A stretch of DNA of 64,000 bases from contig NZ_LPUX01000055.1 of assembly GCF_001651865.1 (NCBI RefSeq), positions 186,001-250,000 of the forward strand, in the 5' to 3' direction. The stretch is from Sinorhizobium glycinis. GTDB lineage: Bacteria > Pseudomonadota > Alphaproteobacteria > Rhizobiales > Rhizobiaceae. A program made the position numbers and the translations under genes. Positions 1 to 64,000 of this stretch are shown piece by piece. Numbering within the stretch: position 1 is the first letter of the stretch; each line of letters starts with the position of its first letter. The notes below the pieces were generated by a model. That model did not search any database. It was not told the DNA's origin and worked only from the letters and a program-made list of their open reading frames with translations.

Positions 1-551
1 CAGACGAAGGCATAGTCGTTGAAGCCCTGGTTGGCGCCGCCCGGCACGTCGGCCAGAAATTCGTTGCCGCCCTTCGCCGACACATACTGATTGATCTGCA
101 CTTTCGCGGTGTTCTTGCCGAGCACCTCGAAATCGATCTCGTCATGCGGCTTCTTGTCGGTCGGGCCGATATAGGTGAAGAAGGCGGAGTTCAGCCCCGA
201 ACCGTCGGCCGCCTTGATCCGTGCCTCGTAAGTGCCGTAGCCGAAGCGCTTGCGGGTCTGGATCTCGCCGCAGGCGAAATTTCGCTTGCCTTCCTTGCGC
301 TCTTCGAAGCCCAGCTCGAGAATGCCGTCTACGATCTTGACCTGCTTTTTCGACCAGGTGCAGTTCTGATGCGCGCCGTTGTCCCATCCGTCCGATACGA
401 ACCAGACTTTTCTGTCCAGCTTGTCGAAATCATCCATGAACGAGGCGCCATTGGCACCGTCCTGTGCCGCGGCACCGCTCAAGGCGCAGGCGAGGGGAAG
501 TGCTGTGAAAAGGGCGAGGCGCCACAGGCGCCCATAACGGTTGGGGTTCAT
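1..551 (-). CDS. exoK: ExoK endo-beta-1,3-1,4-glycanase (GH16), 3' part cut by window edge
   Basis: Secreted glycanase that in S. meliloti cleaves nascent succinoglycan into low-molecular-weight forms. Only the first 183 residues are in the window; the rest lies left of base 1. The start is the ATG at 549-551, followed by a basic N-terminus and a hydrophobic signal peptide ending near ALSGAAA. The GH16 catalytic signature HDEIDFEVLG is present, with Glu138 and Glu142 as nucleophile and acid/base and Asp140 between them. It is the leftmost visible exo gene and reads away from exoI. In S. meliloti exoH lies next to exoK; here the neighbouring 0.8 kb holds no exoH. Confidence 0.93.
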   Translation of the reverse strand, partial: MNPNRYGRLWRLALFTALPLACALSGAAAQDGANGASFMDDFDKLDRKVWFVSDGWDNGAHQNCTWSKKQVKIVDGILELGFEERKEGKRNFACGEIQTRKRFGYGTYEARIKAADGSGLNSAFFTYIGPTDKKPHDEIDFEVLGKNTAKVQINQYVSAKGGNEFLADVPGGANQGFNDYAFV

Positions 552-1375
552 CGTCTTGCTGCCTTTTACTACGAATTCGGGCCGGGAAGTCAGGAGGCCA
601 CGGAACGGGGCTCGACTGTGGGTTGTCAGGATGGAGCGTAAACGCGGTTCTCCAGGGCGGCGCAGCGCGCATGATGTCGATCGGCGTCGAGACATAGGCG
701 CCCTATTCACGATATCCGTCACTCCTATCGGGCGGCGCCTGGCAGCGCCGTTTCAACAGAACAGACTTGAGCTCACATTGAATAAACTAGGCCATTTGCA
801 GAGAAAAAATATGGCAGTGCAGCAGAAAAATGATGGAGGCCATGCTGCATCGCACCCAAGCGGCGAAGTTTTCGACGGCAAGCCCTTACCTGCATAGGGC
901 AGCCATTCAGGATAAATCCCTGTTTCCTCGCATGTTGCGAAAACTGTGCCCCGCAAAATTTGGGGGCAATTGCAAGTTGAGAGAAGAGGCTGTGAATTTT
1001 CCAAGACGGACGCGATTTTTCCGACTTGGAACCGATGTTTCGGGCGGTTGCAGAGGGGAAATGCGGCAAGGATGAGGCGGGGGCTTCCAGTCAGCGCCGC
1101 CGCGGCTCAAGATAAATCGATTCGCACTAGCGACCGTTCGCAGAACTCGGGACCGGCGCCGAGCGGGCTAGTGAAGCCGTCCGGCGACCGCTGCCGCGCG
1201 CCGAGGGCGGGGCATTCCCACGGGTGATTACCCCTAAAATGTTTCTGGAAAATTGCCCTGCTTAAGACAATAGTATTTGCATACTTCAGTGCTTTCAGTA
1301 CCAAAGCAAGCCCGCCGCGCAATCGGCGGGTTTTTTGCGAACAGGTACGGGCGCATCGCTGCCCACGCCGCCGGG
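552..1375. other. Intergenic region between exoK and the 85-aa membrane protein gene
   Basis: About 820 bases with no convincing coding frame on either strand. This is where exoH would be expected by comparison with S. meliloti; I see no recognisable remnant of an acyltransferase. The only clear structure is a factor-independent terminator on the plus strand at 1310-1336, which has no plus-strand gene in front of it. Confidence 0.6.
1310..1336 (+). terminator. Rho-independent terminator without an upstream gene
   Basis: Perfect 7-bp stem CCCGCCG (1311-1317) with CGGCGGG (1324-1330), loop CGCAAT, directly followed by six T (1331-1336). The T run makes it functional for plus-strand transcription only. 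No plus-strand CDS precedes it, so a small RNA ending here is the simplest explanation. Confidence 0.8.
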
Positions 1376-1633
1376 CTACTCGTCCTTGGACTTGGCTGAG
1401 ATCGTGTCCGGATTGCTCCCCCGGAAGGGCTTTCTCAGTTCGTCTAGTTCAGCCTGACGCTCTGCCGCTATGACCGGTTCCCTTGATTTCAGCGAAGGCA
1501 TCAGGATGGCTGCCAGCAGGCCGATCGGGCCAAGCACGCAACCGATCAGCAGCCAAAGAAGACTGTGTCCGCCCCTCACCGCAGCGACGACCGCGGTCGC
1601 GATGGCGCAGAATATCCAGAACTCGACGATCAT
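1376..1633 (-). CDS. Small two-helix membrane protein (85 aa), unknown function
   Basis: An N-terminal helix (about residues 2-19) and a second helix with the turn motif GPIGLLAAIL (about 23-45) are followed by a charged, Lys/Glu-rich cytoplasmic tail. The LGPIGLL pattern resembles short bacterial membrane proteins such as the superinfection-immunity-like family, but I cannot assign it. The start is the ATG at 1631-1633 with a weak GAGAG ribosome site. It lies between exoK and exoI on the same strand, 37 bases downstream of the exoI stop, and could be read through from exoI. Confidence 0.6.
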   Translation of the reverse strand: MIVEFWIFCAIATAVVAAVRGGHSLLWLLIGCVLGPIGLLAAILMPSLKSREPVIAAERQAELDELRKPFRGSNPDTISAKSKDE

Positions 1634-1670
1634 TGACTCTCACTTGACACCTACGAGGGAAGCCCTCGGA

Positions 1671-2243
1671 TTACTCTTCCGCTACGCGTTGGGAGCCTTC
1701 TGCTCTGGGTTGCCCTCGCCACATCCCGGCCCGGAGTGATCGTGCCATTTCCTGTGCGGCGGCGTACAGTCCCCTGTCGTGGTTTTCCCTGTTTATTGCG
1801 TAGCCGGATTCGACCAGCCAGCGGTTCACGTCTTTCCCGTCCGCTCGGAAACATGTGCCGATGTAACGACCGTAACGGTCGCGGCCCGCGAATTCGCAGC
1901 GGATGGGACGGGACGCCGAAAGAAATGCATCCAGGGCCAGCGACGATTCCTTGCCGCACCGGTAGTCTGCTCCGGATTCGTCGAGGCAGACCTGCCAATC
2001 TTCCGGTGCATCCACTCCGTTAAGTTGGATGCGCTCGCCTGCAATTTCAATGGTGTCGCCGTCGATCACGAAGGCGTCGCCGATGATCGGCCCGGTGCCC
2101 GCGGCAGGGCCCGCCGTCAACAGTAGGACAAGCGCTATCGGTACGGTCCCTGGGGGGAGCCGCGGCGATACCCCACACCATCGTGCGTGCGGCCGCTGGG
2201 GTCCTCCGGCGAGGATCGTTGCCGCCATCCGACTGCCGATCAT
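1671..2243 (-). CDS. exoI: ExoI, thermonuclease (SNase)-like exported protein
   Basis: SNase-fold protein named ExoI in sinorhizobial exo clusters. Its biochemical role in polysaccharide synthesis is not established and no sugar-modifying motif is visible. After a hydrophobic export segment (IALVLLLTAGPAAG) comes the SNase core: VIDGDTIEI, then LNGVDAPE, then RDRYGRYIGTC, matching the Asp/Arg/Asp layout of the nuclease family. The frame stays open to 2309; the ATG at 2243 is preferred because it leaves a compact leader, but 2228 is possible. In S. meliloti exoT, exoW and exoV separate exoI from exoU; here only a 24-residue gene does. Confidence 0.75.
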   Translation of the reverse strand: MIGSRMAATILAGGPQRPHARWCGVSPRLPPGTVPIALVLLLTAGPAAGTGPIIGDAFVIDGDTIEIAGERIQLNGVDAPEDWQVCLDESGADYRCGKESSLALDAFLSASRPIRCEFAGRDRYGRYIGTCFRADGKDVNRWLVESGYAINRENHDRGLYAAAQEMARSLRAGMWRGQPRAEGSQRVAEE

Positions 2244-2410
2244 GCGTCCATCCCCGCCCCGTTGAGGCAATGAACCTAACTCAGGGGCGTTGCGGACCGC
2301 ATCCTTCAAAAACTAGGGGGCGCGTTCGAGATCCGTGGATATTGGCGATAGATCCTGAAGGGGTAGCCAGCCCCTTCAGGAAACGTCGAAAAATCATCCG
2401 CGGCATTTGA

Positions 2411-2485
2411 TCAGAAGACGAACATGTAGAGCAGGATGATGACAATCAGGGGAACACCCATCAGCCAGAGAACGATACCTTTCAT
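2411..2485 (-). CDS. 24-residue single-helix membrane protein
   Basis: Almost the whole product is one hydrophobic helix (MKGIVLWLMGVPLIV and on). Very similar tiny proteins starting MKGI-WLMG-P are, from memory, common in rhizobial genomes, with unknown function. The start at 2485 is chosen because an exact general-stress promoter (GGAAC-N16-CGTT, 2521-2545) ends about 36 bases upstream, giving a short leader with a CCGGGA ribosome site. An upstream ATG at 2512 would lie almost at the predicted transcription start. Too short for standard gene callers; the promoter is the main evidence that it is real. Confidence 0.65.
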   Translation of the reverse strand: MKGIVLWLMGVPLIVIILLYMFVF

Positions 2486-2520
2486 TTCAATATCCCGGTA
2501 GTTGTTGTCCATGCCGAGGT

Positions 2521-2545
2521 AACGCGGCGCGTAGAAAAGCGTTCC
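2521..2545 (-). promoter_or_regulatory. EcfG/RpoE2-type promoter for the 24-aa gene
   Basis: On the minus strand GGAAC (2541-2545), 16 bases, then CGTT (2521-2524). This is an exact match to the general-stress sigma promoter of sinorhizobia, placed 36 bases before the ATG at 2485. Confidence 0.7.
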
Positions 2546-2647
2546 TCTGCCGGCATGGCGCAACACGGTCGGATCGTCGCGGAACAACGGGCCACGGGAG
2601 CAGCCAGCGACCCGCGGCATTCCCGCTTCAGCGTTTGCTGGCGCGCT

Positions 2648-3673
2648 TTACTCCGCTCGATCCACTGCAAGGCCCTCGAGGAGGTAGCGGACATCGCCCG
2701 TTCCGCCGAGCGCCACCGGAGCAGGCGACGTGGAACGGCGGAAGCGCTCGGTCTTGTCCCCGACAATGCCGCCGACGATTGCCGGGAGGGCGGCGGGGTG
2801 CGTGAGGGCATAGGCGAATGCGGACGCGAAACCTTCATGGTTCTTCAGGTCAAGGAAGTGCCGCAACTCGTAGCGACCGCGGATATGGCGTTCATGCCGC
2901 CGCAGCGCCGCGGCGACGTCGCCGCTCAGGCCTGTCCCGGCGAGGATGGCGCGGTCGGCCTCATAGAGGCGCCGCAGGTCGATCGTTCGGTGGCTGCCGC
3001 TTAGTGAGTTGCCCCGCACCACGGCCGCATAGCCGCAGCTATGGATGATTTTATAGCGCGCGCCTTGCGCGAGCGCCCTGGCATAGAGGTCGAAGTCCTC
3101 GCCGAGGCGTAAGGTCTCATTATAGCGAAGGTGGAACTCGTCCAAAAACGAGCGCCGCATCAGCGGCTTCAGGAAACCGATCTCGCCACGCCGCACCCCG
3201 CGACGCGAAATGTTGCCGTCGACGAAGCCGACGAGATCGAGCAGGCGAGGACTGGGCGCGAAACGTTCGATCTTGCGCTCGGCCGCCGTTGCCTGCGCGG
3301 CGTCGATGAAGGCAATATTATCGGCGACGAAATCCCAGCCGTCCTGCGCAAGCAATCGGGCCATCCGCCCCGGGAAGAAGAAATCGTCCGCATCCAGCAC
3401 GCCAAGTAGCGGGGATCTCGAAACGGCGATCGCGTGGTTGCGCGCTGCGGCGGGTCCACGGTTCTCTTCGAAGCGGACGACATGCAGCCGACCGCTGGCA
3501 TCGTCGGCGGCGCGAGCGGCGGCTGCGGTGTCATCGGTCGAGCCGTCGTCGATGACGACGACCTCCGCGACTTCCGGTTCGGCGAGCGCAGATCCGATGG
3601 CCCTAGCGATCGTGTCGGCGGCATTCTTGGCGGCAATGATAATGCAGACATTCGTCGGCGCGGCTGACGTCAT
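2648..3673 (-). CDS. exoU: ExoU, family 2 glucosyltransferase of succinoglycan-type repeat synthesis
   Basis: In S. meliloti ExoU adds a side-chain glucose (beta-1,6) to the lipid-linked repeat unit on the cytoplasmic face. Residues about 7-180 form a GT-A fold: VVVIDDGSTDD at 38-48 and the metal-binding DADD at 94-97. Length is 341 residues. The start at 3673 follows GGAGG at a good distance; an open frame to 3760 has no ribosome site. It is read in the same direction as exoX, 223 bases downstream of it, with a strong hairpin in the gap. ExoV and ExoW genes that follow it in S. meliloti are absent. Confidence 0.9.
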   Translation of the reverse strand: MTSAAPTNVCIIIAAKNAADTIARAIGSALAEPEVAEVVVIDDGSTDDTAAAARAADDASGRLHVVRFEENRGPAAARNHAIAVSRSPLLGVLDADDFFFPGRMARLLAQDGWDFVADNIAFIDAAQATAAERKIERFAPSPRLLDLVGFVDGNISRRGVRRGEIGFLKPLMRRSFLDEFHLRYNETLRLGEDFDLYARALAQGARYKIIHSCGYAAVVRGNSLSGSHRTIDLRRLYEADRAILAGTGLSGDVAAALRRHERHIRGRYELRHFLDLKNHEGFASAFAYALTHPAALPAIVGGIVGDKTERFRRSTSPAPVALGGTGDVRYLLEGLAVDRAE

Positions 3674-3707
3674 ACTGGCCTCCAGCGAATCATCCAATGC
3701 GTCTTGT

Positions 3708-3750
3708 GCATGTTGCCTTCGATTGGGGCCGATCGAAGGACAAAACATGC
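3708..3750. promoter_or_regulatory. Composite stem-loop between exoX and exoU
   Basis: Inner stem CCTTCGAT (3716-3723) with ATCGAAGG (3732-3739) around an 8-base loop, enclosed by GCATGTT (3708-3714) with AACATGC (3744-3750). There is no T run, so it is more likely an RNA-processing or attenuating structure, or a protein-binding palindrome, than a simple terminator. Confidence 0.5.
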
Positions 3751-3896
3751 GGCAATTCATGTGCTACAGCGGCCTTATGGGCGTTGAAAACCGCACGGGC
3801 GTGGAGCGACACGCAGGAACATGCATCGCGATCATGTCGCAAACGCGTCAAAGGGCAGGATTTTTTGCAGGCGCGAAAAGGGCCGAGAGACCTCGG

Positions 3897-4187
3897 TCAG
3901 GAATTGAAGTGGCGGGGGCGGTTCAGACGCCGCAGGGAAACCTTGCTCGCCTGCTTTTCGTCACTCGTCGCTTCGGCCGGCGGCTTGCCGGGGGATAACT
4001 TTCGGCGCTCGCGCGCCTCCTTCCACACCAGGAAAAGCACGGCGAGAAAATATCCGACCTGTATGAGAACCGCACAAATCAGCGTCTGAACAGCCGTCGA
4101 GGCGAGCGAGCCGGTCAGGAAATAGGTTGCGATGGCAAACGCCGCCAGCGCGCCGAACATGCTCACAAGGAAGCGTGGTGCGAACAT
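3897..4187 (-). CDS. exoX: ExoX, small membrane inhibitor of exopolysaccharide synthesis
   Basis: ExoX (about 98 residues in S. meliloti, 96 here) lowers exopolysaccharide output post-transcriptionally in proportion to the exoX:exoY gene ratio, probably by acting on ExoY in the inner membrane. Two hydrophobic helices (about residues 4-25 and 33-54) are followed by a basic cytoplasmic tail rich in Lys/Arg. The start is the ATG at 4185-4187 after GGGGTAGG. It diverges from exoY across an unusually long AT-rich spacer, the arrangement conserved in sinorhizobia. Confidence 0.9.
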   Translation of the reverse strand: MFAPRFLVSMFGALAAFAIATYFLTGSLASTAVQTLICAVLIQVGYFLAVLFLVWKEARERRKLSPGKPPAEATSDEKQASKVSLRRLNRPRHFNS

Positions 4188-4963
4188 CGCCTACCCCGCT
4201 CTCTGATTTTCTGGTGGAACCGTCATCGAATTCCCAAGCCTCGCTCCTGTTTGAACTATATTAGCGGTCGCTTGTCTCTTCAACCTGCAAAATGCAACTT
4301 TGTCGCTACGGTACCTATTCCGAAAAGCTTTCCGTCATCTTTAAGTAGACGGAAAAATTCGATGAGGTCTGCCGTTAACGATACAATCACTGATATGTTC
4401 ACCTGTTTTAAGTGATTATTTTTTCGCGAAATCAGGGGGTCAAGATGACTCGCCGGCGCGGCCCCTAAATTGACAGGGGAAAATGCGAACTCGTTCTGAT
4501 TGCTGCTATTTTTGCCTTTGCCCGAACAATTTTTTGGATCAACTTTTGTTACAAGGTCCCGGGCCGGCGCCTCAGAATATGTGCGGCGCAATAAAATGAT
4601 GCAATGCAAAAAAGTCATACGATATTTACCGCTTGTAAAATTTCGCGAGCACATGGCGTCGTCGCGGCGAGTGAAAAATTGATGCGCCAAATACAATACT
4701 TTAGGCATCGCAAATAATGAACGCGCGCCGATGTTTGAATGTGACAATTCAGGGCTGATCTATTTTAGCTGTGACCTCCAACCGATATGCTTAAAATCCG
4801 GTAATAGTGTCACGTCGGCCCTGCCGAAAAATGCTTTGAGGCAGCGGGCTCCAGCGCCCGCCATCATTCCGCCTTCAAAAATCAAATTCTCACCATACAC
4901 TCGCGCTAGATGACGCCCCGTCCCACGGGACCGACAATCGCCAACCTAAATGGAGTCCCCTCT
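4188..4963. promoter_or_regulatory. exoX-exoY divergent control region
   Basis: A 776-base spacer clearly richer in A+T than the flanking genes, with many homopolymer A/T runs and no credible CDS. In S. meliloti the corresponding spacer carries the divergent exoX and exoY promoters and binding sites of the repressor MucR. AT-rich tracts here would suit that xenogeneic-silencer-like protein. I cannot place individual promoters with confidence. Confidence 0.6.
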
Positions 4964-5644
4964 ATGAAGTCCGCGACTCGCTCGGCCAGTACGGCTTTTT
5001 TTATCCCCCAGGAGACCGGTGCCATCCGGCCGATCGGCGGGATATCAAAGCGAAGCTTCGACGTTCTCATTGCCTTTCTGGCACTCGTCGCCCTCAGTCC
5101 GCTTTTCCTGCTCATCATGACGCTGGTTAAGCTCTCGGATGGGGGTAGCATTTTCTATGGACACCGCCGCATCGGCCACAACGGTCAGACCTTCAAGTGC
5201 CTCAAGTTCCGCACGATGATGGAAAACGGCGATCGGGTCCTGCAGGAATTCTTCAAGTCGAATCCTGCCGCCTACGAAGAATGGCGCACGACGCGCAAGC
5301 TGCAAGACGATCCGCGCGTCACCGTTGTCGGAAGCGTCCTTCGCAAGCTCAGCCTTGATGAGCTGCCCCAGCTCCTCAACATCATTCGTGGTGAAATGAG
5401 CATCGTCGGACCGCGTCCGGTGGTCGAAGACGAGCTGGAGCTCTATGATTCGGCCGCAGAGTTCTATCTGCGCTCCCGCCCCGGTCTGACCGGTCTTTGG
5501 CAGATCAGCGGCCGCAATGATGTATCCTATGCCGCCCGGGTGGCCTTCGATACGCATTATGTCCAGAACTGGTCGCTCCTTGCCGACCTTGTCATCGTCT
5601 TCAAGACGATCCCCGCCGTCTGCCTCTCCCGCGGCAGCTACTGA
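4964..5644 (+). CDS. exoY: ExoY, undecaprenyl-phosphate galactosyl-1-phosphate transferase
   Basis: Starts repeat-unit assembly by moving galactose-1-phosphate from UDP-galactose to the undecaprenyl carrier in the inner membrane, working with ExoF. At 226 residues it equals the S. meliloti protein. One membrane helix (about 33-54) is followed by the bacterial sugar-transferase domain with KFRTM near 81-85, KLSLDELPQL and MSIVGPRPV, all family signatures. The ATG at 4964 is chosen over the in-frame ATG at 4910 because it gives the family N-terminus MKSATRS and has GGAG upstream. First gene of exoY-exoF-exoQ. Confidence 0.95.
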   Translation: MKSATRSASTAFFIPQETGAIRPIGGISKRSFDVLIAFLALVALSPLFLLIMTLVKLSDGGSIFYGHRRIGHNGQTFKCLKFRTMMENGDRVLQEFFKSNPAAYEEWRTTRKLQDDPRVTVVGSVLRKLSLDELPQLLNIIRGEMSIVGPRPVVEDELELYDSAAEFYLRSRPGLTGLWQISGRNDVSYAARVAFDTHYVQNWSLLADLVIVFKTIPAVCLSRGSY

Positions 5645-5698
5645 AACCTTGGCGCCCGCTCGCGACCGAGTACGACGCCAAGCAACGGGAAATCCCAA

Positions 5699-6964
5699 AT
5701 GCAATTGATCAGAGTTCCAGGGGCGCCAACCGGCTCCCGCAAGCTTTTCCATTTCGCCCGCCTCGCACTCTGCGCGGCGCTAGTCGTGTCCGCTGCGACC
5801 GTCGCCCGGGCGGACGACTATCGCCTCGGCGTCATGGACAAATTGCGGATTCGCGTTGCCGAATGGCAGACGGCCGAGGGCGCGGTCCGGGATTGGTCGG
5901 CCGTCAGCGGCGAATATACGGTCGGAGCATCGGGCAGCGTCTCGCTGCCTTTTGTCGGCGATCTGCCCGCCTCGGGCCGGACGACGACGGAGGTCGCCGA
6001 AGAGATCGGCATCAAGATGCAGAAGCTGTTCGGTCTGCGCGACCGGCCGTCTGCCTCGGTCGAAATGGCACAGTACCGGCCGGTCTACCTCTATGGCGAG
6101 GTGGAGACACCTGGCGAGTACCCCTACGCTCCCAATCTGACGGTCCTCAAGGCAATCAGCCTCAGCGGCGGGCTGCGCCGGGGCCCGAGCGGCCAGCGTT
6201 TCGCCCGCGACTATATCGCTGCGAATGGCGATTCGTCCGTCCAGGTTGCCGAGCGCAACCGGCTGCTCATTCGGCGTGCCCGTCTGCAGGCGGAGATAGC
6301 CAAGCATGACAAGATCACGCTGCCCGAGGAACTCAAGAACGCCGCCGGCGTTGACAAGCTGCTCGAAAGCGAGACGGCGCTGATGGTATCGCGCGACAAG
6401 CGACAGGACCGCCAGCTCGACGCCCTGGCAGATCTCAAGTCCCTGCTGCAAAGCGAGATCGACTCGCTGGCGAAGAAATCCGAGACGCAACAGCGCCAGC
6501 TCGAACTCGCCACCGAGGATCTGGACAAGGTCGACAGCCTCGCCGAGAAGGGCCTGGCGCTCAGCCAGCGCAAGCTCTCCCTCGAGCAGCGGGTGGCCGA
6601 CGTGCAGTCGCAGCTTCTCGACATCGATACGACATCGCTCAAGGCCAAGCAGGACGTGAGCAAGGCGACGCAGGACGAATCCAACCTGCGCAACGACTGG
6701 GATGCGCAACTCGCCCAGGAACTGCAGAACACCGAGGCCGAACTCGACACGCTGACGCTGAAGCTCGGCACCAGCCGGGATCTGATGACCGAGGCACTCA
6801 TGCAATCGGCAGACGCGGCGCAACTGGAGGAGCAAGCCGAAAGCATCACCTATTCGATCATTCGCGAACAGGACGGAAAGTCGACGGAGATCGCGGCGAC
6901 CGAGACCACGCCGGTGCTTCCCGGTGACGTGATCAAGGTCAATGCTGCAGTGGCGATGCGGTGA
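5699..6964 (+). CDS. exoF: ExoF, periplasmic polysaccharide export/initiation protein
   Basis: Required with ExoY for the first galactosyl transfer; belongs to the Wza-type export family. Signal peptide to about residue 38 (ending TVARA), polysaccharide export domain (about 38-130) and a soluble ligand-binding beta-grasp segment around YLYGEVETPGEYPYAPNLT. Residues about 195-385 are a long, charged, Leu-rich region predicted to form coiled coils. A hydrophobic stretch is lacking at the C-terminus, so it is periplasmic rather than inner-membrane. Start ATG 5699 with GGGAA upstream; 54 bases after exoY and 4 bases before exoQ, so one operon. Confidence 0.92.
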   Translation: MQLIRVPGAPTGSRKLFHFARLALCAALVVSAATVARADDYRLGVMDKLRIRVAEWQTAEGAVRDWSAVSGEYTVGASGSVSLPFVGDLPASGRTTTEVAEEIGIKMQKLFGLRDRPSASVEMAQYRPVYLYGEVETPGEYPYAPNLTVLKAISLSGGLRRGPSGQRFARDYIAANGDSSVQVAERNRLLIRRARLQAEIAKHDKITLPEELKNAAGVDKLLESETALMVSRDKRQDRQLDALADLKSLLQSEIDSLAKKSETQQRQLELATEDLDKVDSLAEKGLALSQRKLSLEQRVADVQSQLLDIDTTSLKAKQDVSKATQDESNLRNDWDAQLAQELQNTEAELDTLTLKLGTSRDLMTEALMQSADAAQLEEQAESITYSIIREQDGKSTEIAATETTPVLPGDVIKVNAAVAMR

Positions 6965-6968
6965 GAGC

Positions 6969-8249
6969 ATGAGGGTCCGGAAGGCGAGCCTCATAGATCC
7001 TGACGCGAATGGGCTTTACGGCACCGCGGCCGTTGCCCTTTCGCTCTTCGTGTTCGCCTATTCGACCCGTTTCGGGCAGGTTTCCGTCCTGCTCTATTAC
7101 GGCCTGTGGCTGCCGCTTGTTCTCGTCGATTACCGGAGAGTGCTCGGCAACTACGGCAAGTTCCTCTGGATCTTCGCCTTTGTGATCCTTGCCTGCCTTT
7201 CCATGTTCTGGTCGGCCGCGCCGGGCGTGACGCTGCGCACCAGCATCCAATATTTGAGCCACATCGTCTGCGCGCTCATTGCCATGCGGGTGATCGACAT
7301 CCGCACGCTCGCCCGCGGGGCCATTGCCGGGGTGGCCATCGTACTGGTCTACTCGTTGCTTTTCGGCGTCTACCATTACGACCCGCTCGACGGCACATAC
7401 AGCTTCGTCGGCGCATTCGCTTCCAAGAACCAGCTGGGCTTCTATGCGTCGCTCGGCATCTACTTCGCCTTCATGGCCGTCGTTGTTCTGGGCGAGGGGG
7501 GCGTTTGGCGTATGGCCGCAGGCGGCGTGGGGGCCATCGCCGCCTATTCGCTGCTCGCCTCGCAATCGGCCACGTCGGTGCTGACGACGGCAGCGATCGT
7601 CGGGCTCTGTGTCGGCATGCGCGCGATCACCGCGCTCAGGCCCGCGAGCCGAAAGGGTCTCTTCATCGGCGTGGCGGCGTTCGGCAGCATTGCCGCCGTC
7701 GCCCTGATCTATGCCGGTGCAATCGATCTCGTCCTCGGCGCATTCGGCAAGGATTCAACGCTCACCGGACGCACCTATCTTTGGCAGCAAGGTATCGAAG
7801 CCGCACAGTCCGCCCCTGTCTTCGGCATCGGCTACCAGGCCTATTGGGTCCAGGGATTTTCCGAGGCGGAGCGGCTGTGGGAAGAGTTCTACATCACCGC
7901 CCGCTCCGGCTTCCACTTTCACAATACGTATATCGAGGCCGCCGTCGAAACGGGATTGGCGGGCCTGATGCTGTTGACCATGCTGCTGCTCACGGCCGTT
8001 TTCGGTCAATTGAAGCGTCTGCTGTCCGAGGACCGGGATGCCGAGGCGATGGTGCTGTTCGGCATCGCGATGCTCCTCTTCATTCGCTCCTTCGTCGAGA
8101 TCGATATCATGAACCCGTACCAAGTCGGCTCATTCCTGCTGTACTTCACCGCGGGGAAATTGACGATAGCGCGCCGCGGACAGGCGGTGACCTGGCTTTG
8201 GCCGGGCGACGGGCACAGGGCGCCCTATGGGCCGCGGCTCAGCATGTGA
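6969..8249 (+). CDS. exoQ: ExoQ, Wzy-type exopolysaccharide polymerase
   Basis: Inner-membrane protein that in S. meliloti is needed for high-molecular-weight polymer. Around ten to twelve hydrophobic helices span the 426 residues, with the large periplasmic loop of the O-antigen ligase/polymerase family after LTGRTYLWQQG and containing the conserved FHFHNTYIEAAVETG segment. The ATG at 6969 lies four bases past the exoF stop and is preferred to 6942, which would overlap exoF. Because exoP (export co-polymerase) is outside and exoT is absent, ExoQ is the only visible polymerisation gene. Ends 110 bases from the convergent exoB stop; exoZ, expected here, is missing. Confidence 0.93.
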   Translation: MRVRKASLIDPDANGLYGTAAVALSLFVFAYSTRFGQVSVLLYYGLWLPLVLVDYRRVLGNYGKFLWIFAFVILACLSMFWSAAPGVTLRTSIQYLSHIVCALIAMRVIDIRTLARGAIAGVAIVLVYSLLFGVYHYDPLDGTYSFVGAFASKNQLGFYASLGIYFAFMAVVVLGEGGVWRMAAGGVGAIAAYSLLASQSATSVLTTAAIVGLCVGMRAITALRPASRKGLFIGVAAFGSIAAVALIYAGAIDLVLGAFGKDSTLTGRTYLWQQGIEAAQSAPVFGIGYQAYWVQGFSEAERLWEEFYITARSGFHFHNTYIEAAVETGLAGLMLLTMLLLTAVFGQLKRLLSEDRDAEAMVLFGIAMLLFIRSFVEIDIMNPYQVGSFLLYFTAGKLTIARRGQAVTWLWPGDGHRAPYGPRLSM

Positions 8250-8359
8250 TATCGCGGTCAGAGGGGCGAGGGGAAGCGGGCAGCGCGGACGGGCGCCGCC
8301 GGCAGCCGTCGGACTCACCGGGCCAGCGTCAAACAGGCCCGGCGCGGCTGCCGGCTTGC

Positions 8360-9340
8360 TCAGCCGTTTCGGCGCGAATGCCAGTTCCAGGCCGACTCGG
8401 TGATCGCCGCCAGGTCGTATTGCGGCTCCCATCCGAGCACTTGCCGGGCCTTGTCGTTGTTGGCGACGAGCGTCGTCGAGTCGCCCTCACGACGCCCGAC
8501 ATAACTGACATTGAACGGCCGCCTGGAGACCTTTTCTATGGACGTGAGGAGCTCTTTCACCGTTGTGCCCGTGCCGGTGCCGAGATTGAGTTCGACGCTG
8601 TCGCCGCCCTCAAGCAGGTAGTCCACGGCGCGCACGTGCGCATCGGCGAGGTCGAGCACATGGATATAGTCGCGCACGCAGGTGCCGTCGCGCGTCTCAT
8701 AATCCGTTCCGAAAACCTTGAAGCCTTCGCGCCGCCCGAGCGCCGCGTCAATTGCGAGCGGAATGGCGTGGGTCTCCGGCTCGTGCCATTCGCCGATGCG
8801 GCCTTCGAAGTCGGCGCCGGCGGCGTTGAAGTAGCGCAGGATCACGGACCGCAGGCCCTTGTAGAGGCCGTAGTCCTTGAGCGCCTGCTCGCAGACCCAT
8901 TTGGTCCGGCCATAGGGATTGATCGGAGCCTGCTTGTGCGTTTCGTCCATCGGTACGCTGTCGGGCAACCCGTAGGTGGCGCAGGTCGACGAGAAGACGA
9001 AGGCTTCGATGCCGGCGGCGAGCGTCGCCGACAGCAGGGTCAGCGTTCCGACGACGTTGTTGTCGTAGAATGCGACCGGGTCCTTGACCGATTCGCCGAC
9101 CTCGATCATGGCCGCAAAATGCAGGACGGCCCGTGGCTGATGACGAGCCAGTACCTCGTCGAGGCGGCCCCGGTCGCGGATGTCGCCCTTCTCCAGCACG
9201 CCCCACCGGACGAATTCCTCGTGGCCGTTGGAGAGATTGTCGTAAACGATCGGGTGATAACCCTTTTCGGCCAATCGGAGGCAGGTGTGGGAGCCGATAT
9301 AGCCGGCACCGCCGACGACGAGGATGTTGTTGTTCTGCAC
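8360..9340 (-). CDS. exoB: ExoB, UDP-glucose 4-epimerase
   Basis: Interconverts UDP-glucose and UDP-galactose, supplying galactose for ExoY and for lipopolysaccharide. Extended short-chain dehydrogenase fold: NAD-binding GGAGYIGSHT near the N-terminus, the SSTCATYG serine segment and the catalytic Tyr-Lys pair in NPYGRTKW. Length 326. Start is read as the GTG at 9338-9340, with AGAGG six bases upstream; the TTG two codons earlier would overlap this ribosome site. That gives the family N-terminus MQNNNILVVGG. Convergent with exoQ. Confidence 0.95.
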   Translation of the reverse strand: MQNNNILVVGGAGYIGSHTCLRLAEKGYHPIVYDNLSNGHEEFVRWGVLEKGDIRDRGRLDEVLARHQPRAVLHFAAMIEVGESVKDPVAFYDNNVVGTLTLLSATLAAGIEAFVFSSTCATYGLPDSVPMDETHKQAPINPYGRTKWVCEQALKDYGLYKGLRSVILRYFNAAGADFEGRIGEWHEPETHAIPLAIDAALGRREGFKVFGTDYETRDGTCVRDYIHVLDLADAHVRAVDYLLEGGDSVELNLGTGTGTTVKELLTSIEKVSRRPFNVSYVGRREGDSTTLVANNDKARQVLGWEPQYDLAAITESAWNWHSRRNG

Positions 9341-9835
9341 GGGCAACCTCTCGGAATAACTTCAGATACCGGAATGGAACGGCCTACAGCGCCGTGCGTC
9401 TTATCAGACGCACAAAGCACGCTGTAGCACCTTGCATCGCTGCATGTTTTTATCCTTAAATCGGCTACGATTTATGGAAACATGCAGTGGCTTTCGCAAC
9501 CAATAGCGGCGAATTTCCAACACAGTGTGTAAGTTCTGCAAAAGAAGGCACTTCACACAACGGCCAATGGTGGTCCGCTTTGGAAGACATCGGCGAAGGC
9601 GGCGGGACTGTGGACATGCAGCACTTCGCGCTTGCATGGCGATGGGCACAATATTTTTCCTTGGCTCCTGCGTTCCCAGCGACGGCGGAGCAGCGCTCCG
9701 AAATCGTGCGGCTGGCAAGCAAACGGATTTTCGCCCTCTTTGCCCGCCCGGCCATTCACAAAGCGTCCGCTTTGGCCTAAAAGGCCGGCAGGTAATACCG
9801 GTCGCAGCCTACCCGGTCAAAACAAGGACACTGTC
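9341..9835. other. Intergenic region exoB-queC
   Basis: About 495 bases. The left fifth is a palindromic repeat (9384-9487). Open frames exist on both strands in the remainder but have neither a ribosome site nor recognisable domains. Just before queC lie two small inverted repeats (GGCC-TAAAA-GGCC and CCGG flanking CAGGTAATA), which may belong to the queC leader. Confidence 0.5.
9384..9487. repeat. Intergenic palindromic repeat, two nested hairpins
   Basis: First unit: outer arms CTACAGCG (9384-9391) and CGCTGTAG (9420-9427) around an inner stem TGCGTCT (9395-9401) with AGACGCA (9406-9412), loop TATC. Second unit: outer arms CTGCATGTTT (9440-9449) and AAACATGCAG (9478-9487) around an imperfect stem containing TTAAATCG and CGATTTAT. 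The sequence closely resembles a repeat I recall between genes of many Rhizobiaceae; a degraded partial copy lies at 11645-11695. Confidence 0.8.
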
Positions 9836-10546
9836 ATGAAAACCATCGTAATCTGCTCCGGCGGATTGGATTCCGTTTCGCTTGCGCACAGGATAGCGGC
9901 GGAACATCAGCTTCTCGGCCTGTTGTCGTTCGACTACGGCCAGCGGCACCGCAAGGAGCTGGACTTCGCCGCCGCCTGCGCCAGGCGTCTCGGCGTGCCG
10001 CACCAGATCATCGACATCCGCGAGATCGGCCGCCATCTGACCGGGTCGGCTCTGACCGACGACGTCGACGTGCCGGACGGCCATTATGCGGAAGAGACGA
10101 TGAAGGCGACGGTCGTGCCGAATCGCAACGCGATCATGCTGGCGATCGCCTTCGGCGTCGCGGCCGCCCGCAAGGCCGACGCCGTCGCTGCCGCCGTGCA
10201 TGGCGGCGATCACTTCATCTATCCGGACTGTCGGCCGGGCTTCATCGATGCCTTCCAGGCCATGCAGAACCATGCGCTCGAGGGCTACGCCGACGTCACC
10301 CTCCATACGCCCTATGTCAATGTCTCGAAGGCCGACATCGTCGCCGATGGAGCGAAACACGACACGCCCTTTGCCGAGACCTGGTCCTGCTACAAGGGTG
10401 GCGCGCGCCATTGCGGGCGTTGCGGTACTTGCGTCGAGCGGCGAGAAGCCTTCCATCTCGCCGGGGTGGCCGACCCGACCGAGTACGAGGATCCGGATTT
10501 CTGGGTGGCGGCGACGCGCGCCTTCGCAGCCGAGGAGGTGAAGTGA
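9836..10546 (+). CDS. queC: QueC (ExsB), 7-cyano-7-deazaguanine (preQ0) synthase
   Basis: ATP-dependent conversion of carboxydeazaguanine to preQ0 in queuosine tRNA modification. The N-terminus carries the PP-loop CSGGLDS (residues 7-13). The C-terminal zinc site is CYKGG...CGRCGTC, four cysteines. Length 236, normal for the family. The start at ATG 9836 puts the PP-loop at its usual place; the frame is open further upstream but without homologous sequence. Its stop overlaps the queD start (TGATG). Called exsB in S. meliloti because of its position next to the exo genes. Confidence 0.95.
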   Translation: MKTIVICSGGLDSVSLAHRIAAEHQLLGLLSFDYGQRHRKELDFAAACARRLGVPHQIIDIREIGRHLTGSALTDDVDVPDGHYAEETMKATVVPNRNAIMLAIAFGVAAARKADAVAAAVHGGDHFIYPDCRPGFIDAFQAMQNHALEGYADVTLHTPYVNVSKADIVADGAKHDTPFAETWSCYKGGARHCGRCGTCVERREAFHLAGVADPTEYEDPDFWVAATRAFAAEEVK

Positions 10547-10902
10547 TGTTCCGCATCACCAAGGAGTTCCACTTCTCCGCCTCGCACCAGCTCACGAGTC
10601 TGCCACCCGAGCATCAGTGCGCTCGGCTGCATGGCCACAACTACATCGTCGAAGTGGAGCTTTCGGCCGAAACGCTGAACGAACACGGCTTCGTGCGCGA
10701 CTATCACGAGCTCGCGCCGCTGAAGCGCTATATCGACGAGGTTTTTGATCACCGGCATCTGAACGACGTGCTCGGCCATGATCGCGTGACGGCGGAGTGC
10801 CTGGCGCAGCATTTCTACGTGTGGTGCAAGGCCCGGCTTCCCGAGACGAGCGCCGTGCGCGTCAGCGAGACCGCGAAGACCTGGGCGGAATACCGGCCAT
10901 GA
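10546..10902 (+). CDS. queD: QueD (ExsC), 6-carboxytetrahydropterin synthase
   Basis: Makes 6-carboxy-5,6,7,8-tetrahydropterin from dihydroneopterin triphosphate, upstream of QueE. Zinc-binding histidines are seen in FHFSASHQL and in CARLHGHNY, where the cysteine is the catalytic residue of the family; a third catalytic His occurs in FDHRHLND. 118 residues, typical length. Translationally coupled on both sides: its ATG overlaps the queC stop, and its stop overlaps the queE start (ATGA). Confidence 0.94.
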
Positions 10903-11636
10903 CCGGCACGCGACCTGCCGAGATCCGCGTCAGCGAGATTTTCGGTCCGACGATCCAGGGCGAAGGCGCGCTGATCGGTCTCCCTACGGTGTTCGTGCGG
11001 ACCGGCGGCTGCGACTACCGCTGTTCCTGGTGCGACAGCCTGCACGCCGTTGACAGCGAATACCGCGACACATGGCGGGCGATGACGACCGAGGAAGTCT
11101 GGAGCGAAGTCACCCGGCTTTCCGGAGGCCTGCCGGTGATGGTCTCGCTTTCCGGCGGCAATCCGGCGATCCAGCCGCTCGGGAACCTGATCGCGCGCGG
11201 TCACCGAAAGGGCTATCGTTTCGCCCTCGAGACGCAGGGATCGGTCGCCCGCGACTGGTTCGCCGAACTAGACATGCTGGTGTTGAGCCCCAAGCCGCCG
11301 TCGAGCGGCATGGAAACGGACTGGGAGGCCCTCGACGCCTGTCTCCGGATGGCCGGGGGCAGGCCGCAGGTCCTCCTGAAGATCGTCGTCTTCGACGAGG
11401 TCGACTATGCCTATGCGCGGGCAGCGGCGGCCCGGCACCCGCAATTGCCCATCTATCTGCAGCCGGGCAACCACACGCCGCCACCCCCGGATGACCACGA
11501 TGCGCCGATCGATATCGAGGGCGTGATGGAGCGGATGCGCTGGCTGGTCGACAAGGTCATCGAGGACCGGTGGTTCGAGGCCCACGTGCTGCCGCAGCTG
11601 CATGTGCTGATCTGGGGTAACAGGCGCGGCGTGTAG
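10899..11636 (+). CDS. queE: QueE (ExsD), 7-carboxy-7-deazaguanine synthase, radical SAM
   Basis: Radical S-adenosylmethionine enzyme that contracts carboxytetrahydropterin to carboxydeazaguanine, the substrate of QueC. The iron-sulfur ligands are in CDYRCSWCD (C-x3-C-x2-C), preceded by [13 protein letters not shown], a QueE hallmark. 245 residues. The ATG at 10899 overlaps the queD stop by four bases. With QueC and QueD the operon provides preQ0; the QueF reductase and Tgt are not in the window. Confidence 0.94.
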
Positions 11637-11644
11637 CGACCCCT

Positions 11645-11695
11645 AAAGCGCCGCGCGTCTTATCAGAGGCCACAGTACGCGACAGTAGCGTAATT
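11645..11695. repeat. Degraded partial copy of the 9384-9487 palindromic repeat
   Basis: The stretch around AGCGCCGCGCGTCTTATCAG matches the first hairpin unit of the copy at 9384-9427, with one substitution in the first 19 aligned bases. After that it diverges and the distal arms no longer pair well. The second hairpin unit is absent. Confidence 0.6.
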
Positions 11696-11733
11696 GGGCT
11701 TGGCGGATGCTTTTTCGCCCTCATCCCTGTGCT

Positions 11734-13554
11734 TCAAGAAGCGCTCCGCGCCGCCATTTCCATCTCGGCAATGCCTCCGCCGAGGCGGACAGGTTTCAAC
11801 GGTGGCGCGTCGGCATCCTTGACGAGATGGATGACGCGCGAAAACAGCGCGCCGTTGCGCGGCGTGGGGCCGATCTTGACGACCGCCGTTTCCATGAGGT
11901 CGGTCTCGAAGATCGACAGCGCCCGCTTCAGCGCATCGCTGTCCATGGTCTCGAGCGCTTCATCGATGATCACCCAGCGCGGCCGTTGCAGGAGCAGCCG
12001 GGCAAAAGCCAGGAGGCGCTGGTCGTCGTCGCTGAGTTCGCGTTCCCAACGGGCCTCGCGGTCGAGCGATTCCGCAAGCTGCTCGAGGCCGACCTTCGAG
12101 AGAGCGGCCACGATTTCCGCATCCGGAAAGCTGGTCGCCCGGGGATAGGCAAGCGCGTCCCGCAGCCGGCCGCGCGGGAAATAGGGAGCGCGCGGAATGA
12201 ACGCCACGGTATCGTCCGCGGGCATGCCCACGCGGCCCCCTCCCCAGGGCCACAATCCGGCGAGGGCGCGGAAAAGCAACGTCTTTCCGGCACGCGGATC
12301 GCCGCTGATGATGACGCGCTGACCGGCGCCGATCTCGATATGGGGTTCGGCGAGCCTCGTCCGTCCCGAGGGGGAAACCACTTCGAGATTGTCGAATGTC
12401 AGGCTTGCCCGATTGTTTTCGACGAATTCTATCCGCTTTTCCTTGTCGTGCAGCGTGTCGGCCATGATCAGCGCGCGCCGGAAGGCGGCAACCCGCAGGA
12501 GGGTCGCGCGCCAGTCGGTGATGGCACTGACGTTGGCGACGAACCATTTGAGCGACGTATGCACCTGGTTGAAGGCGCCGACGGCCATCATCAGGCCGCC
12601 AAAGCTGATGTTGCCGGCGAAATAGACGGGTGCGGCGACGAGGATGGGCGCCACGACCGTGACCCAGCCATAGCCGTCCTGGACCCAGGCAAGGTTGATC
12701 TCGGCGCGGAATATGTTGCGCATGGCGGTGAGCACCGAGGAGAGATCGAGTTCGAGCCGCCGGCGCTCTCCCGCCTCACCGCCGGCAAGCGATATGCCGT
12801 CGATATGTTCGTTGGCATGCATCAGCGAGAAGCGCAGATCGGCCTCCCGCGCATAGCGCTCGCCGTTCAAGTGGATCATTGGCCGTCCGACCAGCCAGCT
12901 CAGGCAGGATGCCGAGCCGGCGTAGAGGATCGCCGCCCAGACCATGTAGCCGGGGATCTCCAAGGAACTGCCGCCGATCTGAAAGGCGAATCCGGCCGAG
13001 AGCGACCAGAGGACGCCGACGAAGGAGATGAGCAAGATCGACGATTGCACGAGTCCGAAGCCGAGGCTGGTGGTGAGATCGGCGAGGTGGCCGGCGTCTT
13101 CCTGCATCCGTTGATCGGGATTGACTCCGATGGCGCCCGCATTTGCGAGCCGAAATGCGCGCCGCGGCCGCATCCATTCACCGATCAGGTCCAATGTCAG
13201 GCCTTCGCGCAGCTTCAGCCGCACCATCTGGTTGAGCCACTGTTGAGCGACGTTGAACACCAGGAGAACGCCGGCGATGACGAGGAAGACCATGAGCTGA
13301 TAGAAAAAGGCGTTGAGGTCGCGCCGTTCGATGGCGTCGAAGAAAGGCCGGTACCAGCGGTTGAGGATGATCTGCCCGATCGCGGTGGCGATGATGACGG
13401 TGAAACTGCCGGCCGTCAGCCACAGGATCGGCTTCAGAACCGGCGAGGCGACGAAGGCACGCCGCATCATGTCGAACTGCTGCCAGAGACTGCTGCCCTC
13501 TGGCGGCGCGGCCGGCGATCGGGACGCAGTCTTCTTGCCGGTCGGTTTCGTCAT
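11734..13554 (-). CDS. exsE: ExsE, ABC transporter with fused permease and ATPase (SbmA/ALDP-like)
   Basis: Half-transporter of the ABC_membrane_2 family (like SbmA/BacA-related YddA proteins and the peroxisomal ALD proteins), expected to work as a homodimer in the inner membrane. About six helices in the first 330 residues are followed by the nucleotide-binding domain: Walker A GDPRAGKT near 417-424, signature LSDDDQ near 505 and Walker B VIIDEALE. The signature deviates from LSGGQ, as is usual in this subfamily. 606 residues. Start at 13554 has GGGAGGA seven bases upstream. The substrate is unknown. Confidence 0.88.
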   Translation of the reverse strand: MTKPTGKKTASRSPAAPPEGSSLWQQFDMMRRAFVASPVLKPILWLTAGSFTVIIATAIGQIILNRWYRPFFDAIERRDLNAFFYQLMVFLVIAGVLLVFNVAQQWLNQMVRLKLREGLTLDLIGEWMRPRRAFRLANAGAIGVNPDQRMQEDAGHLADLTTSLGFGLVQSSILLISFVGVLWSLSAGFAFQIGGSSLEIPGYMVWAAILYAGSASCLSWLVGRPMIHLNGERYAREADLRFSLMHANEHIDGISLAGGEAGERRRLELDLSSVLTAMRNIFRAEINLAWVQDGYGWVTVVAPILVAAPVYFAGNISFGGLMMAVGAFNQVHTSLKWFVANVSAITDWRATLLRVAAFRRALIMADTLHDKEKRIEFVENNRASLTFDNLEVVSPSGRTRLAEPHIEIGAGQRVIISGDPRAGKTLLFRALAGLWPWGGGRVGMPADDTVAFIPRAPYFPRGRLRDALAYPRATSFPDAEIVAALSKVGLEQLAESLDREARWERELSDDDQRLLAFARLLLQRPRWVIIDEALETMDSDALKRALSIFETDLMETAVVKIGPTPRNGALFSRVIHLVKDADAPPLKPVRLGGGIAEMEMAARSAS

Positions 13555-14112
13555 CGTCAGTTCCTCCCTTTCGAAGGGCACAGCCTGTCCGCCTAACCCG
13601 ACGGTCGGTACACCGAGGCCATCGGCAAGCACGACGCACCAACAGACGGTTCAGGGGATTCGTGATCTCGGACGGTCCTGCCGTGGGTGCAGGCCCGCAG
13701 TAATGCCGAGTCAGCGAGGGCAATGCCCCGCTCAAGGATCGGCGGCAATCGTCCGTCCTGTGAACGTAGGGAAGGTCCGGGACTGCCGTTGCGATGCCCG
13801 CATTCAGGGTCGGGCAGCAGCCCGTTCAATGCAAATGTACGACTGAATATCCGTAGGTGCTGAAACGCAGCCAAACTAAAAACAACCATGGAGCCAGTGT
13901 AAGGGTAACCGAGGCCGCTGGAAACAGGTTTCTATTCGGCTGCGGACTGGCAATTCCGTGAGCGGTTCGGGCGGGTGGCGGGGCGGGCGCTTATTTTAGC
14001 TTGTTCATGTTACAGCATTGACATAAAACGTTACCGCTGTCCCCGAAGGCGCGTCTCACCCACACTCAGCAGCGAATTCGAAAGAATTTCATGTCAAGAG
14101 AAGGAGACATTT
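13555..14112. other. Intergenic region between divergent exsE and the XRE regulator
   Basis: About 558 bases with only short unsupported frames. A TTGACA hexamer at 14018-14023 points toward the XRE gene, but no good -10 element is evident at 16-18 bases. No repeat or hairpin of note was seen. Confidence 0.4.
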
Positions 14113-14364
14113 ATGTCCATTTCACCCTCCAATATTGGCCACAAGCAAGCCTCTGCCATAGTCGGCGGCGATATTGCCGCCCGGGTCCGGGCTGCTCGTG
14201 AAGCCGTTGGCTACAGCATCGAGGATCTCGCTGTCACCTGCGGCCTTGCCAATGTGGAAATAAGCGAAATTGAAAGCGGCATGGACAACAGTCCAGCAAA
14301 ACTGAAACGAATCGCCATCGCGCTTCAGGTGCCGATTTCGGACTTCCTGCCCGCCGAAATTTGA
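14113..14364 (+). CDS. Small XRE-family DNA-binding protein (83 aa)
   Basis: A single helix-turn-helix of the Cro/C1 type covers most of the protein (about residues 17-77: ARVRAAREAVGYSIEDLAV through VPISDFLPAEI), with a short N-terminal extension and no sensor domain. Probably a cytoplasmic dimeric repressor; its target is unknown. The start is clear: AAGGAGA lies six bases before the ATG at 14113. It stands alone between exsE and exsF-exsG, convergent with exsF. Some S. meliloti annotations list an extra regulator gene in the exs block, but I cannot equate the two. Confidence 0.85.
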   Translation: MSISPSNIGHKQASAIVGGDIAARVRAAREAVGYSIEDLAVTCGLANVEISEIESGMDNSPAKLKRIAIALQVPISDFLPAEI

Positions 14365-14460
14365 TTTTAGTGACCGGCCGGCGACATGTGTCGGCCGGGT
14401 CGCCTCGGTTCCCACTTTTTTTGATTTGCCTTCGGCAGCCCGCCGCGCCTCAACCGGGTT

Positions 14461-14826
14461 TCAATCGGCGGGAACAAGACCCTTGATTCTACGGACAAGC
14501 TCCGTACCGTCGAACGGTTTTGTGAGCCGCGGCAGGGCGCGAAAGCGCTCCGGCAGATCGGACACCGCATAGCCCGTCAGCAACAGCACCGGCACGTTGC
14601 GTTCGAGCAGTTCGTCGACGAGCGGATAGACGAACTCTCCGCGCAGGTTGAGGTCCAGCGTCGCCACGTCGAATCTCTCGGCGCGTGAGGCCGCGATTGA
14701 TGTGCTGAGGGTGGTGAACGGTCCGATAACCAAATAACCGGCCGCGATTAGATCGTCTTCGATTTGCAGGGCCACGAGAAATTCGTCTTCGACAACGAGG
14801 ACCCGACATGGCTCGAAGGCTGTCAT
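14461..14826 (-). CDS. exsF: ExsF, single-domain response regulator
   Basis: A 121-residue CheY-like receiver with no output domain. The acidic pocket is in VVEDE (11-15), the phospho-acceptor is Asp58 in TLDLNL, and the conserved Lys103 is in LTKPFD. Start ATG 14826 overlaps the exsG stop (ATGA), so the pair is translationally coupled and ExsG is the obvious cognate kinase. In alphaproteobacteria such HWE-kinase/lone-receiver pairs often feed phosphorelays, including the general stress response; the promoter upstream of exsG is consistent with that. Confidence 0.9.
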   Translation of the reverse strand: MTAFEPCRVLVVEDEFLVALQIEDDLIAAGYLVIGPFTTLSTSIAASRAERFDVATLDLNLRGEFVYPLVDELLERNVPVLLLTGYAVSDLPERFRALPRLTKPFDGTELVRRIKGLVPAD

Positions 14827-17549
14827 GGGGAGGCTTCGCGAGGGCAGGGGATGTCGATCGTGCATACCAGGCCTTGCGGCGCGAACTCGAGTTGGACCTC
14901 GCCGCCGAGATCCGAGGCCAGTACGCGTTCCAGCAGCAAGCGGCCGAACCCATTGCGTTCCGGGGCGAGAACCGGCGGCCCGCCCGATTCTCTCCAGCGG
15001 ATTCGCAACCGATCGGTTTTCCGGTCCGCCGACCATTCGATGCCGACGCTGCCCGCCTTCACCGAAAGCGCGCCATGTTTTGCCGCGTTGGTGGCAAGTT
15101 CGTGGGCCGCCATGCCCAGCGTCAGGGCATATTTCGGCGGCAGCATTGTCGGCGGTCCGGAGAGCGTAACGTTCTTCTTGCCGTCATCGTGATAGGGGGC
15201 CAGTTCGTCCAACAGCACGGTTTCCAATGAGACCCCCGACCAGCTTGCTTCGGCGAGGCGCGTGTGGGTTTGCGCCAGCGCCCTGATGCGAGCATCGAAC
15301 GAGCGATGCGCCTCGTGAATATCCGGGCTGACCGAAAAGGACTGCCGCGCGATCGAGCTTACGATCGCGAGCGTGTTCTTGACCCTGTGGCTGAGCTCGG
15401 CGACGAGAAGGTTGCGCTGCCATTCGGCTTCCTTGCGCTCGGTAATGTCCATGCAAACGCCGGCGAGCTTGCCCGGCTTTAGGGCACCCTGAGGCGAAAA
15501 CTGTCCGAAGGCTTCCATCCAGCGGATCTTCCCGCCGGCAAGCCTGATCCGGTAAACGATGTGGTAGTCCTCCCGGGTCTCTACCGCCTTGGCGATTTCC
15601 AGCTCGACAAAGGGAAGGTCGTCCGGATGAATGTCTCGCTTGAAATCGGCGAACGTGCCGCCGAACGTTCCCGGTTCGAGATGATGCAGAGCCTCGAGCC
15701 CCGGGGACCATATCACCTCGCCCGTGCCGATGTTCCATTCCCAAGCGCCCATGCGTCCGGCCTCGAGCGCGATCTGCAGCCGGCGTTCGCTTTCCTGCAG
15801 CGCTTCTTCGGCCTGCTTTCGCTCGGTTATGTCCACCGATGCAGCCACGGCGCCGATCACTTCGCCGGCGGCGTCCCGCAACGGCGTCGCATTGCCGAAG
15901 AGGTGACGCGACGTCCCATCTTCGAAGCGGACTTCCTCCTCGAAGTTCGGCACCTCCTCGCCGCGCGATGCGCGCTGCACCGGGAGCTCGTCAGGCGTTA
16001 GCATCTTTCCCATGGAGAAGACGCGGAAATTGCCGGGGCGCTCGCCGGCCGGGGCCGATAGCGACAGGTTGGTATCCGGTGCTTGCCGGAGAAGCTCATA
16101 GGCGGTTCGGTTGCCGCTGATGACCCGGCAATCGGGCGTGCGCGCGATCCAGATGGAAGCTGGCACGGCTTCCATGATCGCCATCAACTCGGCTGCTCGT
16201 GCCCTCTCGCTTGCCTCGTTGCGTCGCAACTGCTCCTCTGCAAGACGCCGCGCTTCTTCGACACGCATGCGCTGAATGCTGAAGCCGAGCTGCCGCGCGA
16301 TCATCAATGCCAGGACGATTTCGTTGTCGGTGAAAGCGTGCGGCAGATCATAATAGGTCATGAACTTGCCAATGAGTCTGCCTTCGGCGACGAGTGGAAT
16401 GAAACCGAGAGCAGCAATACCTTCCGACTCGATGGTCGGCCGGAGGGCGGTCAGTGCCTCGGCTTGAGCAATGTCTTCGAGAAAGATGGGCTGCGGGTCC
16501 CGCTCCTCGGAGGTCCAGGGAGAATGCCCGTCGACTGCGTGCCGATATTGTGGCGAAAGACCGCGCCAGGCGACGAAGCGCATCTTGGCGGAGTTGTCGA
16601 AAAGCAGAATGGAGGCGCGGTGGCAGCCGAGCGCGCCCTGGATGGCATCCAGCGCCGCCTCGTAGACTTCCGCGATGTCCAGGGCCCGATGGAGCCTCTC
16701 GGTCAAGCGAAAGAGCGCGGCCTGCTCGCGCAAGCGGGCGGCCAGCGCCTCGGCGGCCCGTCTTTGTTCGGTGATGTCGCGGGCGATCTTCGACGCGCCG
16801 ACAACACGTCCTGCGGCATCTCGAACCGGTGAGACCGTAAGCGAAATATCGACAAGGCTGCCGTCCTTGCGGCGGCGCGTCGTCTGATAGTGATCGATGC
16901 GCTCGCCATTGCGGATGCGTCTGAGGATGTTGGGCTCCTCGTTCTCATAGCCGGGCGGCATGAGAACGGTGATCGATTTGCCCAGGACCTCGTCTGCCGC
17001 ATATCCGAACAGCCGCTCCGCACCCTTGTTCCAGCTCGTTATGATGCCGTTCAAATCCTTGGCAACGATGGCGTCGTCCGATGATTCGACAATTGCCGCG
17101 AGGTAGCGGGAATCCTGTTCTGCGCTCTTGCGCTCGGTCATGTCGACGAGGAGATTGACGGCGCCGGCAAGCTCACCGGACTCGTCGAAGATCGGAGTCG
17201 GATGCGGGAGGAGCAGAGCGGTCGAGCCGTCCGGTCGAACCGCTACCAGTTCCTGCCCCCGGATCGGTTGCCGCTCTTTCAGCGCCATTGCCAGCGGGCA
17301 TTCGCCGTGCGGCAAGGGCGAGCCATCGGGCCGGCGAAGTTTCCAGCTTACGCACCAACGGTCCTGGCCGAGTTTCGGCTGACGCCCCGCGAGATCGGCC
17401 GCGGCAGGGTTGCAATAGGTGACGTAGCCATCCGCGTCCGTGGTGTAGACGGCGACGGCCAGTGCATCGAGTGCCGCTCGAAAATCCGGTGAGCCCAAGC
17501 CGCCAAGCTCGCCCACCAACTGCTTGGTCAGGGTCTCCGCGCTGCACAT
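14823..17549 (-). CDS. exsG: ExsG, multi-PAS/GAF HWE-family sensor histidine kinase
   Basis: Soluble sensor kinase of 908 residues. In order: PAS (about 20-130), PAS with PAC (about 145-265), GAF (about 285-430), two more PAS/PAC units (about 455-700), then the HWE kinase core with the phospho-accepting His in SHRVKNTLAIV near 720 and an ATPase lobe. No membrane helix is seen, so the stimulus is probably cytoplasmic. The ATG at 17549 is chosen because GGAGGGAG sits right before it, and a stress-type promoter ends about 30 bases upstream; the open frame to 17705 runs across that promoter. Divergent from exsH. Confidence 0.9.
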   Translation of the reverse strand: MCSAETLTKQLVGELGGLGSPDFRAALDALAVAVYTTDADGYVTYCNPAAADLAGRQPKLGQDRWCVSWKLRRPDGSPLPHGECPLAMALKERQPIRGQELVAVRPDGSTALLLPHPTPIFDESGELAGAVNLLVDMTERKSAEQDSRYLAAIVESSDDAIVAKDLNGIITSWNKGAERLFGYAADEVLGKSITVLMPPGYENEEPNILRRIRNGERIDHYQTTRRRKDGSLVDISLTVSPVRDAAGRVVGASKIARDITEQRRAAEALAARLREQAALFRLTERLHRALDIAEVYEAALDAIQGALGCHRASILLFDNSAKMRFVAWRGLSPQYRHAVDGHSPWTSEERDPQPIFLEDIAQAEALTALRPTIESEGIAALGFIPLVAEGRLIGKFMTYYDLPHAFTDNEIVLALMIARQLGFSIQRMRVEEARRLAEEQLRRNEASERARAAELMAIMEAVPASIWIARTPDCRVISGNRTAYELLRQAPDTNLSLSAPAGERPGNFRVFSMGKMLTPDELPVQRASRGEEVPNFEEEVRFEDGTSRHLFGNATPLRDAAGEVIGAVAASVDITERKQAEEALQESERRLQIALEAGRMGAWEWNIGTGEVIWSPGLEALHHLEPGTFGGTFADFKRDIHPDDLPFVELEIAKAVETREDYHIVYRIRLAGGKIRWMEAFGQFSPQGALKPGKLAGVCMDITERKEAEWQRNLLVAELSHRVKNTLAIVSSIARQSFSVSPDIHEAHRSFDARIRALAQTHTRLAEASWSGVSLETVLLDELAPYHDDGKKNVTLSGPPTMLPPKYALTLGMAAHELATNAAKHGALSVKAGSVGIEWSADRKTDRLRIRWRESGGPPVLAPERNGFGRLLLERVLASDLGGEVQLEFAPQGLVCTIDIPCPREASP

Positions 17550-17580
17550 TGCTCCCTCCGCATGCTGCATAACGGCGGAA

Positions 17581-17606
17581 AACGCCGCTAATCGTAGCTT
17601 TGTTCC
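17581..17606 (-). promoter_or_regulatory. EcfG/RpoE2-type promoter of exsG-exsF
   Basis: Minus strand: GGAAC (17602-17606), 17 bases, CGTT (17581-17584), 32 bases before the exsG ATG at 17549. The spacing and sequence match the general-stress sigma consensus (GGAAC, 16-17 bases, CGTT). Confidence 0.7.
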
Positions 17607-17724
17607 AGAACCCCCCAAAAGACGTAGGGGTGTGGAGCCACGCCGCTGATGGTAGGTTCGCAGAGGAGGGGCATTGCCCCTGGGCTTAGCGGATGAGGAG
17701 GTCACTCAAACTTGGAGACATTCG

Positions 17725-19122
17725 ATGAGTAGAACTGTGCTGAATGCCGTGGGAACGCCGCTCTACTATAGCGGAAGCTCGACGGCCTGGTTTTCCGCCA
17801 CCGGATCGGGACCCAAGCTCTATGGAACCGCCGGCAATGATTCCATGTGGGGGGACAGTTCCGTCAATGTCACCATGATCGGCGGCAAGGGCGACGACAT
17901 CTATTATCTCTATTCAGGGATCAACCGCGCCTACGAGGCCGCGGGCGAAGGCGTCGACACGATAAGCACATGGATGAGCTACACTCTTCCGGCAAATTTC
18001 GAGAACCTGACCGTCACCGGCAATGGCCGGTTTGCCTTCGGCAATGACATTGACAATATCATCAAGGGCGGCTCTGGAAGCCAGACGATCGACGGTCGCG
18101 GCGGCAACGATGTCCTGATCGGCGCGGGTGGCGCCGACACCTTCGTCTTTGCGCGCGGCAATGGAAGCGATCTTGTCACCGATTTCAACTTCGACGACAC
18201 TGTTCGCCTGGATGGCTATGGATTTACCTCCTTCCAGCAGATTCTGGCCAATGCGAGCCAGGAGGGTTCGAATTTGAGGATCGCCCTCGCAGATGACGAG
18301 AGCCTGGTGTTCGCCAACACCACTGCCGATCAGCTGCAGGCCCACCAATTCCGGCTCAGTCTGGATCGTTCCGTTCTTACGCAGACTTTTTCGGACGAAT
18401 TCAACACGCTTCAGCTGCGAGACGGCACGACCGGCGTCTGGGATGCCAAATTCTGGTGGGCGCCGGAGAAGGGAAGCTCGCTTTCCGGAAACGGCGAACT
18501 GCAATGGTACATCAATCCGAGCTACCAACCGACCGCTTCCGCCAATCCGTTTTCCGTCAGCAACGGTGTCCTGACGATTACCGCCAAGCCCGCATCGGAG
18601 GCGATTCAAGCCGAAATCAACGGCTATGACTACACGTCCGGACTATTGACGACCCATTCGTCCTTCGCCCAGACCTACGGCTATTTCGAGATCCGCGCCG
18701 ACATGCCGGACGACCAGGGCGCCTGGCCGGCCTTCTGGCTGCTGCCCGCCGATGGCTCCTGGCCGCCGGAACTCGACGTCGTCGAAATGCGCGGACAGGA
18801 TCCGAATACCGTGATCGCCACCGTCCATTCCAACGAGACCGGGTCGCAGACCAGTATTGCGAGCGCGGTGAAGGTTGCCGACGCTAGCGGCTATCACAAA
18901 TACGGCGTGCTTTGGACCGAGGACGAGATCGTCTGGTACTTCGACGACGCGGCGATCGCGCGTGCCGACACACCCTCTGACATGCACGACCCGATGTATA
19001 TGCTCGTCAATCTGGCGGTCGGCGGCATCGCCGGCACGCCGAGCGACGGGCTCGTCGACGGGTCCGAGATGAAGATCGACTATATCAGGGCCTATCAGCT
19101 GGACGCCGACTGGCAGATCTAA
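17725..19122 (+). CDS. exsH: ExsH, secreted RTX-type endo-beta-1,3-1,4-glycanase (GH16)
   Basis: Extracellular succinoglycan depolymerase, 465 residues. The N-terminal half lacks a signal peptide and holds calcium-binding RTX-like glycine-rich repeats (GGKGDDIYYL, GGSGSQTIDGRGGNDVLIG), as expected for PrsD/PrsE type I secretion. The C-terminal half (about 215-462) is GH16, with ELDVVE placing the nucleophile at Glu349, Asp351 between, and the acid/base at Glu354. Start ATG 17725 has GGAG eight bases upstream. With ExoK it gives two glycanases that trim the polymer. Confidence 0.94.
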   Translation: MSRTVLNAVGTPLYYSGSSTAWFSATGSGPKLYGTAGNDSMWGDSSVNVTMIGGKGDDIYYLYSGINRAYEAAGEGVDTISTWMSYTLPANFENLTVTGNGRFAFGNDIDNIIKGGSGSQTIDGRGGNDVLIGAGGADTFVFARGNGSDLVTDFNFDDTVRLDGYGFTSFQQILANASQEGSNLRIALADDESLVFANTTADQLQAHQFRLSLDRSVLTQTFSDEFNTLQLRDGTTGVWDAKFWWAPEKGSSLSGNGELQWYINPSYQPTASANPFSVSNGVLTITAKPASEAIQAEINGYDYTSGLLTTHSSFAQTYGYFEIRADMPDDQGAWPAFWLLPADGSWPPELDVVEMRGQDPNTVIATVHSNETGSQTSIASAVKVADASGYHKYGVLWTEDEIVWYFDDAAIARADTPSDMHDPMYMLVNLAVGGIAGTPSDGLVDGSEMKIDYIRAYQLDADWQI

Positions 19123-19133
19123 AGCGAGCTTGG

Positions 19134-19160
19134 GGAGGCCGAACCGAGCGGCCGGCCTCC
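19134..19160. terminator. Hairpin between convergent exsH and sugar-binding protein gene
   Basis: GGAGGCC (19134-19140) pairs with GGCCTCC (19154-19160). No T run follows on either strand, so it may serve as a weak bidirectional terminator or a 3' stabilising stem. Confidence 0.45.
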
Positions 19161-19170
19161 CTCCTGCAAC

Positions 19171-20160
19171 CTATTTCTGGATACAGGTATCGGCCGTGTC
19201 CTTGGTGCATTCGTCGAGACCGGTAAAAACCGGATCCTCGACCGGCTTGCCGGCGATCAGGTCCATCATCACCGAGGGCGCCTTGTAGCCCATCTCGAAA
19301 GGCCGCTGCCCGACGAGGGCGGTTACCAGACCCTCCTTGGCGATGGCCACTTCCTCGCCGATCGTGTCGGCAGCGCCGATCACGAACTCGTTCTTGGCGA
19401 TCTTGTCGGCCATGGGCTTGAACAGGTCGCGGTAAGGCTGCGGCGCGCCGAACAGCGGCCAGCCGCCCATGATGCCGAAGGCATCGAGGTCGGGATTGGC
19501 GGCAAGGATGTCGGTCATCGCCTGCACGCCCTTGGCGCCGTCGTCATTTGTGAAGACCGGGCAGCCGGCCACTTCGGTCCAGCCGCCTTCGCCCTTGAGC
19601 TCCGCCAGGCCTTTCTGGCCGGTCAGCGCGTCGCGCATGCCCTGGGCGCGGCGCAGGATATTGTCGGCGCCGGGATTGCCTTCGATGGTGCAGATCTTGC
19701 CGCCATTCGGTTTGCCCTTCTTGATGTATTCGCCGATGCGGAAGCCCATCAGGTAATTGTCCGTACCGAGATAGGTTTTGCGCAGCGCCGAGTCTTCGGC
19801 AGCGAGATCCGCATCCAGCGTCATGACCGGCACTGTCGGATTGGCGGTCTTGAGCGTCTGGGCGATGAGCTTGGCGTTCGAGGGCGAAATGGCGATCGCC
19901 GCCGTATCCGCCTTGCCCAACATGTCCTGGACGATCTGCGCTTCACCGGCCTCGTCCGAGGTGGAGGCCGGCCCGGTGTAGAAGCATTCGTATTCCGAAT
20001 CCGGATTTTCCTTGTTCCACTTCTGGCAGCCCTGGTTGATCGCCTCGAAGAACGGGTTGTCGAGGCCTTTCACGACAATGACAAGCTGCTTCTTCTGGGC
20101 CAGAGCGGTTCCGGCGCTGAGCGCCAGGACGGCTGCGGCAAGCAATAATGCCTTCCTCAT
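19171..20160 (-). CDS. Periplasmic sugar-binding protein, CUT2 ABC importer
   Basis: Type I periplasmic binding protein (ribose/fructose-binding class), 329 residues. A signal peptide of about 21 residues (ending GTALA) is followed by KQLVIVVKGLDNPFFEAINQG, the typical first strand and sugar-contact loop, and later EGNPGADN and GMRDALTG. Start at 20160 with GGGAGGA upstream. It lies in the same locus as SBP-less ATPase and permease genes read the other way at 21.4-23.2 kb, so the importer is split over two divergent units. Substrate unknown. Confidence 0.88.
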   Translation of the reverse strand: MRKALLLAAAVLALSAGTALAQKKQLVIVVKGLDNPFFEAINQGCQKWNKENPDSEYECFYTGPASTSDEAGEAQIVQDMLGKADTAAIAISPSNAKLIAQTLKTANPTVPVMTLDADLAAEDSALRKTYLGTDNYLMGFRIGEYIKKGKPNGGKICTIEGNPGADNILRRAQGMRDALTGQKGLAELKGEGGWTEVAGCPVFTNDDGAKGVQAMTDILAANPDLDAFGIMGGWPLFGAPQPYRDLFKPMADKIAKNEFVIGAADTIGEEVAIAKEGLVTALVGQRPFEMGYKAPSVMMDLIAGKPVEDPVFTGLDECTKDTADTCIQK

Positions 20161-20205
20161 GCTTTCCTCCCTTGCACGCACGGACACCCGTGTCCGCGAC
20201 ACCAG

Positions 20206-21186
20206 TCAGCCGGGATACCAGACGATGCGCGGATCCTCCTCCGAGCGCTCGTATTGCCAGGCCGAGTCGATAAGCCGTTTGAAATCGTAGCTGGGTTGCC
20301 AGCCAAGCAGGTATTTTGCCTTGCTGTTGTCCATCCAGTTCGAGTGGAAGCGGCTCGGTATGTTCACGAAGGCAAGACCGCGGGTACGCGCCAGATAGGC
20401 GGCGACTTCGCCGTAGTCGACCGGTCGATCCATCGAGATGTTGAAGAGCTGCCGGACCGCGCGGGGGTTATCGATTGCCGCCAGGATCGCCGCGACAAGA
20501 TCGTCGACATGGACGAAATTGCGCTTCAGCGGTCGCCCTTCGGCATCCAGCAGCAACGGCACCGTGCCGTCCTTCGCATAGCGCTTCGCATCCCCTTCGG
20601 GAACGAGGTCTTTCCAGACCGGTCCACCGAAGACGTCGTCGCCGAAGGACAGAGAATATTTGAAGTCGTCCTTCTCCATGATCCACGGCGCGCGCAGGCA
20701 GCAGCCGTTGATGCCGTACTGGATGCCATATTGTTCCAGCATCACCTCTTCGAGGACTTTCGACAGCGCGTAGCAGCCCGGATAGGCGCGGTGCGGCGTC
20801 AGCTCGGTGATGGGGCCGTCGTGGCGGTAGTGGAAATGGCCGACGCCGGCGTCGCCGCCGATGAGGACGAACTGCCGGGCGGTCTCGCTGGCGCGGAACG
20901 CCTCGAGCAGCCAGAACAGACCCTTGACCGTCACGTCCATCACGCTGTCAGGAGTTTCCTTGCAGGTGGCGAGATGGACGACATGCGTCACCCCGACAAG
21001 TGTCCGCGCGGCGACGTCGCGCTCGGCGATCGTTCCACGGACCACTTCGACACGGTCTGTCTCGGCACACAGGCGGTTGTGGCAAAGCGCGCGGATGCGC
21101 GCCTTGGAAAAACGCGGATCGTCAAGCAGCCCAGCGATGAGATGCTGTCCGACCTTGCCCGTTGCCCCGGTGACAAGGATCAGCAT
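20206..21186 (-). CDS. NAD(P)-dependent sugar epimerase/dehydratase (extended SDR)
   Basis: 326 residues with the dinucleotide loop VTGATGKVGQHL at the N-terminus and the catalytic Tyr-x3-Lys in CYALSKVLEE. The middle holds PWIMEKDD and the C-terminal half a sugar-nucleotide-binding subdomain. Probably modifies a sugar or sugar lactone taken up by the flanking CUT2 importer, or a nucleotide sugar; the substrate cannot be read from sequence. Start ATG 21186 with GGAGGAG upstream. The downstream gap to the binding-protein start is 45 bases, so the two form one operon. Confidence 0.82.
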   Translation of the reverse strand: MLILVTGATGKVGQHLIAGLLDDPRFSKARIRALCHNRLCAETDRVEVVRGTIAERDVAARTLVGVTHVVHLATCKETPDSVMDVTVKGLFWLLEAFRASETARQFVLIGGDAGVGHFHYRHDGPITELTPHRAYPGCYALSKVLEEVMLEQYGIQYGINGCCLRAPWIMEKDDFKYSLSFGDDVFGGPVWKDLVPEGDAKRYAKDGTVPLLLDAEGRPLKRNFVHVDDLVAAILAAIDNPRAVRQLFNISMDRPVDYGEVAAYLARTRGLAFVNIPSRFHSNWMDNSKAKYLLGWQPSYDFKRLIDSAWQYERSEEDPRIVWYPG

Positions 21187-21243
21187 GCATGCTCTCCTCC
21201 TGCTGATAGCTAATATCCGCGCGCTTCCCGCGTCAACGGATAT

Positions 21244-21254
21244 TTGTATTACAA
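21244..21254. promoter_or_regulatory. Candidate operator in the divergent CUT2 promoter region
   Basis: TTGTA-T-TACAA, a perfect odd-length palindrome in an AT-rich stretch between the divergent epimerase (21186) and ATPase (21422) genes. It resembles half-sites used by GntR-type regulators, but the regulator is not identified. Confidence 0.35.
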
Positions 21255-21421
21255 TATGAGCTTGCGTGCATATACGCCTTTATTTGTAGGACGATTGACG
21301 CTGTTCCACGCATTTGCGTAAATGGAGATCACAATTACCCTTGGGAGGAGACCCGGGCGGTCGTATGGGCTCTTTGCCGGCTGGGCATGCACGGAGCGAC
21401 GCAAGGTATCGGGAGGCTGAT

Positions 21422-22162
21422 GTGGCGGTTCTCGAACTCGCCAACATTTCCAAGCATTTCGGCGCCATCCAGGCGGTCAACGACGTTTCGATTTCGCTCC
21501 AGGCCGGCGAGGTTGTCGGTCTCATGGGCGACAACGGCGCCGGCAAATCCACGCTCGTCAAGATGATCGCCGGCAATTATCGGCCGAGCCACGGTACCAT
21601 GCGCATGAACGGTGGCGAACTTGTGATGCACCGACCCATCGAAGCGCGCCAGCACGGCATCGAGATCGTCTATCAGGACCTGGCGCTCTGCGATAATCTG
21701 ACTGCGGCCGCGAACGTCTTCCTGGGCCGCGAATTGCACCGCGGCGTCGGTCCCTTGCGCGTTCTCGATTACAAATCGATGTACCGGCGCGCCGGCGAGA
21801 TCTTCAAGGAGCTGAAGTCGGAAACCCGGCCGCGCGATCTGGTCAAGCAGATGTCCGGCGGTCAACGGCAGGCAGTGGCGATCGCCCGCACCATGCTCTC
21901 GGAAGCGAAGATCGTGCTGATGGACGAGCCGACTGCGGCAATCTCCGTCCGCCAGGTGGCGGAAGTGCTGAACCTCATCCGCCATTTGCGCGACCGCGGC
22001 ATCGCCGTCATTCTGATCAGCCACCGCATGCCGGACGTCTTCGACGTCGCCGATCGTGTCATCGTGATGCGGCGCGGCCGAAAGGTCGCCGACAAGGCGA
22101 TTGCGACAAGTTCGCCCGAAGAGGTCACTGGTCTGATCACGGGCGCGATCGAGCAGGTATAA
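21422..22162 (+). CDS. CUT2 ABC transporter ATP-binding protein
   Basis: Single nucleotide-binding domain of 246 residues, as in the FrcA-type sugar ATPases rather than the double-domain RbsA type. Walker A is GDNGAGKST, the signature MSGGQRQ and Walker B IVLMDEPTAA. The start is read as GTG at 21422, with GGGAGG six bases upstream and the family N-terminus VAVLELANISKHFG; the frame is open to 21314 but that part has no matching sequence. 29 bases separate it from the permease gene. Confidence 0.88.
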   Translation: MAVLELANISKHFGAIQAVNDVSISLQAGEVVGLMGDNGAGKSTLVKMIAGNYRPSHGTMRMNGGELVMHRPIEARQHGIEIVYQDLALCDNLTAAANVFLGRELHRGVGPLRVLDYKSMYRRAGEIFKELKSETRPRDLVKQMSGGQRQAVAIARTMLSEAKIVLMDEPTAAISVRQVAEVLNLIRHLRDRGIAVILISHRMPDVFDVADRVIVMRRGRKVADKAIATSSPEEVTGLITGAIEQV

Positions 22163-22191
22163 TTGGGCTCAGGAAAAAACGAAGGTCGGTC

Positions 22192-23190
22192 ATGGCAATT
22201 ACCTTGGATCGGGCGATCGGGCAGAGGCAGCAGGGCTGGGTCACCTCGGTTCTGTCCAGCCAGACATTCTGGGTGCTGATCGCCGTCATTCTGGCCTGCC
22301 TCTTCCTGTCGGTCGCGACAGATACCTTCGCGACCTCGAAGAACCTTTACAACATCACCCGCAATTTCACCTTCGTGGCGATCATTGCGCTGGGCATGAC
22401 GCTTGTGATCATCACGGGCGGCATCGACCTGTCCGTCGGCTCGGTCCTGTGTCTCTGCAGCATGGTGCTCGCGGTGGTCATGAATGCCGGCTACAGCATC
22501 GAGGTTGGGATTGCCGCTTCGGTCGGCACGGCGCTGGTGATCGGGGCTTTCAACGGCGTCATGATCGCCTATCTCGGCTTTCCGCCTTTCGTCATCACGC
22601 TCGGCATGCTGTCGATCGCCAGGAGCCTGGCGATGGTCGCCTCCAACAACACCGTCGTCTTCCAGTTCGGACCGGATCACGACACGCTGCTTGCGCTCGG
22701 CGGCGGCGCCTGGTTCTTCGGCATCGCCAATCCGGTCATCTATATGATTGTGCTGGCGCTGCTCACCGGCTTCGTGCTGCGCTGGACGAAATTTGGCCGC
22801 TACGTCTTCGCGATCGGCGGCAACGAGCACGCCGCGACGCTGACCGGCGTTCCGGTCCGCCGGATCAAGGTTGCCGTCTACATGATCTCGGCGCTTTCGG
22901 CGGGCGTTGCCGGCATCATCCAGACCGGCTGGCTCGGCGCCGTCACCACCAATATCGGCGCCGGTATGGAGCTTCAGGTCATCGCCGCGGCGGTTATCGG
23001 CGGCGCCAACCTGGCGGGCGGGGTTGGCACCGCTTCCGGTGCTTTGATCGGTGCGGCGCTGATCGAGGTGATCCGCAACAGTCTCGGCCTGCTCGGCATC
23101 AACGCCTTCTGGCAGGGAACCTTTATCGGCGGGGCAACGGTGCTCGCCGTACTGTTCGATCGCATCCGCAGTTTCCGACAGAGCGAGTAG
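22192..23190 (+). CDS. CUT2 ABC transporter permease
   Basis: 332-residue inner-membrane permease of the ribose/fructose type with about nine to ten helices. Family marks are GMTLVIITGGIDLSVGSVL and, near the C-terminus, AAVIGGANLAGGVGTASGALIGA. It completes the importer with the ATPase just upstream and the binding protein at 19.2-20.2 kb. Start ATG 22192 with GAAGG nearby. The gene ends about 26 bases before the convergent S41 protein stop. Confidence 0.9.
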   Translation: MAITLDRAIGQRQQGWVTSVLSSQTFWVLIAVILACLFLSVATDTFATSKNLYNITRNFTFVAIIALGMTLVIITGGIDLSVGSVLCLCSMVLAVVMNAGYSIEVGIAASVGTALVIGAFNGVMIAYLGFPPFVITLGMLSIARSLAMVASNNTVVFQFGPDHDTLLALGGGAWFFGIANPVIYMIVLALLTGFVLRWTKFGRYVFAIGGNEHAATLTGVPVRRIKVAVYMISALSAGVAGIIQTGWLGAVTTNIGAGMELQVIAAAVIGGANLAGGVGTASGALIGAALIEVIRNSLGLLGINAFWQGTFIGGATVLAVLFDRIRSFRQSE

Positions 23191-23216
23191 GCGGCGGCTG
23201 ACGGACGCCGAGCCGC

Positions 23217-24461
23217 TCACCCCTTGACGAGAATGCGCTGCATTTCATCCATGGCCGCATCGAGCTGCGGGTCGCGTCCGGCCGCATAGGGCAGACTGAA
23301 GGATACGGCTATGTCTGGTTCGACGCCGCGCCCTTCCAGACGCAAGCCTTCATCTATCACGGCATCGGAGACGGCCACTTCCAGAAGGCTGTCGTCGGGA
23401 AGAAGAAAAGCGCGGCCGGCGAGCAAGGCGCCAGCCGTCCGCGAGCCGACGAGGGGAATGTTATTGACCTTCAGCGCATGGGCGAAGAGCTCCAGGCCGC
23501 TTCGCGACCCTTCATCGATGATCGCCACGACTGGCCGGCGCCAGCGGACGGTCCCGAGCATGTCCTTGCCGTCCCGCGAGATCAGCCGGAACGTCGGCAC
23601 TCCGCCGACGAAAAGGTCCGCGGCATCGGGCGGGCCGCCGCCCCAGCGACCGCGCAGGTCGACGACGACGCCATCGGCGTTCTTCAGGCGGCCGCTGGCG
23701 AGCTCGCGGGCGACGATGTCGAGGCCGTCGCGGGTTGAGAGCGTCCAAAGCCGCAGATAGCCAATGCGCCGCCCCTCCCGTTCGGTAACCGTGACGCTGT
23801 TCTCGATCGCCTTTTCAAACGTGCGCAGCGGCCGCAGCCGCTCGACGGCGACCGTGACGGTGATTGGCAGCGCCTCTCGATGGCGGCGCAGCCGCACGTC
23901 GACGGTCCGCCCGACCTTGCCTCGGAAGGAGGCGATCTCCCGGTAGGGCAGGCCGTCCACCGACAGGACCTCGTCGCCGACCCTGATGCCCGCCCGGTCG
24001 GCCGGAGCGCCGTCATACACGTCGCTGACGAAGCGCAGCCCGTCTTCAAGGCGCGTGACCATGCCGATGCCGGCATAGCGAACCTCGCCGTCCGGCGGGA
24101 AGAGGCGTTTGATGTCGCTGCGGATGCCGAAGCGGAATATGTCGGCCAGTTCGTAATAGTCGATCGTGTCGGCGGTGAAGCGCGCGGTATGCGACACGCC
24201 GAGACTGGCGAGCACGCTCTCGACCGCCGCGTCGACCCGATCCTCCGAGCTCTTTGCCGTCAGCGCCCCGCGCTCATCCACTTGCCGCCGCACCGCGGCG
24301 CTGAAGCGATCGAGCGCAGATGGGTCATAGAAATTGTCGATGACGAGTTCGACGGCACGATCGAACACCGCATGGCCGGAACGGGGCAAATCGAGAGCGA
24401 GGCTCTGGCCGGGCATGAGCAAAAGCAGGAGCGCGAAGGGCAGGGGGCCGAACGTCTTCAT
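23217..24461 (-). CDS. Exported PDZ/S41-family protease-like protein
   Basis: 414 residues with a signal peptide (ending LALDLP), an S41 N-terminal helical part, a PDZ domain (about 130-200; GIRVGDEVLSVDGLPY) and a C-terminal S41 core with VVVDLRGRWGGG. The candidate nucleophile is in EGSRSGLELF. The following GSRTAG segment lacks the Lys of the CtpA class, so if active it would use the non-CtpA S41 arrangement. Likely periplasmic; target unknown. Start ATG 24461; convergent with the sugar permease. Confidence 0.78.
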   Translation of the reverse strand: MKTFGPLPFALLLLLMPGQSLALDLPRSGHAVFDRAVELVIDNFYDPSALDRFSAAVRRQVDERGALTAKSSEDRVDAAVESVLASLGVSHTARFTADTIDYYELADIFRFGIRSDIKRLFPPDGEVRYAGIGMVTRLEDGLRFVSDVYDGAPADRAGIRVGDEVLSVDGLPYREIASFRGKVGRTVDVRLRRHREALPITVTVAVERLRPLRTFEKAIENSVTVTEREGRRIGYLRLWTLSTRDGLDIVARELASGRLKNADGVVVDLRGRWGGGPPDAADLFVGGVPTFRLISRDGKDMLGTVRWRRPVVAIIDEGSRSGLELFAHALKVNNIPLVGSRTAGALLAGRAFLLPDDSLLEVAVSDAVIDEGLRLEGRGVEPDIAVSFSLPYAAGRDPQLDAAMDEMQRILVKG

Positions 24462-24628
24462 TGTTGCGGAACCATGTTTCCGTTCATGGCCAACAGTATC
24501 CGCAAAGCCGCGGTCGGATCGAGGCTCGCCTCAACAACATTCCGTGAAGGGGCGCCATCCAGTCCTGTCCTCGTCTCGGAACAACGATGACGCCGCGTCC
24601 CGCCGGGACCAGCTGGACGCCTTTGTGT

Positions 24629-25756
24629 TCAGCTTCGCATCTCGGGATTGCGATGCCGCAAATGGCCGAAGCGGAATCGGCCCTCCGCGGCGGCACGCAC
24701 CATCATCATTTCTCCGATGGTTTCATGCGTCATCAGCCCGACGAGGCGGTCCATGCCGTCCACGACCGCGACTGCAGGTGAATTCGCCCCCTGCATGAGG
24801 CGCAGGCTCTCCTCGAGACGCTTGCGATAGTGGATGCTCGGCACGTCGCGACGCATCACCTGGAGGACCGGCGTTGCCGCGCCCTTCTCCTTCAAGGACC
24901 GGATCATATCGTCCCGCGTCAGAAGGCCCTCGAAACGGCCGGAGGAATCGACGATTGGGAACTCACGCTGCGTTGTCGCAAGGAGGGCTTCGATAGCCTC
25001 GTCGATGCTCGCCGTCCGGTCGAGCGTCGCGAATTCAGTGATCATGACATCGCTCACGAGAACGCTGCCAGAGATCTCGCGGATTTGCGCATTCTGCGCC
25101 TCCGCGCTCGCCGCCAGATAGACGAAGATCGCGATGAAGATCAGCAGCGGGTTGTAGAACAGGCCGACGAAACCGAAGACGAAGGCGAGACCCTGGCCGA
25201 TGAAAGCGGAAATCTGGGTTGCGCGCGACCAGCTCAGGCGCGAGGCGAGCGCGGCGCGCAGGACGCGGCCGCCGTCCATGGGGAAGGCCGGGATCATGTT
25301 GAAAAGCACCAGAAAGACATTCACCCCGGCAAGCCGCGCCAGAAAGCTCATGCGCGGGTCCTCGATGCCGGCAATTTGCTCCATCCCGATGGAGGTTCTG
25401 AGGACGAGAATGATGACGCCGGCGATCGCCACGTTGACGAGCGGTCCGGCGATCGCAATCACGAACTCGGCGCCCGGCTCCTCCGGCATCCGTTCGAGGC
25501 GGGCGACGCCGCCGATCGGAAGAAGCGTGATATCCGGCGTCTTGATGCCGAAATGGCGCGCCGCGGCAATATGGCCGAATTCGTGCAGAACGACGCAGGC
25601 GAAGACCGCCAGGACGAATGCGATGCCTTCAAGGGCGGCCGGCGTACCGCCGATCCTGTAATGCATCAGCCATATCCAGACGAGCAGCAGTGCGAAGGTC
25701 ACATGCACGCGAAGTGCGGTGCCGGCAATCGTTCCAATCCTGAAAGACCAAGCCAT
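24629..25756 (-). CDS. Site-2 protease family membrane metalloprotease with two CBS domains
   Basis: M50-type intramembrane zinc protease, 375 residues. HEFGH at 58-62 supplies two zinc ligands and the catalytic Glu; NMIPAFPMDGG further on gives the third ligand. About six helices occupy the first 230 residues. The last 120 contain a pair of CBS domains, which bind adenine nucleotides and may gate activity. Start ATG 25756 with AGGAG upstream. Substrates of this subclass are generally unknown; regulated proteolysis of a membrane anchor is the family role. Confidence 0.88.
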   Translation of the reverse strand: MAWSFRIGTIAGTALRVHVTFALLLVWIWLMHYRIGGTPAALEGIAFVLAVFACVVLHEFGHIAAARHFGIKTPDITLLPIGGVARLERMPEEPGAEFVIAIAGPLVNVAIAGVIILVLRTSIGMEQIAGIEDPRMSFLARLAGVNVFLVLFNMIPAFPMDGGRVLRAALASRLSWSRATQISAFIGQGLAFVFGFVGLFYNPLLIFIAIFVYLAASAEAQNAQIREISGSVLVSDVMITEFATLDRTASIDEAIEALLATTQREFPIVDSSGRFEGLLTRDDMIRSLKEKGAATPVLQVMRRDVPSIHYRKRLEESLRLMQGANSPAVAVVDGMDRLVGLMTHETIGEMMMVRAAAEGRFRFGHLRHRNPEMRS

Positions 25757-25982
25757 GCGCGAAACGCTCCTGCCGTGCCGCCAGCCCGGGCGTCCACGGC
25801 GCTCGGCAAGTCCTGCCGAGATCGAGTGTACGCCGCCGGGGGCGGCTTTGACATCACCTCGATCGGCCAGCGCAGTCGGCGGCGCAACGAGGATATCTGC
25901 ACAATCGACGACCGGCCGGATCGTTGCGCGCGTGCTCCCGGGTCGTCACTCTGGCAGGCCCGTTATCGACCCCGACGAGCTC

Positions 25983-26285
25983 TCAATAGGCTCTGGCCGG
26001 GACAAACAGACAGATCGTTCTTCCGTGGTCCTCGCCCGCCGCCGAGCACCAATGGTATTCGCCGTCGGGTGATATGCGCACTCTTCTGTCGGAATAGGGG
26101 AGGACCTCGCCGGTCGCGTTGATGATATAACCTTGCGGGCGTTCGCTGACTGCCGTCTGGTTGACGTGGCGGCAGTCGAAATTCGAGCAGCAGGAGTTCG
26201 GGTATTTCCAGCCGCTCGGCGCGTCATGGGCGTTGGCAAGGGTGGTCGTAGACAATCCGACGAGCAAAAACAGAATTCCGCGCAT
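25983..26285 (-). CDS. Small secreted cysteine-containing protein (100 aa)
   Basis: Signal peptide of about 19 residues (ending TLANA), then a compact domain with five cysteines (NSCCSNFDCRH, YHWCS, TICLF) and several His residues. The layout suggests one or two disulfides or a metal site in the periplasm. I do not recognise a named family, though similar short proteins occur in rhizobia. The start is well supported by AAGGAGA before the ATG at 26285. Confidence 0.7.
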   Translation of the reverse strand: MRGILFLLVGLSTTTLANAHDAPSGWKYPNSCCSNFDCRHVNQTAVSERPQGYIINATGEVLPYSDRRVRISPDGEYHWCSAAGEDHGRTICLFVPARAY

Positions 26286-26604
26286 TGCGATCTCCTTCTA
26301 CGGCAGGATGTCGAAGAGAACGCGTTACATTCGAAATCCGCGATAACTACTTGGAATCGAGTATTTTTGTGGGTGCTCGCATGGAACCCACGACAAACTT
26401 GCTGATCGACAAGGAACGGTCGCCAATTCTCGAACGAGGGACACGGTCCGGAACCGACAGCGTTCATTGATGCTTACAAACGGCGGGATCATCCAAATTG
26501 ATCCACATCAGCGGCGTTACATTTCAATTCCGGCAAATTGACGTCCTGGCGATGCACTTGGCGCCAGAAACACCCGTTGATTGTAGCCGGGAAGCGGTGG
26601 CTAC
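26286..26604. other. Intergenic region, nothing recognisable
   Basis: About 320 bases between the small secreted protein start and the LacI-type gene stop. Short frames only; no hairpin with a T run, repeat or clear promoter was seen. Confidence 0.4.
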
Positions 26605-27642
26605 TCAGGACTGGTGGAAGTGGGGAGCGTCGCTCGCGCCCTCGACAAGCTCCATAGGCCAGAGCTTGTTCGTCGCGGTATGCGGGTATTGATCCCTGAA
26701 GGCGGGCATGGTCGACAGCAGCGTTTCGGCCAGGGCAACGCCGAGATCACGCAGCGACAGGCGGAAGCAGGTGAGCGACGGAGAGAGAAACTGTGCCTGC
26801 GGGCTGTAGCGCCCGATGACCGCCACATCGCGTCCGGGCGTGACGCCGGCCTCGGACAGGGCCCGGTAAAAGCCGATCGCGATCGTCTCGTTGATGAGCA
26901 CGATTGCGGTCGGGCGGTCGTCCAGCGACACGAGGTCGCGGCCAATTTGGTAGCCACCGGCTTCGTTGGGAGTGGATCGAAAGATCAGCTCCTCGTCAAG
27001 GGCGAGGCCGTGCGCTGCCAGAGCCTGGCGGCAGCGTTCGACAAAGACGTAGCCGAGATTGACGTCGTCATGCGGCCGTGTGATCGCGATGCGGCGATGC
27101 CCGTGTGCGACGAGCCGGTCGATGGATGCTTGTGCCATGCCCTCGAAATCGAGGTCGAGCCAGGGCTGGCCGGCATCCGTCAGGGTTCGGCCAAGCGTGA
27201 CGAAGGGAATATTGCGCTCGGAAAGGAGCTCGACGCGCGGATCGTGCCGTTGCGTTGCCGAGAGGATCATCCCGTCCGCAAAGCCGCGGGCCACCACGCG
27301 GCGCAAATAGTCGGTCGGGTCCTCCTGCGATGAACAGAGCAGGGCGACGAGATCGAGCTTGTGCTTGGCGAAAACCGCCTGGACCCCATCGAAAACGCTC
27401 ATGAAGAACGTGTCGCCCTGGCCGGTGATCTCCGTTCCGGTCTGCATCATGAAGCCGATTATGTTGGTCGTTCCCTGACGCAGGCTTCGCCCGGACTGGT
27501 TCGCCACATAGCCGAGTTCCTTGGCGGCCGCGAGCACCCGCCTGCGCGTCTCCTCGTTCACATCGGGGCGGCCGTTCAGCGCCCGGGAGACCGTTCCGAT
27601 CGATATATCGAGATGCTGCGCAAGACGCCGAATGCCCTTCAT
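26605..27642 (-). CDS. LacI-family transcriptional regulator
   Basis: 345 residues: an N-terminal LacI helix-turn-helix (RLAQHLDISIGTVSRALNGRPDV) and hinge, then a periplasmic-binding-protein-like sensor domain for a sugar. The start is the ATG at 27642, giving MKGIRRLAQHLD; the frame is open further upstream but runs across the operator and into the divergent gene. It diverges from a carbohydrate operon at 27776, and a LacI-type palindrome lies between, so it probably represses that operon until its sugar ligand is bound. Confidence 0.9.
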   Translation of the reverse strand: MKGIRRLAQHLDISIGTVSRALNGRPDVNEETRRRVLAAAKELGYVANQSGRSLRQGTTNIIGFMMQTGTEITGQGDTFFMSVFDGVQAVFAKHKLDLVALLCSSQEDPTDYLRRVVARGFADGMILSATQRHDPRVELLSERNIPFVTLGRTLTDAGQPWLDLDFEGMAQASIDRLVAHGHRRIAITRPHDDVNLGYVFVERCRQALAAHGLALDEELIFRSTPNEAGGYQIGRDLVSLDDRPTAIVLINETIAIGFYRALSEAGVTPGRDVAVIGRYSPQAQFLSPSLTCFRLSLRDLGVALAETLLSTMPAFRDQYPHTATNKLWPMELVEGASDAPHFHQS

Positions 27643-27718
27643 TTCGGAGTGTTTCTCCCTCTGCCCGCCCGCCGGTTCCGATTCCCTATTGACATGCTTC
27701 GGAAACTCCGCATAGTTC

Positions 27719-27732
27719 CGTAAACGTTTACG
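27719..27732. promoter_or_regulatory. LacI-family operator palindrome
   Basis: The perfect palindrome CGTAAACGTTTACG lies between the divergent LacI-type gene (start 27642) and the oxidoreductase operon (start 27776). The central ACGT with AAAC/GTTT flanks is typical for LacI-family operators. Confidence 0.75.
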
Positions 27733-27775
27733 AACACCAATACAAGGCAAAAACGTAGGTTTCGGGAGGGGAATC

Positions 27776-28804
27776 GTGATCTTGCGCGCAGTTCTGTGCG
27801 GGTGCGGAGCTATGTCCAGGGGGTGGGTGAAGGCGATCGCCGCCGACCCCGACCTGCGGTCGGCGATCCGGATCGTCGGCCTCGTCGACGTGAAACCCGA
27901 GACCGCTCTCGCTCTTGCCGCTGAATTCGATCTCCAGGACGCTGTCATCGGGTCCGATCTCGACGCGGTGCTCGCGCAAACGACACCGGACATCCTTTTC
28001 GATGTCGTCGTGCCGGCGGCGCGTCGCGACGTCGTTGCCACCGGTTTCAGGCATGGGTGCCACGTGCTCAGCGAAAAGCCGATGGCCGCATCGCTCGCTG
28101 CCGGCCGGGAGTTGATCCGCCTCGCCGACGAGGCGGGGAAGCTGCACGCGGTCGTGCAGAACCGCCGGTTCATTTCCGGCGTGCGCCGCATCCGCCGCTT
28201 CGTGGAAGAGGGCGGCCTCGGACAGTTGACCGGCATTCACTGCGACTTCTTTATCGGGGCCCATTTCGGCGGCTTTCGCGAAGAGATGGACCACGTCCTA
28301 CTTCTCGACATGGCGATCCACACCTTCGATGCGGCGCGCTTCATCGCCGACCGGAAGCCGCTCGCCGTCTATTGCCACGAGGAGAACCCGCGCGGCTCCT
28401 GGTATCGGCACGGCGCGGCCGCAACGGCGATCTTCGAGCTCTCGGACGACGTGACCTTCACGTATCGCGGCTCCTGGTGCGCCGAGGGCGCCAACACGAG
28501 CTGGGAAAGCGCATGGCGGGTCACCGGGACGCGAGGCACGCTGCTTTGGGATGGGGCCGAGAGCTTCCGTGCCAATGCGGTTGCGGGCAGTGAGGGCTTG
28601 CTGCGCGAACCGGTGCCGCTCGAAATCCCGGAGCCCGCCGACCTGCGACAAACGCATGGCCACGCCAGCGTGATTGCCGATTTCATCGCGGCGATCCGCA
28701 GCGGCAAGAAGCCGGAGACGGCGAGCGACGACAATATCAACAGCCTTGCCATGGTGTTCGCGGCGATCGAGAGCGCCCGTACCCGGCAGCGCGTGACAAT
28801 CTGA
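27776..28804 (+). CDS. Gfo/Idh/MocA-family sugar oxidoreductase
   Basis: 342 residues: an N-terminal Rossmann domain (AVLCGCGAMSRGWVKAI, with DVKPETA at the end of the second strand), EKPMA as the conserved Lys-Pro segment of the family, and the C-terminal alpha/beta substrate domain with DMAIHTFDAARF carrying the catalytic His. Likely oxidises or epimerises the sugar or cyclitol imported by the CUT1 transporter downstream. The start is a GTG at 27776 with GGGAGGGG upstream. 13 bases separate it from the next gene. Confidence 0.87.
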   Translation: MILRAVLCGCGAMSRGWVKAIAADPDLRSAIRIVGLVDVKPETALALAAEFDLQDAVIGSDLDAVLAQTTPDILFDVVVPAARRDVVATGFRHGCHVLSEKPMAASLAAGRELIRLADEAGKLHAVVQNRRFISGVRRIRRFVEEGGLGQLTGIHCDFFIGAHFGGFREEMDHVLLLDMAIHTFDAARFIADRKPLAVYCHEENPRGSWYRHGAAATAIFELSDDVTFTYRGSWCAEGANTSWESAWRVTGTRGTLLWDGAESFRANAVAGSEGLLREPVPLEIPEPADLRQTHGHASVIADFIAAIRSGKKPETASDDNINSLAMVFAAIESARTRQRVTI

Positions 28805-28817
28805 ACGAGGCAAACCG

Positions 28818-29720
28818 ATGAGCAATCCAGCCAAGTCCATCCGCATCGGCACCATGGTCAGCGCCACCAAGGGCGGGGCGGCGCAGCGCATCGCCGAGAT
28901 CGCCGACCTCGGCTTCGAAAGCTTCGAACCCTTCTTCTGGCAGGCCACCAACGGGCAGGACCTCGCCGAACTCGGCAAGCGCTGCCGCGAGGCGATCGGC
29001 GATCGCGACATCACCATCTCGACGCTCGGCATGTTCGGCAATCCGCTCGAGGAGACCGATATCGACCTGCAGACGCTGCAGGGCTGGAAGGACTGCATCG
29101 ACAATGCCCACCATTTCGGCGCCACCTGCGTGGCGGGCTTTACTGGGCGGATCCGTAACCGGCCGCTCACCGACAGCCTGCCGCGTTACCGGAAGGTCTG
29201 GCGTGAACTCGCCGCACGCGCCGCCGACAGGGGCGTCAAGATCGCCTTCGAGAACTGCGCCATGGACGGCAACTGGGCGACAGGCGACTGGAACATCGCT
29301 CACAATCCCGATGCCTGGGAGCTGATTTTCAACGAGACGCCGGACGACCACATCGGCCTCGAATGGGAGCCCTGTCACCAGATGGTGTACCTGATCGAGC
29401 CGCTGCCGCAGATCCGCAAATGGGCTCACAAGATTTTCCATGTGCATGGAAAAGACGCAACGATCCGCTGGGACGTCATCCGCGAGCACGGCATCTTCGG
29501 CCGGGAGAAGTTCGTCTTCATGCGCACGCCGGGGTTCGGCGACAGCAACTGGACCGACATCATCTCGGAGCTGAGGCTCGCCGGCTGGTCCGGTTCGATC
29601 GATATCGAAGGCTGGCACGATCCGGTCTACCGCGACGCGCTGGAGATGACTGGCCAGGTGCACGCGCTCAATCATTTGAAGACTTGCCGGGGCGGTGATT
29701 TCGTCGCCAACCCTGCTTGA
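28818..29720 (+). CDS. Sugar phosphate isomerase/epimerase-like TIM-barrel protein
   Basis: 300 residues of the xylose isomerase-like TIM-barrel family (AP endonuclease 2 fold). Metal-ligand segments are visible: [25 protein letters not shown] and SIDIEGWHD, supplying Glu, Asp, His and Glu in the usual order. It follows the Gfo/Idh gene by 13 bases, a pairing typical of inositol or unusual-hexose catabolism. The exact substrate is unknown. Start ATG 28818. Confidence 0.85.
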
Positions 29721-29787
29721 GACGAGACATGCCCGATGGCCGGCGTGGAGGATGCCGTCCGCGGGAGAGCTACGAGAGGAGGAGTCC

Positions 29788-31020
29788 ATGGGTATCAGCA
29801 GATATGCAATGCTGGGCGCATTCGCCCTTGTCAGCCTTTCCTTGCCGGCCTTTTCGGCAAGCGCTGAAGATGTGACGATCAGCGTCTGGTCACTGGACAG
29901 AGACATCCAGCCGGCACCAAACTTGATCAATGATTTCAACAAGCTCAATTCGGGGATCAAAGTCGAGTATCGGCAGATCCAGTTCGACGACGTCGTCAGC
30001 GAAGCGATGCGCGCCTATTCGACCGGCCAAGCGCCGGACATCATCGCCGTCGATAATCCGGAGCACGCGCTGTTTTCCTCGCGTGGCGCTTTTCTCGATC
30101 TCACCGACATGATTTCGAAGTCCTCGGTGGTCAAGCCGGAGAACTACTTTCCCGGACCGCTCGCCTCCGTGACTTGGGACGGCAAATTATACGGCATCCC
30201 GAAGGCGACCAATACGATCGCCCTCTACTACAACAAGGACATGTTCAAGGCGAAGGGCCTCGATCCGAACAAGCCGCCGCAGACCTGGGATGAGCTGGTG
30301 GAAGCCGCACGCGAGCTGACGGATCCGGCCGCCAACGTCTACGGGCTCGCCTTTTCCGCCAAGGCGAACGAGGAGGGTACCTTCCAGTTCCTGCCCTGGG
30401 CACAGATGGCCGGCGGTGGCTATGACAGCATCAATTCGGAGGGGGCGGTCAAGGCGCTCGACATCTGGAAGACGATCATCGGCGAGAAGCTTGCGTCGCC
30501 GGATTCGCTGACGCGCGGCCAATGGGACTCGACCGGAACCTTTAACTCCGGCAATGCCGCGATGGCGATTTCCGGCCCGTGGGAACTCGATCGCATGATC
30601 AAGGAAGCCAAGTTCGATTGGGGTGTGACGCTGCTGCCGGTGCCTGAAATCAGCGCTGAACGGTCCTCGGCGATGGGCGATTTCAATTGGGCGATCTTTG
30701 CGAGCACCGAACATCCGCAGGAAGCCTTCAAGGTCCTCGAATACTTCGTCTCGCAGGACAACCGAATGTTCAAGGATTTCGGCCAGTTGCCCGCCCGCTC
30801 GGATATAGCCATTCCCCCCACCGGGGAGCCTTTGAAGGATGCGGCACTCAAGGTTTTCCTCGAACAGTTGAAATACGCCAAACCTCGCGGTCCGCACCCG
30901 GAGTGGCCGAAGATTTCAAAGGCCATCCAGGACGCGATCCAGGCAGCTCTGACAGGGCAGATGACCTCCAGGGAAGCGCTTGATCAGGCTGCCGCGAAGA
31001 TCAAGGCGGTCCTCGGCTGA
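29788..31020 (+). CDS. Extracellular solute-binding protein, CUT1 sugar importer
   Basis: 410 residues. Signal peptide ending FSASA (about residue 24), then [24 protein letters not shown], a family 1 solute-binding fold used for oligosaccharides, glycerol phosphate or polyols. [24 protein letters not shown] is the characteristic hinge and ligand segment. Start ATG 29788 with GAGGAGGAG upstream; the 67-base gap from the previous gene fits a single operon. Works with the two permeases and the ATPase that follow. Confidence 0.9.
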
Positions 31021-31135
31021 GGGCTGCCGCTCGAAGCGGCGGCAGGCATTCACCGGCGGGTTATCACATCCGCCCGAGTTTCCTCCCGGGAGAGGCGATC
31101 TCCGGCTGCGGCCGGGATCGCCTGCGGGGATCGAC

Positions 31136-32038
31136 ATGAAGAGAATTCTATCCAGCGTGACGGACGGCAAAGGTTTCGACATCGGTCTCGTCCTGTTGCC
31201 GCTCGCCTTCCTGTTCATCATGTCCGGGCTGCCGCTCGTCTACAACGTGGTGATGAGTCTCCAGGAGGTCGACATGTTCAGCCTCGGCAGTTTCTCGCGC
31301 CCGTTCGTCGGTTTGAAGAACTATGTGGACCTCTTCTCGCAGCCCGAAACCCGCCCAATTCTCCTTAATACCGCGCTCTTCGTCAGTGCATCGATTGCCG
31401 GCCAATTCGTCATCGGCTTCGGCCTTGCCCTGTTCTTCTGGATGAATTTTCCGGGTGCTTCCTGGCTGCGCGGCCTGTTTCTCGTCTCCTGGGTAATGCC
31501 GGGCCTCGTCGTTGGTGCGATCTGGAACTGGATTCTCTCTGGCGATTTCGGGGTCCTCAATTTCCTCTTGCGGGAAATGGGTGTCACGGACGGCAATATC
31601 TTCTGGCGCTCCGATCCGAACTATTCGCTCTGGGCGGTGATTATCGCCAATATCTGGCTTGGTACCTCATTCAACATGATCCTGCTTTCGGTCGGGCTTT
31701 CGGGCATACCGAAGGATCTCTTTGAGGCGGCGGAACTCGACGGTGCCAACGCCTTCCAGCGGTTCTGGACGATCACCCTGCCGATGATGCGATCGACGAT
31801 CGGTGCGATCATCGCGCTCGGCCTGATCTTCACCCTGCAGCAGTTCGACCTCTTCGCCGCGATCACCTCCGGCGGACCGAACAACGCGTCCAACGTCACC
31901 CAGTACTGGGCCTGGGACCTCTCCTTCCGCCAGTACGACTTTGCCAAGGGCGCGACGATCTCGGTGATCATGATCGTCTTCGTGATGCTCGCTTCCGTCG
32001 TCTATGTGCGCTCCACCCGCCATGAGGTCCGAGGATGA
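31136..32038 (+). CDS. CUT1 ABC transporter permease (MalF/UgpA type)
   Basis: 300 residues with six helices. The EAA loop that docks on the ATPase is seen as EAAELDGANAFQRFWTITLP. ATG 31136 is the start because it precedes the first helix directly. It overlaps the next permease by four bases (ATGA), so the two are coupled. A 115-base spacer separates it from the binding-protein gene, common where the binding protein must be made in excess. Confidence 0.9.
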   Translation: MKRILSSVTDGKGFDIGLVLLPLAFLFIMSGLPLVYNVVMSLQEVDMFSLGSFSRPFVGLKNYVDLFSQPETRPILLNTALFVSASIAGQFVIGFGLALFFWMNFPGASWLRGLFLVSWVMPGLVVGAIWNWILSGDFGVLNFLLREMGVTDGNIFWRSDPNYSLWAVIIANIWLGTSFNMILLSVGLSGIPKDLFEAAELDGANAFQRFWTITLPMMRSTIGAIIALGLIFTLQQFDLFAAITSGGPNNASNVTQYWAWDLSFRQYDFAKGATISVIMIVFVMLASVVYVRSTRHEVRG

Positions 32039-32862
32039 GTGACGCGTTCCGCAACCGCCTGATGTTCGCCGCCGCGCTCGTGCTGGCAGCCATCTACCTC
32101 TTTCCGCTCTACTGGATGTACATCACCGCGCTGAAGACCGGTTCGGCGATGTTCGCGACGCCGCCGAAGTTCTTGCCGAGTGAACCGCAATGGGGAATCT
32201 ACGAATTCGTCTGGCAAAGCCGCAATATGGGGCGCTATTTATGGAACTCGCTGGTCATCGCCTCCGGCGCCGTTTCGTTGATCGCGGTGCTCGGCGTCGG
32301 CTGCGCCTATGTGCTGGCGCGCTACCGCAATGTCTGGGTGGATGTAGGCCTCTTCCTGATCCTCATGCTTCAGGTGCTGCCCGCGTCGCTGATGGTGACG
32401 CCGATCTTCGTCGGCTTCTCGCAATTCGGCCTGCTCGACACGCCGCGGCTCGCGGTCACTCTGGCGATCGCCGCAAAGAGCATGCCCTTTTTCGTCGTGC
32501 TGGTTCGGGCGACCTTCATGAGCGTGCCGATGGAACTCGAAGAGGCGGCGCTCGTCGACGGCAATTCGCGCATCGGCGCATTCTTCAACATCGTCCTGCC
32601 GCTTGCCCGTAACGGCATCCTGGTCAGCGCCATCCTGATCTTCATGCAGGCCTTCGGCGAATTCGTCTATTCGAAATCGATGATCCAGGCAGTGGAACTG
32701 CAACCGGCGAGCGTCGGCCTCAACTCCTTCATGGGACCGAACACCAATGAATGGAACAACATCATGGCCTACGCCACGATCTATGTGACGCCGGTCCTCG
32801 CAGTCTTTGTCCTCTTGCAGCGCCGCATCGTTTCCGGCCTCACATCGGGAGCCCTCAAATGA
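32035..32862 (+). CDS. CUT1 ABC transporter permease (MalG/UgpE type)
   Basis: 275 residues with six helices; the EAA loop is EEAALVDGNSRIGAFFNIVLP. Forms the heterodimeric channel with the upstream permease. Start overlaps the upstream stop, and its own stop overlaps the ATPase start (ATGA at 32859-32862), so all three subunits are translationally coupled. Confidence 0.9.
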   Translation: MSDAFRNRLMFAAALVLAAIYLFPLYWMYITALKTGSAMFATPPKFLPSEPQWGIYEFVWQSRNMGRYLWNSLVIASGAVSLIAVLGVGCAYVLARYRNVWVDVGLFLILMLQVLPASLMVTPIFVGFSQFGLLDTPRLAVTLAIAAKSMPFFVVLVRATFMSVPMELEEAALVDGNSRIGAFFNIVLPLARNGILVSAILIFMQAFGEFVYSKSMIQAVELQPASVGLNSFMGPNTNEWNNIMAYATIYVTPVLAVFVLLQRRIVSGLTSGALK

Positions 32863-34010
32863 CCCTTCAGATCGAGCTCAACGGCGTCAACAAATATTAT
32901 GGCGCGTTCCACGCGCTGAAGGACATCAACCTCGCGATAGAGGAGGGGACTTTCGTCGCCCTCGTCGGACCCTCCGGCTGCGGCAAGTCCACGCTGCTCC
33001 GCTCGCTCGCCGGCCTCGAGAAGATCACCACCGGCGAGATGAAAATCGCCGGGCAGCTGATGAACAAAGTTCCGCCGCGCAAGCGCGACGTCGCGATGGT
33101 CTTCCAGTCCTACGCGCTCTATCCGCATATGACGGTCGAGGAGAACCTCACCTACAGCCTGCGCATCCGCGGCGTGAAGAAGGCGGAGGCCCGCAAGGCG
33201 GCAGAAGCGGTGGCGGCGACCACGGGCCTGTCGCACCTGATGAAGCGCTATCCGCGCGAACTTTCGGGCGGCCAGCGCCAGCGCGTGGCGATGAGCCGCG
33301 CCATCATCCGCCATCCGAAAGCTTTTCTCTTCGACGAGCCGCTTTCCAACCTCGACGCGGCGCTTCGCGTGCATATGCGCAAAGAAATCCGGGCGCTGCA
33401 CGATCGGCTGCATTCCACCTCGGTCTATGTGACCCACGATCAGATCGAGGCGATGACCATGGCCGACCACGTCGTCGTCATGCGCGACGGCGTCATCGAG
33501 CAACAGGGACGACCGCTCGATCTCTATGACCGGCCGGCCAACAGGTTCGTCGCCGGTTTTATCGGCTCGCCGGCGATGAACTTCATACCGGGGATCGTCG
33601 GCGAGGGTGGCGCGGACGTGATCCTCGATTTCGGCCGGACCCGGGCGCGGCTGGCGCTTGCCGTTCGACTGGCGCCTGGACTCGGAGTGACGGTCGGCCT
33701 CCGTCCCGAGCACGTCCGGATCGTCGCAGCCGGCGAGGGGGCCTTCGATATCCCCGTCGGCGTCGTCGAGTCCACCGGCTCAGCCACCTATGTCGCCTCG
33801 GCAACGCAGCCTGAACTGACCGTGGTCGAGACCGGGCGCGGCGACGTGAGAAGCGGCGACGTCATCGGCCTTGCGATCAATCCGAAGCAACTGCATCTGT
33901 TCGATGCGGAGACGGGGCAGCGGATCGAAGGCGGAAGACTGCATAACGACGGGCGTTTCGCGCCGCTTGCCGCCCCTCATCCCGCTGCCGCGACCTTCTC
34001 CCCGTCCTGA
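32859..34010 (+). CDS. CUT1 ABC transporter ATPase (UgpC/MalK type) with repeat-derived C-terminus
   Basis: 383 residues: nucleotide-binding domain with Walker A GPSGCGKST, signature LSGGQRQRVAM and Walker B FLFDEPLSNLD, then an OB-fold regulatory domain (FIGSPAMNF and GLRPEHV are typical). Start ATG 32859 in the ATGA overlap. The last dozen codons (after RFAPLAAP) and the stop at 34008-34010 lie inside an intergenic palindromic repeat at 33972-34128, so the natural C-terminus has been replaced or extended by repeat sequence. Confidence 0.9.
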   Translation: MTLQIELNGVNKYYGAFHALKDINLAIEEGTFVALVGPSGCGKSTLLRSLAGLEKITTGEMKIAGQLMNKVPPRKRDVAMVFQSYALYPHMTVEENLTYSLRIRGVKKAEARKAAEAVAATTGLSHLMKRYPRELSGGQRQRVAMSRAIIRHPKAFLFDEPLSNLDAALRVHMRKEIRALHDRLHSTSVYVTHDQIEAMTMADHVVVMRDGVIEQQGRPLDLYDRPANRFVAGFIGSPAMNFIPGIVGEGGADVILDFGRTRARLALAVRLAPGLGVTVGLRPEHVRIVAAGEGAFDIPVGVVESTGSATYVASATQPELTVVETGRGDVRSGDVIGLAINPKQLHLFDAETGQRIEGGRLHNDGRFAPLAAPHPAAATFSPS

Positions 34011-34128
34011 CGGGGAGAAGGGGCAAATCGCGTGCTCCTAGTCCCCTCGATGCTGGCGAAGGGCGATGCCGCGAGTCCCTTCGCCCCGCTTGCGGGGAGA
34101 AGGTGGCCGGCAGGCCGGATGAGGGGGC
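33972..34128. repeat. RIME-like intergenic palindromic element
   Basis: Two strong hairpins inside inverted outer arms. Outer arms: GCCCCTCATCC (33972-33982) and its near-complement ending at 34128. Left hairpin: CCTTCTCCCCG (33994-34004) with CGGGGAGAAGG (34011-34021). Right hairpin: around CCTTCGCCCCG/GCGGGGAGAAGG (34078-34103). The sequence and layout resemble the RIME-type mosaic elements of rhizobia; assignment is from memory. Confidence 0.8.
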
Positions 34129-34151
34129 GTCCGCTTACCCGCGCCAGCGAA

Positions 34152-34895
34152 CTAACCCGGGTTCTCCTGCGCCCTGAGGTTCAGGATCAGCCGTTCCTGC
34201 CCCACCCGGATGACGTGCTCCATGGCACTGCGCGCGCCTTCCTCGTTGCGGCGGCCGATTTCCTCGACGATACCGATATGCGCCATGGCGACCCGGTCGA
34301 TTTCGCTGTCATCGGCCGAGGGGCTGGTGAGCCTGAAGACGCCGACCAGCGCGGCTTCGATCAAGCTGCCGACCGACCGCATGAAAGGGTTGAGCGAGGC
34401 TTCCAGCAGCCGCAGGTGAAATTCGAGGTCGGCTCTCGCCAGCGTCTGGGCGCTGTGGCCGGCATCCGCCATGGCCACGGCAAGCCGCATCATCCAGGCG
34501 ATATCCCCATCCGTGGCGCGGCGGGCGGCAAGGCCTGCGGCATAGGGCTCGAGGGCGAGGCGCACTTCGCTGACATGGCGCAGGAACTCCTCGTCGACGC
34601 CGGCGCTGAAATGCCAGGTGAGCACATCGCCGTCGAACAGGTTCCAGTAGGCCCGAGGCATGACGCGCGTGCCGATCCGTGCCCGCGCCACGACGAGACC
34701 CTTTGCTGCCAGCGTCTTCATGGCTTCGCGCAATACGGTGCGGGAGACGTTGAAGCGCGCCGCAAGTTCGGTATCGCCGGGAAGTGTATCGCCGACGGCG
34801 AACCGATCGGAGACGATCGCCTGGCCAAGCTCGTCGACGACAAGCCGGTGGCTGGTCCGCTTGCCCGGTTGGTTGCCAAAGCCCGACGACGGCAT
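34152..34895 (-). CDS. GntR-family (FadR subclass) regulator
   Basis: 247 residues: winged helix-turn-helix at about 15-75 (LPGDTELAARFNVSRTVLREAMKTL) and an all-helical FCD ligand domain with metal-binding His/Asp residues (DLEFHLRLLEAS, AHIGIVEEI). It is the last gene of the sugar-transport operon read from 39.5 kb downward, 21 bases after the permease stop, and so probably controls that operon. GGAGG precedes the ATG at 34895. Confidence 0.88.
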   Translation of the reverse strand: MPSSGFGNQPGKRTSHRLVVDELGQAIVSDRFAVGDTLPGDTELAARFNVSRTVLREAMKTLAAKGLVVARARIGTRVMPRAYWNLFDGDVLTWHFSAGVDEEFLRHVSEVRLALEPYAAGLAARRATDGDIAWMMRLAVAMADAGHSAQTLARADLEFHLRLLEASLNPFMRSVGSLIEAALVGVFRLTSPSADDSEIDRVAMAHIGIVEEIGRRNEEGARSAMEHVIRVGQERLILNLRAQENPG

Positions 34896-34916
34896 TTTAC
34901 ACTTTCCTCCACCTCG

Positions 34917-35885
34917 TCATGCGGGTTGCCGGCCGTTGCGCGACAGGCGGATGATTCCCTTCTGAAGAAGGATGAAGGCAAAGAGCAGCAGGCCGATCAG
35001 GATCTTGGTCCACCAGCTCGAAAGCGTACCGTCGAAGGTGATGTAGGTCTGGATCAGGCCCTGGATGAGGATGCCGACCAGCGTGCCGGCAACGAAGCCG
35101 GAGCCGCCGGTCAGGAGCGTACCGCCGATGACGACCGCTGTGATCGCATCGAGCTCGACGCCGACGGCTGCAAGAGAATAGCCGGCCGAGGTATAGAGCG
35201 AGAATACGATGCCGGAGAGTCCTGCCAGCAGCCCCGACAGTGCGTAGATCCTGACGGTCGTGCTTGCGACCGGCACGCCCACGAGTTTGGCTGTCGCCGT
35301 GCCGCCGCCAAGCGCGTAGACATTCGTTCCGAAACGGGTCCGGTGCGCGATAAGAATGCCGATGGCGAAGACGAGCAGCATAAGACCGCCGATGAGAGTG
35401 ATCCGCCCGCCGCCGGGAAGCTTGAAATAGAGACTTTTGAGCGTCGCGTAGAACGGATGCTTGATCGGGATGGAATCGATCGACAGCACGAAGGCCATGC
35501 CGCGGGCGAGGAACATGCCGGCAAGGGTGACGATGAAGGCCGGCATTTCGAGATGGTGGATGATCGCTCCCATGACCGCTCCGAAGAGCGTCGTGATGGC
35601 GAGAACCAGAGCGAAAGCGGCAAGCGGGTGGATGCCGGTCTGTTCGAGCACGACGGCGAGGAAGACGCCGGTAAAGGCGATCACCGCGCCGACCGAAAGG
35701 TCGATGCCGCCGGAAAGAATGACGAAGGTCATGCCGACCGCGGCAATGCCGAGGAAGGCGTTGTCGGTGAGCAGATTGCCGATCACCCGTGTCGACAGCA
35801 TGTTCGGGTACTGCGCGACGCAGAGCGCGTAGCTCAGAAGAAAGATCAGGATTGTTGCCGTAAGCGGAAGATATTTCTGCTTCAT
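34917..35885 (-). CDS. yjfF: CUT2 sugar ABC permease, YjfF type
   Basis: 322 residues, about nine helices, with GMTFVILSGGIDLSVGAVIAF and VIGGTLLTGGSGFVAGTLVG as family marks. Together with the preceding permease it forms the YtfT/YjfF pair known from the E. coli galactofuranose importer. Start ATG 35885 overlaps the stop of the previous gene (ATGA), so the permeases are coupled. The actual substrate here is inferred only by family. Confidence 0.85.
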   Translation of the reverse strand: MKQKYLPLTATILIFLLSYALCVAQYPNMLSTRVIGNLLTDNAFLGIAAVGMTFVILSGGIDLSVGAVIAFTGVFLAVVLEQTGIHPLAAFALVLAITTLFGAVMGAIIHHLEMPAFIVTLAGMFLARGMAFVLSIDSIPIKHPFYATLKSLYFKLPGGGRITLIGGLMLLVFAIGILIAHRTRFGTNVYALGGGTATAKLVGVPVASTTVRIYALSGLLAGLSGIVFSLYTSAGYSLAAVGVELDAITAVVIGGTLLTGGSGFVAGTLVGILIQGLIQTYITFDGTLSSWWTKILIGLLLFAFILLQKGIIRLSRNGRQPA

Positions 35886-36907
35886 TTTGCTTCTCGCTCG
35901 GTCGGTTTGCCGGCTACGCGCGGAATGCTCACGAATGCGAAGGCGGCGCGGAACCTCGGCGACTGGAGCACCAGGATGAAGACGATGATCGCCGCCTTGA
36001 TGATCAGGTTGAACTCCGGCGGAAAGCCCGAAAGGAGAATGCCGGTGTTGATCGCCTGGATGATGATGGCGCCGAGCACCGAGGCGGCGATGCTGAAGCG
36101 TCCGCCGAGAAGCGATGTGCCGCCGACCACGACCGCGAGGATTGCATCGAGTTCCAGCCAGAGCCCGGCATTGTTGGCGTCTGCCCCCTTGATGTCGGCG
36201 GCGGCGATGACCCCGGCGATTGCCGCGCACAGGCCGGAAAGGACATAAGCAGCGATCAGCAGCACTGGCGTGAAGACGCCCGACAGTGTGCTCGCCTCCC
36301 TGTTGACGCCCACCGCCTCGACCAGCATCCCGAGCGCCGTCTGCCGGACGACGAGCGCGACCAGCACCCCGAACACCAGCCAGATGACGACCGGCATCGG
36401 CAGGCCCGCGAACGAGCCGCTGCCGATGAAGATGAGACCGGGATCGTTGAAGGTGAGGATGGCGCCCTCGGTGATGAGCTGTGCGATGCCGCGGCCGGCG
36501 ACCATCAGCACGAGCGTGGCGATGATCGGCTGGATGTCGAGGACGGCGACCAGGATGCCGTTCCAGATGCCGCAGAGAATGCCCACGGCGAGGGTGATAA
36601 GGAGCGTCTCAGCAAGCGAATGGCCGGAGGTAATCAGGGAAGCAGACACCGCTCCACAGATCGCCATGACGGCACCGACCGAAAGATCGATGCCCTTGGT
36701 GGCGATCACGACCGTCATGCCGATCGCCAGCAGCACGACAGGCGCGCCGCGGTTCAGGATATCGACCAGGCTGCCGTAAAGGCGACCGTTCTGGATTTGA
36801 AGGTTGAGGAAGCCGGGAAAAATAATTGAAATCGCAGCAATAATGATCGTCAACGCGATCAATTGCGGCAGCAACCTGCCAAGATAGGTCCGCACGGTCG
36901 AAGTCAC
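35882..36907 (-). CDS. ytfT: CUT2 sugar ABC permease, YtfT type
   Basis: 341 residues, about nine to ten helices, with GMTVVIATKGIDLSVGAVMAI and AVVVGGTSLLGGRFSIAASVLGA. The start is a GTG at 36907 that overlaps the stop of the ATPase gene (GTGA). Partner of the downstream YjfF-type permease. Confidence 0.85.
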   Translation of the reverse strand: MTSTVRTYLGRLLPQLIALTIIIAAISIIFPGFLNLQIQNGRLYGSLVDILNRGAPVVLLAIGMTVVIATKGIDLSVGAVMAICGAVSASLITSGHSLAETLLITLAVGILCGIWNGILVAVLDIQPIIATLVLMVAGRGIAQLITEGAILTFNDPGLIFIGSGSFAGLPMPVVIWLVFGVLVALVVRQTALGMLVEAVGVNREASTLSGVFTPVLLIAAYVLSGLCAAIAGVIAAADIKGADANNAGLWLELDAILAVVVGGTSLLGGRFSIAASVLGAIIIQAINTGILLSGFPPEFNLIIKAAIIVFILVLQSPRFRAAFAFVSIPRVAGKPTEREAK

Positions 36908-38421
36908 GATGCCTCCCGCTCGTTGGCCGCGGCAATCGCTTCGACGATCTGATGCGCGGTAATACGGTCTCCGCCGAGTTCGGCGACGTGGGTTCGATCG
37001 CGCAGCACGACGACCCGCGTGCTATAGGCGACCAGCTCCTCGATTTCGGATGAGATGACGATCAGCGACAGGCCCTTCTCGCGCAGGCTTTCGATCAATC
37101 TGACAATCTCGGCATGGGCGCCGACATCGATGCCGCGCGTCGGCTCGTCGAGGATCAGGAATTCGGGTTCGGTCGCAAGCCAGCGGGCGAGGATCGCCTT
37201 CTGCTGGTTGCCCCCGGAAAGCAGCTTGATCGGCTTCTCGCGGTCGGGGGTTCTGATATCGAGCGCCCGGATGTACTGGTCCGCCAGCCGGTTCTGCTCG
37301 GCGCGCGAGATCGGCCGCGTCCAGCCGCGCCGTGCCTGCAAGGCGAGCACGATGTTTTCGCGCACCGACAGATCGCCGACGATACCGTCCGTCTTGCGGT
37401 CCTCAGGACAAAAGCCGAACTTCTGGCGGATGGCCGCCCGCGGCGACGACAGATCGACGGTCTGGCCGTCGATCTCCGCCGTACCGCTGTCGGCGCGATG
37501 GGCGCCGAAAAGCACGTCGGCTGTTTCCGTGCGTCCGGAACCGAGCAGGCCGGCGATGCCGACGACCTCGCCGGCCCGGACGTCGAGATCGAAGGGATTG
37601 ATGCGGCCGCGGCGGCCGTAATTCCTGAAGCGGTAGCGCAGCCGGCCCTCGGCGACTTCCGTGCGCGCCGAATGGATTTCAGCCGCGAGCTCGCGCCCGA
37701 TCATCATGGCGATCAGGTCGCGCCGGCTGAGGTCGGAGGTGTCGCGCGTGCCGACGAGCTGGCCGTTGCGCAGCACGGTGATGCGGTCGGAAATCTCGTA
37801 GACCTGCTCGAGGAAGTGGGTGATGAAGATGATGCCGAGCCCGCGTGCCTTGAGACGCCGGACGATGCGGAAGAGCATGGCGACCTCGTGCGCGTCGAGG
37901 CTCGCCGTCGGTTCGTCGAGGATCAGCACCTTGCCGGAAAGATCGACGGCACGGGCGATCGCCACGACCTGCTGGATCGCCACCGAAAAGCTCGCGAGGT
38001 CGCGCGTCACATCGAGATCAAGCTCGTATTCCGCGAGCAGTTCGCGGGCCTTGCGGTTCATGGTCCGCGTATCGACCATGCCGAAGCGGCGCGGCTGACG
38101 TCCAAGGAAGAGGTTCTCGGCGACCGTCAGGTTCGGCAGGAGGTTCACCTCCTGGTAGACGGTCCCGATGCCCAGCCTCTGCGCATCAAAGGTGTCGCGC
38201 GGGTCGACTTCGGCGCCGTCGAGCAAGATGCTGCCGCCGTCCCGCCGATAGGCGCCGGTCAGGCATTTGATGAGCGTGGATTTGCCGGCGCCGTTCTCCC
38301 CGAGCAGCGCGTGGACCTCGCCGCGCCTGAGGTGAAAATCGACCTTGTCGAGGGCCTTCGTTCCGGGAAAGCCCTTCTCGATCCGGACAGCCGAAAGGAT
38401 ATTGTCGCTGCTGGTCTGCAT
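36904..38421 (-). CDS. ytfR: CUT2 sugar ABC ATPase with two nucleotide-binding domains, YtfR type
   Basis: 505 residues. The first domain has Walker A GENGAGKST, SVAIQQVVAIARA in place of a canonical signature, and LILDEPTASLD. The second has the degenerate P-loop GLLGSGRTE, signature LSGGNQQKAIL and LILDEPTRGIDVG. This double layout is normal for RbsA/YtfR proteins. The start at 38421 gives the family N-terminus; the ribosome site is weak (AGAGA 8-13 bases away). Separated from the binding-protein gene by a strong hairpin. Confidence 0.88.
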   Translation of the reverse strand: MQTSSDNILSAVRIEKGFPGTKALDKVDFHLRRGEVHALLGENGAGKSTLIKCLTGAYRRDGGSILLDGAEVDPRDTFDAQRLGIGTVYQEVNLLPNLTVAENLFLGRQPRRFGMVDTRTMNRKARELLAEYELDLDVTRDLASFSVAIQQVVAIARAVDLSGKVLILDEPTASLDAHEVAMLFRIVRRLKARGLGIIFITHFLEQVYEISDRITVLRNGQLVGTRDTSDLSRRDLIAMMIGRELAAEIHSARTEVAEGRLRYRFRNYGRRGRINPFDLDVRAGEVVGIAGLLGSGRTETADVLFGAHRADSGTAEIDGQTVDLSSPRAAIRQKFGFCPEDRKTDGIVGDLSVRENIVLALQARRGWTRPISRAEQNRLADQYIRALDIRTPDREKPIKLLSGGNQQKAILARWLATEPEFLILDEPTRGIDVGAHAEIVRLIESLREKGLSLIVISSEIEELVAYSTRVVVLRDRTHVAELGGDRITAHQIVEAIAAANEREAS

Positions 38422-38536
38422 TGAAACTGTCTCTGCACTGGAAGGCCGCGCACACGCCGTTTGCGACGGATGCGCGCCGTTCCTCGCCAAGGATCAGGCG
38501 GTCTTCCCGCAGCAACCGACGCTGCGGAACATAGAC

Positions 38537-38563
38537 GGCCCGCACAGGTGTATCGTGCGGGCC
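38537..38563 (-). promoter_or_regulatory. Intra-operon hairpin between ytfQ-like and ytfR-like genes
   Basis: GGCCCGCAC (38537-38545) pairs perfectly with GTGCGGGCC (38555-38563) around a 9-base loop, 11 bases after the binding-protein stop. Such stems commonly protect the binding-protein message so it is made in excess over the ATPase and permeases. Confidence 0.6.
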
Positions 38564-38573
38564 GCAAGCGAGA

Positions 38574-39536
38574 TCAGTAACCGAGGCCCTTCTTTTCCTC
38601 GTAGACCTTCATCGGATCGTCGGCCTGGGTATAAAGCTTCGATTCCGTCTGGATCCACTTTTCGGGCTCCTTGCCGTCCTTCAGGTAGGTGGCAAGCGCA
38701 TCGAAGGCCGGGCCGGCCATGTTCGGCGTCAGTTCGACAGTGGCGTTGGCTTCGCCGGCGGCCATGGCCTGGAAGATGTCCGGAACGGCGTCGATCGAGA
38801 CGACGAGGATGTCCTTGCCCGGCTTCAGGCCGGCTTCCTTGATCGCCTGGATGGCGCCGACGGCCATGTCGTCGTTATGAGCGTAGAGCGCGCAGATGTT
38901 CTTGCCGCCGTCTTCGGCCTTCAGGAAGCTTTCCATGACTTCCTTGCCCTTCGTGCGGGTGAAGTCGCCGGTCTGGCTGCGGACGATCTTCAGATTGTCC
39001 TTGCCGGCGAGCGCCGCTTCGAAGCCCTTCTTGCGGTCGATGGCGGGCGACGAGCCCGTCGTGCCCTGAAGCTCGACGACGTTGCAGGGCTTGCCCGCCA
39101 CCGTATCGACGAGCCACTTGCCGGCGACATTGCCTTCATGCACGAGGTCGGAGGTCACGGCCGTCAGGTAGAGCTCCTTCGGCGCATCGACGGTACGATC
39201 GAGCAGGATCACCGGGATTTCGGCATCCTTGGCTTCCTGCAGCACTTCGTCCCAGCCGGTCGCGACGACCGGTGCGAGCAGGATGGCGTTGACGCCCTGG
39301 GCGATGAAGGAGCGGATCGCCTTGATCTGGTTTTCCTGCTTCTGCTGCGCATCGGCGAATTTCAAGTCAATGCCACGCTGTTCGGCCTGCTGCTTTGTCA
39401 GCGTCGTCTCGGCGGCGCGCCAGCCGGACTCCGAGCCGATCTGGGAAAAGCCGACGACGAGGTCCGCGGCCGAAGCGGTGCCAAAAGTGCAGGCAGCAAG
39501 GATCGTTGCACTGGCAAGTGCCTTCACGAATTTCAT
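38574..39536 (-). CDS. ytfQ: Periplasmic sugar-binding protein, YtfQ type
   Basis: 320 residues with a signal peptide of about 23 residues (ending GTASA), then VVGFSQIGSESGWRAAETTL, highly typical of the YtfQ galactofuranose-binding protein, and later LLDRTVDAPKELY and the sugar-contact YAHNDDMAVGAIQA. Start ATG 39536 with GGGAGGA upstream. First gene of the operon ytfQ-ytfR-ytfT-yjfF-gntR. The ligand is probably a furanose or related aldose, inferred from family only. Confidence 0.88.
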   Translation of the reverse strand: MKFVKALASATILAACTFGTASAADLVVGFSQIGSESGWRAAETTLTKQQAEQRGIDLKFADAQQKQENQIKAIRSFIAQGVNAILLAPVVATGWDEVLQEAKDAEIPVILLDRTVDAPKELYLTAVTSDLVHEGNVAGKWLVDTVAGKPCNVVELQGTTGSSPAIDRKKGFEAALAGKDNLKIVRSQTGDFTRTKGKEVMESFLKAEDGGKNICALYAHNDDMAVGAIQAIKEAGLKPGKDILVVSIDAVPDIFQAMAAGEANATVELTPNMAGPAFDALATYLKDGKEPEKWIQTESKLYTQADDPMKVYEEKKGLGY

Positions 39537-39682
39537 GATTTCCTCCCAAAGAAAGCTGCTCTCCATGCAGCTGTCGAGAAAAAATCATATAATATTACTT
39601 TTGTAAACTCACTTTTGATGTCGCCCGCCTCAATCCACTAGAATTCATCCAAAAATTGTAATGATCCGGCGCGCGTGTGCCA

Positions 39683-40729
39683 TCACAGCGTAGCGAGCGT
39701 GCGGTTCGGTAACGCTCCCTGGTAGAGTTCCTGCAATCGTACCTTGTCCTCCAGTGCGGCGATGACATCCTCGCTGAAATCAACACCGTGAATCGCTGCG
39801 ATCTCGGGGAAACCCCCGGGAGTGAAGACGTTCGCTTCCAGTATGCGGTCGCCGACGATGTCGAGACCGACCAGGAACATGCCGTCCTCGATCAATTTGG
39901 GGCGCAATTTATCCGCGATGGCGAGGATTTCTGGTGTGACGGTCGCCGGTTCGGCCGTACCGCTGGCATGCAGGTTCGAGCGAACATCGCCCTTCGCCGG
40001 CACGCGCCGAAAAGCGGCATAGACGCCGTCGCGTTCGAGCGTACGCCCGTTCATCAGGAAAAGCCGGATGTCGCCACCGACCGCCTCGGGAAGATAGCTC
40101 TGAGCGATCAGATATCCCGTCTCGCTCGCCGCCTCGAAGATCTGGTTGAGATTGGCTTCGTCCTTGGACTGGATCTTGAAGACATTCTTGCCGCCGGACC
40201 CCTGCAGCGGTTTCAGGATGACACCGTCCGGGTGGTCTTCGATGAAGCTGCGGATTTCCTCGATGCTCCTGGAGATCATCGTCGTTGGCCGGACGATCTC
40301 GGGGAAGCCCTGGAAATAGAGTTTGTTTTGCGCCAGCGCCAGGCCATCAGGATCGTTGACCACGATGACGCCCCGGGCTGCGGCCAGCCGTCCGAAATTG
40401 GTCCCGACATAGACTGCCCAGGGGCGCCGATCGGCGTCCTCGGCGGGGTCGTTTCTGAGGAACAGGACCTGCACCTCGCTTATGTCCATGCCGGTGATCT
40501 TCGCCTGGTCGCCCTTGAGACTGTTGAGCAATGTCTCCGGCTTCTTCGGTTTGGGGCCTTTTAACGTGGTGGCGCGGATGAGCAAGCTGTCGTCCGGCCG
40601 AAGCACGAAATCCCCGGGTGTGACATAGCAAACCTCATGACCGCGGGAGAGTGCCGCCAGCGCGAGCGACGTCGTCGTATAGAACGTGGCCTCGCCCTCG
40701 ATGGAGTTGACGAGAAAGGCGATGCGCAT
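39683..40729 (-). CDS. ATP-grasp ligase of the glutathione synthetase (GshB) type
   Basis: 348 residues. The N-terminal preATP-grasp domain (MRIAFLVNSIEGEATFYTT) and the ATP-grasp domain with ILKPLQGSGGKNVFKI as nucleotide loop, plus ILEANVFTPGG as the Mg-binding Asn/Glu segment. It resembles GshB, but its genetic setting is not glutathione synthesis: it is last in an operon with a DUF1704 protein (9-base gap) and an N-formylglutamate amidohydrolase. It more likely joins an amino acid or amine to a peptide or small acid; the substrate is unknown. Start ATG 40729 after AGGAG. Confidence 0.82.
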   Translation of the reverse strand: MRIAFLVNSIEGEATFYTTTSLALAALSRGHEVCYVTPGDFVLRPDDSLLIRATTLKGPKPKKPETLLNSLKGDQAKITGMDISEVQVLFLRNDPAEDADRRPWAVYVGTNFGRLAAARGVIVVNDPDGLALAQNKLYFQGFPEIVRPTTMISRSIEEIRSFIEDHPDGVILKPLQGSGGKNVFKIQSKDEANLNQIFEAASETGYLIAQSYLPEAVGGDIRLFLMNGRTLERDGVYAAFRRVPAKGDVRSNLHASGTAEPATVTPEILAIADKLRPKLIEDGMFLVGLDIVGDRILEANVFTPGGFPEIAAIHGVDFSEDVIAALEDKVRLQELYQGALPNRTLATL

Positions 40730-40738
40730 CTGCTGCTC

Positions 40739-42637
40739 CTAGTTGTCCAACAGGTCGAGCGGAGTCATCCCCGATCGGGCCCTCTCAAGACGCATCGGTG
40801 CTTTCGGGTGGTCGAGGAACATGGGGCGCACCGCAGGCCCGCCGAGCAGGCCGCGGGCACTCAGTTCCTGCATGACACCGAAATGCGAGGCCGCGATCTT
40901 TCCCATCCAGAAGGGTTCGAGCGCGCCGCCATTGGCCAGATGGTCGAGCAGTTGCAGGAGCCCCCGCAAATAGATGGCATCCTTGACAAGGCCACCGCCA
41001 CGATAGACGCGCAGGACCACGTTGAAGGCATCCGCCTGCGGCAATCCGTGCTCGTGGGCGAGAAGTCGATAGGCTTCCGGGAGGGACGCGCCGTCGAGCA
41101 TGGCGGCGCAGGCGACCACGCGCGCGGCGATCAGGCGAAGCCTCTCGCTCGTCATGCCGCCGGCCAGGAATTCCGCAAAGACCGCCAGCCCCTCCTGCAT
41201 GCCCTCGTATCCGGCGAGGCCTGAGCGAAAGAGGCGCAGGCCCTGGGCCGAGCCGTTGAAATAGGTCAAGAGGTGAACGCCGATCTCGTGGCTGAGGATC
41301 GCTTCGACACGATCGACCGGCATGGTCGTGCTTAGGGCGATCAACAATCTATGGCCCGACACCAGCAAGCCCGGGGGAAGATCGTCCCGCACTTCAACGC
41401 GCGCCGCGAAGTCGCTGCAACGGCGCGCATATTCGGCGATCATCTCACGCGCCCGTCTTTCGACGAAGTCGCAATCCGCGCATTCGACGGGCGCCGGGGA
41501 GGAACCGCCGGCTTTGCCTGTGGTTTTGTTGATGCGGGCGAGGACATCCTTTGCCGCCCGCAGGAGGCCGGCCTCTATCGGGCCGTAAAGGGCGCGGCCG
41601 AACTCGATGAACTTTGCCGTTTCCCGCGCCGAAAGGATCGATAGCTGCAGATCGAGCTCCTGCTGCTTCTCGCGGTAAAGCTGGTAGAGCACCGGATCCT
41701 CGAGGTGCTCGAAGGGGATCGAGAAGAGCTTTCGCTTCGCCGCCTCCACCTGCAGCGTCAAAGGCCGGTAGAGAAACCGAGGCGCACGCGCGTAGTCGGA
41801 CGCGGCAAACTCGTTCCAGGCGGCTTCCGCGTTGATCGGCGTGACGGCGAGCAGGAAATCGAAGGCGGACGCGATCTCATCGATGCTGCGGTCGGTGCGC
41901 ACGACGGCGTCGATAAATGCCTTTCGCCCGAGCGCGCGATGCGTCGAGATGGTGAGGCCCTTCGTCGACTTGGCAAAAGCAGCGAAAGCGTGGAGGCCGG
42001 CATCGAAGATGCTGGCGATCAACCGCTCGCGGAGCTCCGGAAAGATCTTGCCCGAATCGCGCTGACGGTAGACCGGTGCAAAGCGCACGCGCATCAGCGG
42101 GAACGGCACCTCGAGCGCCTCGTCCGCAGTTCTCCGGCCCTCCGGCCATTCATGGAATTCGACTCGCGGCGTGCGGAACTTGACCTGGATCGCCTCGATG
42201 GCAGCGATGAAGGCTTGTGCGGCCGCACGGATGGGGCCCTTTTTTCCCGTCGTGACTTCGATTGTGAAAGGCGGAAGAAAAGGTGCCTTGTCGGTGAGCA
42301 ACTCGTCTCGGGCGAGTTCGCCCATTTCGAGCACCATGAAGGCTCCGAAGCGGCGATCGAGCAGCGCTCCGACGGCCGACACGATGGGGGTGGCGGTGGC
42401 CGCGTCCGGGGCGATCAGATAGGAAGCATTTGCCTGCGTGATCTCGCGTGCGACAGGAGCGCTGTCTTGACCGGCGACATGGATGCACAGAAAGGGCAAG
42501 GCCCTGTCGACATGGAGGCGCCCCCCGTTCGGCAGTTCCTTCCGTACCGCCTTGCCCGCTTCAATCGCGGCGACGACGTCGGTTAGCCAATCCGGATCGT
42601 CGGGAACGGCAGAGGTACATGCGCTTGCCGGTTTCAT
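40739..42637 (-). CDS. DUF1704 / QEGLA-motif metallopeptidase-like protein
   Basis: 632 residues, cytoplasmic. The C-terminal half has the zinc-peptidase-like HEIGVH (within AILSHEIGVHLLTYFNGSAQG) followed by YEGMQEGLAVFAE, the QEGLA motif that names the bacterial family. The family is also annotated as flavohemoglobin-expression modulating. Eukaryotic relatives of DUF1704 are tubulin tyrosine carboxypeptidases (MATCAP), so a carboxypeptidase-like activity is plausible. Start ATG 42637 overlaps the stop of the amidohydrolase gene (ATGA). Confidence 0.85.
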   Translation of the reverse strand: MKPASACTSAVPDDPDWLTDVVAAIEAGKAVRKELPNGGRLHVDRALPFLCIHVAGQDSAPVAREITQANASYLIAPDAATATPIVSAVGALLDRRFGAFMVLEMGELARDELLTDKAPFLPPFTIEVTTGKKGPIRAAAQAFIAAIEAIQVKFRTPRVEFHEWPEGRRTADEALEVPFPLMRVRFAPVYRQRDSGKIFPELRERLIASIFDAGLHAFAAFAKSTKGLTISTHRALGRKAFIDAVVRTDRSIDEIASAFDFLLAVTPINAEAAWNEFAASDYARAPRFLYRPLTLQVEAAKRKLFSIPFEHLEDPVLYQLYREKQQELDLQLSILSARETAKFIEFGRALYGPIEAGLLRAAKDVLARINKTTGKAGGSSPAPVECADCDFVERRAREMIAEYARRCSDFAARVEVRDDLPPGLLVSGHRLLIALSTTMPVDRVEAILSHEIGVHLLTYFNGSAQGLRLFRSGLAGYEGMQEGLAVFAEFLAGGMTSERLRLIAARVVACAAMLDGASLPEAYRLLAHEHGLPQADAFNVVLRVYRGGGLVKDAIYLRGLLQLLDHLANGGALEPFWMGKIAASHFGVMQELSARGLLGGPAVRPMFLDHPKAPMRLERARSGMTPLDLLDN

Positions 42638-43467
42638 CGGCCTGACTCCAACGCATCGACGAGCACGGGCAGCGTCGAGGCAACCAGCTGTCTGAGCGCG
42701 CGGAGCGTTTCGACGAAGGGTTCTCCGGTCCATTCCTCCATGAAGATCTTCTTGAATTCGACCGCGATCGCGCAGCCCGTTTCCGGAAAATGCTCGTGAA
42801 TGAAGCGCGCCTGGTAGCCCCGGCCCTGGAAGGCGATGTTCTCCCGCACATCGAGACGGCCGCCGGGAAATTCGAAGGACTGTACCGCTTCCACGAAGCG
42901 TTCGACCACCGGCGCCCATTTCCTGCGGTCCATGGAGAACGTGCCGATATTGACGTCCGGCGCTTGCGCCGCCATCGTCGGCTCCGCCTTGGGGCCGGAT
43001 CGACGGTGGTTGTAACTGTGCACGTCGAGGACGACGAAGCGTCCGTGGCAGCGCTCGATGCCTCGGAGGTACGATTGCAGCATCGCATAATATTCGTCGT
43101 GCATCGCGAGCGACGCCGCGGTGATCTCGCCGGGCAGTTCGCCCGTCCAGACGTTGAGACCCCAAGCCTGTTCCGGCCGCAGATAGATGGCCCCGTCGCG
43201 CGGCCGGTTGATATCGACCTCGAAACGCGACCGGTGAACGACGATCCGGTTCGGCACATCGCGGATGATGAACTCGGTAAAGGGATCCTCCTCACGCCGG
43301 CGCTCTTCCTCGGTAAGCCCGCAGAGGCGATTCACGGAGTCGCGCATCGCGTGGCCATTGTGAATGGCGGTTGCGACGACGGGCGACTGGCCGCGGTGCT
43401 GCGTCCACCATTCGCCTGCGGCAGGATGCGTCAAACCGATGACTTCCCGAGCTATGTTCATGTCCAT
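42634..43467 (-). CDS. N-formylglutamate amidohydrolase family protein
   Basis: 277 residues of the N-formylglutamate deformylase/FGase family: an early HNGHAMRDSV metal-binding loop, VHRSRFEVDINRPRDG and FVVLDVHSYNHRR, which together supply the His/Glu/Asp zinc ligands. Classic members hydrolyse N-formyl-glutamate in histidine catabolism, but no hut genes are present. First gene of the three-gene operon with DUF1704 and ATP-grasp proteins, coupled by an ATGA overlap. Start at 43467 or the second Met two codons later. Confidence 0.85.
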   Translation of the reverse strand: MDMNIAREVIGLTHPAAGEWWTQHRGQSPVVATAIHNGHAMRDSVNRLCGLTEEERRREEDPFTEFIIRDVPNRIVVHRSRFEVDINRPRDGAIYLRPEQAWGLNVWTGELPGEITAASLAMHDEYYAMLQSYLRGIERCHGRFVVLDVHSYNHRRSGPKAEPTMAAQAPDVNIGTFSMDRRKWAPVVERFVEAVQSFEFPGGRLDVRENIAFQGRGYQARFIHEHFPETGCAIAVEFKKIFMEEWTGEPFVETLRALRQLVASTLPVLVDALESGR

Positions 43468-43579
43468 GGTTCCGCCGCCGCATCCATCGCATTCGATGGA
43501 CGCGGTTGTTCAGCTACAATTCGGAACGAAGTTTTCCGGTTCCAACTGCCTGAAGGAGGATCCTGGGGAACAGCAGTCT

Positions 43580-43792
43580 TCACGCACGATTGATCGTGGG
43601 CAAGAAGAGCACTACTTCCCGCTGCCGCTCGGGGCTGAGCGTTTCCACATAGGTCTTCCAGAATGCCTCGGCCTCGTCAGGCTCCGGCTCCCAGTTCCTG
43701 ATCGAGGTCTCGTTATCGTCGATCACCACGCGACGGTGGCCGCCGAGACGCAGATACTCGTCTGCAAGTCTGCGCGCGTTCATCTGTTCCAT
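43580..43792 (-). CDS. 70-residue hypothetical protein under a stress promoter
   Basis: Small soluble, acidic, Trp-containing protein (MEQMNARRLADEYLRLGG through LFLPTINRA). No family recognised. The frame is open to a TTG at 43933, but the ATG at 43792 is chosen: GGAG lies nine bases upstream and an exact stress-type promoter (43820-43844) would start transcription just before it and inside the longer frame. 112 bases downstream lies the start of the amidohydrolase operon on the same strand. Confidence 0.65.
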   Translation of the reverse strand: MEQMNARRLADEYLRLGGHRRVVIDDNETSIRNWEPEPDEAEAFWKTYVETLSPERQREVVLFLPTINRA

Positions 43793-43819
43793 GGCTTCAC
43801 TCCAGGTCTTTCCCGAGAG

Positions 43820-43844
43820 AACGCCAGCGCCGTCGGAACGTTCC
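43820..43844 (-). promoter_or_regulatory. EcfG/RpoE2-type promoter for the 70-aa gene
   Basis: Minus strand GGAAC (43840-43844), 16 bases, CGTT (43820-43823), 28 bases before the ATG at 43792. Exact match to the general-stress sigma pattern. Confidence 0.7.
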
Positions 43845-43959
43845 GGGCCTTTGGACACTCCCGGGACATAGCTATGAACTTTATACGCTTTTTGCTCTGC
43901 GGATGCGAGTTTCGATGCGACCTCCCGCAGCAAAGGCTGGGACGGGGGCGCAATCGGTT

Positions 43960-45972
43960 CTATCCCGCGTTCTGGTCAGCGGGCGCCGATTTCACTGTCG
44001 AACTCGTCCGTCTGCGCACCTGGTGACGAGGGGCAATCTTCGCGCGCACCGCCTTCAATGGCCGGGCGGCCTCGTCGGAAAGCGCCTCACGGACTGCCCC
44101 GGCGATCACGGACACGACAAAATCTGCCTGCAGCTCTTCGACCAGAGCGATATTTGGCGCACCTTCCTCCTGCCAGAGCGCGATGCCGATGCGCGCCGTC
44201 GGCGCAAGGCGCTTCAGGCGGCGCACGATGAATTTGGCGTGTCGCAAGGATTCTTGATCGAGAAAGTTCACGACAATCGCATTACGCCCGGCGATGGGAA
44301 GCGTCCGGATAGCGCCCGGCTTCAAGTCCTTGTAACTCGCGGAGGCCACGTCCGCCCCTTGGACTCCGATGACCTGGGCCAGCATCGACGCCGTCACATC
44401 GTCGAGTTCGCCGCGCCCGCCGATGCAGAGCACGGATTTTCCCTCGCCCAGAGGCAGGTCATAGTCGTCGGTATGGTCGTCTCCATTGTCGGCTTCTTCG
44501 CTCGCGTCTTCCTCTTCCTCTTCCTCCTCTTCCTCTTCGCCGGCGATTTCCTCGAGGTTGGCGACGAGCGTACGCGCGCTCTGGGCAATCTGGGCCACCT
44601 GCGGGTCGGTCAGCGCGCCACGGGCGCGGTCGTGTTCCGCAAGAAGCAGGGCGGGGATTGCGACCGTGTCATAGAACTCGACGAGGTATTTCTCCTCGAG
44701 CATTTCTTCGGCGTTGTCGGTCGCCTCATCCGGATCGCCGGCCAGCAATCGTTGGTAGAGCCGCTCCTTGGGATCGAGCACCGGTTCGTTGCCCAGCAGG
44801 ATTTCAAGAAACTCGAACTGCGGGACATGGCGGCCGAGCACCACGAGGCAAACCGTCAGCGGCGTCGACAGCACCAGTCCGACCGGCCCCCAGAGCCAGG
44901 CCCAGAAAATCGCCGAGACGATGATCGCAAGCGGCGAAAGGCCAGTCCGCGAGCCGTAGAGCCAGGGCTCGACGACATTGTTGCTGAGGAGTTCCAGGAC
45001 AATGAACAGGGCCGCCGTCCAGACCAGCAGGCTCCAACCCGGAGCCGCGGCGAAGGCGAGAAACAGCGGAAGGACCGCGGCGATGACGGGGCCGATATAA
45101 GGGACGAAGCGCAGCACGATCGCGAGCATTCCCCAAAGGATGGCATTGGGTATCCCGAGCAGCCAGAGGCCGATGGCAAGCGGTATCCCGTAGGTGATGT
45201 TCACCACCAACTGCATGAGCAGATACTGACCCACCCGTGCGCCGGCGTCCTGCAGGGCCTCGGTCGTGCGGTGCAGGTCGCCATAGCCGACCAGCCGGAT
45301 GAAGCGGTCGCGCAGGTCCTCCCTTTCGAAAAGCATGAAGATGACGACGACAATGACGAGGCCGGTCGTGGCCAAAGGCCCGAGCAGGGGATCGATGATA
45401 TTCCTCAGCGTTTCGATCGGGCGTTCAGGAGAAAATATCTCCACGAGAAGCGGCTTCTGCTCGGGATCCGGGGCGGGCGACAGGCGCGTTTCAGGCTTGG
45501 GGCGGCTGATTTCCGTGCTGATCCGTTCCACCACGCGGCTGAGGCGCTCGAAGATCTGGCTTTCCGAGCCCGCCTCCTTCAGAACCCTGATCTTTTCGAT
45601 GATGTTGTATTGGTAGGTGGGAAGGTTCTGCGCCACTTCGCTGACCTGCACGGCCAGGATGACACTGAATGCGGAGAGAAACAGAAAGGCTGTCGCAACC
45701 GTACCGATCACTGCGACCGAGCGCGGCAAACCCGCCCTCCTCAGCCTCGAGACTACGGGGGCCAGCGCGAAGGTGAGCAGGATGGCGATTGCCAGGGGGA
45801 GGAACACTTCGCTGGCGAAATAGAGAACAGCGACAGTCGCCGCCGTGGCGGCAAGCGTCGGAAGTCGGGAAGGCTGGGCGATCGCTGCGGATCCCGACGC
45901 GAGCGCGATCTGCATCGATTGGCTGGCGGCCTTGGCCTGGCCCTGGTCCGCTCTCCTTGAAAACCTCAGCAT
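43960..45972 (-). CDS. AI-2E family transporter with acidic linker and extra C-terminal domain
   Basis: 670 residues, about 300 more than a usual AI-2E (PerM/TqsA) permease. Residues about 40-385 hold the eight-helix transporter core (PLAIAILLTFALAPVVSRL; YIGPVIAAVLP). Then a soluble helical stretch, a glutamate-rich linker (a run of ten Glu near residue 482) and a C-terminal alpha/beta domain of about 140 residues starting KSVLCIGGRGELDD, which looks Rossmann- or receiver-like. Start ATG 45972 after GGGGA. Substrate unknown; AI-2 is only the family name. Confidence 0.85.
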   Translation of the reverse strand: MLRFSRRADQGQAKAASQSMQIALASGSAAIAQPSRLPTLAATAATVAVLYFASEVFLPLAIAILLTFALAPVVSRLRRAGLPRSVAVIGTVATAFLFLSAFSVILAVQVSEVAQNLPTYQYNIIEKIRVLKEAGSESQIFERLSRVVERISTEISRPKPETRLSPAPDPEQKPLLVEIFSPERPIETLRNIIDPLLGPLATTGLVIVVVIFMLFEREDLRDRFIRLVGYGDLHRTTEALQDAGARVGQYLLMQLVVNITYGIPLAIGLWLLGIPNAILWGMLAIVLRFVPYIGPVIAAVLPLFLAFAAAPGWSLLVWTAALFIVLELLSNNVVEPWLYGSRTGLSPLAIIVSAIFWAWLWGPVGLVLSTPLTVCLVVLGRHVPQFEFLEILLGNEPVLDPKERLYQRLLAGDPDEATDNAEEMLEEKYLVEFYDTVAIPALLLAEHDRARGALTDPQVAQIAQSARTLVANLEEIAGEEEEEEEEEEDASEEADNGDDHTDDYDLPLGEGKSVLCIGGRGELDDVTASMLAQVIGVQGADVASASYKDLKPGAIRTLPIAGRNAIVVNFLDQESLRHAKFIVRRLKRLAPTARIGIALWQEEGAPNIALVEELQADFVVSVIAGAVREALSDEAARPLKAVRAKIAPRHQVRRRTSSTVKSAPADQNAG

Positions 45973-46042
45973 CTTATCCCCTGCGCCCCCACACGTTCAG
46001 ACCTCCCTTGTGCCTTTCCGAAGGGTTTGGGGCAAGATGGGC

Positions 46043-46216
46043 CTACACCACGGCGCTGCCGGCGAAGAGGGCAAGGATCAGGAAGATCAGGAATATGATC
46101 AGCGCCAGATAGAACAGGATCTTGGCAATTCCTGCCGTCGCGGCAGAGATGCCGGAGAAGCCGAGAAAGCCCGTTATGACCGAGATGACCAGGAAGATAA
46201 GAGCCCATTTGAGCAT
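46043..46216 (-). CDS. DUF1328-type small membrane protein (57 aa)
   Basis: Two hydrophobic helices make up most of the protein: [20 protein letters not shown], then [24 protein letters not shown]. This is the DUF1328/YtjA family, found widely next to stress genes; function unknown. The ATG at 46216 gives the family N-terminus MLKWAL; the frame is open to 46252 without support. It diverges from the FAD/Rieske gene at 46479. Confidence 0.85.
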
Positions 46217-46432
46217 GGCGGAGCCTTGATTGCGAAAAACCCTGATAAGCAAGTAGCGCGGCTATCGAGGAAGCCCAGAGGAGCGCGTGCCCCTCAGCTA
46301 CTTGTCGGGCCAGGTCTGCCGCTCCGCGTTGACGTCCAGGAGGCCGCGCTGGGCGTCCGATTGCCGGTCGCGGCTGCGACTCGAATGCGAACGGCAAGTT
46401 GCGTTCGCCGCACGCTTGCCGCGCCTGCCCGA

Positions 46433-46457
46433 GGAACATTTCTCCGGGACCGCGGTT
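46433..46457 (+). promoter_or_regulatory. Probable EcfG/RpoE2-like promoter of the FAD/Rieske gene
   Basis: GGAAC (46433-46437) followed after 16 bases by GGTT (46454-46457), one mismatch from GGAAC-N16-CGTT, 21 bases before the ATG at 46479. Confidence 0.45.
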
Positions 46458-46478
46458 CGTCTGAAGGAGATTAGCGTG

Positions 46479-48005
46479 ATGAATGTGAGTTCCGAACGCA
46501 GCGTATCCCTTTGGATGGCAACCGTCCGCGAGTGGCGGGCACAACCGCTGACCACGGATGAGCGCGCAGACGTGGTTGTGGTGGGATCCGGCATCGCCGG
46601 GCTTTCGACCGCCTATGAACTCTGCCGCCAAGGGCAATCCGTGGTCGTCGTGGACCGGGGCGCCATCGGCCGGGGCATGACGGCTCGCACCAGCGCGCAT
46701 CTCGCTTCCGTCCTCGACGATTTTTACCACAAGCTCATCGGCATACGGGGCCGTGACGAGGCCCGGCACTACCTGGATAGCCAACGCGCTGCACTCGATC
46801 GCGTCGAACAAATCCAGCAGTCCGAAGAGATGGATTGCGATTTCCGGCGCCTCGACGGCTATCTGTTCGCTGCCTCGGACGACCACGTTTCTTTGCTGGA
46901 GCGGGAAATCGATGCCTGTCACAGCCTGGGTTTTTCCGAGGTCGCCTGGGATGCAATGCCAGGTGCAGAGGACGGCGGCGAGCACCGCTGTCTCCGGTTC
47001 CCGAACCAGGGGCGGTTCCATCCGCTCAAATATATTGAGGGACTGATCCGGTGCATCGAACGGGATGGTGGGCGGCTATACGCGGAGACGCCGATCGTCA
47101 GCGTCGAAGAGAAGGGCAGTGAAACAATCGTCCGAACCCAGAACGGCAATGAAATCCGTGCGAGGGCGGCGGTGATCGCAACGAATTCACCGATAAACGA
47201 CTGGATTGCGGTCCACACGAAGCAGGCGCCATACCGCACCTATGTGATTGCCGGGCGGGTGCCGAGCGGCACGGTGACCGATGCGCTTTATTGGGACACG
47301 CTCGATCCTTATCACTATGTGCGCCTGCAACCTTCGGGCGCCGAGCACGATTGGCTGATTGTCGGCGGTGAGGACCACAAGACGGGACGGGCCAATGACC
47401 AGCCGGAGCGCATCGCGAGACTAACCGAATGGGCGAAGGCCCATTACCCCTCGATGGGCGATCCGGAATATTCCTGGTCCGGGCAAGTCATGGAGCCGGT
47501 CGATCACCTTGCCTATATCGGCCGCAACCCCGGAAACGAGAATATCTTTATCGTGACCGGCGATTCCGGGGAGGGGCTTTCGAACGGTGTTGCGGGCTCG
47601 TTGATTTTGCGCGATCTGGTCCTCGGGCGGGACAATGCCTGGGCAGGCGCCTACCAGCCAAATCGAATCTCGATCAGCGCAGCTGGCGAGTACATCTCGG
47701 AAAATCTCACCATGCCGGCCAACCTCGCTGAACATCTCACCGGCGGAGAAATGTCTTCCGTCGACGAGTTGAAGCCGGGCGAAGGCGGCCTGGTTCGCCG
47801 CGGCACCGCAAAGCTCGCCGCCTATCGCGACGACGGCGGCGAGCTCCATCTTCGATCTGCGACTTGCACCCATGCGGGCTGTGTCGTGCATTGGAACGGC
47901 TTCGAAAGATGCTGGGACTGTCCATGCCACGGCTCCCACTTCTCGGTGGATGGCGAGCCTCTCAACGCGCCCGCGTTCAAGCCTCTTGCGGTCGCGCAGG
48001 AATAG
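46479..48005 (+). CDS. FAD-dependent oxidoreductase with C-terminal Rieske domain
   Basis: 508 residues. N-terminal DAO-type FAD domain (DVVVVGSGIAGLSTAYEL, with the FAD adenosine-binding Asp in VVVDRGAIG) to about residue 380; C-terminal Rieske [2Fe-2S] domain with ligands Cys463/His465 (CTHAGC) and Cys481/His484 (CPCHGS). Such fused proteins are cytoplasmic and common in stress regulons; the substrate is unknown (glycine- or sarcosine-oxidase-like amines are possible). Start ATG 46479 has AAGGAGA nine bases upstream; the frame is open to 46287 without support. Confidence 0.88.
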   Translation: MNVSSERSVSLWMATVREWRAQPLTTDERADVVVVGSGIAGLSTAYELCRQGQSVVVVDRGAIGRGMTARTSAHLASVLDDFYHKLIGIRGRDEARHYLDSQRAALDRVEQIQQSEEMDCDFRRLDGYLFAASDDHVSLLEREIDACHSLGFSEVAWDAMPGAEDGGEHRCLRFPNQGRFHPLKYIEGLIRCIERDGGRLYAETPIVSVEEKGSETIVRTQNGNEIRARAAVIATNSPINDWIAVHTKQAPYRTYVIAGRVPSGTVTDALYWDTLDPYHYVRLQPSGAEHDWLIVGGEDHKTGRANDQPERIARLTEWAKAHYPSMGDPEYSWSGQVMEPVDHLAYIGRNPGNENIFIVTGDSGEGLSNGVAGSLILRDLVLGRDNAWAGAYQPNRISISAAGEYISENLTMPANLAEHLTGGEMSSVDELKPGEGGLVRRGTAKLAAYRDDGGELHLRSATCTHAGCVVHWNGFERCWDCPCHGSHFSVDGEPLNAPAFKPLAVAQE

Positions 48006-48054
48006 CGCTCGACCGGCGGGGCCACATCACATCTCCCGAGCATGGGGGATTCCG

Positions 48055-48079
48055 GGAACAACTGGCCACTTGAGCCGTT
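48055..48079 (+). promoter_or_regulatory. EcfG/RpoE2-type promoter of the thioredoxin reductase-like gene
   Basis: GGAAC (48055-48059), 16 bases, CGTT (48076-48079), 37 bases before the GTG start at 48116. Exact match to the general-stress sigma pattern. Confidence 0.7.
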
Positions 48080-48115
48080 CACACGAGGCTGTTTGACGGA
48101 TCAGCGAGACGGTGC

Positions 48116-49024
48116 GTGCGCGATAACCTCATATATGATTGCATCGTAGTGGGTGGCGGCCCTGCCGGGCTCGCCGCAAGCGTCTATCTGGCGCGCCTCA
48201 ATCGGCATGTGGTCGTCGTCGACGCGGGGAGCAGCCGCGCTTCGCTCATCCCGCGCTCCTACAATCATCCGGCTTTTCCGGATGGCGTTCCCGGCCAGTT
48301 GTTGCTTGACCGTATGCATGATCAAGCCCGCAGGTTTGGGGTGGAACATGTCGCCGCGCGTGCCGATCTGTTGGAGCAGACAGGCGACGGCTTTCAGTGC
48401 AGAGCGGCCGGACGGGCTCTCCAAGGTCGTGCGGTCATTTGCGCGACAGGCCTGGTCGATGTTCTTCCGCCCTGGCCCGATGCAAGGGAACTCGTGCGAA
48501 ATGGCAATCTCAGGGTATGCCCGATTTGCGACGGGTATGAGATCAATGGCGCTCCTGTCGTCGTCATCGGCAATACCCGGCGGGCGGTGAGGGAAGCCGC
48601 GTTTCTGCTGTCGTTCACCGACGACGTGACGGTGGCGACGCTGGGTGCCGAACCGGAGGGCCTGGGTCCAGCAGAGATCGAGGCGCCCGTTCGGCTGGTC
48701 ACTGCCCGATTGGCACGTCACAGGCCGGCTCCCGAAGATCGCATCGCGTTGGAATTCGCGGATGGTGTAACGATGGAAGCAGTGGCGGTATATTCGGCGC
48801 TCGGCTGCAGTCCGCAGTCCGTTCTTGCACGGGCGATTGGAGCGGAGCTTGACGAGGAAGGGCGGATACCGACCGATCGACATCAACGTACCAATGTCCG
48901 CCGCTTTTACGCGATCGGCGATGTGGTGACGGGCCTCAACCAGATGGGGGTCGCCATGGCGCATGGGGAGATCGCGGCAGTCACGGCTCACAATGATCTG
49001 GCGGAAGCTTTTGGTGACACTTGA
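48116..49024 (+). CDS. Thioredoxin reductase-like NAD(P)/FAD oxidoreductase
   Basis: 302 residues. FAD loop [19 protein letters not shown] near the N-terminus, redox pair Cys135-Pro-Ile-Cys138 in [15 protein letters not shown] loop VVIGNTRRA (degenerate relative to GxGxxA), and the C-terminal FAD contact [13 protein letters not shown]. The fold and length match bacterial thioredoxin reductases, but the degenerate NADPH loop suggests a divergent member with another partner. Start is a GTG at 48116; no ATG gives a full N-terminus. Likely stress-induced by the promoter upstream. Confidence 0.86.
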
Positions 49025-49068
49025 GCGGGCGGGGCGGCCGTCACGACGTGATGGCCGGGCGCGCTCGT

Positions 49069-49554
49069 TCAGGCAGGTGAAAGAAGCCGCGTCAGTCCGA
49101 TCTTCTCCAGGTTCTCACGCAACACCGGATCAAGGACCACCTTCCTCCAAGCCTGCCGGTAACCAAGGCGTTGATAGAGCTCGAGCGCTCTTTCATTTGC
49201 GGCGGCTACTTCGATGCGAGCTTCGGAGTAGCCCCGCTCGAGGATTTGGGCTTCGAGCGCTCTCACGAGCGCCGATCCAACGCCTCGCCCCTCGAAAGCC
49301 GGAGCCACCCAGATATCGCTGATCGTATCGTCTGCGTGTTCGCAGGCTCCAATCCCGGCAGCTTGGCCCTCGACTTCGGCGACCAGGATCCTTGTTCCCA
49401 TTTCCCGGAGAAACGGCAAGAACGGGTTGTCCCGCTCAATCGCCGTGGCGACTTCCGCCGAGACGAGCGGCCTTATCCCTTTGCACCAGGCCGAGAGCCC
49501 GATCCGAGCAAGGGCATCCGCTTCATCCCTTGCGGCTGGGCGTACCAAAATCAT
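49069..49554 (-). CDS. GNAT-family N-acetyltransferase
   Basis: 161 residues with the acetyl-CoA binding segment VAPAFEGRGVGSALVRALE (Q/RxxGxG/A type) and the following beta-bulge ARIEVAAANERALELYQRLGYR. Cytoplasmic; acceptor unknown. Start ATG 49554. Read toward the oxidoreductase gene, with 44 bases between the two stops. Confidence 0.85.
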   Translation of the reverse strand: MILVRPAARDEADALARIGLSAWCKGIRPLVSAEVATAIERDNPFLPFLREMGTRILVAEVEGQAAGIGACEHADDTISDIWVAPAFEGRGVGSALVRALEAQILERGYSEARIEVAAANERALELYQRLGYRQAWRKVVLDPVLRENLEKIGLTRLLSPA

Positions 49555-49590
49555 GCGGCCTGTCCCTCCCGTTAAGCGCCATCCTATCGC

Positions 49591-50067
49591 TCACCACTCT
49601 ATAGCGGGCCGGGCGATCATCAGCCAGAAAATCGCAAGGACCGCGCCAAAGGCCGGAAAGCCGAAGGCGAACCACAGATGGAAAAGTCGATAGTAGCGTT
49701 TGGGCAATGGCTGGCCGCCCTTGCTCGCGGTCTCGGCGAGCCCGCGCAATTCCATCTGCATCCATACGACCGGCAGCCAGAACGCGCCGGTGACCAGGTA
49801 CAGGAGGATCGACAACAGGATCCACCCCTCCGTCAGGGAGTAGCCGACATGCCATGCGAGCGCGACCCCCGTTATCGGCTGCAGGACGACGGCGGTGGCC
49901 GTGAACAGGAAGTCCGCCACGACAACGATGCGCGCAACGGCAGCGATCGTCCCGGCGCGACCCGTCCGATGCGCCGCAAGCATGAAGAACGCAATTCCCG
50001 CGCCCGTGCCCAACAGCACGGAGGCGCCGATGATGTGCAGGTACTTGAGCACGAAATAGAGCATCAT
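49591..50067 (-). CDS. DUF2269-type integral membrane protein
   Basis: 158 residues with four hydrophobic helices (YFVLKYLHIIGASVLLGTGAG; FLFTATAVVLQPITGVAL; GWILLSILLYLVTGAFWLPV; LWFAFGFPAFGAVLAIFWLM). The N-terminal KYLHIIGA-LLG-G pattern is typical for DUF2269. Function unknown. The ATG at 50067 has GGAGGAG upstream and overlaps the stop of the SDR/DoxX-like gene (ATGATGA), so the two proteins are co-translated and may act together in the membrane. Confidence 0.82.
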   Translation of the reverse strand: MMLYFVLKYLHIIGASVLLGTGAGIAFFMLAAHRTGRAGTIAAVARIVVVADFLFTATAVVLQPITGVALAWHVGYSLTEGWILLSILLYLVTGAFWLPVVWMQMELRGLAETASKGGQPLPKRYYRLFHLWFAFGFPAFGAVLAIFWLMIARPAIEW

Positions 50068-51347
50068 CGCTCCTCCAGGATCGCCAAGGCGGCGAGGTGC
50101 AGCCCGATGATCGGCCAGATCTTCATGAGCGGACCGAGCGGCTCCTTCCACAATTCGGGAAGCAGGATCGTCCCGGCCACGGCATAGAAAAGCGAGAGGC
50201 CGATTGCACCGTAGAGCCCGGCGCGGCTGGTTCGACGAACCGCAATGGCGATTCCGATGATGATGTCTGCGATCGCTCCGGCGATGACGCTGGGGCCGGC
50301 CAGGACTCCCGCGCCGGTGCGCTCCATGAGGTCGATGCCGATCTGGTAGCCGGCCGTCAGCGATATGATGCCGGTGCCGATCCAGAATAGCGACAACACG
50401 ACGAATATGACCGGCTTCAGGAGGTAGAGCTTCGCGAACCATCTTTCCTGAACGGAAACCGGCGTTCCGGCCAGCGCTGCCGAGAGCGCTGTCGGTTCTA
50501 TCTGGGTGTTCTCCGACCAGGCCCGGATGTCGCCCACGGCGCCGCGGGTGATCTCTTTTTGCGCCGTGCTTCGGGTCGGCGGACGCCAGCCGAGTGCTCC
50601 GGCAAGATCGCTGAACTTGTAGAGGAGATCTGCGAGCGCAGCAGGTAAGTTGAGGACGCGGGCAGGCCGCCAGCCGAGCCAGCGCCGATAGGTTCTCACG
50701 ACATCTTCGAAGGACAGGGCCTCCGGCCCGGCGACTTCCAGGACCAGTTGCTTGGGGGCATCTGGTCTGACGAATATCTCGACCGTCCGCACGACGTCTT
50801 CCAGACGCACCACTTGAAGAAGCCCGGTATTCGGCACGAGCGGCAGGACGGGCAGAGCCGCCAGCCCCCGGAAGAGCGCACTGGCGCCGAAGGCGCCGGG
50901 GCCGAGGACGACCGAGGGGCGCAGAATGACCCAGTCGAGATCCCGCGCCATCAGCGCCTTGTCGCCTTCGAGCTTGGTGCGGGAAAATGAGGAGGGTTGC
51001 TCCTTTTCGACTCCCATTGCCGAGAAATGTATGACCCGTCGGACGCCGGCCTTTTCACAAGCCTGAAACAGGGCCGCGGGACCGCGGGCGTGGACGCCGG
51101 CCGTATCTTCGCCCGGCCCGTCCTGAAGCGTGCCGGCACAATTGACCACGGCGGCAATGCCTGACAGATGAGGCAGCCAGTCTTCCGGCCGGTGAGCCTG
51201 CGCAAGATCGATTTCCACGGCTGCGCCGGCCCCCGACCACGAAGAGCCGGGCCGGACGACGCGCACAACTGTCGTGCCACGCTCAAGAAGCTTCGCGCAG
51301 ACGGCCGAGCCGATCAGGCCGGAAGCACCTACCACAAGCACTCGCAT
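50064..51347 (-). CDS. SDR-like NAD(P)-binding protein fused to a DoxX-like membrane domain
   Basis: 427 residues. Residues 1-290 form an atypical SDR/NmrA-like domain (VLVVGASGLIGSAVCAKLL) related to complex I NDUFA9-like proteins. About 300-427 carry four helices of a DoxX-like domain (PVIFVVLSLFWIGTGIISLTA and on). The fusion anchors an NAD(P)-binding module to the inner membrane; the activity is unknown. GGAGGAAGG precedes the ATG at 51347. First of a two-gene operon with the DUF2269 protein. Confidence 0.86.
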   Translation of the reverse strand: MRVLVVGASGLIGSAVCAKLLERGTTVVRVVRPGSSWSGAGAAVEIDLAQAHRPEDWLPHLSGIAAVVNCAGTLQDGPGEDTAGVHARGPAALFQACEKAGVRRVIHFSAMGVEKEQPSSFSRTKLEGDKALMARDLDWVILRPSVVLGPGAFGASALFRGLAALPVLPLVPNTGLLQVVRLEDVVRTVEIFVRPDAPKQLVLEVAGPEALSFEDVVRTYRRWLGWRPARVLNLPAALADLLYKFSDLAGALGWRPPTRSTAQKEITRGAVGDIRAWSENTQIEPTALSAALAGTPVSVQERWFAKLYLLKPVIFVVLSLFWIGTGIISLTAGYQIGIDLMERTGAGVLAGPSVIAGAIADIIIGIAIAVRRTSRAGLYGAIGLSLFYAVAGTILLPELWKEPLGPLMKIWPIIGLHLAALAILEER

Positions 51348-51466
51348 CCTTCCTCCTTCGGTCGTTGGCGAGAACGCCGTACTGTGTCGCCATTGCCCGC
51401 GTGACTTGCACTTTGCCCACCTACAAGCGTTGGATGGATCATGTTCCTTGGATGGTGAGCAGCGGA

Positions 51467-53926
51467 TTATCGAGAGAGCTTGCTAAGCGCCTCGCGAAGC
51501 GTTGCCGCGGCCTCTTCACGCTCGCCGGAGGACATGAGGTCGGGCTCCACATCCAGCTTGAGATGCGGCAACTCCTTGTGGATTTCGTCACAAGCGGCAG
51601 TGAGATTGGTCCTGAAGTCGACGACCCTGTAGGTCGCGACCGGATACGCTAGGCCCTTGACGCGGATTCGCCCTGCCTCGTCGCAATGGATCACGTCCTT
51701 GATCTGCGCGAAGGTCTCGTAAGAGATGAGGACCGATCCAGGCTCCGCTTCCTGCTCCAGCCGCGCGGCGAGGTTCACGGCCCCGCCGATGATCGTGTAG
51801 TCCATGCGGTCTTCGCTGCCGAAATTGCCGACGGTACAGTAATCGGTGTGAATACCGATCCGGCTGCGGAGCGGCGTTTCGATCCCGGCCCCGCGCCAGG
51901 TCTCGCCAAGTTCGGCCATTCGCTTCTGCATCGCCAGCGCCATCGATACGCAGGCAATGGCGTCTTCCTTCACGCCGCTTGTCTCCGGATCGCCGAAGAA
52001 CATCAGGATGGCGTCGCCGACATATTTGTCGATCGTCGCGCCGAAGGAGAGGGCGATCTTCGACATTTCCGTCAGATACTGGTTGAGGAGCTGGGTGAGT
52101 TCCTCGGATTCCATCTTGTCGGTCGTTTCGGTGAAGCCGGCGATGTCGGAAAAGCAGATCGTCAGCTTCTTGCGCTGGCTTGCGATACTGACATCCTGTC
52201 GGCCGCTGAAAATCGAACTATAGACCTGCGGAGCGAGGTATTTTGCAAGCTTGGCCGACAGTGCTTCGAGTGCGGCCGACTTGTCGGAAAGGTCCTGCTC
52301 GCGACGCTTCAGCTCCGTTACGTCGGAATAGACGGCGACCGTGCCGCCGCCCGAGATCCGGCGTTCGCTGATCTGGACCCAGCGATCCGGGCCGCGTTGC
52401 TGGAGGAGCGTTCCGGCCGGATTGCGATGCGCCTCGAGCCGCTCGGCAATCCATTCCTCCTCCCTGCCTATGGCATCCTCGATCAGGCCACGCTCCGCCG
52501 CCGCGCGGATGATCGCCTCGAAGCTCTTGCCGGAGACGACGGCATCATCCAGTCCCGGATAGAGAATTTCTCGATATCGGCTGTTGCAGAGGAGGAGCCG
52601 GTCGTCGCCGTCGTAAAGAGCGAAGCCTTCGGAAATGCTCTCGATCGCGTCGATCAGGCGCTGGCGGGCTTCGGCCACGTCGCGCAGGTTCTTCTCCTCG
52701 ACCTCGATCGCCGTGTCGCGGAAGACGCGCAGCGCCTTGGCCATACGGCCGATCTCGTCGCCGCCGGTCTCCGGCAGCGCCACCCGAAGATTGCCAGCGG
52801 CAATGGCGAGCATGCTGTGGCTCAGGCCGGCGAGACGGGCAAGAAGGTTGCGGTCGACATAGAGCCAGACGATCAGAATCGAACTCAGCAGGCTGAGAAG
52901 AGCGGAGCCGAGCACGATACCTGTGCCAAAGCGGCGAACTGTTGCGGCTTCCTCGCCCGCCTCCGAAATATCACTCTGCGCAGCAGCCACGAGACGGTCC
53001 ACCGCAAGCGTCAGCTGGCGCGAAAGCCGGTCGTTTTCCGCCACCAGCTTCTCGCCTTCAGCCAGGACTGCGAGCTCGTCGTAACGCGCCCTTGGAATGC
53101 TTCCCGGGCCGTCGATCAGCGCCTTGAACTCGTCCACCAGCCGGCGGAATCGGTTGCGCAATTGCTCATCGAATTCGGGCGTTACCGTATCCAGCGCTTC
53201 GACCGAGCGACGCAAGGGAAACGCAAGCAGCGACAGGTCGCCCGGCGCCGGCACGACCGCGGCCTGCAGAAGCGAGTCGTTGATGGCGGCGATTTCCCGC
53301 TGCGCCGTCTGCTGCGGAATATAGGCAGCGATCGCTCGCGCCAGGTCTCTCGTTGCCGCAGCTTCCGCTTCTGGCGACGTTGCTGGATCGAGCGTGGCCG
53401 TCCGCCACCGCGGGATCTTGGAGTTCATCACGAGAATGCCGGGTGCGACGAGCCGCTGGCTGGCATTCGTTGTCGTCGACAGGCGACGCACGAGTTCCTC
53501 CTTCCGCGCGACCGCGGCCAGACGGGCGGTGACGAGACCATCGAGAGCGTTCAGGTTGCGCCGCAGCCCCACTGCCGCGTCTTCGATTTCGGTGACCACC
53601 GCCGAGTTGAGCGTCGTTCCCTTGAGGGCGGCAAGCAGTTCTTCCAGGCGCGACATCTCGCTGCCGATCGCAGCCGACACCTCGCTGTGCCGGGCCCTGC
53701 TGGTCGAAGCGAGGACGGCGGGCGCGGTGGCGGCGACGCGCTCGGCATGGCGGGAGAGTTCGAGCGACAGAAGCGCGGACGGGGCCCGGCGCTCCGTCAC
53801 CCGTTCGACCACCTGGCTCAGCTGGAGGAAAGCGTACAGGGCGCCTGCGGTCGCCAGGACCGCAAAGGCACTGATCCCGAAGAAGGCGAACAGCAGACGA
53901 CCGCGAATGCCGAGACGATCAAACAT
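51467..53926 (-). CDS. Receptor-type class III adenylate/guanylate cyclase (HAMP-PAS-cyclase)
   Basis: 819 residues: a membrane helix (about 10-32), a large periplasmic helical domain (about 33-330), a second helix (about 335-358), HAMP, a PAS-like domain around [20 protein letters not shown], and a class III cyclase domain (about 580-770). Metal-binding Asp residues are in CFSDIAGFT (near 595) and [11 protein letters not shown] (near 637); [16 protein letters not shown] carries the substrate and transition-state Asp/Asn/Arg. Adenylate cyclase is likelier than guanylate. It follows a periplasmic binding-protein gene by 82 bases. Start ATG 53926 after GAGGGG. Confidence 0.88.
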
Positions 53927-54008
53927 CGCGGCCCCTCGCTTCGGCTGAGGCGGTCAACATCGTCCGCACGGATTCTTCTCGAAGGCGAGCTACTGCGGTC
54001 GGTGCTGG

Positions 54009-55103
54009 TTACTCCAGCGGCACGTACTCGCCACCCTTCCAAACATACCATACCCAATTCTGAACAGTGAGGTCGCCCTTCCCGTCGAAGTCGATCCGGC
54101 CGAGCACCGTATCGAACTGATGATCCCGCAGCGCCGCGATGACTTTCTGCGGTTCCAGCGATCCCGCTTTCTGAACCGCCTGGGCCCAGACCTCGGCAGC
54201 GCCATAGCTGTGCAATGTCCAGGAGTCCGGCTCGAAGTTCTCGGCCCGGAAGCGTTCGACGACGTCCGCCGCTTCGGAATTGCGACGGGGGTCGGCGACG
54301 AAGGTGAAGAGGGTCCCTTCGGCGGCGGGGCCGGCGATCAGACCGAATGCCTCGGTCGCCGTATCGTCGCCTGAGATCACCTGTACCGGATAGGCACGCT
54401 CGCGCGAGGCGCGAACCATAAGTGCTGCTTCCGTATGATAGCCGCCGAGATAGAGCACCGCGATGTCTGCCGTTTGCAAGGCCGCGATCTCGGCCGAATA
54501 GTCGTCCTTGCCCGGCTCGTAGCTCTGGTAGATCGCTTCGGTGACGCCGCGCTTGTTCAGTTGCTTCTTCGTCTCCTCGGCGAGGCCCTTGCCGTAGGTC
54601 GTGTCGTCGTGAAGGATAGCGATCTTCTTGTCACCCCAGCGCTCGGCCAGGTAGTTGCCGGCCTTCAAGCCTTGGGCATCGTCACGACCGCACACCCGGA
54701 AGACGTTGGCGTGGCCCTGCTCGGTCAAGGCCGGATTGGTCGAGGACGGCGAAATCTGCAGAACGCCGGCCTCGGCGTAGATCTCGGATGCGGGGATCGA
54801 AGCTCCCGAGCAGTAGTGTCCGACGACGAAGACGGCTTTGTCGGCGACCAGCTTCCGGGCGGCCGCAACTGCCTGCTGGGGATCGCAGAAATCGTCCGCG
54901 ACGATCAGCCGGACCTGCTGGCCGAGGACGCCGCCGGCAGCATTGATCTGGGCGACGGCCAGCTCCGCACCACGCTTCAGCTGCGTGCCGGTCCAGGCGA
55001 GCTTCCCGGTCATCGGGCCCGCAACGCCGATCAGAACTTCCGCTTGAACCGGGAAGCCGAGTGCATAGGCCAGGACGGCAGCAAGGACGAGAGGTCGGCG
55101 CAT
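54009..55103 (-). CDS. Periplasmic Leu/Ile/Val-type ligand-binding protein
   Basis: 364 residues with a signal peptide of about 22 residues (ending PVQA), then VLIGVAGPMTGKLAWTGTQLKRG, the canonical LivJ-type opening, plus VGHYCSGASIPASEIYAEAG. No permease or ATPase gene is nearby; instead the next gene is a receptor-type cyclase with a periplasmic domain. It may thus be a ligand sensor for the cyclase rather than a transport protein. Start ATG 55103 with GGAGG six bases upstream; an in-frame ATG at 55121 lacks a site. Confidence 0.87.
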   Translation of the reverse strand: MRRPLVLAAVLAYALGFPVQAEVLIGVAGPMTGKLAWTGTQLKRGAELAVAQINAAGGVLGQQVRLIVADDFCDPQQAVAAARKLVADKAVFVVGHYCSGASIPASEIYAEAGVLQISPSSTNPALTEQGHANVFRVCGRDDAQGLKAGNYLAERWGDKKIAILHDDTTYGKGLAEETKKQLNKRGVTEAIYQSYEPGKDDYSAEIAALQTADIAVLYLGGYHTEAALMVRASRERAYPVQVISGDDTATEAFGLIAGPAAEGTLFTFVADPRRNSEAADVVERFRAENFEPDSWTLHSYGAAEVWAQAVQKAGSLEPQKVIAALRDHQFDTVLGRIDFDGKGDLTVQNWVWYVWKGGEYVPLE

Positions 55104-55189
55104 GTACACCTCCGCCCGCAATATACTCTCGATGTTTCGGGGCGGCTACGTGTCATGTCGTGCCGGATGCCCCGGCCAAGCATGCGACA

Positions 55190-55624
55190 TCAGCGGTTGA
55201 TCGGCGGCCCGTCCGCGACGTGAGCCCAGTATTGCGGCAGGTCGTCGGTGATCGCGAACCAGGGTGCCTTTGAGCCGACAAAAATGTGCTCGCCCGGCCG
55301 GATCGTCGGTTCGTCGGCGAGCGCACCGAGCGCCACATGCACGTAAGCGCCATCACGTACGGCCGAATAGAGAAACGAGCCGCATTTGCCGCAGCGGGCA
55401 TCGTGCGCATTCTCTTCGCCGAAGATGTGAAGATGGTCTGCCCCTCCGGTGACCGTGAACTTAGTCCGCTCGATGCCGGCGAACGGCTTGAAGGCGGCCC
55501 CCGTCACCCGCCGGCAATCCGTGCAATGACAGTTTGCGGCATAGCGGAATTCGTCGGCGACGACATAGTGAACGGCGCCGCAGAGGCACCGCCCGGCGAG
55601 CATGCGAAGGTTCTGGTCTGTCAT
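55190..55624 (-). CDS. GFA-family (CENP-V/Gfa-like) zinc protein
   Basis: 144 residues with the three cysteine clusters of the glutathione-dependent formaldehyde-activating-like family: CLCGAVHY, CHCTDCRR and CGKCGSF, binding two zinc ions. Members are usually small-molecule thiol-adduct proteins with unproven substrates. The ATG at 55624 follows GAGGAG; the upstream ATG at 55648 would include that site. Confidence 0.87.
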   Translation of the reverse strand: MTDQNLRMLAGRCLCGAVHYVVADEFRYAANCHCTDCRRVTGAAFKPFAGIERTKFTVTGGADHLHIFGEENAHDARCGKCGSFLYSAVRDGAYVHVALGALADEPTIRPGEHIFVGSKAPWFAITDDLPQYWAHVADGPPINR

Positions 55625-55678
55625 CACGCTCCTCGTGCATTTGGCCACTTCGCGTCGAGAGCTGAAGCGGGAGGCGGA

Positions 55679-56074
55679 TCAAGCGGACGCAAGTTCCTGA
55701 GCGACTTCCCAAACATGGCCCGACGGGTCCGCGAAAGCGGCGGTGCGGCGTCCCCAAGGGCGATCGATGGGTCCGTTCAGCAGCCTCGCGCCTCGATCCT
55801 CAAGGCTGGCGCAGACGGCGTCTACATCAGCGACCTTGATCGTGAGCAGGATACGGGCGCCCGAATTCGCCGGTGCCACCGGCAAAGGTTCGATCAGTTC
55901 GGGCGCCTGCGACGCGTGAAGCAGATTTATCATGGCGCCCCCGAACTTCAGGACGCAGGAGACTTCATCCTGGTATACGATTTCCGGTTCAAAAACCTTC
56001 CTGTAAAAGGCCTTTGCCTCGCCGAGATCATCCACAAACAGGGTCACGACTTCGAGCGCAACAAGCAATGACAC
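55679..56074 (-). CDS. VOC-family (glyoxalase/bleomycin resistance) protein
   Basis: 131 residues, one beta-alpha-beta-beta-beta repeat pair (VTLFVDDLGEAKAFYRKVF at the start; WGRRTAAFADPSGHVWEVAQEL at the end), the layout of VOC dioxygenase/lyase-like proteins. The metal ligand positions are only partly conserved. Start is a GTG at 56074, with GGAGGAA upstream. 54 bases before the GFA-family gene on the same strand. Confidence 0.85.
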   Translation of the reverse strand: MSLLVALEVVTLFVDDLGEAKAFYRKVFEPEIVYQDEVSCVLKFGGAMINLLHASQAPELIEPLPVAPANSGARILLTIKVADVDAVCASLEDRGARLLNGPIDRPWGRRTAAFADPSGHVWEVAQELASA

Positions 56075-56309
56075 GAGTTCCTCCTAGTTGGCGGTGCCGA
56101 CCTGAACGTGCTCGGTCGGCTTACTCCAAGACGCAGCTGCGGCCTTCATTCCGACAAGGGAAGTAAAATCTTCCGCAAAGAATGCTGGATTTCAAGGCTG
56201 CAGGTGTGAAGAGGGCATCGTCATGTCGAGACCCTCCACGCGAGGCAGGGTGTGCGACCACAGCCGAGGGCCAAGCGAGGCGGATGAGTCCGACTGCTCC
56301 CCACTGCCA

Positions 56310-56789
56310 TCAGACCAACGGCGCGCCGACGATGTCGATGCCGTTCTCCGTACAGCAGCGTGTCAGGGCCGCGATGAGTTCCGGTGTCGGCGCCGACTGC
56401 GGCGGCAGTTCCGGCCGATCGGCCGGGCGACCCATCCGGCGCAGCAGCGTTTCGAAATCCGATCCGCGGGTGATGGTCAAGCACCGCGCCCCTCCGCTCG
56501 ATTCGACAAGGAAGGTGTGCGCCAGGCCCTTCGGGGCGATGACCGTCTCGCCGGCACCGGCCGTAAGCTCGCGCCCATCGATATGGAAACGCATACTGCC
56601 TTCCAGGATGTGGAAGACCTCGTCTTCCCGGCGATGCACATGCAGTGGCGGAGAATCCCCATAGGGCATGTGGTGCTCGACAACGCAGATGCCGTCGTTC
56701 CCTTTGCTCGAGGAGACGTGGATTGCGACGAGGGTGTTGTTGAACCAGAAGAGTTCCCTGCCTTCGGTCATGCTGCTAGTGATTGTCAT
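56310..56789 (-). CDS. Cupin-domain protein
   Basis: 159 residues with one cupin barrel: motif 1 PLHVHRREDEVFHILEG (two His and a Glu as metal ligands) and motif 2 IAPKGLAHTFLV (third His). Likely a small metalloenzyme or sugar/quercetinase-like protein. It diverges from a LysR regulator across about 108 bases, so it is the probable target of that regulator. Start ATG 56789 with AAGGAG about 12 bases upstream. Confidence 0.84.
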   Translation of the reverse strand: MTITSSMTEGRELFWFNNTLVAIHVSSSKGNDGICVVEHHMPYGDSPPLHVHRREDEVFHILEGSMRFHIDGRELTAGAGETVIAPKGLAHTFLVESSGGARCLTITRGSDFETLLRRMGRPADRPELPPQSAPTPELIAALTRCCTENGIDIVGAPLV

Positions 56790-56897
56790 GGCGGCTGTGC
56801 TCCTTTGTCCTGATATGACGTGGCGTCGTCACGGGCGATTTAGCGAGAGACAGGCGTTGAACGGAAATCGAATGATCGTATGGGGCGAATTGACGGG

Positions 56898-57878
56898 ATG
56901 AATTTAAATGCTCTGGACCTGAACCTTGTGCGCGTGTTCGATGCCCTCCTGCGGGAAAGAAGCGTCACGCGCGCCGGCGATCGGATCGGATTGAGCCAGC
57001 CTGCCGTCAGCGCGGCACTCAATCGCTTGCGGCACGCGCTCAACGATCAGTTGTTTGTCCGGCGCGGCAACGAGATGGTGCCGACGCCGCGCGCCGAGAG
57101 CCTGGCGGAGCCGGTGCGCGTGGCGCTGCGCGAGATAGAGCGGGTTTTCTACGCGGCCAAGAGGTTTGAACCGGCAGAGCTTGAACGCACCTTTACCCTC
57201 ATGGGGGCCGATTTCTTCTCGATGCTGCTGATGCCTTCCCTGGCCGCTCGCATCACGCGCATAGCGCCCGCCGTGTCACTCCGGTTTCTCGACAGCGCGC
57301 GCGGCGACGTTGCGAGGCTGCTGCAGGAAGACGAGATCGATGCGGCGCTCGAGCGCCCGGTGGAGGTGCCCGACTGGGTCTCCAGTGCCCTTCTCTTCCA
57401 CTCGCCCTTCGCGATCATTGCAGCCGAGAACAATGCGGTGATCGGCCGGGCGGGGGCCAAAGAGGGTGGGGTCCTGCCGATCGATCTCTTCTGCGAACTG
57501 CCGCATGCCATCCGCTCGATCGACGGCTCGATGTCGGGCTTCACCGACGAGGCTTTGGGCAAGATCGGACGAACACGCCGCGTGAGTTTGGCATTGCCGC
57601 ATTTTCAGGCCGTTGCGCTGGCGGTGGCAAGCGGCAACTACCTTGCGGCGGTTCCTCGCCAGTTTGCAGTTGCCGCCGCCAGGAGCCTCCCGATCGTCAT
57701 CTATAGGCCGCCTTTCTCGATTCCCGTTCCCGAAATCCGGATGTATTGGCATGCCCGTCATGATGACGAGCCATCCCATCGGTGGCTGCGAGATCGGATT
57801 CTCGAAACCGTCGATGCCCTCGGTTTCCCTGAAGAGGGGATCGAGAGAGATCAGACCGGTACCGGACTGCCCCGCTGA
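56898..57878 (+). CDS. LysR-family transcriptional regulator
   Basis: 326 residues: an N-terminal winged helix (LNALDLNLVRVFDALLRERSVTRAGDRIGLSQPAVSAALNRLR), then a two-lobe ligand-binding domain. This N-terminus is of the NodD/NahR-like subgroup that begins LDLNLL. The ATG at 56898 gives that N-terminus; the ATG at 56880 is possible. It diverges from the cupin gene, the usual LysR-target arrangement; the inducer is unknown. Confidence 0.9.
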   Translation: MNLNALDLNLVRVFDALLRERSVTRAGDRIGLSQPAVSAALNRLRHALNDQLFVRRGNEMVPTPRAESLAEPVRVALREIERVFYAAKRFEPAELERTFTLMGADFFSMLLMPSLAARITRIAPAVSLRFLDSARGDVARLLQEDEIDAALERPVEVPDWVSSALLFHSPFAIIAAENNAVIGRAGAKEGGVLPIDLFCELPHAIRSIDGSMSGFTDEALGKIGRTRRVSLALPHFQAVALAVASGNYLAAVPRQFAVAAARSLPIVIYRPPFSIPVPEIRMYWHARHDDEPSHRWLRDRILETVDALGFPEEGIERDQTGTGLPR

Positions 57879-57901
57879 TCCGAGTGGGTTTTCTCCCCGC
57901 T

Positions 57902-59158
57902 CTAAGACTTCACCCGCATCGTCTTCCCGACAATTCTGCGCCGCCTGTCGAGCCAGCGCATCGCCGGGGTGACGGTCAGCCCGTGCGTGACGATGGAGAT
58001 CAGAACGATCAAGGCCACGGCGGACCACATGACGCCCGCCTCTTCGAAGCGGGCCATCCCGGTTGCAAATGCGAGATAGTAGATCGAGCCGAGGCCGCGG
58101 ATCCCGAAGATGGCAATCGCGGCCCTTTCTCCCTTGGGCAAGGTCGACGGCAGACTCATCCACCCAGTGACAGGCCGGGCGATCGCCAGGACAAACAAGG
58201 CAAAAGCGACCACGCGCCAATCGAGTTCGGCAATGAATTGCCCGATGCTGACGGCGGCTCCGAAGCAGACGAGAAGCACCATCATCAGAAGTCTTTCGAT
58301 CTGTTCGGAGAAGTCGTGAAGCTCCTTGTGAAACTCGTGGTGTCGCTCGACGGTGCGGAACGAGAGCGCGGCGACGAACACGGCTACGAATCCATAGCCG
58401 TGGACGAGTTCCGTCAGGCTGTAGGCGAGGCAGGTGACCCCCAATGCGACGAAGCCGTCGCCGGTGCGCACAAGTGCCGCCCCTTTCGGCAGGCGAAACG
58501 TGGCAAAGCCGAGCACCTTGCCGATGATCCATCCCATCACGACGCCGGCAAGGAGCCGCCACAAAACATCGAAGAGCAACCAGTGGGCGAACCAGTCCGG
58601 CTGATCGGAGGCAAGGGCGATCGCAATCGCCAGGTATACGAATGGAAAGCTGAGACCGTCGTTCAAGCCGGCTTCCGATGTGAGCGCGAACCGAACCTCG
58701 TCCTCTGTCCCCGTCTGGGGCGGCCCCACCTGGACATCGCTCGCAAGGACCGGGTCGGTTGGCGCCAGGCAAGCGGCCAGCAGAACGGCGGAAGCAGCGC
58801 CCAGACCGAGAATCCAGGAAGCGCCGGCGGCCATGACGGCGATGCCCAACGGCATCGCAATTCCAAGAAGCCGCCATGTGAGAGCCCAGCTGCGCAGGCC
58901 GACGGGGCGATCGATCTTCAGTCCGGCGCCCATTAGGGCAACAATGACGGTAAATTCCGTCATGCGCTCGATGAGAAGTCGGCTGTCGAACGAGGCGAGA
59001 TGAGCGACGGGGTTGAGGATCGTGTGTCCGACCAGGGCCCCGATCGCGATGCAGAAGATGGGCAGAGAAAGCGGCAGGCGGCGAAAGGCCATCGGAATCC
59101 AGGCTGTGAGCAGGATCACGAGCCCGAACAGTCCAAGTGTTATGTCGTAGCGTTCCAC
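57902..59158 (-). CDS. CPA1-type monovalent cation/proton antiporter
   Basis: 418 residues, about twelve helices. The ion site motif is seen as LAPTDPVLASDV, with SEAGLNDGLSFPF next, both typical of NhaP/CPA1 antiporters; the C-terminal helix pair holds GIRGLGSIYYLAFA. Likely exports Na+ or K+ in exchange for protons across the inner membrane. Start is a GTG at 59158 with GGGGGAGA upstream. A stress-type promoter lies about 110 bases upstream. Confidence 0.88.
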   Translation of the reverse strand: MERYDITLGLFGLVILLTAWIPMAFRRLPLSLPIFCIAIGALVGHTILNPVAHLASFDSRLLIERMTEFTVIVALMGAGLKIDRPVGLRSWALTWRLLGIAMPLGIAVMAAGASWILGLGAASAVLLAACLAPTDPVLASDVQVGPPQTGTEDEVRFALTSEAGLNDGLSFPFVYLAIAIALASDQPDWFAHWLLFDVLWRLLAGVVMGWIIGKVLGFATFRLPKGAALVRTGDGFVALGVTCLAYSLTELVHGYGFVAVFVAALSFRTVERHHEFHKELHDFSEQIERLLMMVLLVCFGAAVSIGQFIAELDWRVVAFALFVLAIARPVTGWMSLPSTLPKGERAAIAIFGIRGLGSIYYLAFATGMARFEEAGVMWSAVALIVLISIVTHGLTVTPAMRWLDRRRRIVGKTMRVKS

Positions 59159-59266
59159 CGTTCATTCTCCCCCGGGCTCGACGCATCGAGAGCTTGATCG
59201 AGGCCGAAAATCACTGCGCGGCTTGCGGGCGTGATGGCTGCGAAAACGCGGGCAATGACGTTCGGA

Positions 59267-59292
59267 AACGCGTCCGCCGATGGTGTCGTTCC
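59267..59292 (-). promoter_or_regulatory. EcfG/RpoE2-type promoter of the antiporter gene
   Basis: Minus strand GGAAC (59288-59292), 17 bases, CGTT (59267-59270), about 109 bases before the GTG at 59158. Exact pattern; the leader is longer than at the other sites. Confidence 0.55.
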
Positions 59293-59321
59293 CGCGCTCC
59301 ATGTGGGCGCGCCGGCTGGCG

Positions 59322-59346
59322 TGAACATTTGCGGTCCTGAAGCGTT
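59322..59346 (+). promoter_or_regulatory. Possible EcfG/RpoE2-like promoter of the 34-aa gene
   Basis: TGAAC (59322-59326), 16 bases, CGTT (59343-59346): one mismatch in the -35 element, correct spacing, 37 bases before the ATG at 59383. Confidence 0.4.
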
Positions 59347-59382
59347 TTATTTCACCCTCGCAACTACGTGGAGGAAATCACC

Positions 59383-59487
59383 ATGCGTCGTGATATGCAG
59401 CGTTACATGATGATCGAACTGATCGTGCTTATCGCTGCGCTTGCCGTGGTCGCGGCGATAATGGTCGTCACGCTGCTTCCCGGCTGA
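59383..59487 (+). CDS. 34-residue single-helix membrane protein
   Basis: MRRDMQRYMM followed by one long hydrophobic helix (IELIVLIAALAVVAAIMVV) and a short TLLPG tail. No known family. The start is supported by GGAGG nine bases upstream and by a near-match stress promoter. Too short for ordinary gene calling. It lies between the antiporter and a GcrA-like gene. Confidence 0.6.
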   Translation: MRRDMQRYMMIELIVLIAALAVVAAIMVVTLLPG

Positions 59488-59610
59488 CACAACGGCCAAG
59501 CCGGCATGGAGGGGCCACTTCGATGGGAGCGGCGCCGGGTGGCGTGTTTGGTGCGGTTGCGTGGATCACTTTGCCGGATCGCGCGTTTCTCCAATAGCAG
59601 AAGCCTCCAG

Positions 59611-59862
59611 ATGCCTGTATCTGAGGTAGCGCCGAAGTCACCGATGAATGAATACCTGAGAGAATTCTCCCCAGCGAACGAGTACGACGTGCAGCGGCTA
59701 CCGTTCGCGAAGCGCCTCGAGGAACTGTCCCCCGGCGAGTGCATCTGGCCCATCAATAGTGGCGGCCCGTATCTCTTCTGCGCTGCCAAAACCACCGGGA
59801 AATACTGTCCGCATCACAAGGCAAGACTGATACAGAAGCGCAGCGTTCATCTCCACGAATGA
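59611..59862 (+). CDS. Short GcrA-like protein (C-terminal Cys/His domain only)
   Basis: 83 residues from the ATG at 59611 (an alternative ATG is at 59644). The segment GECIWPINSGGPYLFCAAKTTGKYCPHH matches the C-terminal Cys-Trp-Pro...Phe-Cys...Tyr-Cys-x2-His module of the GcrA cell-cycle regulator, which contacts sigma70. The N-terminal DNA-binding helix-turn-helix of GcrA is absent. It may therefore be a stand-alone RNA polymerase- or sigma-interacting fragment. The frame continues upstream to 59506 with low-complexity basic sequence that I do not trust. Confidence 0.6.
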   Translation: MPVSEVAPKSPMNEYLREFSPANEYDVQRLPFAKRLEELSPGECIWPINSGGPYLFCAAKTTGKYCPHHKARLIQKRSVHLHE

Positions 59863-59915
59863 GCGCCACTTCCGACTATATCGTCGGCCGAGTTGCGAGG
59901 ACGCAGAGGCCGCCA

Positions 59916-60116
59916 TTACGATGGATTGTTCTTGTCTCCGCTGGCGCTCGGCGGGTTTTCGTCGATCGTTTTCACGCCGTCGGCATTGACCTTCGTGTCT
60001 TCAATCCGCGTCGCACTGCTTGTCGGAAAGCGGTCGACGTAGAAATAAAACATCGCGCTGGCGATGATGATGATGGCGGCGCCGATCAGCGCCAATCGCT
60101 CCCATTTCCCCGTCAT
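59916..60116 (-). CDS. 66-residue membrane-anchored hypothetical protein
   Basis: MTGKWERLALIGAAIIIIAS to about residue 27 is one membrane helix; the remaining 40 residues are hydrophilic, Asp/Asn/Ser-rich and probably periplasmic. Unknown function. Start ATG 60116 after GGGAGA. It diverges from the BrkB-family gene, and both sides of the spacer carry stress-promoter-like elements. Confidence 0.65.
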   Translation of the reverse strand: MTGKWERLALIGAAIIIIASAMFYFYVDRFPTSSATRIEDTKVNADGVKTIDENPPSASGDKNNPS

Positions 60117-60145
60117 GTCGTTATCTCCCGTCCGGTCTTGAACGA

Positions 60146-60171
60146 AACCGAGGCGGGGGCGTGTTTGTTCC
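60146..60171 (-). promoter_or_regulatory. Possible EcfG/RpoE2-like promoter of the 66-aa gene
   Basis: Minus strand GGAAC (60167-60171), 16 bases, CGGTT (60146-60150), about 30 bases before the ATG at 60116. The -10 element deviates slightly from CGTT. Confidence 0.45.
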
Positions 60172-60211
60172 GGACCGGCGCGCGGCGACAGGCTCAAATC
60201 AGCGACGCGCC

Positions 60212-60236
60212 GGAACAAGGAAGTATCCCGGGCGTT
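60212..60236 (+). promoter_or_regulatory. EcfG/RpoE2-type promoter of the BrkB-family gene
   Basis: GGAAC (60212-60216), 16 bases, CGTT (60233-60236), 37 bases before the ATG at 60273. Exact match. Confidence 0.7.
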
Positions 60237-60272
60237 GGATGCGACACACCAGAAAACACCGGACGCTCGCCT

Positions 60273-61265
60273 ATGAGCGCGAAAGACGTCGATCTTACGA
60301 AGGCCATGGAAACCGCCGAGCCCGGGAGGGGGCGCAGCGCGACCACGCCGGGAGAGATACCGGCGAAGGGGATCCGCGATGTGTTTTGGCGGGTGATGTC
60401 CGAGATTTCCGAGGAGCGCGTCTTCCTGATCGCGGCAGGGGTAAGCTTCTACCTCCTGCTGGCGCTGTTTCCGGCTCTTGGTGCGCTGGTCTCGCTTTAC
60501 GGGTTCATCGCGGACCCATCCGACATCGGAGCGCATATGGCCGTACTGGACGAGCTCTTGCCGCCCGGCTCCTACGCGCTGATCACGGATCAGCTGACGT
60601 CTCTTACCACGCAGAAGACATCGACGCTCAGCCTTGGCTTCATTGGCGGCCTGTTGGTCTCGCTCTGGAGTGCGGCCAACGGCATTGCGGCGCTCTTTGA
60701 CGCGATGAACGTCGCCTATGGGGAAAAAGAAAAGAGAGGCATTGTTTCCAGAACGCTCCTGTGCCTCGCATTCACCTTTGCCGCACTGCTTTTTGCCGTC
60801 GTGCTGATCGTGGCGATCGGCGTCATTCCGGCCTTGCTCGCCTATCTATGGTTGGATCGCTGGATCGAAATCCTGACCAGAGTGGCGAGGTGGCCGGCTA
60901 TTCTGCTCCTCGCCACAATCGGCACCGTGCTCATCTATCGCTATGGGCCGAGTCGTGAGCGGGCGAAGCTGCGGTGGCTGAACTGGGGCGCCGTATTCAG
61001 CACATTGCTGTGGCTCGCCGCCTCGTGGATATATTCCTTTTACCTGGAAAATTTTGCGAATTACAACGCGACATACGGCGCCCTTGGGGCGCTGGTCGGT
61101 TTCATGATGTGGGTCTGGATCTCGATGGTCATCCTGATCACGGGTGCTCTCCTCAACGCGGAACTCGAGCATCAGACTGCGGTCGATTCCACCACCGGAG
61201 AACCGTTGCCGATGGGCGAACGCGGTGCCTACGTCGCCGATACGCTCGGAAAGGCTGCGGATTAG
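60273..61265 (+). CDS. YihY/BrkB-family inner-membrane protein
   Basis: 330 residues with about six helices; the family signature is seen in AAGVSFYLLLALFPALGALVSLYG near the N-terminus and FGSP-like FANYNATYGALGALVGFMMWVWIS later. Often mis-annotated as ribonuclease BN; actual role unknown, possibly envelope homeostasis. The ATG at 60273 is chosen because it follows the promoter at 60212-60236 by 37 bases; the frame is open to 59859 but would run across the promoter. Confidence 0.88.
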   Translation: MSAKDVDLTKAMETAEPGRGRSATTPGEIPAKGIRDVFWRVMSEISEERVFLIAAGVSFYLLLALFPALGALVSLYGFIADPSDIGAHMAVLDELLPPGSYALITDQLTSLTTQKTSTLSLGFIGGLLVSLWSAANGIAALFDAMNVAYGEKEKRGIVSRTLLCLAFTFAALLFAVVLIVAIGVIPALLAYLWLDRWIEILTRVARWPAILLLATIGTVLIYRYGPSRERAKLRWLNWGAVFSTLLWLAASWIYSFYLENFANYNATYGALGALVGFMMWVWISMVILITGALLNAELEHQTAVDSTTGEPLPMGERGAYVADTLGKAAD

Positions 61266-61505
61266 TCCGGAAGCATTTCGCACCCGTGATCGGGTGGCAA
61301 AGCTTCCGCCATCCGAGTTGAGCCTCAAGGACGGAATCGAACAGCGGATCGCCAAGGCGGCAGGACCGCACAGGTCGGCACGTTGATCGAGCTTTATGAG
61401 TGGGCGATTCATTTCCCGACGGGCACATCTCACGAGATTTCGATTTTACGCTCGCTTTTGCGCGCAATAGGCTGATCCCCTCGGAAAAACCAAGGGAGGT
61501 TCGCC

Positions 61506-62129
61506 ATGAAACGCATGGCACTTATCGCGACCGTCCTGGCCTGTTCGGTCATCTCAGCCAATGCTCAGGATACTTCGATGAGCTTCTTCGTCACCAGCAC
61601 GAATCCGGGCAAGGGCGGTGATCTCGGAGGGCTTGCGGGCGCCGATGCGCATTGCGGCGCGCTGGCCTCCGCCAGCGGCTCAACCGGCAAGACCTGGCGG
61701 GCCTATCTCTCCACCGATAGCGAGAGTGCCAAGGATCGCATCGGTACGGGGCCTTGGCACAACGCCAAGGGCGAAAAGATCGCTGACGATGTCACCTCGC
61801 TGCACAGTGACAACAACAATTTGACCAAACAAACGGCGCTCAACGAAAAGGGTGAAGTCATCAACGGCCGCGGCGACACGCCGAACCGGCACGACATCCT
61901 GACGGGCACCAAGCCTGATGGAACCGCTGCCGAGGAAACCTGCGGCAACTGGACAATGGGAGGCGCGGAGGGTGCTGCAATTGTCGGTCATAGCGACCGC
62001 ACCGGTCTGGACGACTCGGCGGCGGCCAAGTCGTGGAACTCCTCCCATCCGACGCGCGGCGGCTGCACCATGGAGGCATTCAAGAGCACCGGAGGGGACG
62101 GTCTCTTCTATTGCTTCGCGACCAATTGA
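61506..62129 (+). CDS. Secreted lectin-like protein (207 aa)
   Basis: Signal peptide of about 20 residues (ending ISANA), then a domain with MSFFVTSTNPGKGGDLGGLAGADAHC, TWRAYLST, DRIGTGPWHNAKGEKIA and a C-terminal GGDGLFYCFATN. The four cysteines and this arrangement resemble the collagenase/lectin-like DUF1554 family found in secreted bacterial proteins. Ligand unknown. Start ATG 61506 after GGGAGG. Stands alone, convergent with the ABC ATPase gene. Confidence 0.75.
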   Translation: MKRMALIATVLACSVISANAQDTSMSFFVTSTNPGKGGDLGGLAGADAHCGALASASGSTGKTWRAYLSTDSESAKDRIGTGPWHNAKGEKIADDVTSLHSDNNNLTKQTALNEKGEVINGRGDTPNRHDILTGTKPDGTAAEETCGNWTMGGAEGAAIVGHSDRTGLDDSAAAKSWNSSHPTRGGCTMEAFKSTGGDGLFYCFATN

Positions 62130-62183
62130 GGACCGGCTGAGGCCGGACCGGACCGCGGTACACAGGCTGGTGAAGAGGCTCCA

Positions 62184-62209
62184 ATTCCCCTGCGGGAGGG
62201 CAGGGGAAT
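62184..62209. terminator. Strong hairpin between convergent genes
   Basis: ATTCCCCTGC (62184-62193) pairs perfectly over 10 bp with GCAGGGGAAT (62200-62209) around GGGAGG. No T run follows, so termination by this stem alone is uncertain, but its place between converging stops fits. Confidence 0.55.
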
Positions 62210-62270
62210 GGAAGCCTTTAGCTGGCGCGCGCGAATGAAACATCCTCCAGCGACAATATCACGTGCGCAG

Positions 62271-63071
62271 TCACTCCGCGGCTTCGACGAAGCGGTGGCG
62301 CTCGTAGAGGAACTTGAGCACCGCTTCGCGGCATTTCAGGTAGGTTCGGTCGGAGGCGAGTTCGATGCGCCGGCGCGGCCGGACGAGCGGTACATCAAGG
62401 ACTTCGCCGATCCGCGCCGACGGTCCGTTGGTCATCATCACGATGCGGTCGGAAAGCAGGACCGCTTCGTCGACGTCATGCGTGATCATCAGGACCGTAT
62501 TTCCAAGCGTCGCGTGGATCTGCATGACCTGGTCCTGCAGATGCGCGCGGGTCAGCGCGTCGAGCGCGCCGAAGGGTTCGTCGAGAAGCAGCACCTTCGG
62601 TTCCATGGCGAGCGCCCGGGCGATGCCGACGCGCTGCTTCATCCCCCCGGAAACTTCGGACGGGCGCTTGTCGGCGGCATGCGCCATCTGCACCAGTTCG
62701 AGGTTGCGCATGGTCCATTCATGGCGTTCCTGCTTGTTGCGCGTCGCAGAGAACACCTTGTCGACGGCGAGCCGGACGTTTTCATAGACAGTCAGCCATG
62801 GAAGCAGCGAGTGGTTCTGGAAGACGACGGCGCGGTCCGGTCCCGGCTCGTCGACCACCTTGCCGTCGAGAAGCACCACGCCGGTCGTCGCCTGCGTCAG
62901 CCCGGCGACGATGTTGAGCAGGGTCGACTTGCCGCAGCCGGAATGGCCGATGATCGAGATGAACTCGCCCTTTTCGACGGTAAGGGAGACCTGCTTCAGG
63001 ACCTCCGTTCGCGTTCCGCCGCGTTCGAAGGTCTTGTCGATGAGTTCGAGCGAGAGATAGCTTTTGGTCAT
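62271..63071 (-). CDS. nrtD: ABC transporter ATPase, nitrate/sulfonate/taurine type
   Basis: 266 residues. Walker A GHSGCGKST (42-50), VFQNHSLLPWLTVYENV, signature EVSGGMKQRVGIARAL and Walker B VLLLDEPFGALD. These match the NrtC/NrtD, SsuB and TauB group; NHSLLPWLTVYENV is closest to nitrate/nitrite ATPases. The start at 63071 has GGAGAG upstream, and the gap to the upstream permease is 11 bases. The binding-protein gene and any nitrate reductase lie outside the window. Confidence 0.88.
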   Translation of the reverse strand: MTKSYLSLELIDKTFERGGTRTEVLKQVSLTVEKGEFISIIGHSGCGKSTLLNIVAGLTQATTGVVLLDGKVVDEPGPDRAVVFQNHSLLPWLTVYENVRLAVDKVFSATRNKQERHEWTMRNLELVQMAHAADKRPSEVSGGMKQRVGIARALAMEPKVLLLDEPFGALDALTRAHLQDQVMQIHATLGNTVLMITHDVDEAVLLSDRIVMMTNGPSARIGEVLDVPLVRPRRRIELASDRTYLKCREAVLKFLYERHRFVEAAE

Positions 63072-63082
63072 GGGGCTCTCCT

Positions 63083-63976
63083 TCAGGCGCTTGCCGTGCC
63101 GCGGGTGATGGCGCGGCCGATGAGCGCGATGATGCGGTCGAGGAGGAAGCCGACGATTCCGACATAGATCAGCGCCACGATGATGTCGCTGATCAGCGAC
63201 GAGTTCCAGGCATCCCAGATGAAGAAGCCGATGCCGACGCCGCCGATCAGCATCTCGGCGGCGACGATCGCCAGCCATGAGAGGCCGATGCCGATCCTGA
63301 GGCCCGTGAAGATGTAGGGGGCGGCGGCGGGCAGCATGATCTTGGCGAAATATTCGAGGCCGTTCAGCCGCAGCACCCTGGCGACGTTCTGGTAATCCTG
63401 CGGAATGTTGCGGATGCCGACCGCCGTGTTGATGATGATCGGCCAGATCGCCGTGATGAAGATGACGAAGATCGCCGAAGGATTGCCGTCCTGGAAGGCG
63501 GCCAGCGAAAGCGGCAGCCAGGCGAGCGGCGGCACGGTGCGCAGCACCTGGAAGATCGGATCGAGGCCGCGCATGGCGAGCGCGCTCTGGCCGACGAGCG
63601 TGCCGAGCGCCACGCCGACGGCGGCGGCCATGGCATAGCCGAGCGCGACGCGCTGCAGGCTTGCAAGCACGTGCCAGAACAGGCCCTGGTCGACACCCTG
63701 GCCGGTGTAGAAGGGGTGGGCGATCAGTTCCCAGCTCTCCTCGAACACGCGCGATGGTGCCGGCAGGCTCGAGTCGGGCGACGCGCAGATGAGCTGCCAG
63801 GCGAGGGTGAATAGTGTCAGCGTGACGAGCAGCGGCAAGAGGTTCGTGGCAGTCTGGGCGGCAAGGCGCGACAGCCGGCGGTCGATGCCCGGCTTCATTG
63901 TATGTCCGAGAGCGATGACCTGAGCCGAAGGCTGCAGCGTCGCCTGCGGTTTGAGCTTGAGATTGGTGACGGACAT
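63083..63976 (-). CDS. nrtB: ABC transporter permease, nitrate (NrtB) type
   Basis: 297 residues with six helices after a polar N-terminus of about 40 residues; IFQVLRTVPPLAWLPLSLAAF and IMLPAAAPYIFTGLRIGIGLSWLAIVAAEML are the cytoplasmic coupling loop and family signature. Belongs to the NrtB/TauC/SsuC group. Start ATG 63976 with GGAGAA upstream. Only 24 bases remain to the window edge; the binding protein is expected just beyond. Confidence 0.87.
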   Translation of the reverse strand: MSVTNLKLKPQATLQPSAQVIALGHTMKPGIDRRLSRLAAQTATNLLPLLVTLTLFTLAWQLICASPDSSLPAPSRVFEESWELIAHPFYTGQGVDQGLFWHVLASLQRVALGYAMAAAVGVALGTLVGQSALAMRGLDPIFQVLRTVPPLAWLPLSLAAFQDGNPSAIFVIFITAIWPIIINTAVGIRNIPQDYQNVARVLRLNGLEYFAKIMLPAAAPYIFTGLRIGIGLSWLAIVAAEMLIGGVGIGFFIWDAWNSSLISDIIVALIYVGIVGFLLDRIIALIGRAITRGTASA

Positions 63977-64000
63977 GCCGTTCTCCTATGGGTTTGGTCG

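Follow-up and report, generated by a model that had tools for sequence, protein, structure and literature searches.

A conserved three-gene cassette encoding a MATCAP-type peptidase, an amidohydrolase-like enzyme and a GshB-like ligase in Sinorhizobium and other bacteria

Three adjacent genes of Sinorhizobium glycinis, encoding the proteins FGA, QEGLA and GSHL, are conserved together beyond what is expected by chance. We tentatively propose, at somewhat less than an even chance, that they constitute a self-contained cytosolic cassette that makes and unmakes a small amide, a logic that can be likened to the mammalian N-acetylaspartylglutamate (NAAG) cycle. To our knowledge, none of the three proteins has an assigned substrate, product or activity, and our search of the open-licence PMC literature retrieved no paper on the trio.

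The genes lie in a window of 64,000 nucleotides (contig NZ_LPUX01000055.1, positions 186,001 to 250,000) and run from 43467 to 39683 on the minus strand in the order FGA, QEGLA, GSHL (Table 1). As originally predicted, they are coupled by a 4-base overlap (ATGA, between FGA and QEGLA) and a 9-base gap (between QEGLA and GSHL). The list of open reading frames starts QEGLA at a TTG that opens a longer frame of 808 aa; the ATG at 42637 gives the 632-aa protein and the ATGA overlap. Inspection by eye revealed no signal peptide at the N-terminus of any of the three proteins, so all of them should be cytosolic. Scans for promoters, terminators and repeats returned nothing useful.

Table 1. Features of the cassette, in window coordinates
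Feature	Description	Position	Strand	Basis
FGA	N-formylglutamate-amidohydrolase-like (PF05013, MH-clan) metallo-amidohydrolase, 277 aa	42634..43467	-	
QEGLA	Two-domain protein, 632 aa	40739..42637	-	PF08014 and TIGR02421 scores, predicted structure
QEGLA N-terminal domain	Degenerate FGase-like domain, about residues 15-237, predicted catalytically dead	41927..42595	-	
QEGLA C-terminal domain	MATCAP/DUF1704 metallopeptidase domain, about residues 260-630; HEIGVH 450-455, QEG 481-483	40739..41860	-	
GSHL	GshB-like ATP-grasp ligase, 348 aa, NCBIfam PRK12458 subfamily	39683..40729	-	

A scan of named genomes listed at least 574 relatives of QEGLA, and the best 80 were kept on the basis of similarity. 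The trio was found together on one strand in 79 of these 80 loci, among which two have interrupted frames (L176, L178) and two are cut by contig ends (L141, L186); the sole exception (L185) is rearranged. The expectation that the genes would be conserved as a unit was thus borne out. The 4-base overlap is kept in 73 of the 79 trio loci, across which the pairwise distances of the proteins correlate at 0.87 to 0.93. Judging by names, the best 80 loci belong mostly to Hyphomicrobiales, a majority that reflects their selection by similarity; they also include Planctomycetota, Gemmatimonadota, delta/epsilon-type MAGs, Pseudoxanthomonas, Sphingopyxis and Brevundimonas. The loci closest to the window, among the matches listed, are those of Sinorhizobium/Ensifer. 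Within 120 related genomes, PF08014 was detected in 33: the window's own genome, 31 congeneric genomes and one further member of the family. The trio was in order in the 10 same-genus genomes that were inspected (of the 31), as well as in G049 and G418, and G414 presents a fused form instead of a separate trio. Finally, plasmid records yielded 116 QEGLA matches, 79 of them from Sinorhizobium.

The trio is looser outside the rhizobia. We sampled 398 genomes of the phylum and detected PF08014 in 47 of them, a ligase of the GSHL group in 14 (409-559 bits; at most 237 bits for the others among the matches listed) and FGA above 150 bits in 13 (the next scores being 56.7 and then at most 35). QEGLA stands beside the ligase in 13 of the 14 ligase genomes. 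At the level of individual places, 15 of 16 ligases adjoin QEGLA and the remaining one begins at base 48 of its contig. The cassette is present in 11 of the 13 FGA genomes; FGA lies near a contig end in G298 and stands without QEGLA on a 3 kb contig in G254. Further irregular cases are a second FGA copy standing without QEGLA and ligase (G154), a cassette whose FGA domain is degenerate (L075, in G415) and a 65% complete genome in which the contig stops inside QEGLA (G286). Several other Pseudomonadota encode an FGA-QEGLA fusion beside the ligase: this fused form was observed in six of the 12 non-rhizobial cassette loci inspected, along with two compact trios (L074, L081), two loci with FGA 1.4-2 kb upstream (L082, L085) and two with ligase and QEGLA but no FGA in the stretch examined (L083, L084). 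A thirteenth non-rhizobial long QEGLA (L080) stands alone, and one Vibrio plasmid carries a fused FGA-QEGLA with no adjoining ligase. A GSHL-group ligase was not found in the remaining 34 PF08014 genomes of the sample. We checked 16 loci encoding a short form of QEGLA, namely L193 and L086-L100 (14 loci from 13 of these 34 genomes, and one paralogue in G479), and neither FGA nor a GSHL-group ligase was found beside any of them; one (L088) does show a ligase match, but a weak one at a distance of 5 kb. This suggests that the short QEGLA proteins probably form a stand-alone branch.

The enzyme families that had been proposed from the sequence were all recovered above their cut-offs: PF08014 (MATCAP) for QEGLA (302.2 bits against 27), PF05013 for FGA (82.6 against 28.9) and GSH-S_ATP for GSHL (170.7 against 23). 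QEGLA also exceeds the cut-off of TIGR02421 (357 against 338.65), and its predicted structure (pLDDT 88.4, pTM 0.84) matches the fold of the solved human MATCAP enzyme. The HEIGVH and QEGLA motifs are present as had been noted, and supply the HExxxH signature (H450, E451, H455) and the third, glutamate ligand (E482). These four residues are kept in all aligned rows (19/19 and 43/43), so that the anticipated conservation of the zinc ligands held, and the catalytic residues of the trio enzymes are likewise invariant among the aligned rows. The C-terminal domain is probably a MATCAP-type metallo-carboxypeptidase with an intact predicted site. The first ~230 residues are predicted to form an FGA-like domain that is catalytically dead; this domain and the FGA-QEGLA fusions are new relative to the original prediction.

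FGA has the fold of its Pfam family, and a search of PDB sequences with its profile gave no match at E<=0.01. Its identification as HutG was rejected: it scores 26.9 bits with TIGR02017, for which the curated cut-off is 278.75. The hutH-like neighbour that we encountered belongs to another FGase gene (L104), and the hutG of this genome is located ~128 kb from the trio along its contig, adjoining hutH (recognised by eye). The true gshB sits on another contig, in line with the earlier remark that the neighbourhood contains no hut or glutathione gene. FGA thus differs from HutG and other PF05013 relatives in standing outside a hut operon and in being partnered with a dead homologous domain.

GSHL shares with GshB its domain layout, its ATP-grasp residues and 33 columns that are conserved at >=90% in each of the two groups, and it matches E. 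coli GshB (1gsa) with an E-value of 6.7e-37 (phmmer). At the sequence level, both its scores and its residues nevertheless set it apart from GshB. GSHL falls under both GshB equivalog cut-offs (TIGR01380, 197.4 against 299.05; NF003573, 206.6 against 272), the only curated subfamily it passes is NF009110 (486.9 against 408), it belongs to a separate score group and it carries Gly at position 305 instead of Thr. Its own genome, moreover, encodes a true GshB elsewhere (407.7 bits). A RimK-like RSNxHxGG motif was considered as a hallmark of GSHL and dropped because alphaproteobacterial GshB carries it too. S. meliloti 2011 possesses the cassette on pSymB, with a ligase that is 84% identical. In the available text of a study of its gshB mutant (SMc00419, chromosomal), the lack of GSH was validated by HPLC (PMC7063052), a result that concerns GSH alone and the genes expressed in that assay. 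Since a true gshB is located elsewhere and this mutant lacked GSH despite the cassette, the rhizobial GSHL does not appear to be a glutathione synthetase; the ordinary enzyme is rejected here, as had been anticipated.

The cassette could still serve a glutathione-like thiol system, with GSHL joining gamma-Glu-Cys to a partner other than glycine, or supplying glutathione in genomes that lack gshB, and with the hydrolases recycling the product. The columns shared with GshB are consistent with such a role. Another GshB scores above the cut-off in eight of the 14 ligase-bearing genomes, which speaks against it, but not in the other six, all of which carry a GCS2-type gshA; a glutathione-like product therefore keeps some probability. 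Indeed, these six genomes are the strongest result against the small-amide reading and favour a glutathione-like role in those species. On the other hand, the S. meliloti mutant weighs against this possibility as far as GSH itself is concerned, GCS2 had no match in four of 12 named cassette genomes (all four being MAGs of unknown completeness) and PF04262 was found in none of the eight that were searched. Overall, we regard a thiol system as quite improbable.

A carboxylate-activating ligase and two hydrolases that work in complementary directions (an N-deacylase and a carboxypeptidase), conserved across phyla without a partner gene, fit best with one small amide of an acidic amino acid that would be made and recycled. 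By sequence and structural modelling, the cassette combines three enzymes of recognised folds with intact predicted sites and an additional domain that has lost its site. GSHL would convert a carboxylate into an acyl phosphate and join it to an amine, yielding an amide on a small acid that probably contains Glu or Asp. FGA would bind a free carboxylate and cleave the bond of an N-acylated amino acid, Glu or Asp being the likeliest, and QEGLA would take off the C-terminal residue. The dead FGA-like domain hints at an association between FGA and QEGLA: it may serve as a docking site for the active FGA or for the substrate, and docking would let both hydrolases act jointly, much as they would in the FGA-QEGLA fusions. 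We infer the identity of the substrate, the direction of the reactions and the FGA-QEGLA association, and likewise that all three enzymes act on one small, Glu/Asp-centred molecule. Aspartoacylase is the MH-clan deacylase of the NAAG cycle, and the fold of its carboxypeptidase, GCPII, differs from that of MATCAP. The mammalian cycle (RIMKL synthetase, GCPII and aspartoacylase) runs through the same ATP-grasp ligase, metallo-carboxypeptidase and MH-clan deacylase reactions, and the trio, in terms of enzyme kinds alone, brings all three together in one unit. The NAAG enzymes, in contrast, share no operon and, because the two carboxypeptidases have different folds, the likeness is one of functional analogy only. 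Within that limit, the NAAG cycle, as presented in the available part of PMC8836185, is the closest functional parallel.

The original prediction read the trio as a possible system that adds and removes a terminal residue. The conserved gene order, the invariant ligands and a ligase that is not an ordinary GshB make a make-and-unmake unit a reasonable reading, and one ligase is indeed accompanied by two hydrolases; nothing was found that points to a protein target. The editing of tubulin by animal MATCAP enzymes is a recent discovery, and RimK, another ATP-grasp ligase, adds Glu to ribosomal protein S6. By analogy with TTL and MATCAP on tubulin, GSHL might add a residue to the C-terminus of a protein or peptide and QEGLA might remove it. 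QEGLA has the fold and ligands of the animal MATCAP/TMCP enzymes, which are described as tubulin-tail carboxypeptidases (PMC10499314, in the part available), and GSHL matches the RimK domain (57.3 bits). However, the comparison with tubulin-tyrosine ligases proved weak: four of four cassette ligases gave no match to the TTL family PF03133 at E<=10 (the HMMER filters drop most weak matches), and GSHL most resembles GshB, an enzyme that ligates small molecules. The cassette also has no conserved target gene nearby and tailing leaves FGA with no clear task. Positive support for protein tailing was not found and we consider it distinctly unlikely. A tubulin-tyrosination-like logic on a peptide or protein, in which the dead domain also unites the hydrolases, is decidedly improbable; were it true, bacterial MATCAPs would represent the ancestral enzymes for erasing a tail present in bacteria before tubulin. 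QEGLA is 20% identical to the MATCAP/TMCP tubulin carboxypeptidases, and it differs from them in its added dead FGase domain and in being encoded alongside a ligase and an amidohydrolase in one operon; a tubulin tail is not expected in these bacteria. Our search of the open-licence PMC literature found no activity for bacterial MATCAP/DUF1704 proteins. Iyer et al. (2009) reportedly described neighbourhoods of ATP-grasp amidoligases and peptidases as predicted peptide ligase and peptidase systems, which resemble the trio in pairing the two activities.

We then considered the surrounding genes by clustering the neighbours of 120 loci (the best 80 named and 40 others). After the trio, the largest cluster covers 28 of the 120 loci and looks like an ABC-transporter ATPase, and the following one (18 of 120) is an antisense frame. 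No conserved target gene, carrier-protein gene or further biosynthetic enzyme was found near the cassette across the 120 loci. This bears on a one-way biosynthesis, in which the ligase would load an amino acid onto a carrier or protecting acid, after which both hydrolases would free the finished product, much as LysX (ATP-grasp) and LysK (a peptidase) work with the carrier LysW. A ligase, a metallo-carboxypeptidase and an N-deacylase fit such protect-and-release logic, as does the frequent FGA/QEGLA gene overlap, but a carrier or an added enzyme is missing from the conserved neighbourhood, and we deem this route unlikely. The trio probably points to an undescribed small amide in several bacterial phyla. 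With the operon on pSymB of the genetically easy S. meliloti, where a MATCAP peptidase is paired with a ligase and an amidohydrolase, further roles of the MATCAP family are directly testable.

Two flanking features of the window were rejected as cassette parts. Across 41 records, the sugar ABC transporter that lies downstream and the 117-aa ORF that lies upstream were each found near the trio in same-genus loci only, and the binding protein of the transporter clusters in 8 of the 120 loci. An anti-phage or phage origin was likewise set aside: four window proteins had no match at E<=0.01 to PADLOC or PHROG, and no phage record contained QEGLA.

Finally, eight of the 12 non-rhizobial loci have an HdfR-type LysR gene no more than 1.4 kb from the cassette, with maoP in some. 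HdfR was the best match of each of the six regulators scanned, including that of the Vibrio plasmid, at 172.8-224.5 bits, all below the cut-off of 240. No HdfR-type regulator was found in L176-L186, and the only close match in rhizobial loci (L162) is >5 kb away. According to the available text of PMC2984483, HdfR directly induces gltBD in E. coli. Judging from its NCBI family name, PA3697 of P. aeruginosa would be a QEGLA protein, and the accessible portion of PMC8070244 describes PA3697 as a regulator of fhp. A QEGLA gene also appears, with a 27.51-fold change, in the low-salinity transcriptome of Photobacterium damselae (PMC10308900), the direction of the change being that given by the title of the study.

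An HdfR-like regulator of the LysR type was found within 1.4 kb of the cassette, composed of the FGA, QEGLA and ligase genes, at eight of the 12 non-rhizobial loci (L063, L074, L077, L078, L079, L081, L082 and L083), and regulators of the same kind were detected at two further loci, L218 on a Vibrio plasmid and L219 in Photobacterium sp. DA100. The DUF413 gene maoP is placed between the regulator and the cassette in L079, L218 and L219, and it adjoins the ligase in L076. Regulator, maoP, ligase and fused FGA-QEGLA protein are consecutive genes in Photobacterium. On the Vibrio plasmid, the LysR gene and maoP adjoin the fused gene, and we found no ligase adjoining it there.

Among the loci checked, the 117-aa ORF upstream of the trio was present only within the same genus, and the S. 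meliloti counterpart is 69% identical over 99 residues; this ORF had no match in Pfam or NCBIfam. The neighboring AI-2E family permease contains a long acidic stretch, and its residues 403-473 weakly match B12-binding_2 (22 bits, below the cut-off of 23). The binding protein of the ABC transporter scored 593.1 bits against the YtfQ model, above the cut-off of 510.

Features at or near the trio in the window and at loci from other genomes
Feature	Location	Strand
117-aa ORF, upstream of trio	window 43580-43933	-
AI-2E family permease	window 43960-45972	-
Galactofuranose-type ABC transporter	window 34917-39566	-
Cassette with interrupted frames, Rhizobium sp. RCAM05350 plasmid	L178 7140-11651	
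Fused FGA-QEGLA, Vibrio sp. HDW18 plasmid	L218 3965-5956	
Second ligase/protease set	L081 3765-6777	
Second ligase/protease set (assigned by similarity)	L084 2688-5679	
Two tandem cassette ligases 3' of QEGLA, Gemmatimonadota MAG	L179 3118-5272	

At least two of the three cassette genes on the Rhizobium plasmid have interrupted frames, reflecting either decay or sequencing error. Finally, a second ligase/protease set follows the cassette in two related genomes (L081 and L084), and in L081 it consists of a putative zinc protease (PF05618), a 7TM inactive transglutaminase and an ATPgrasp_ST protein.
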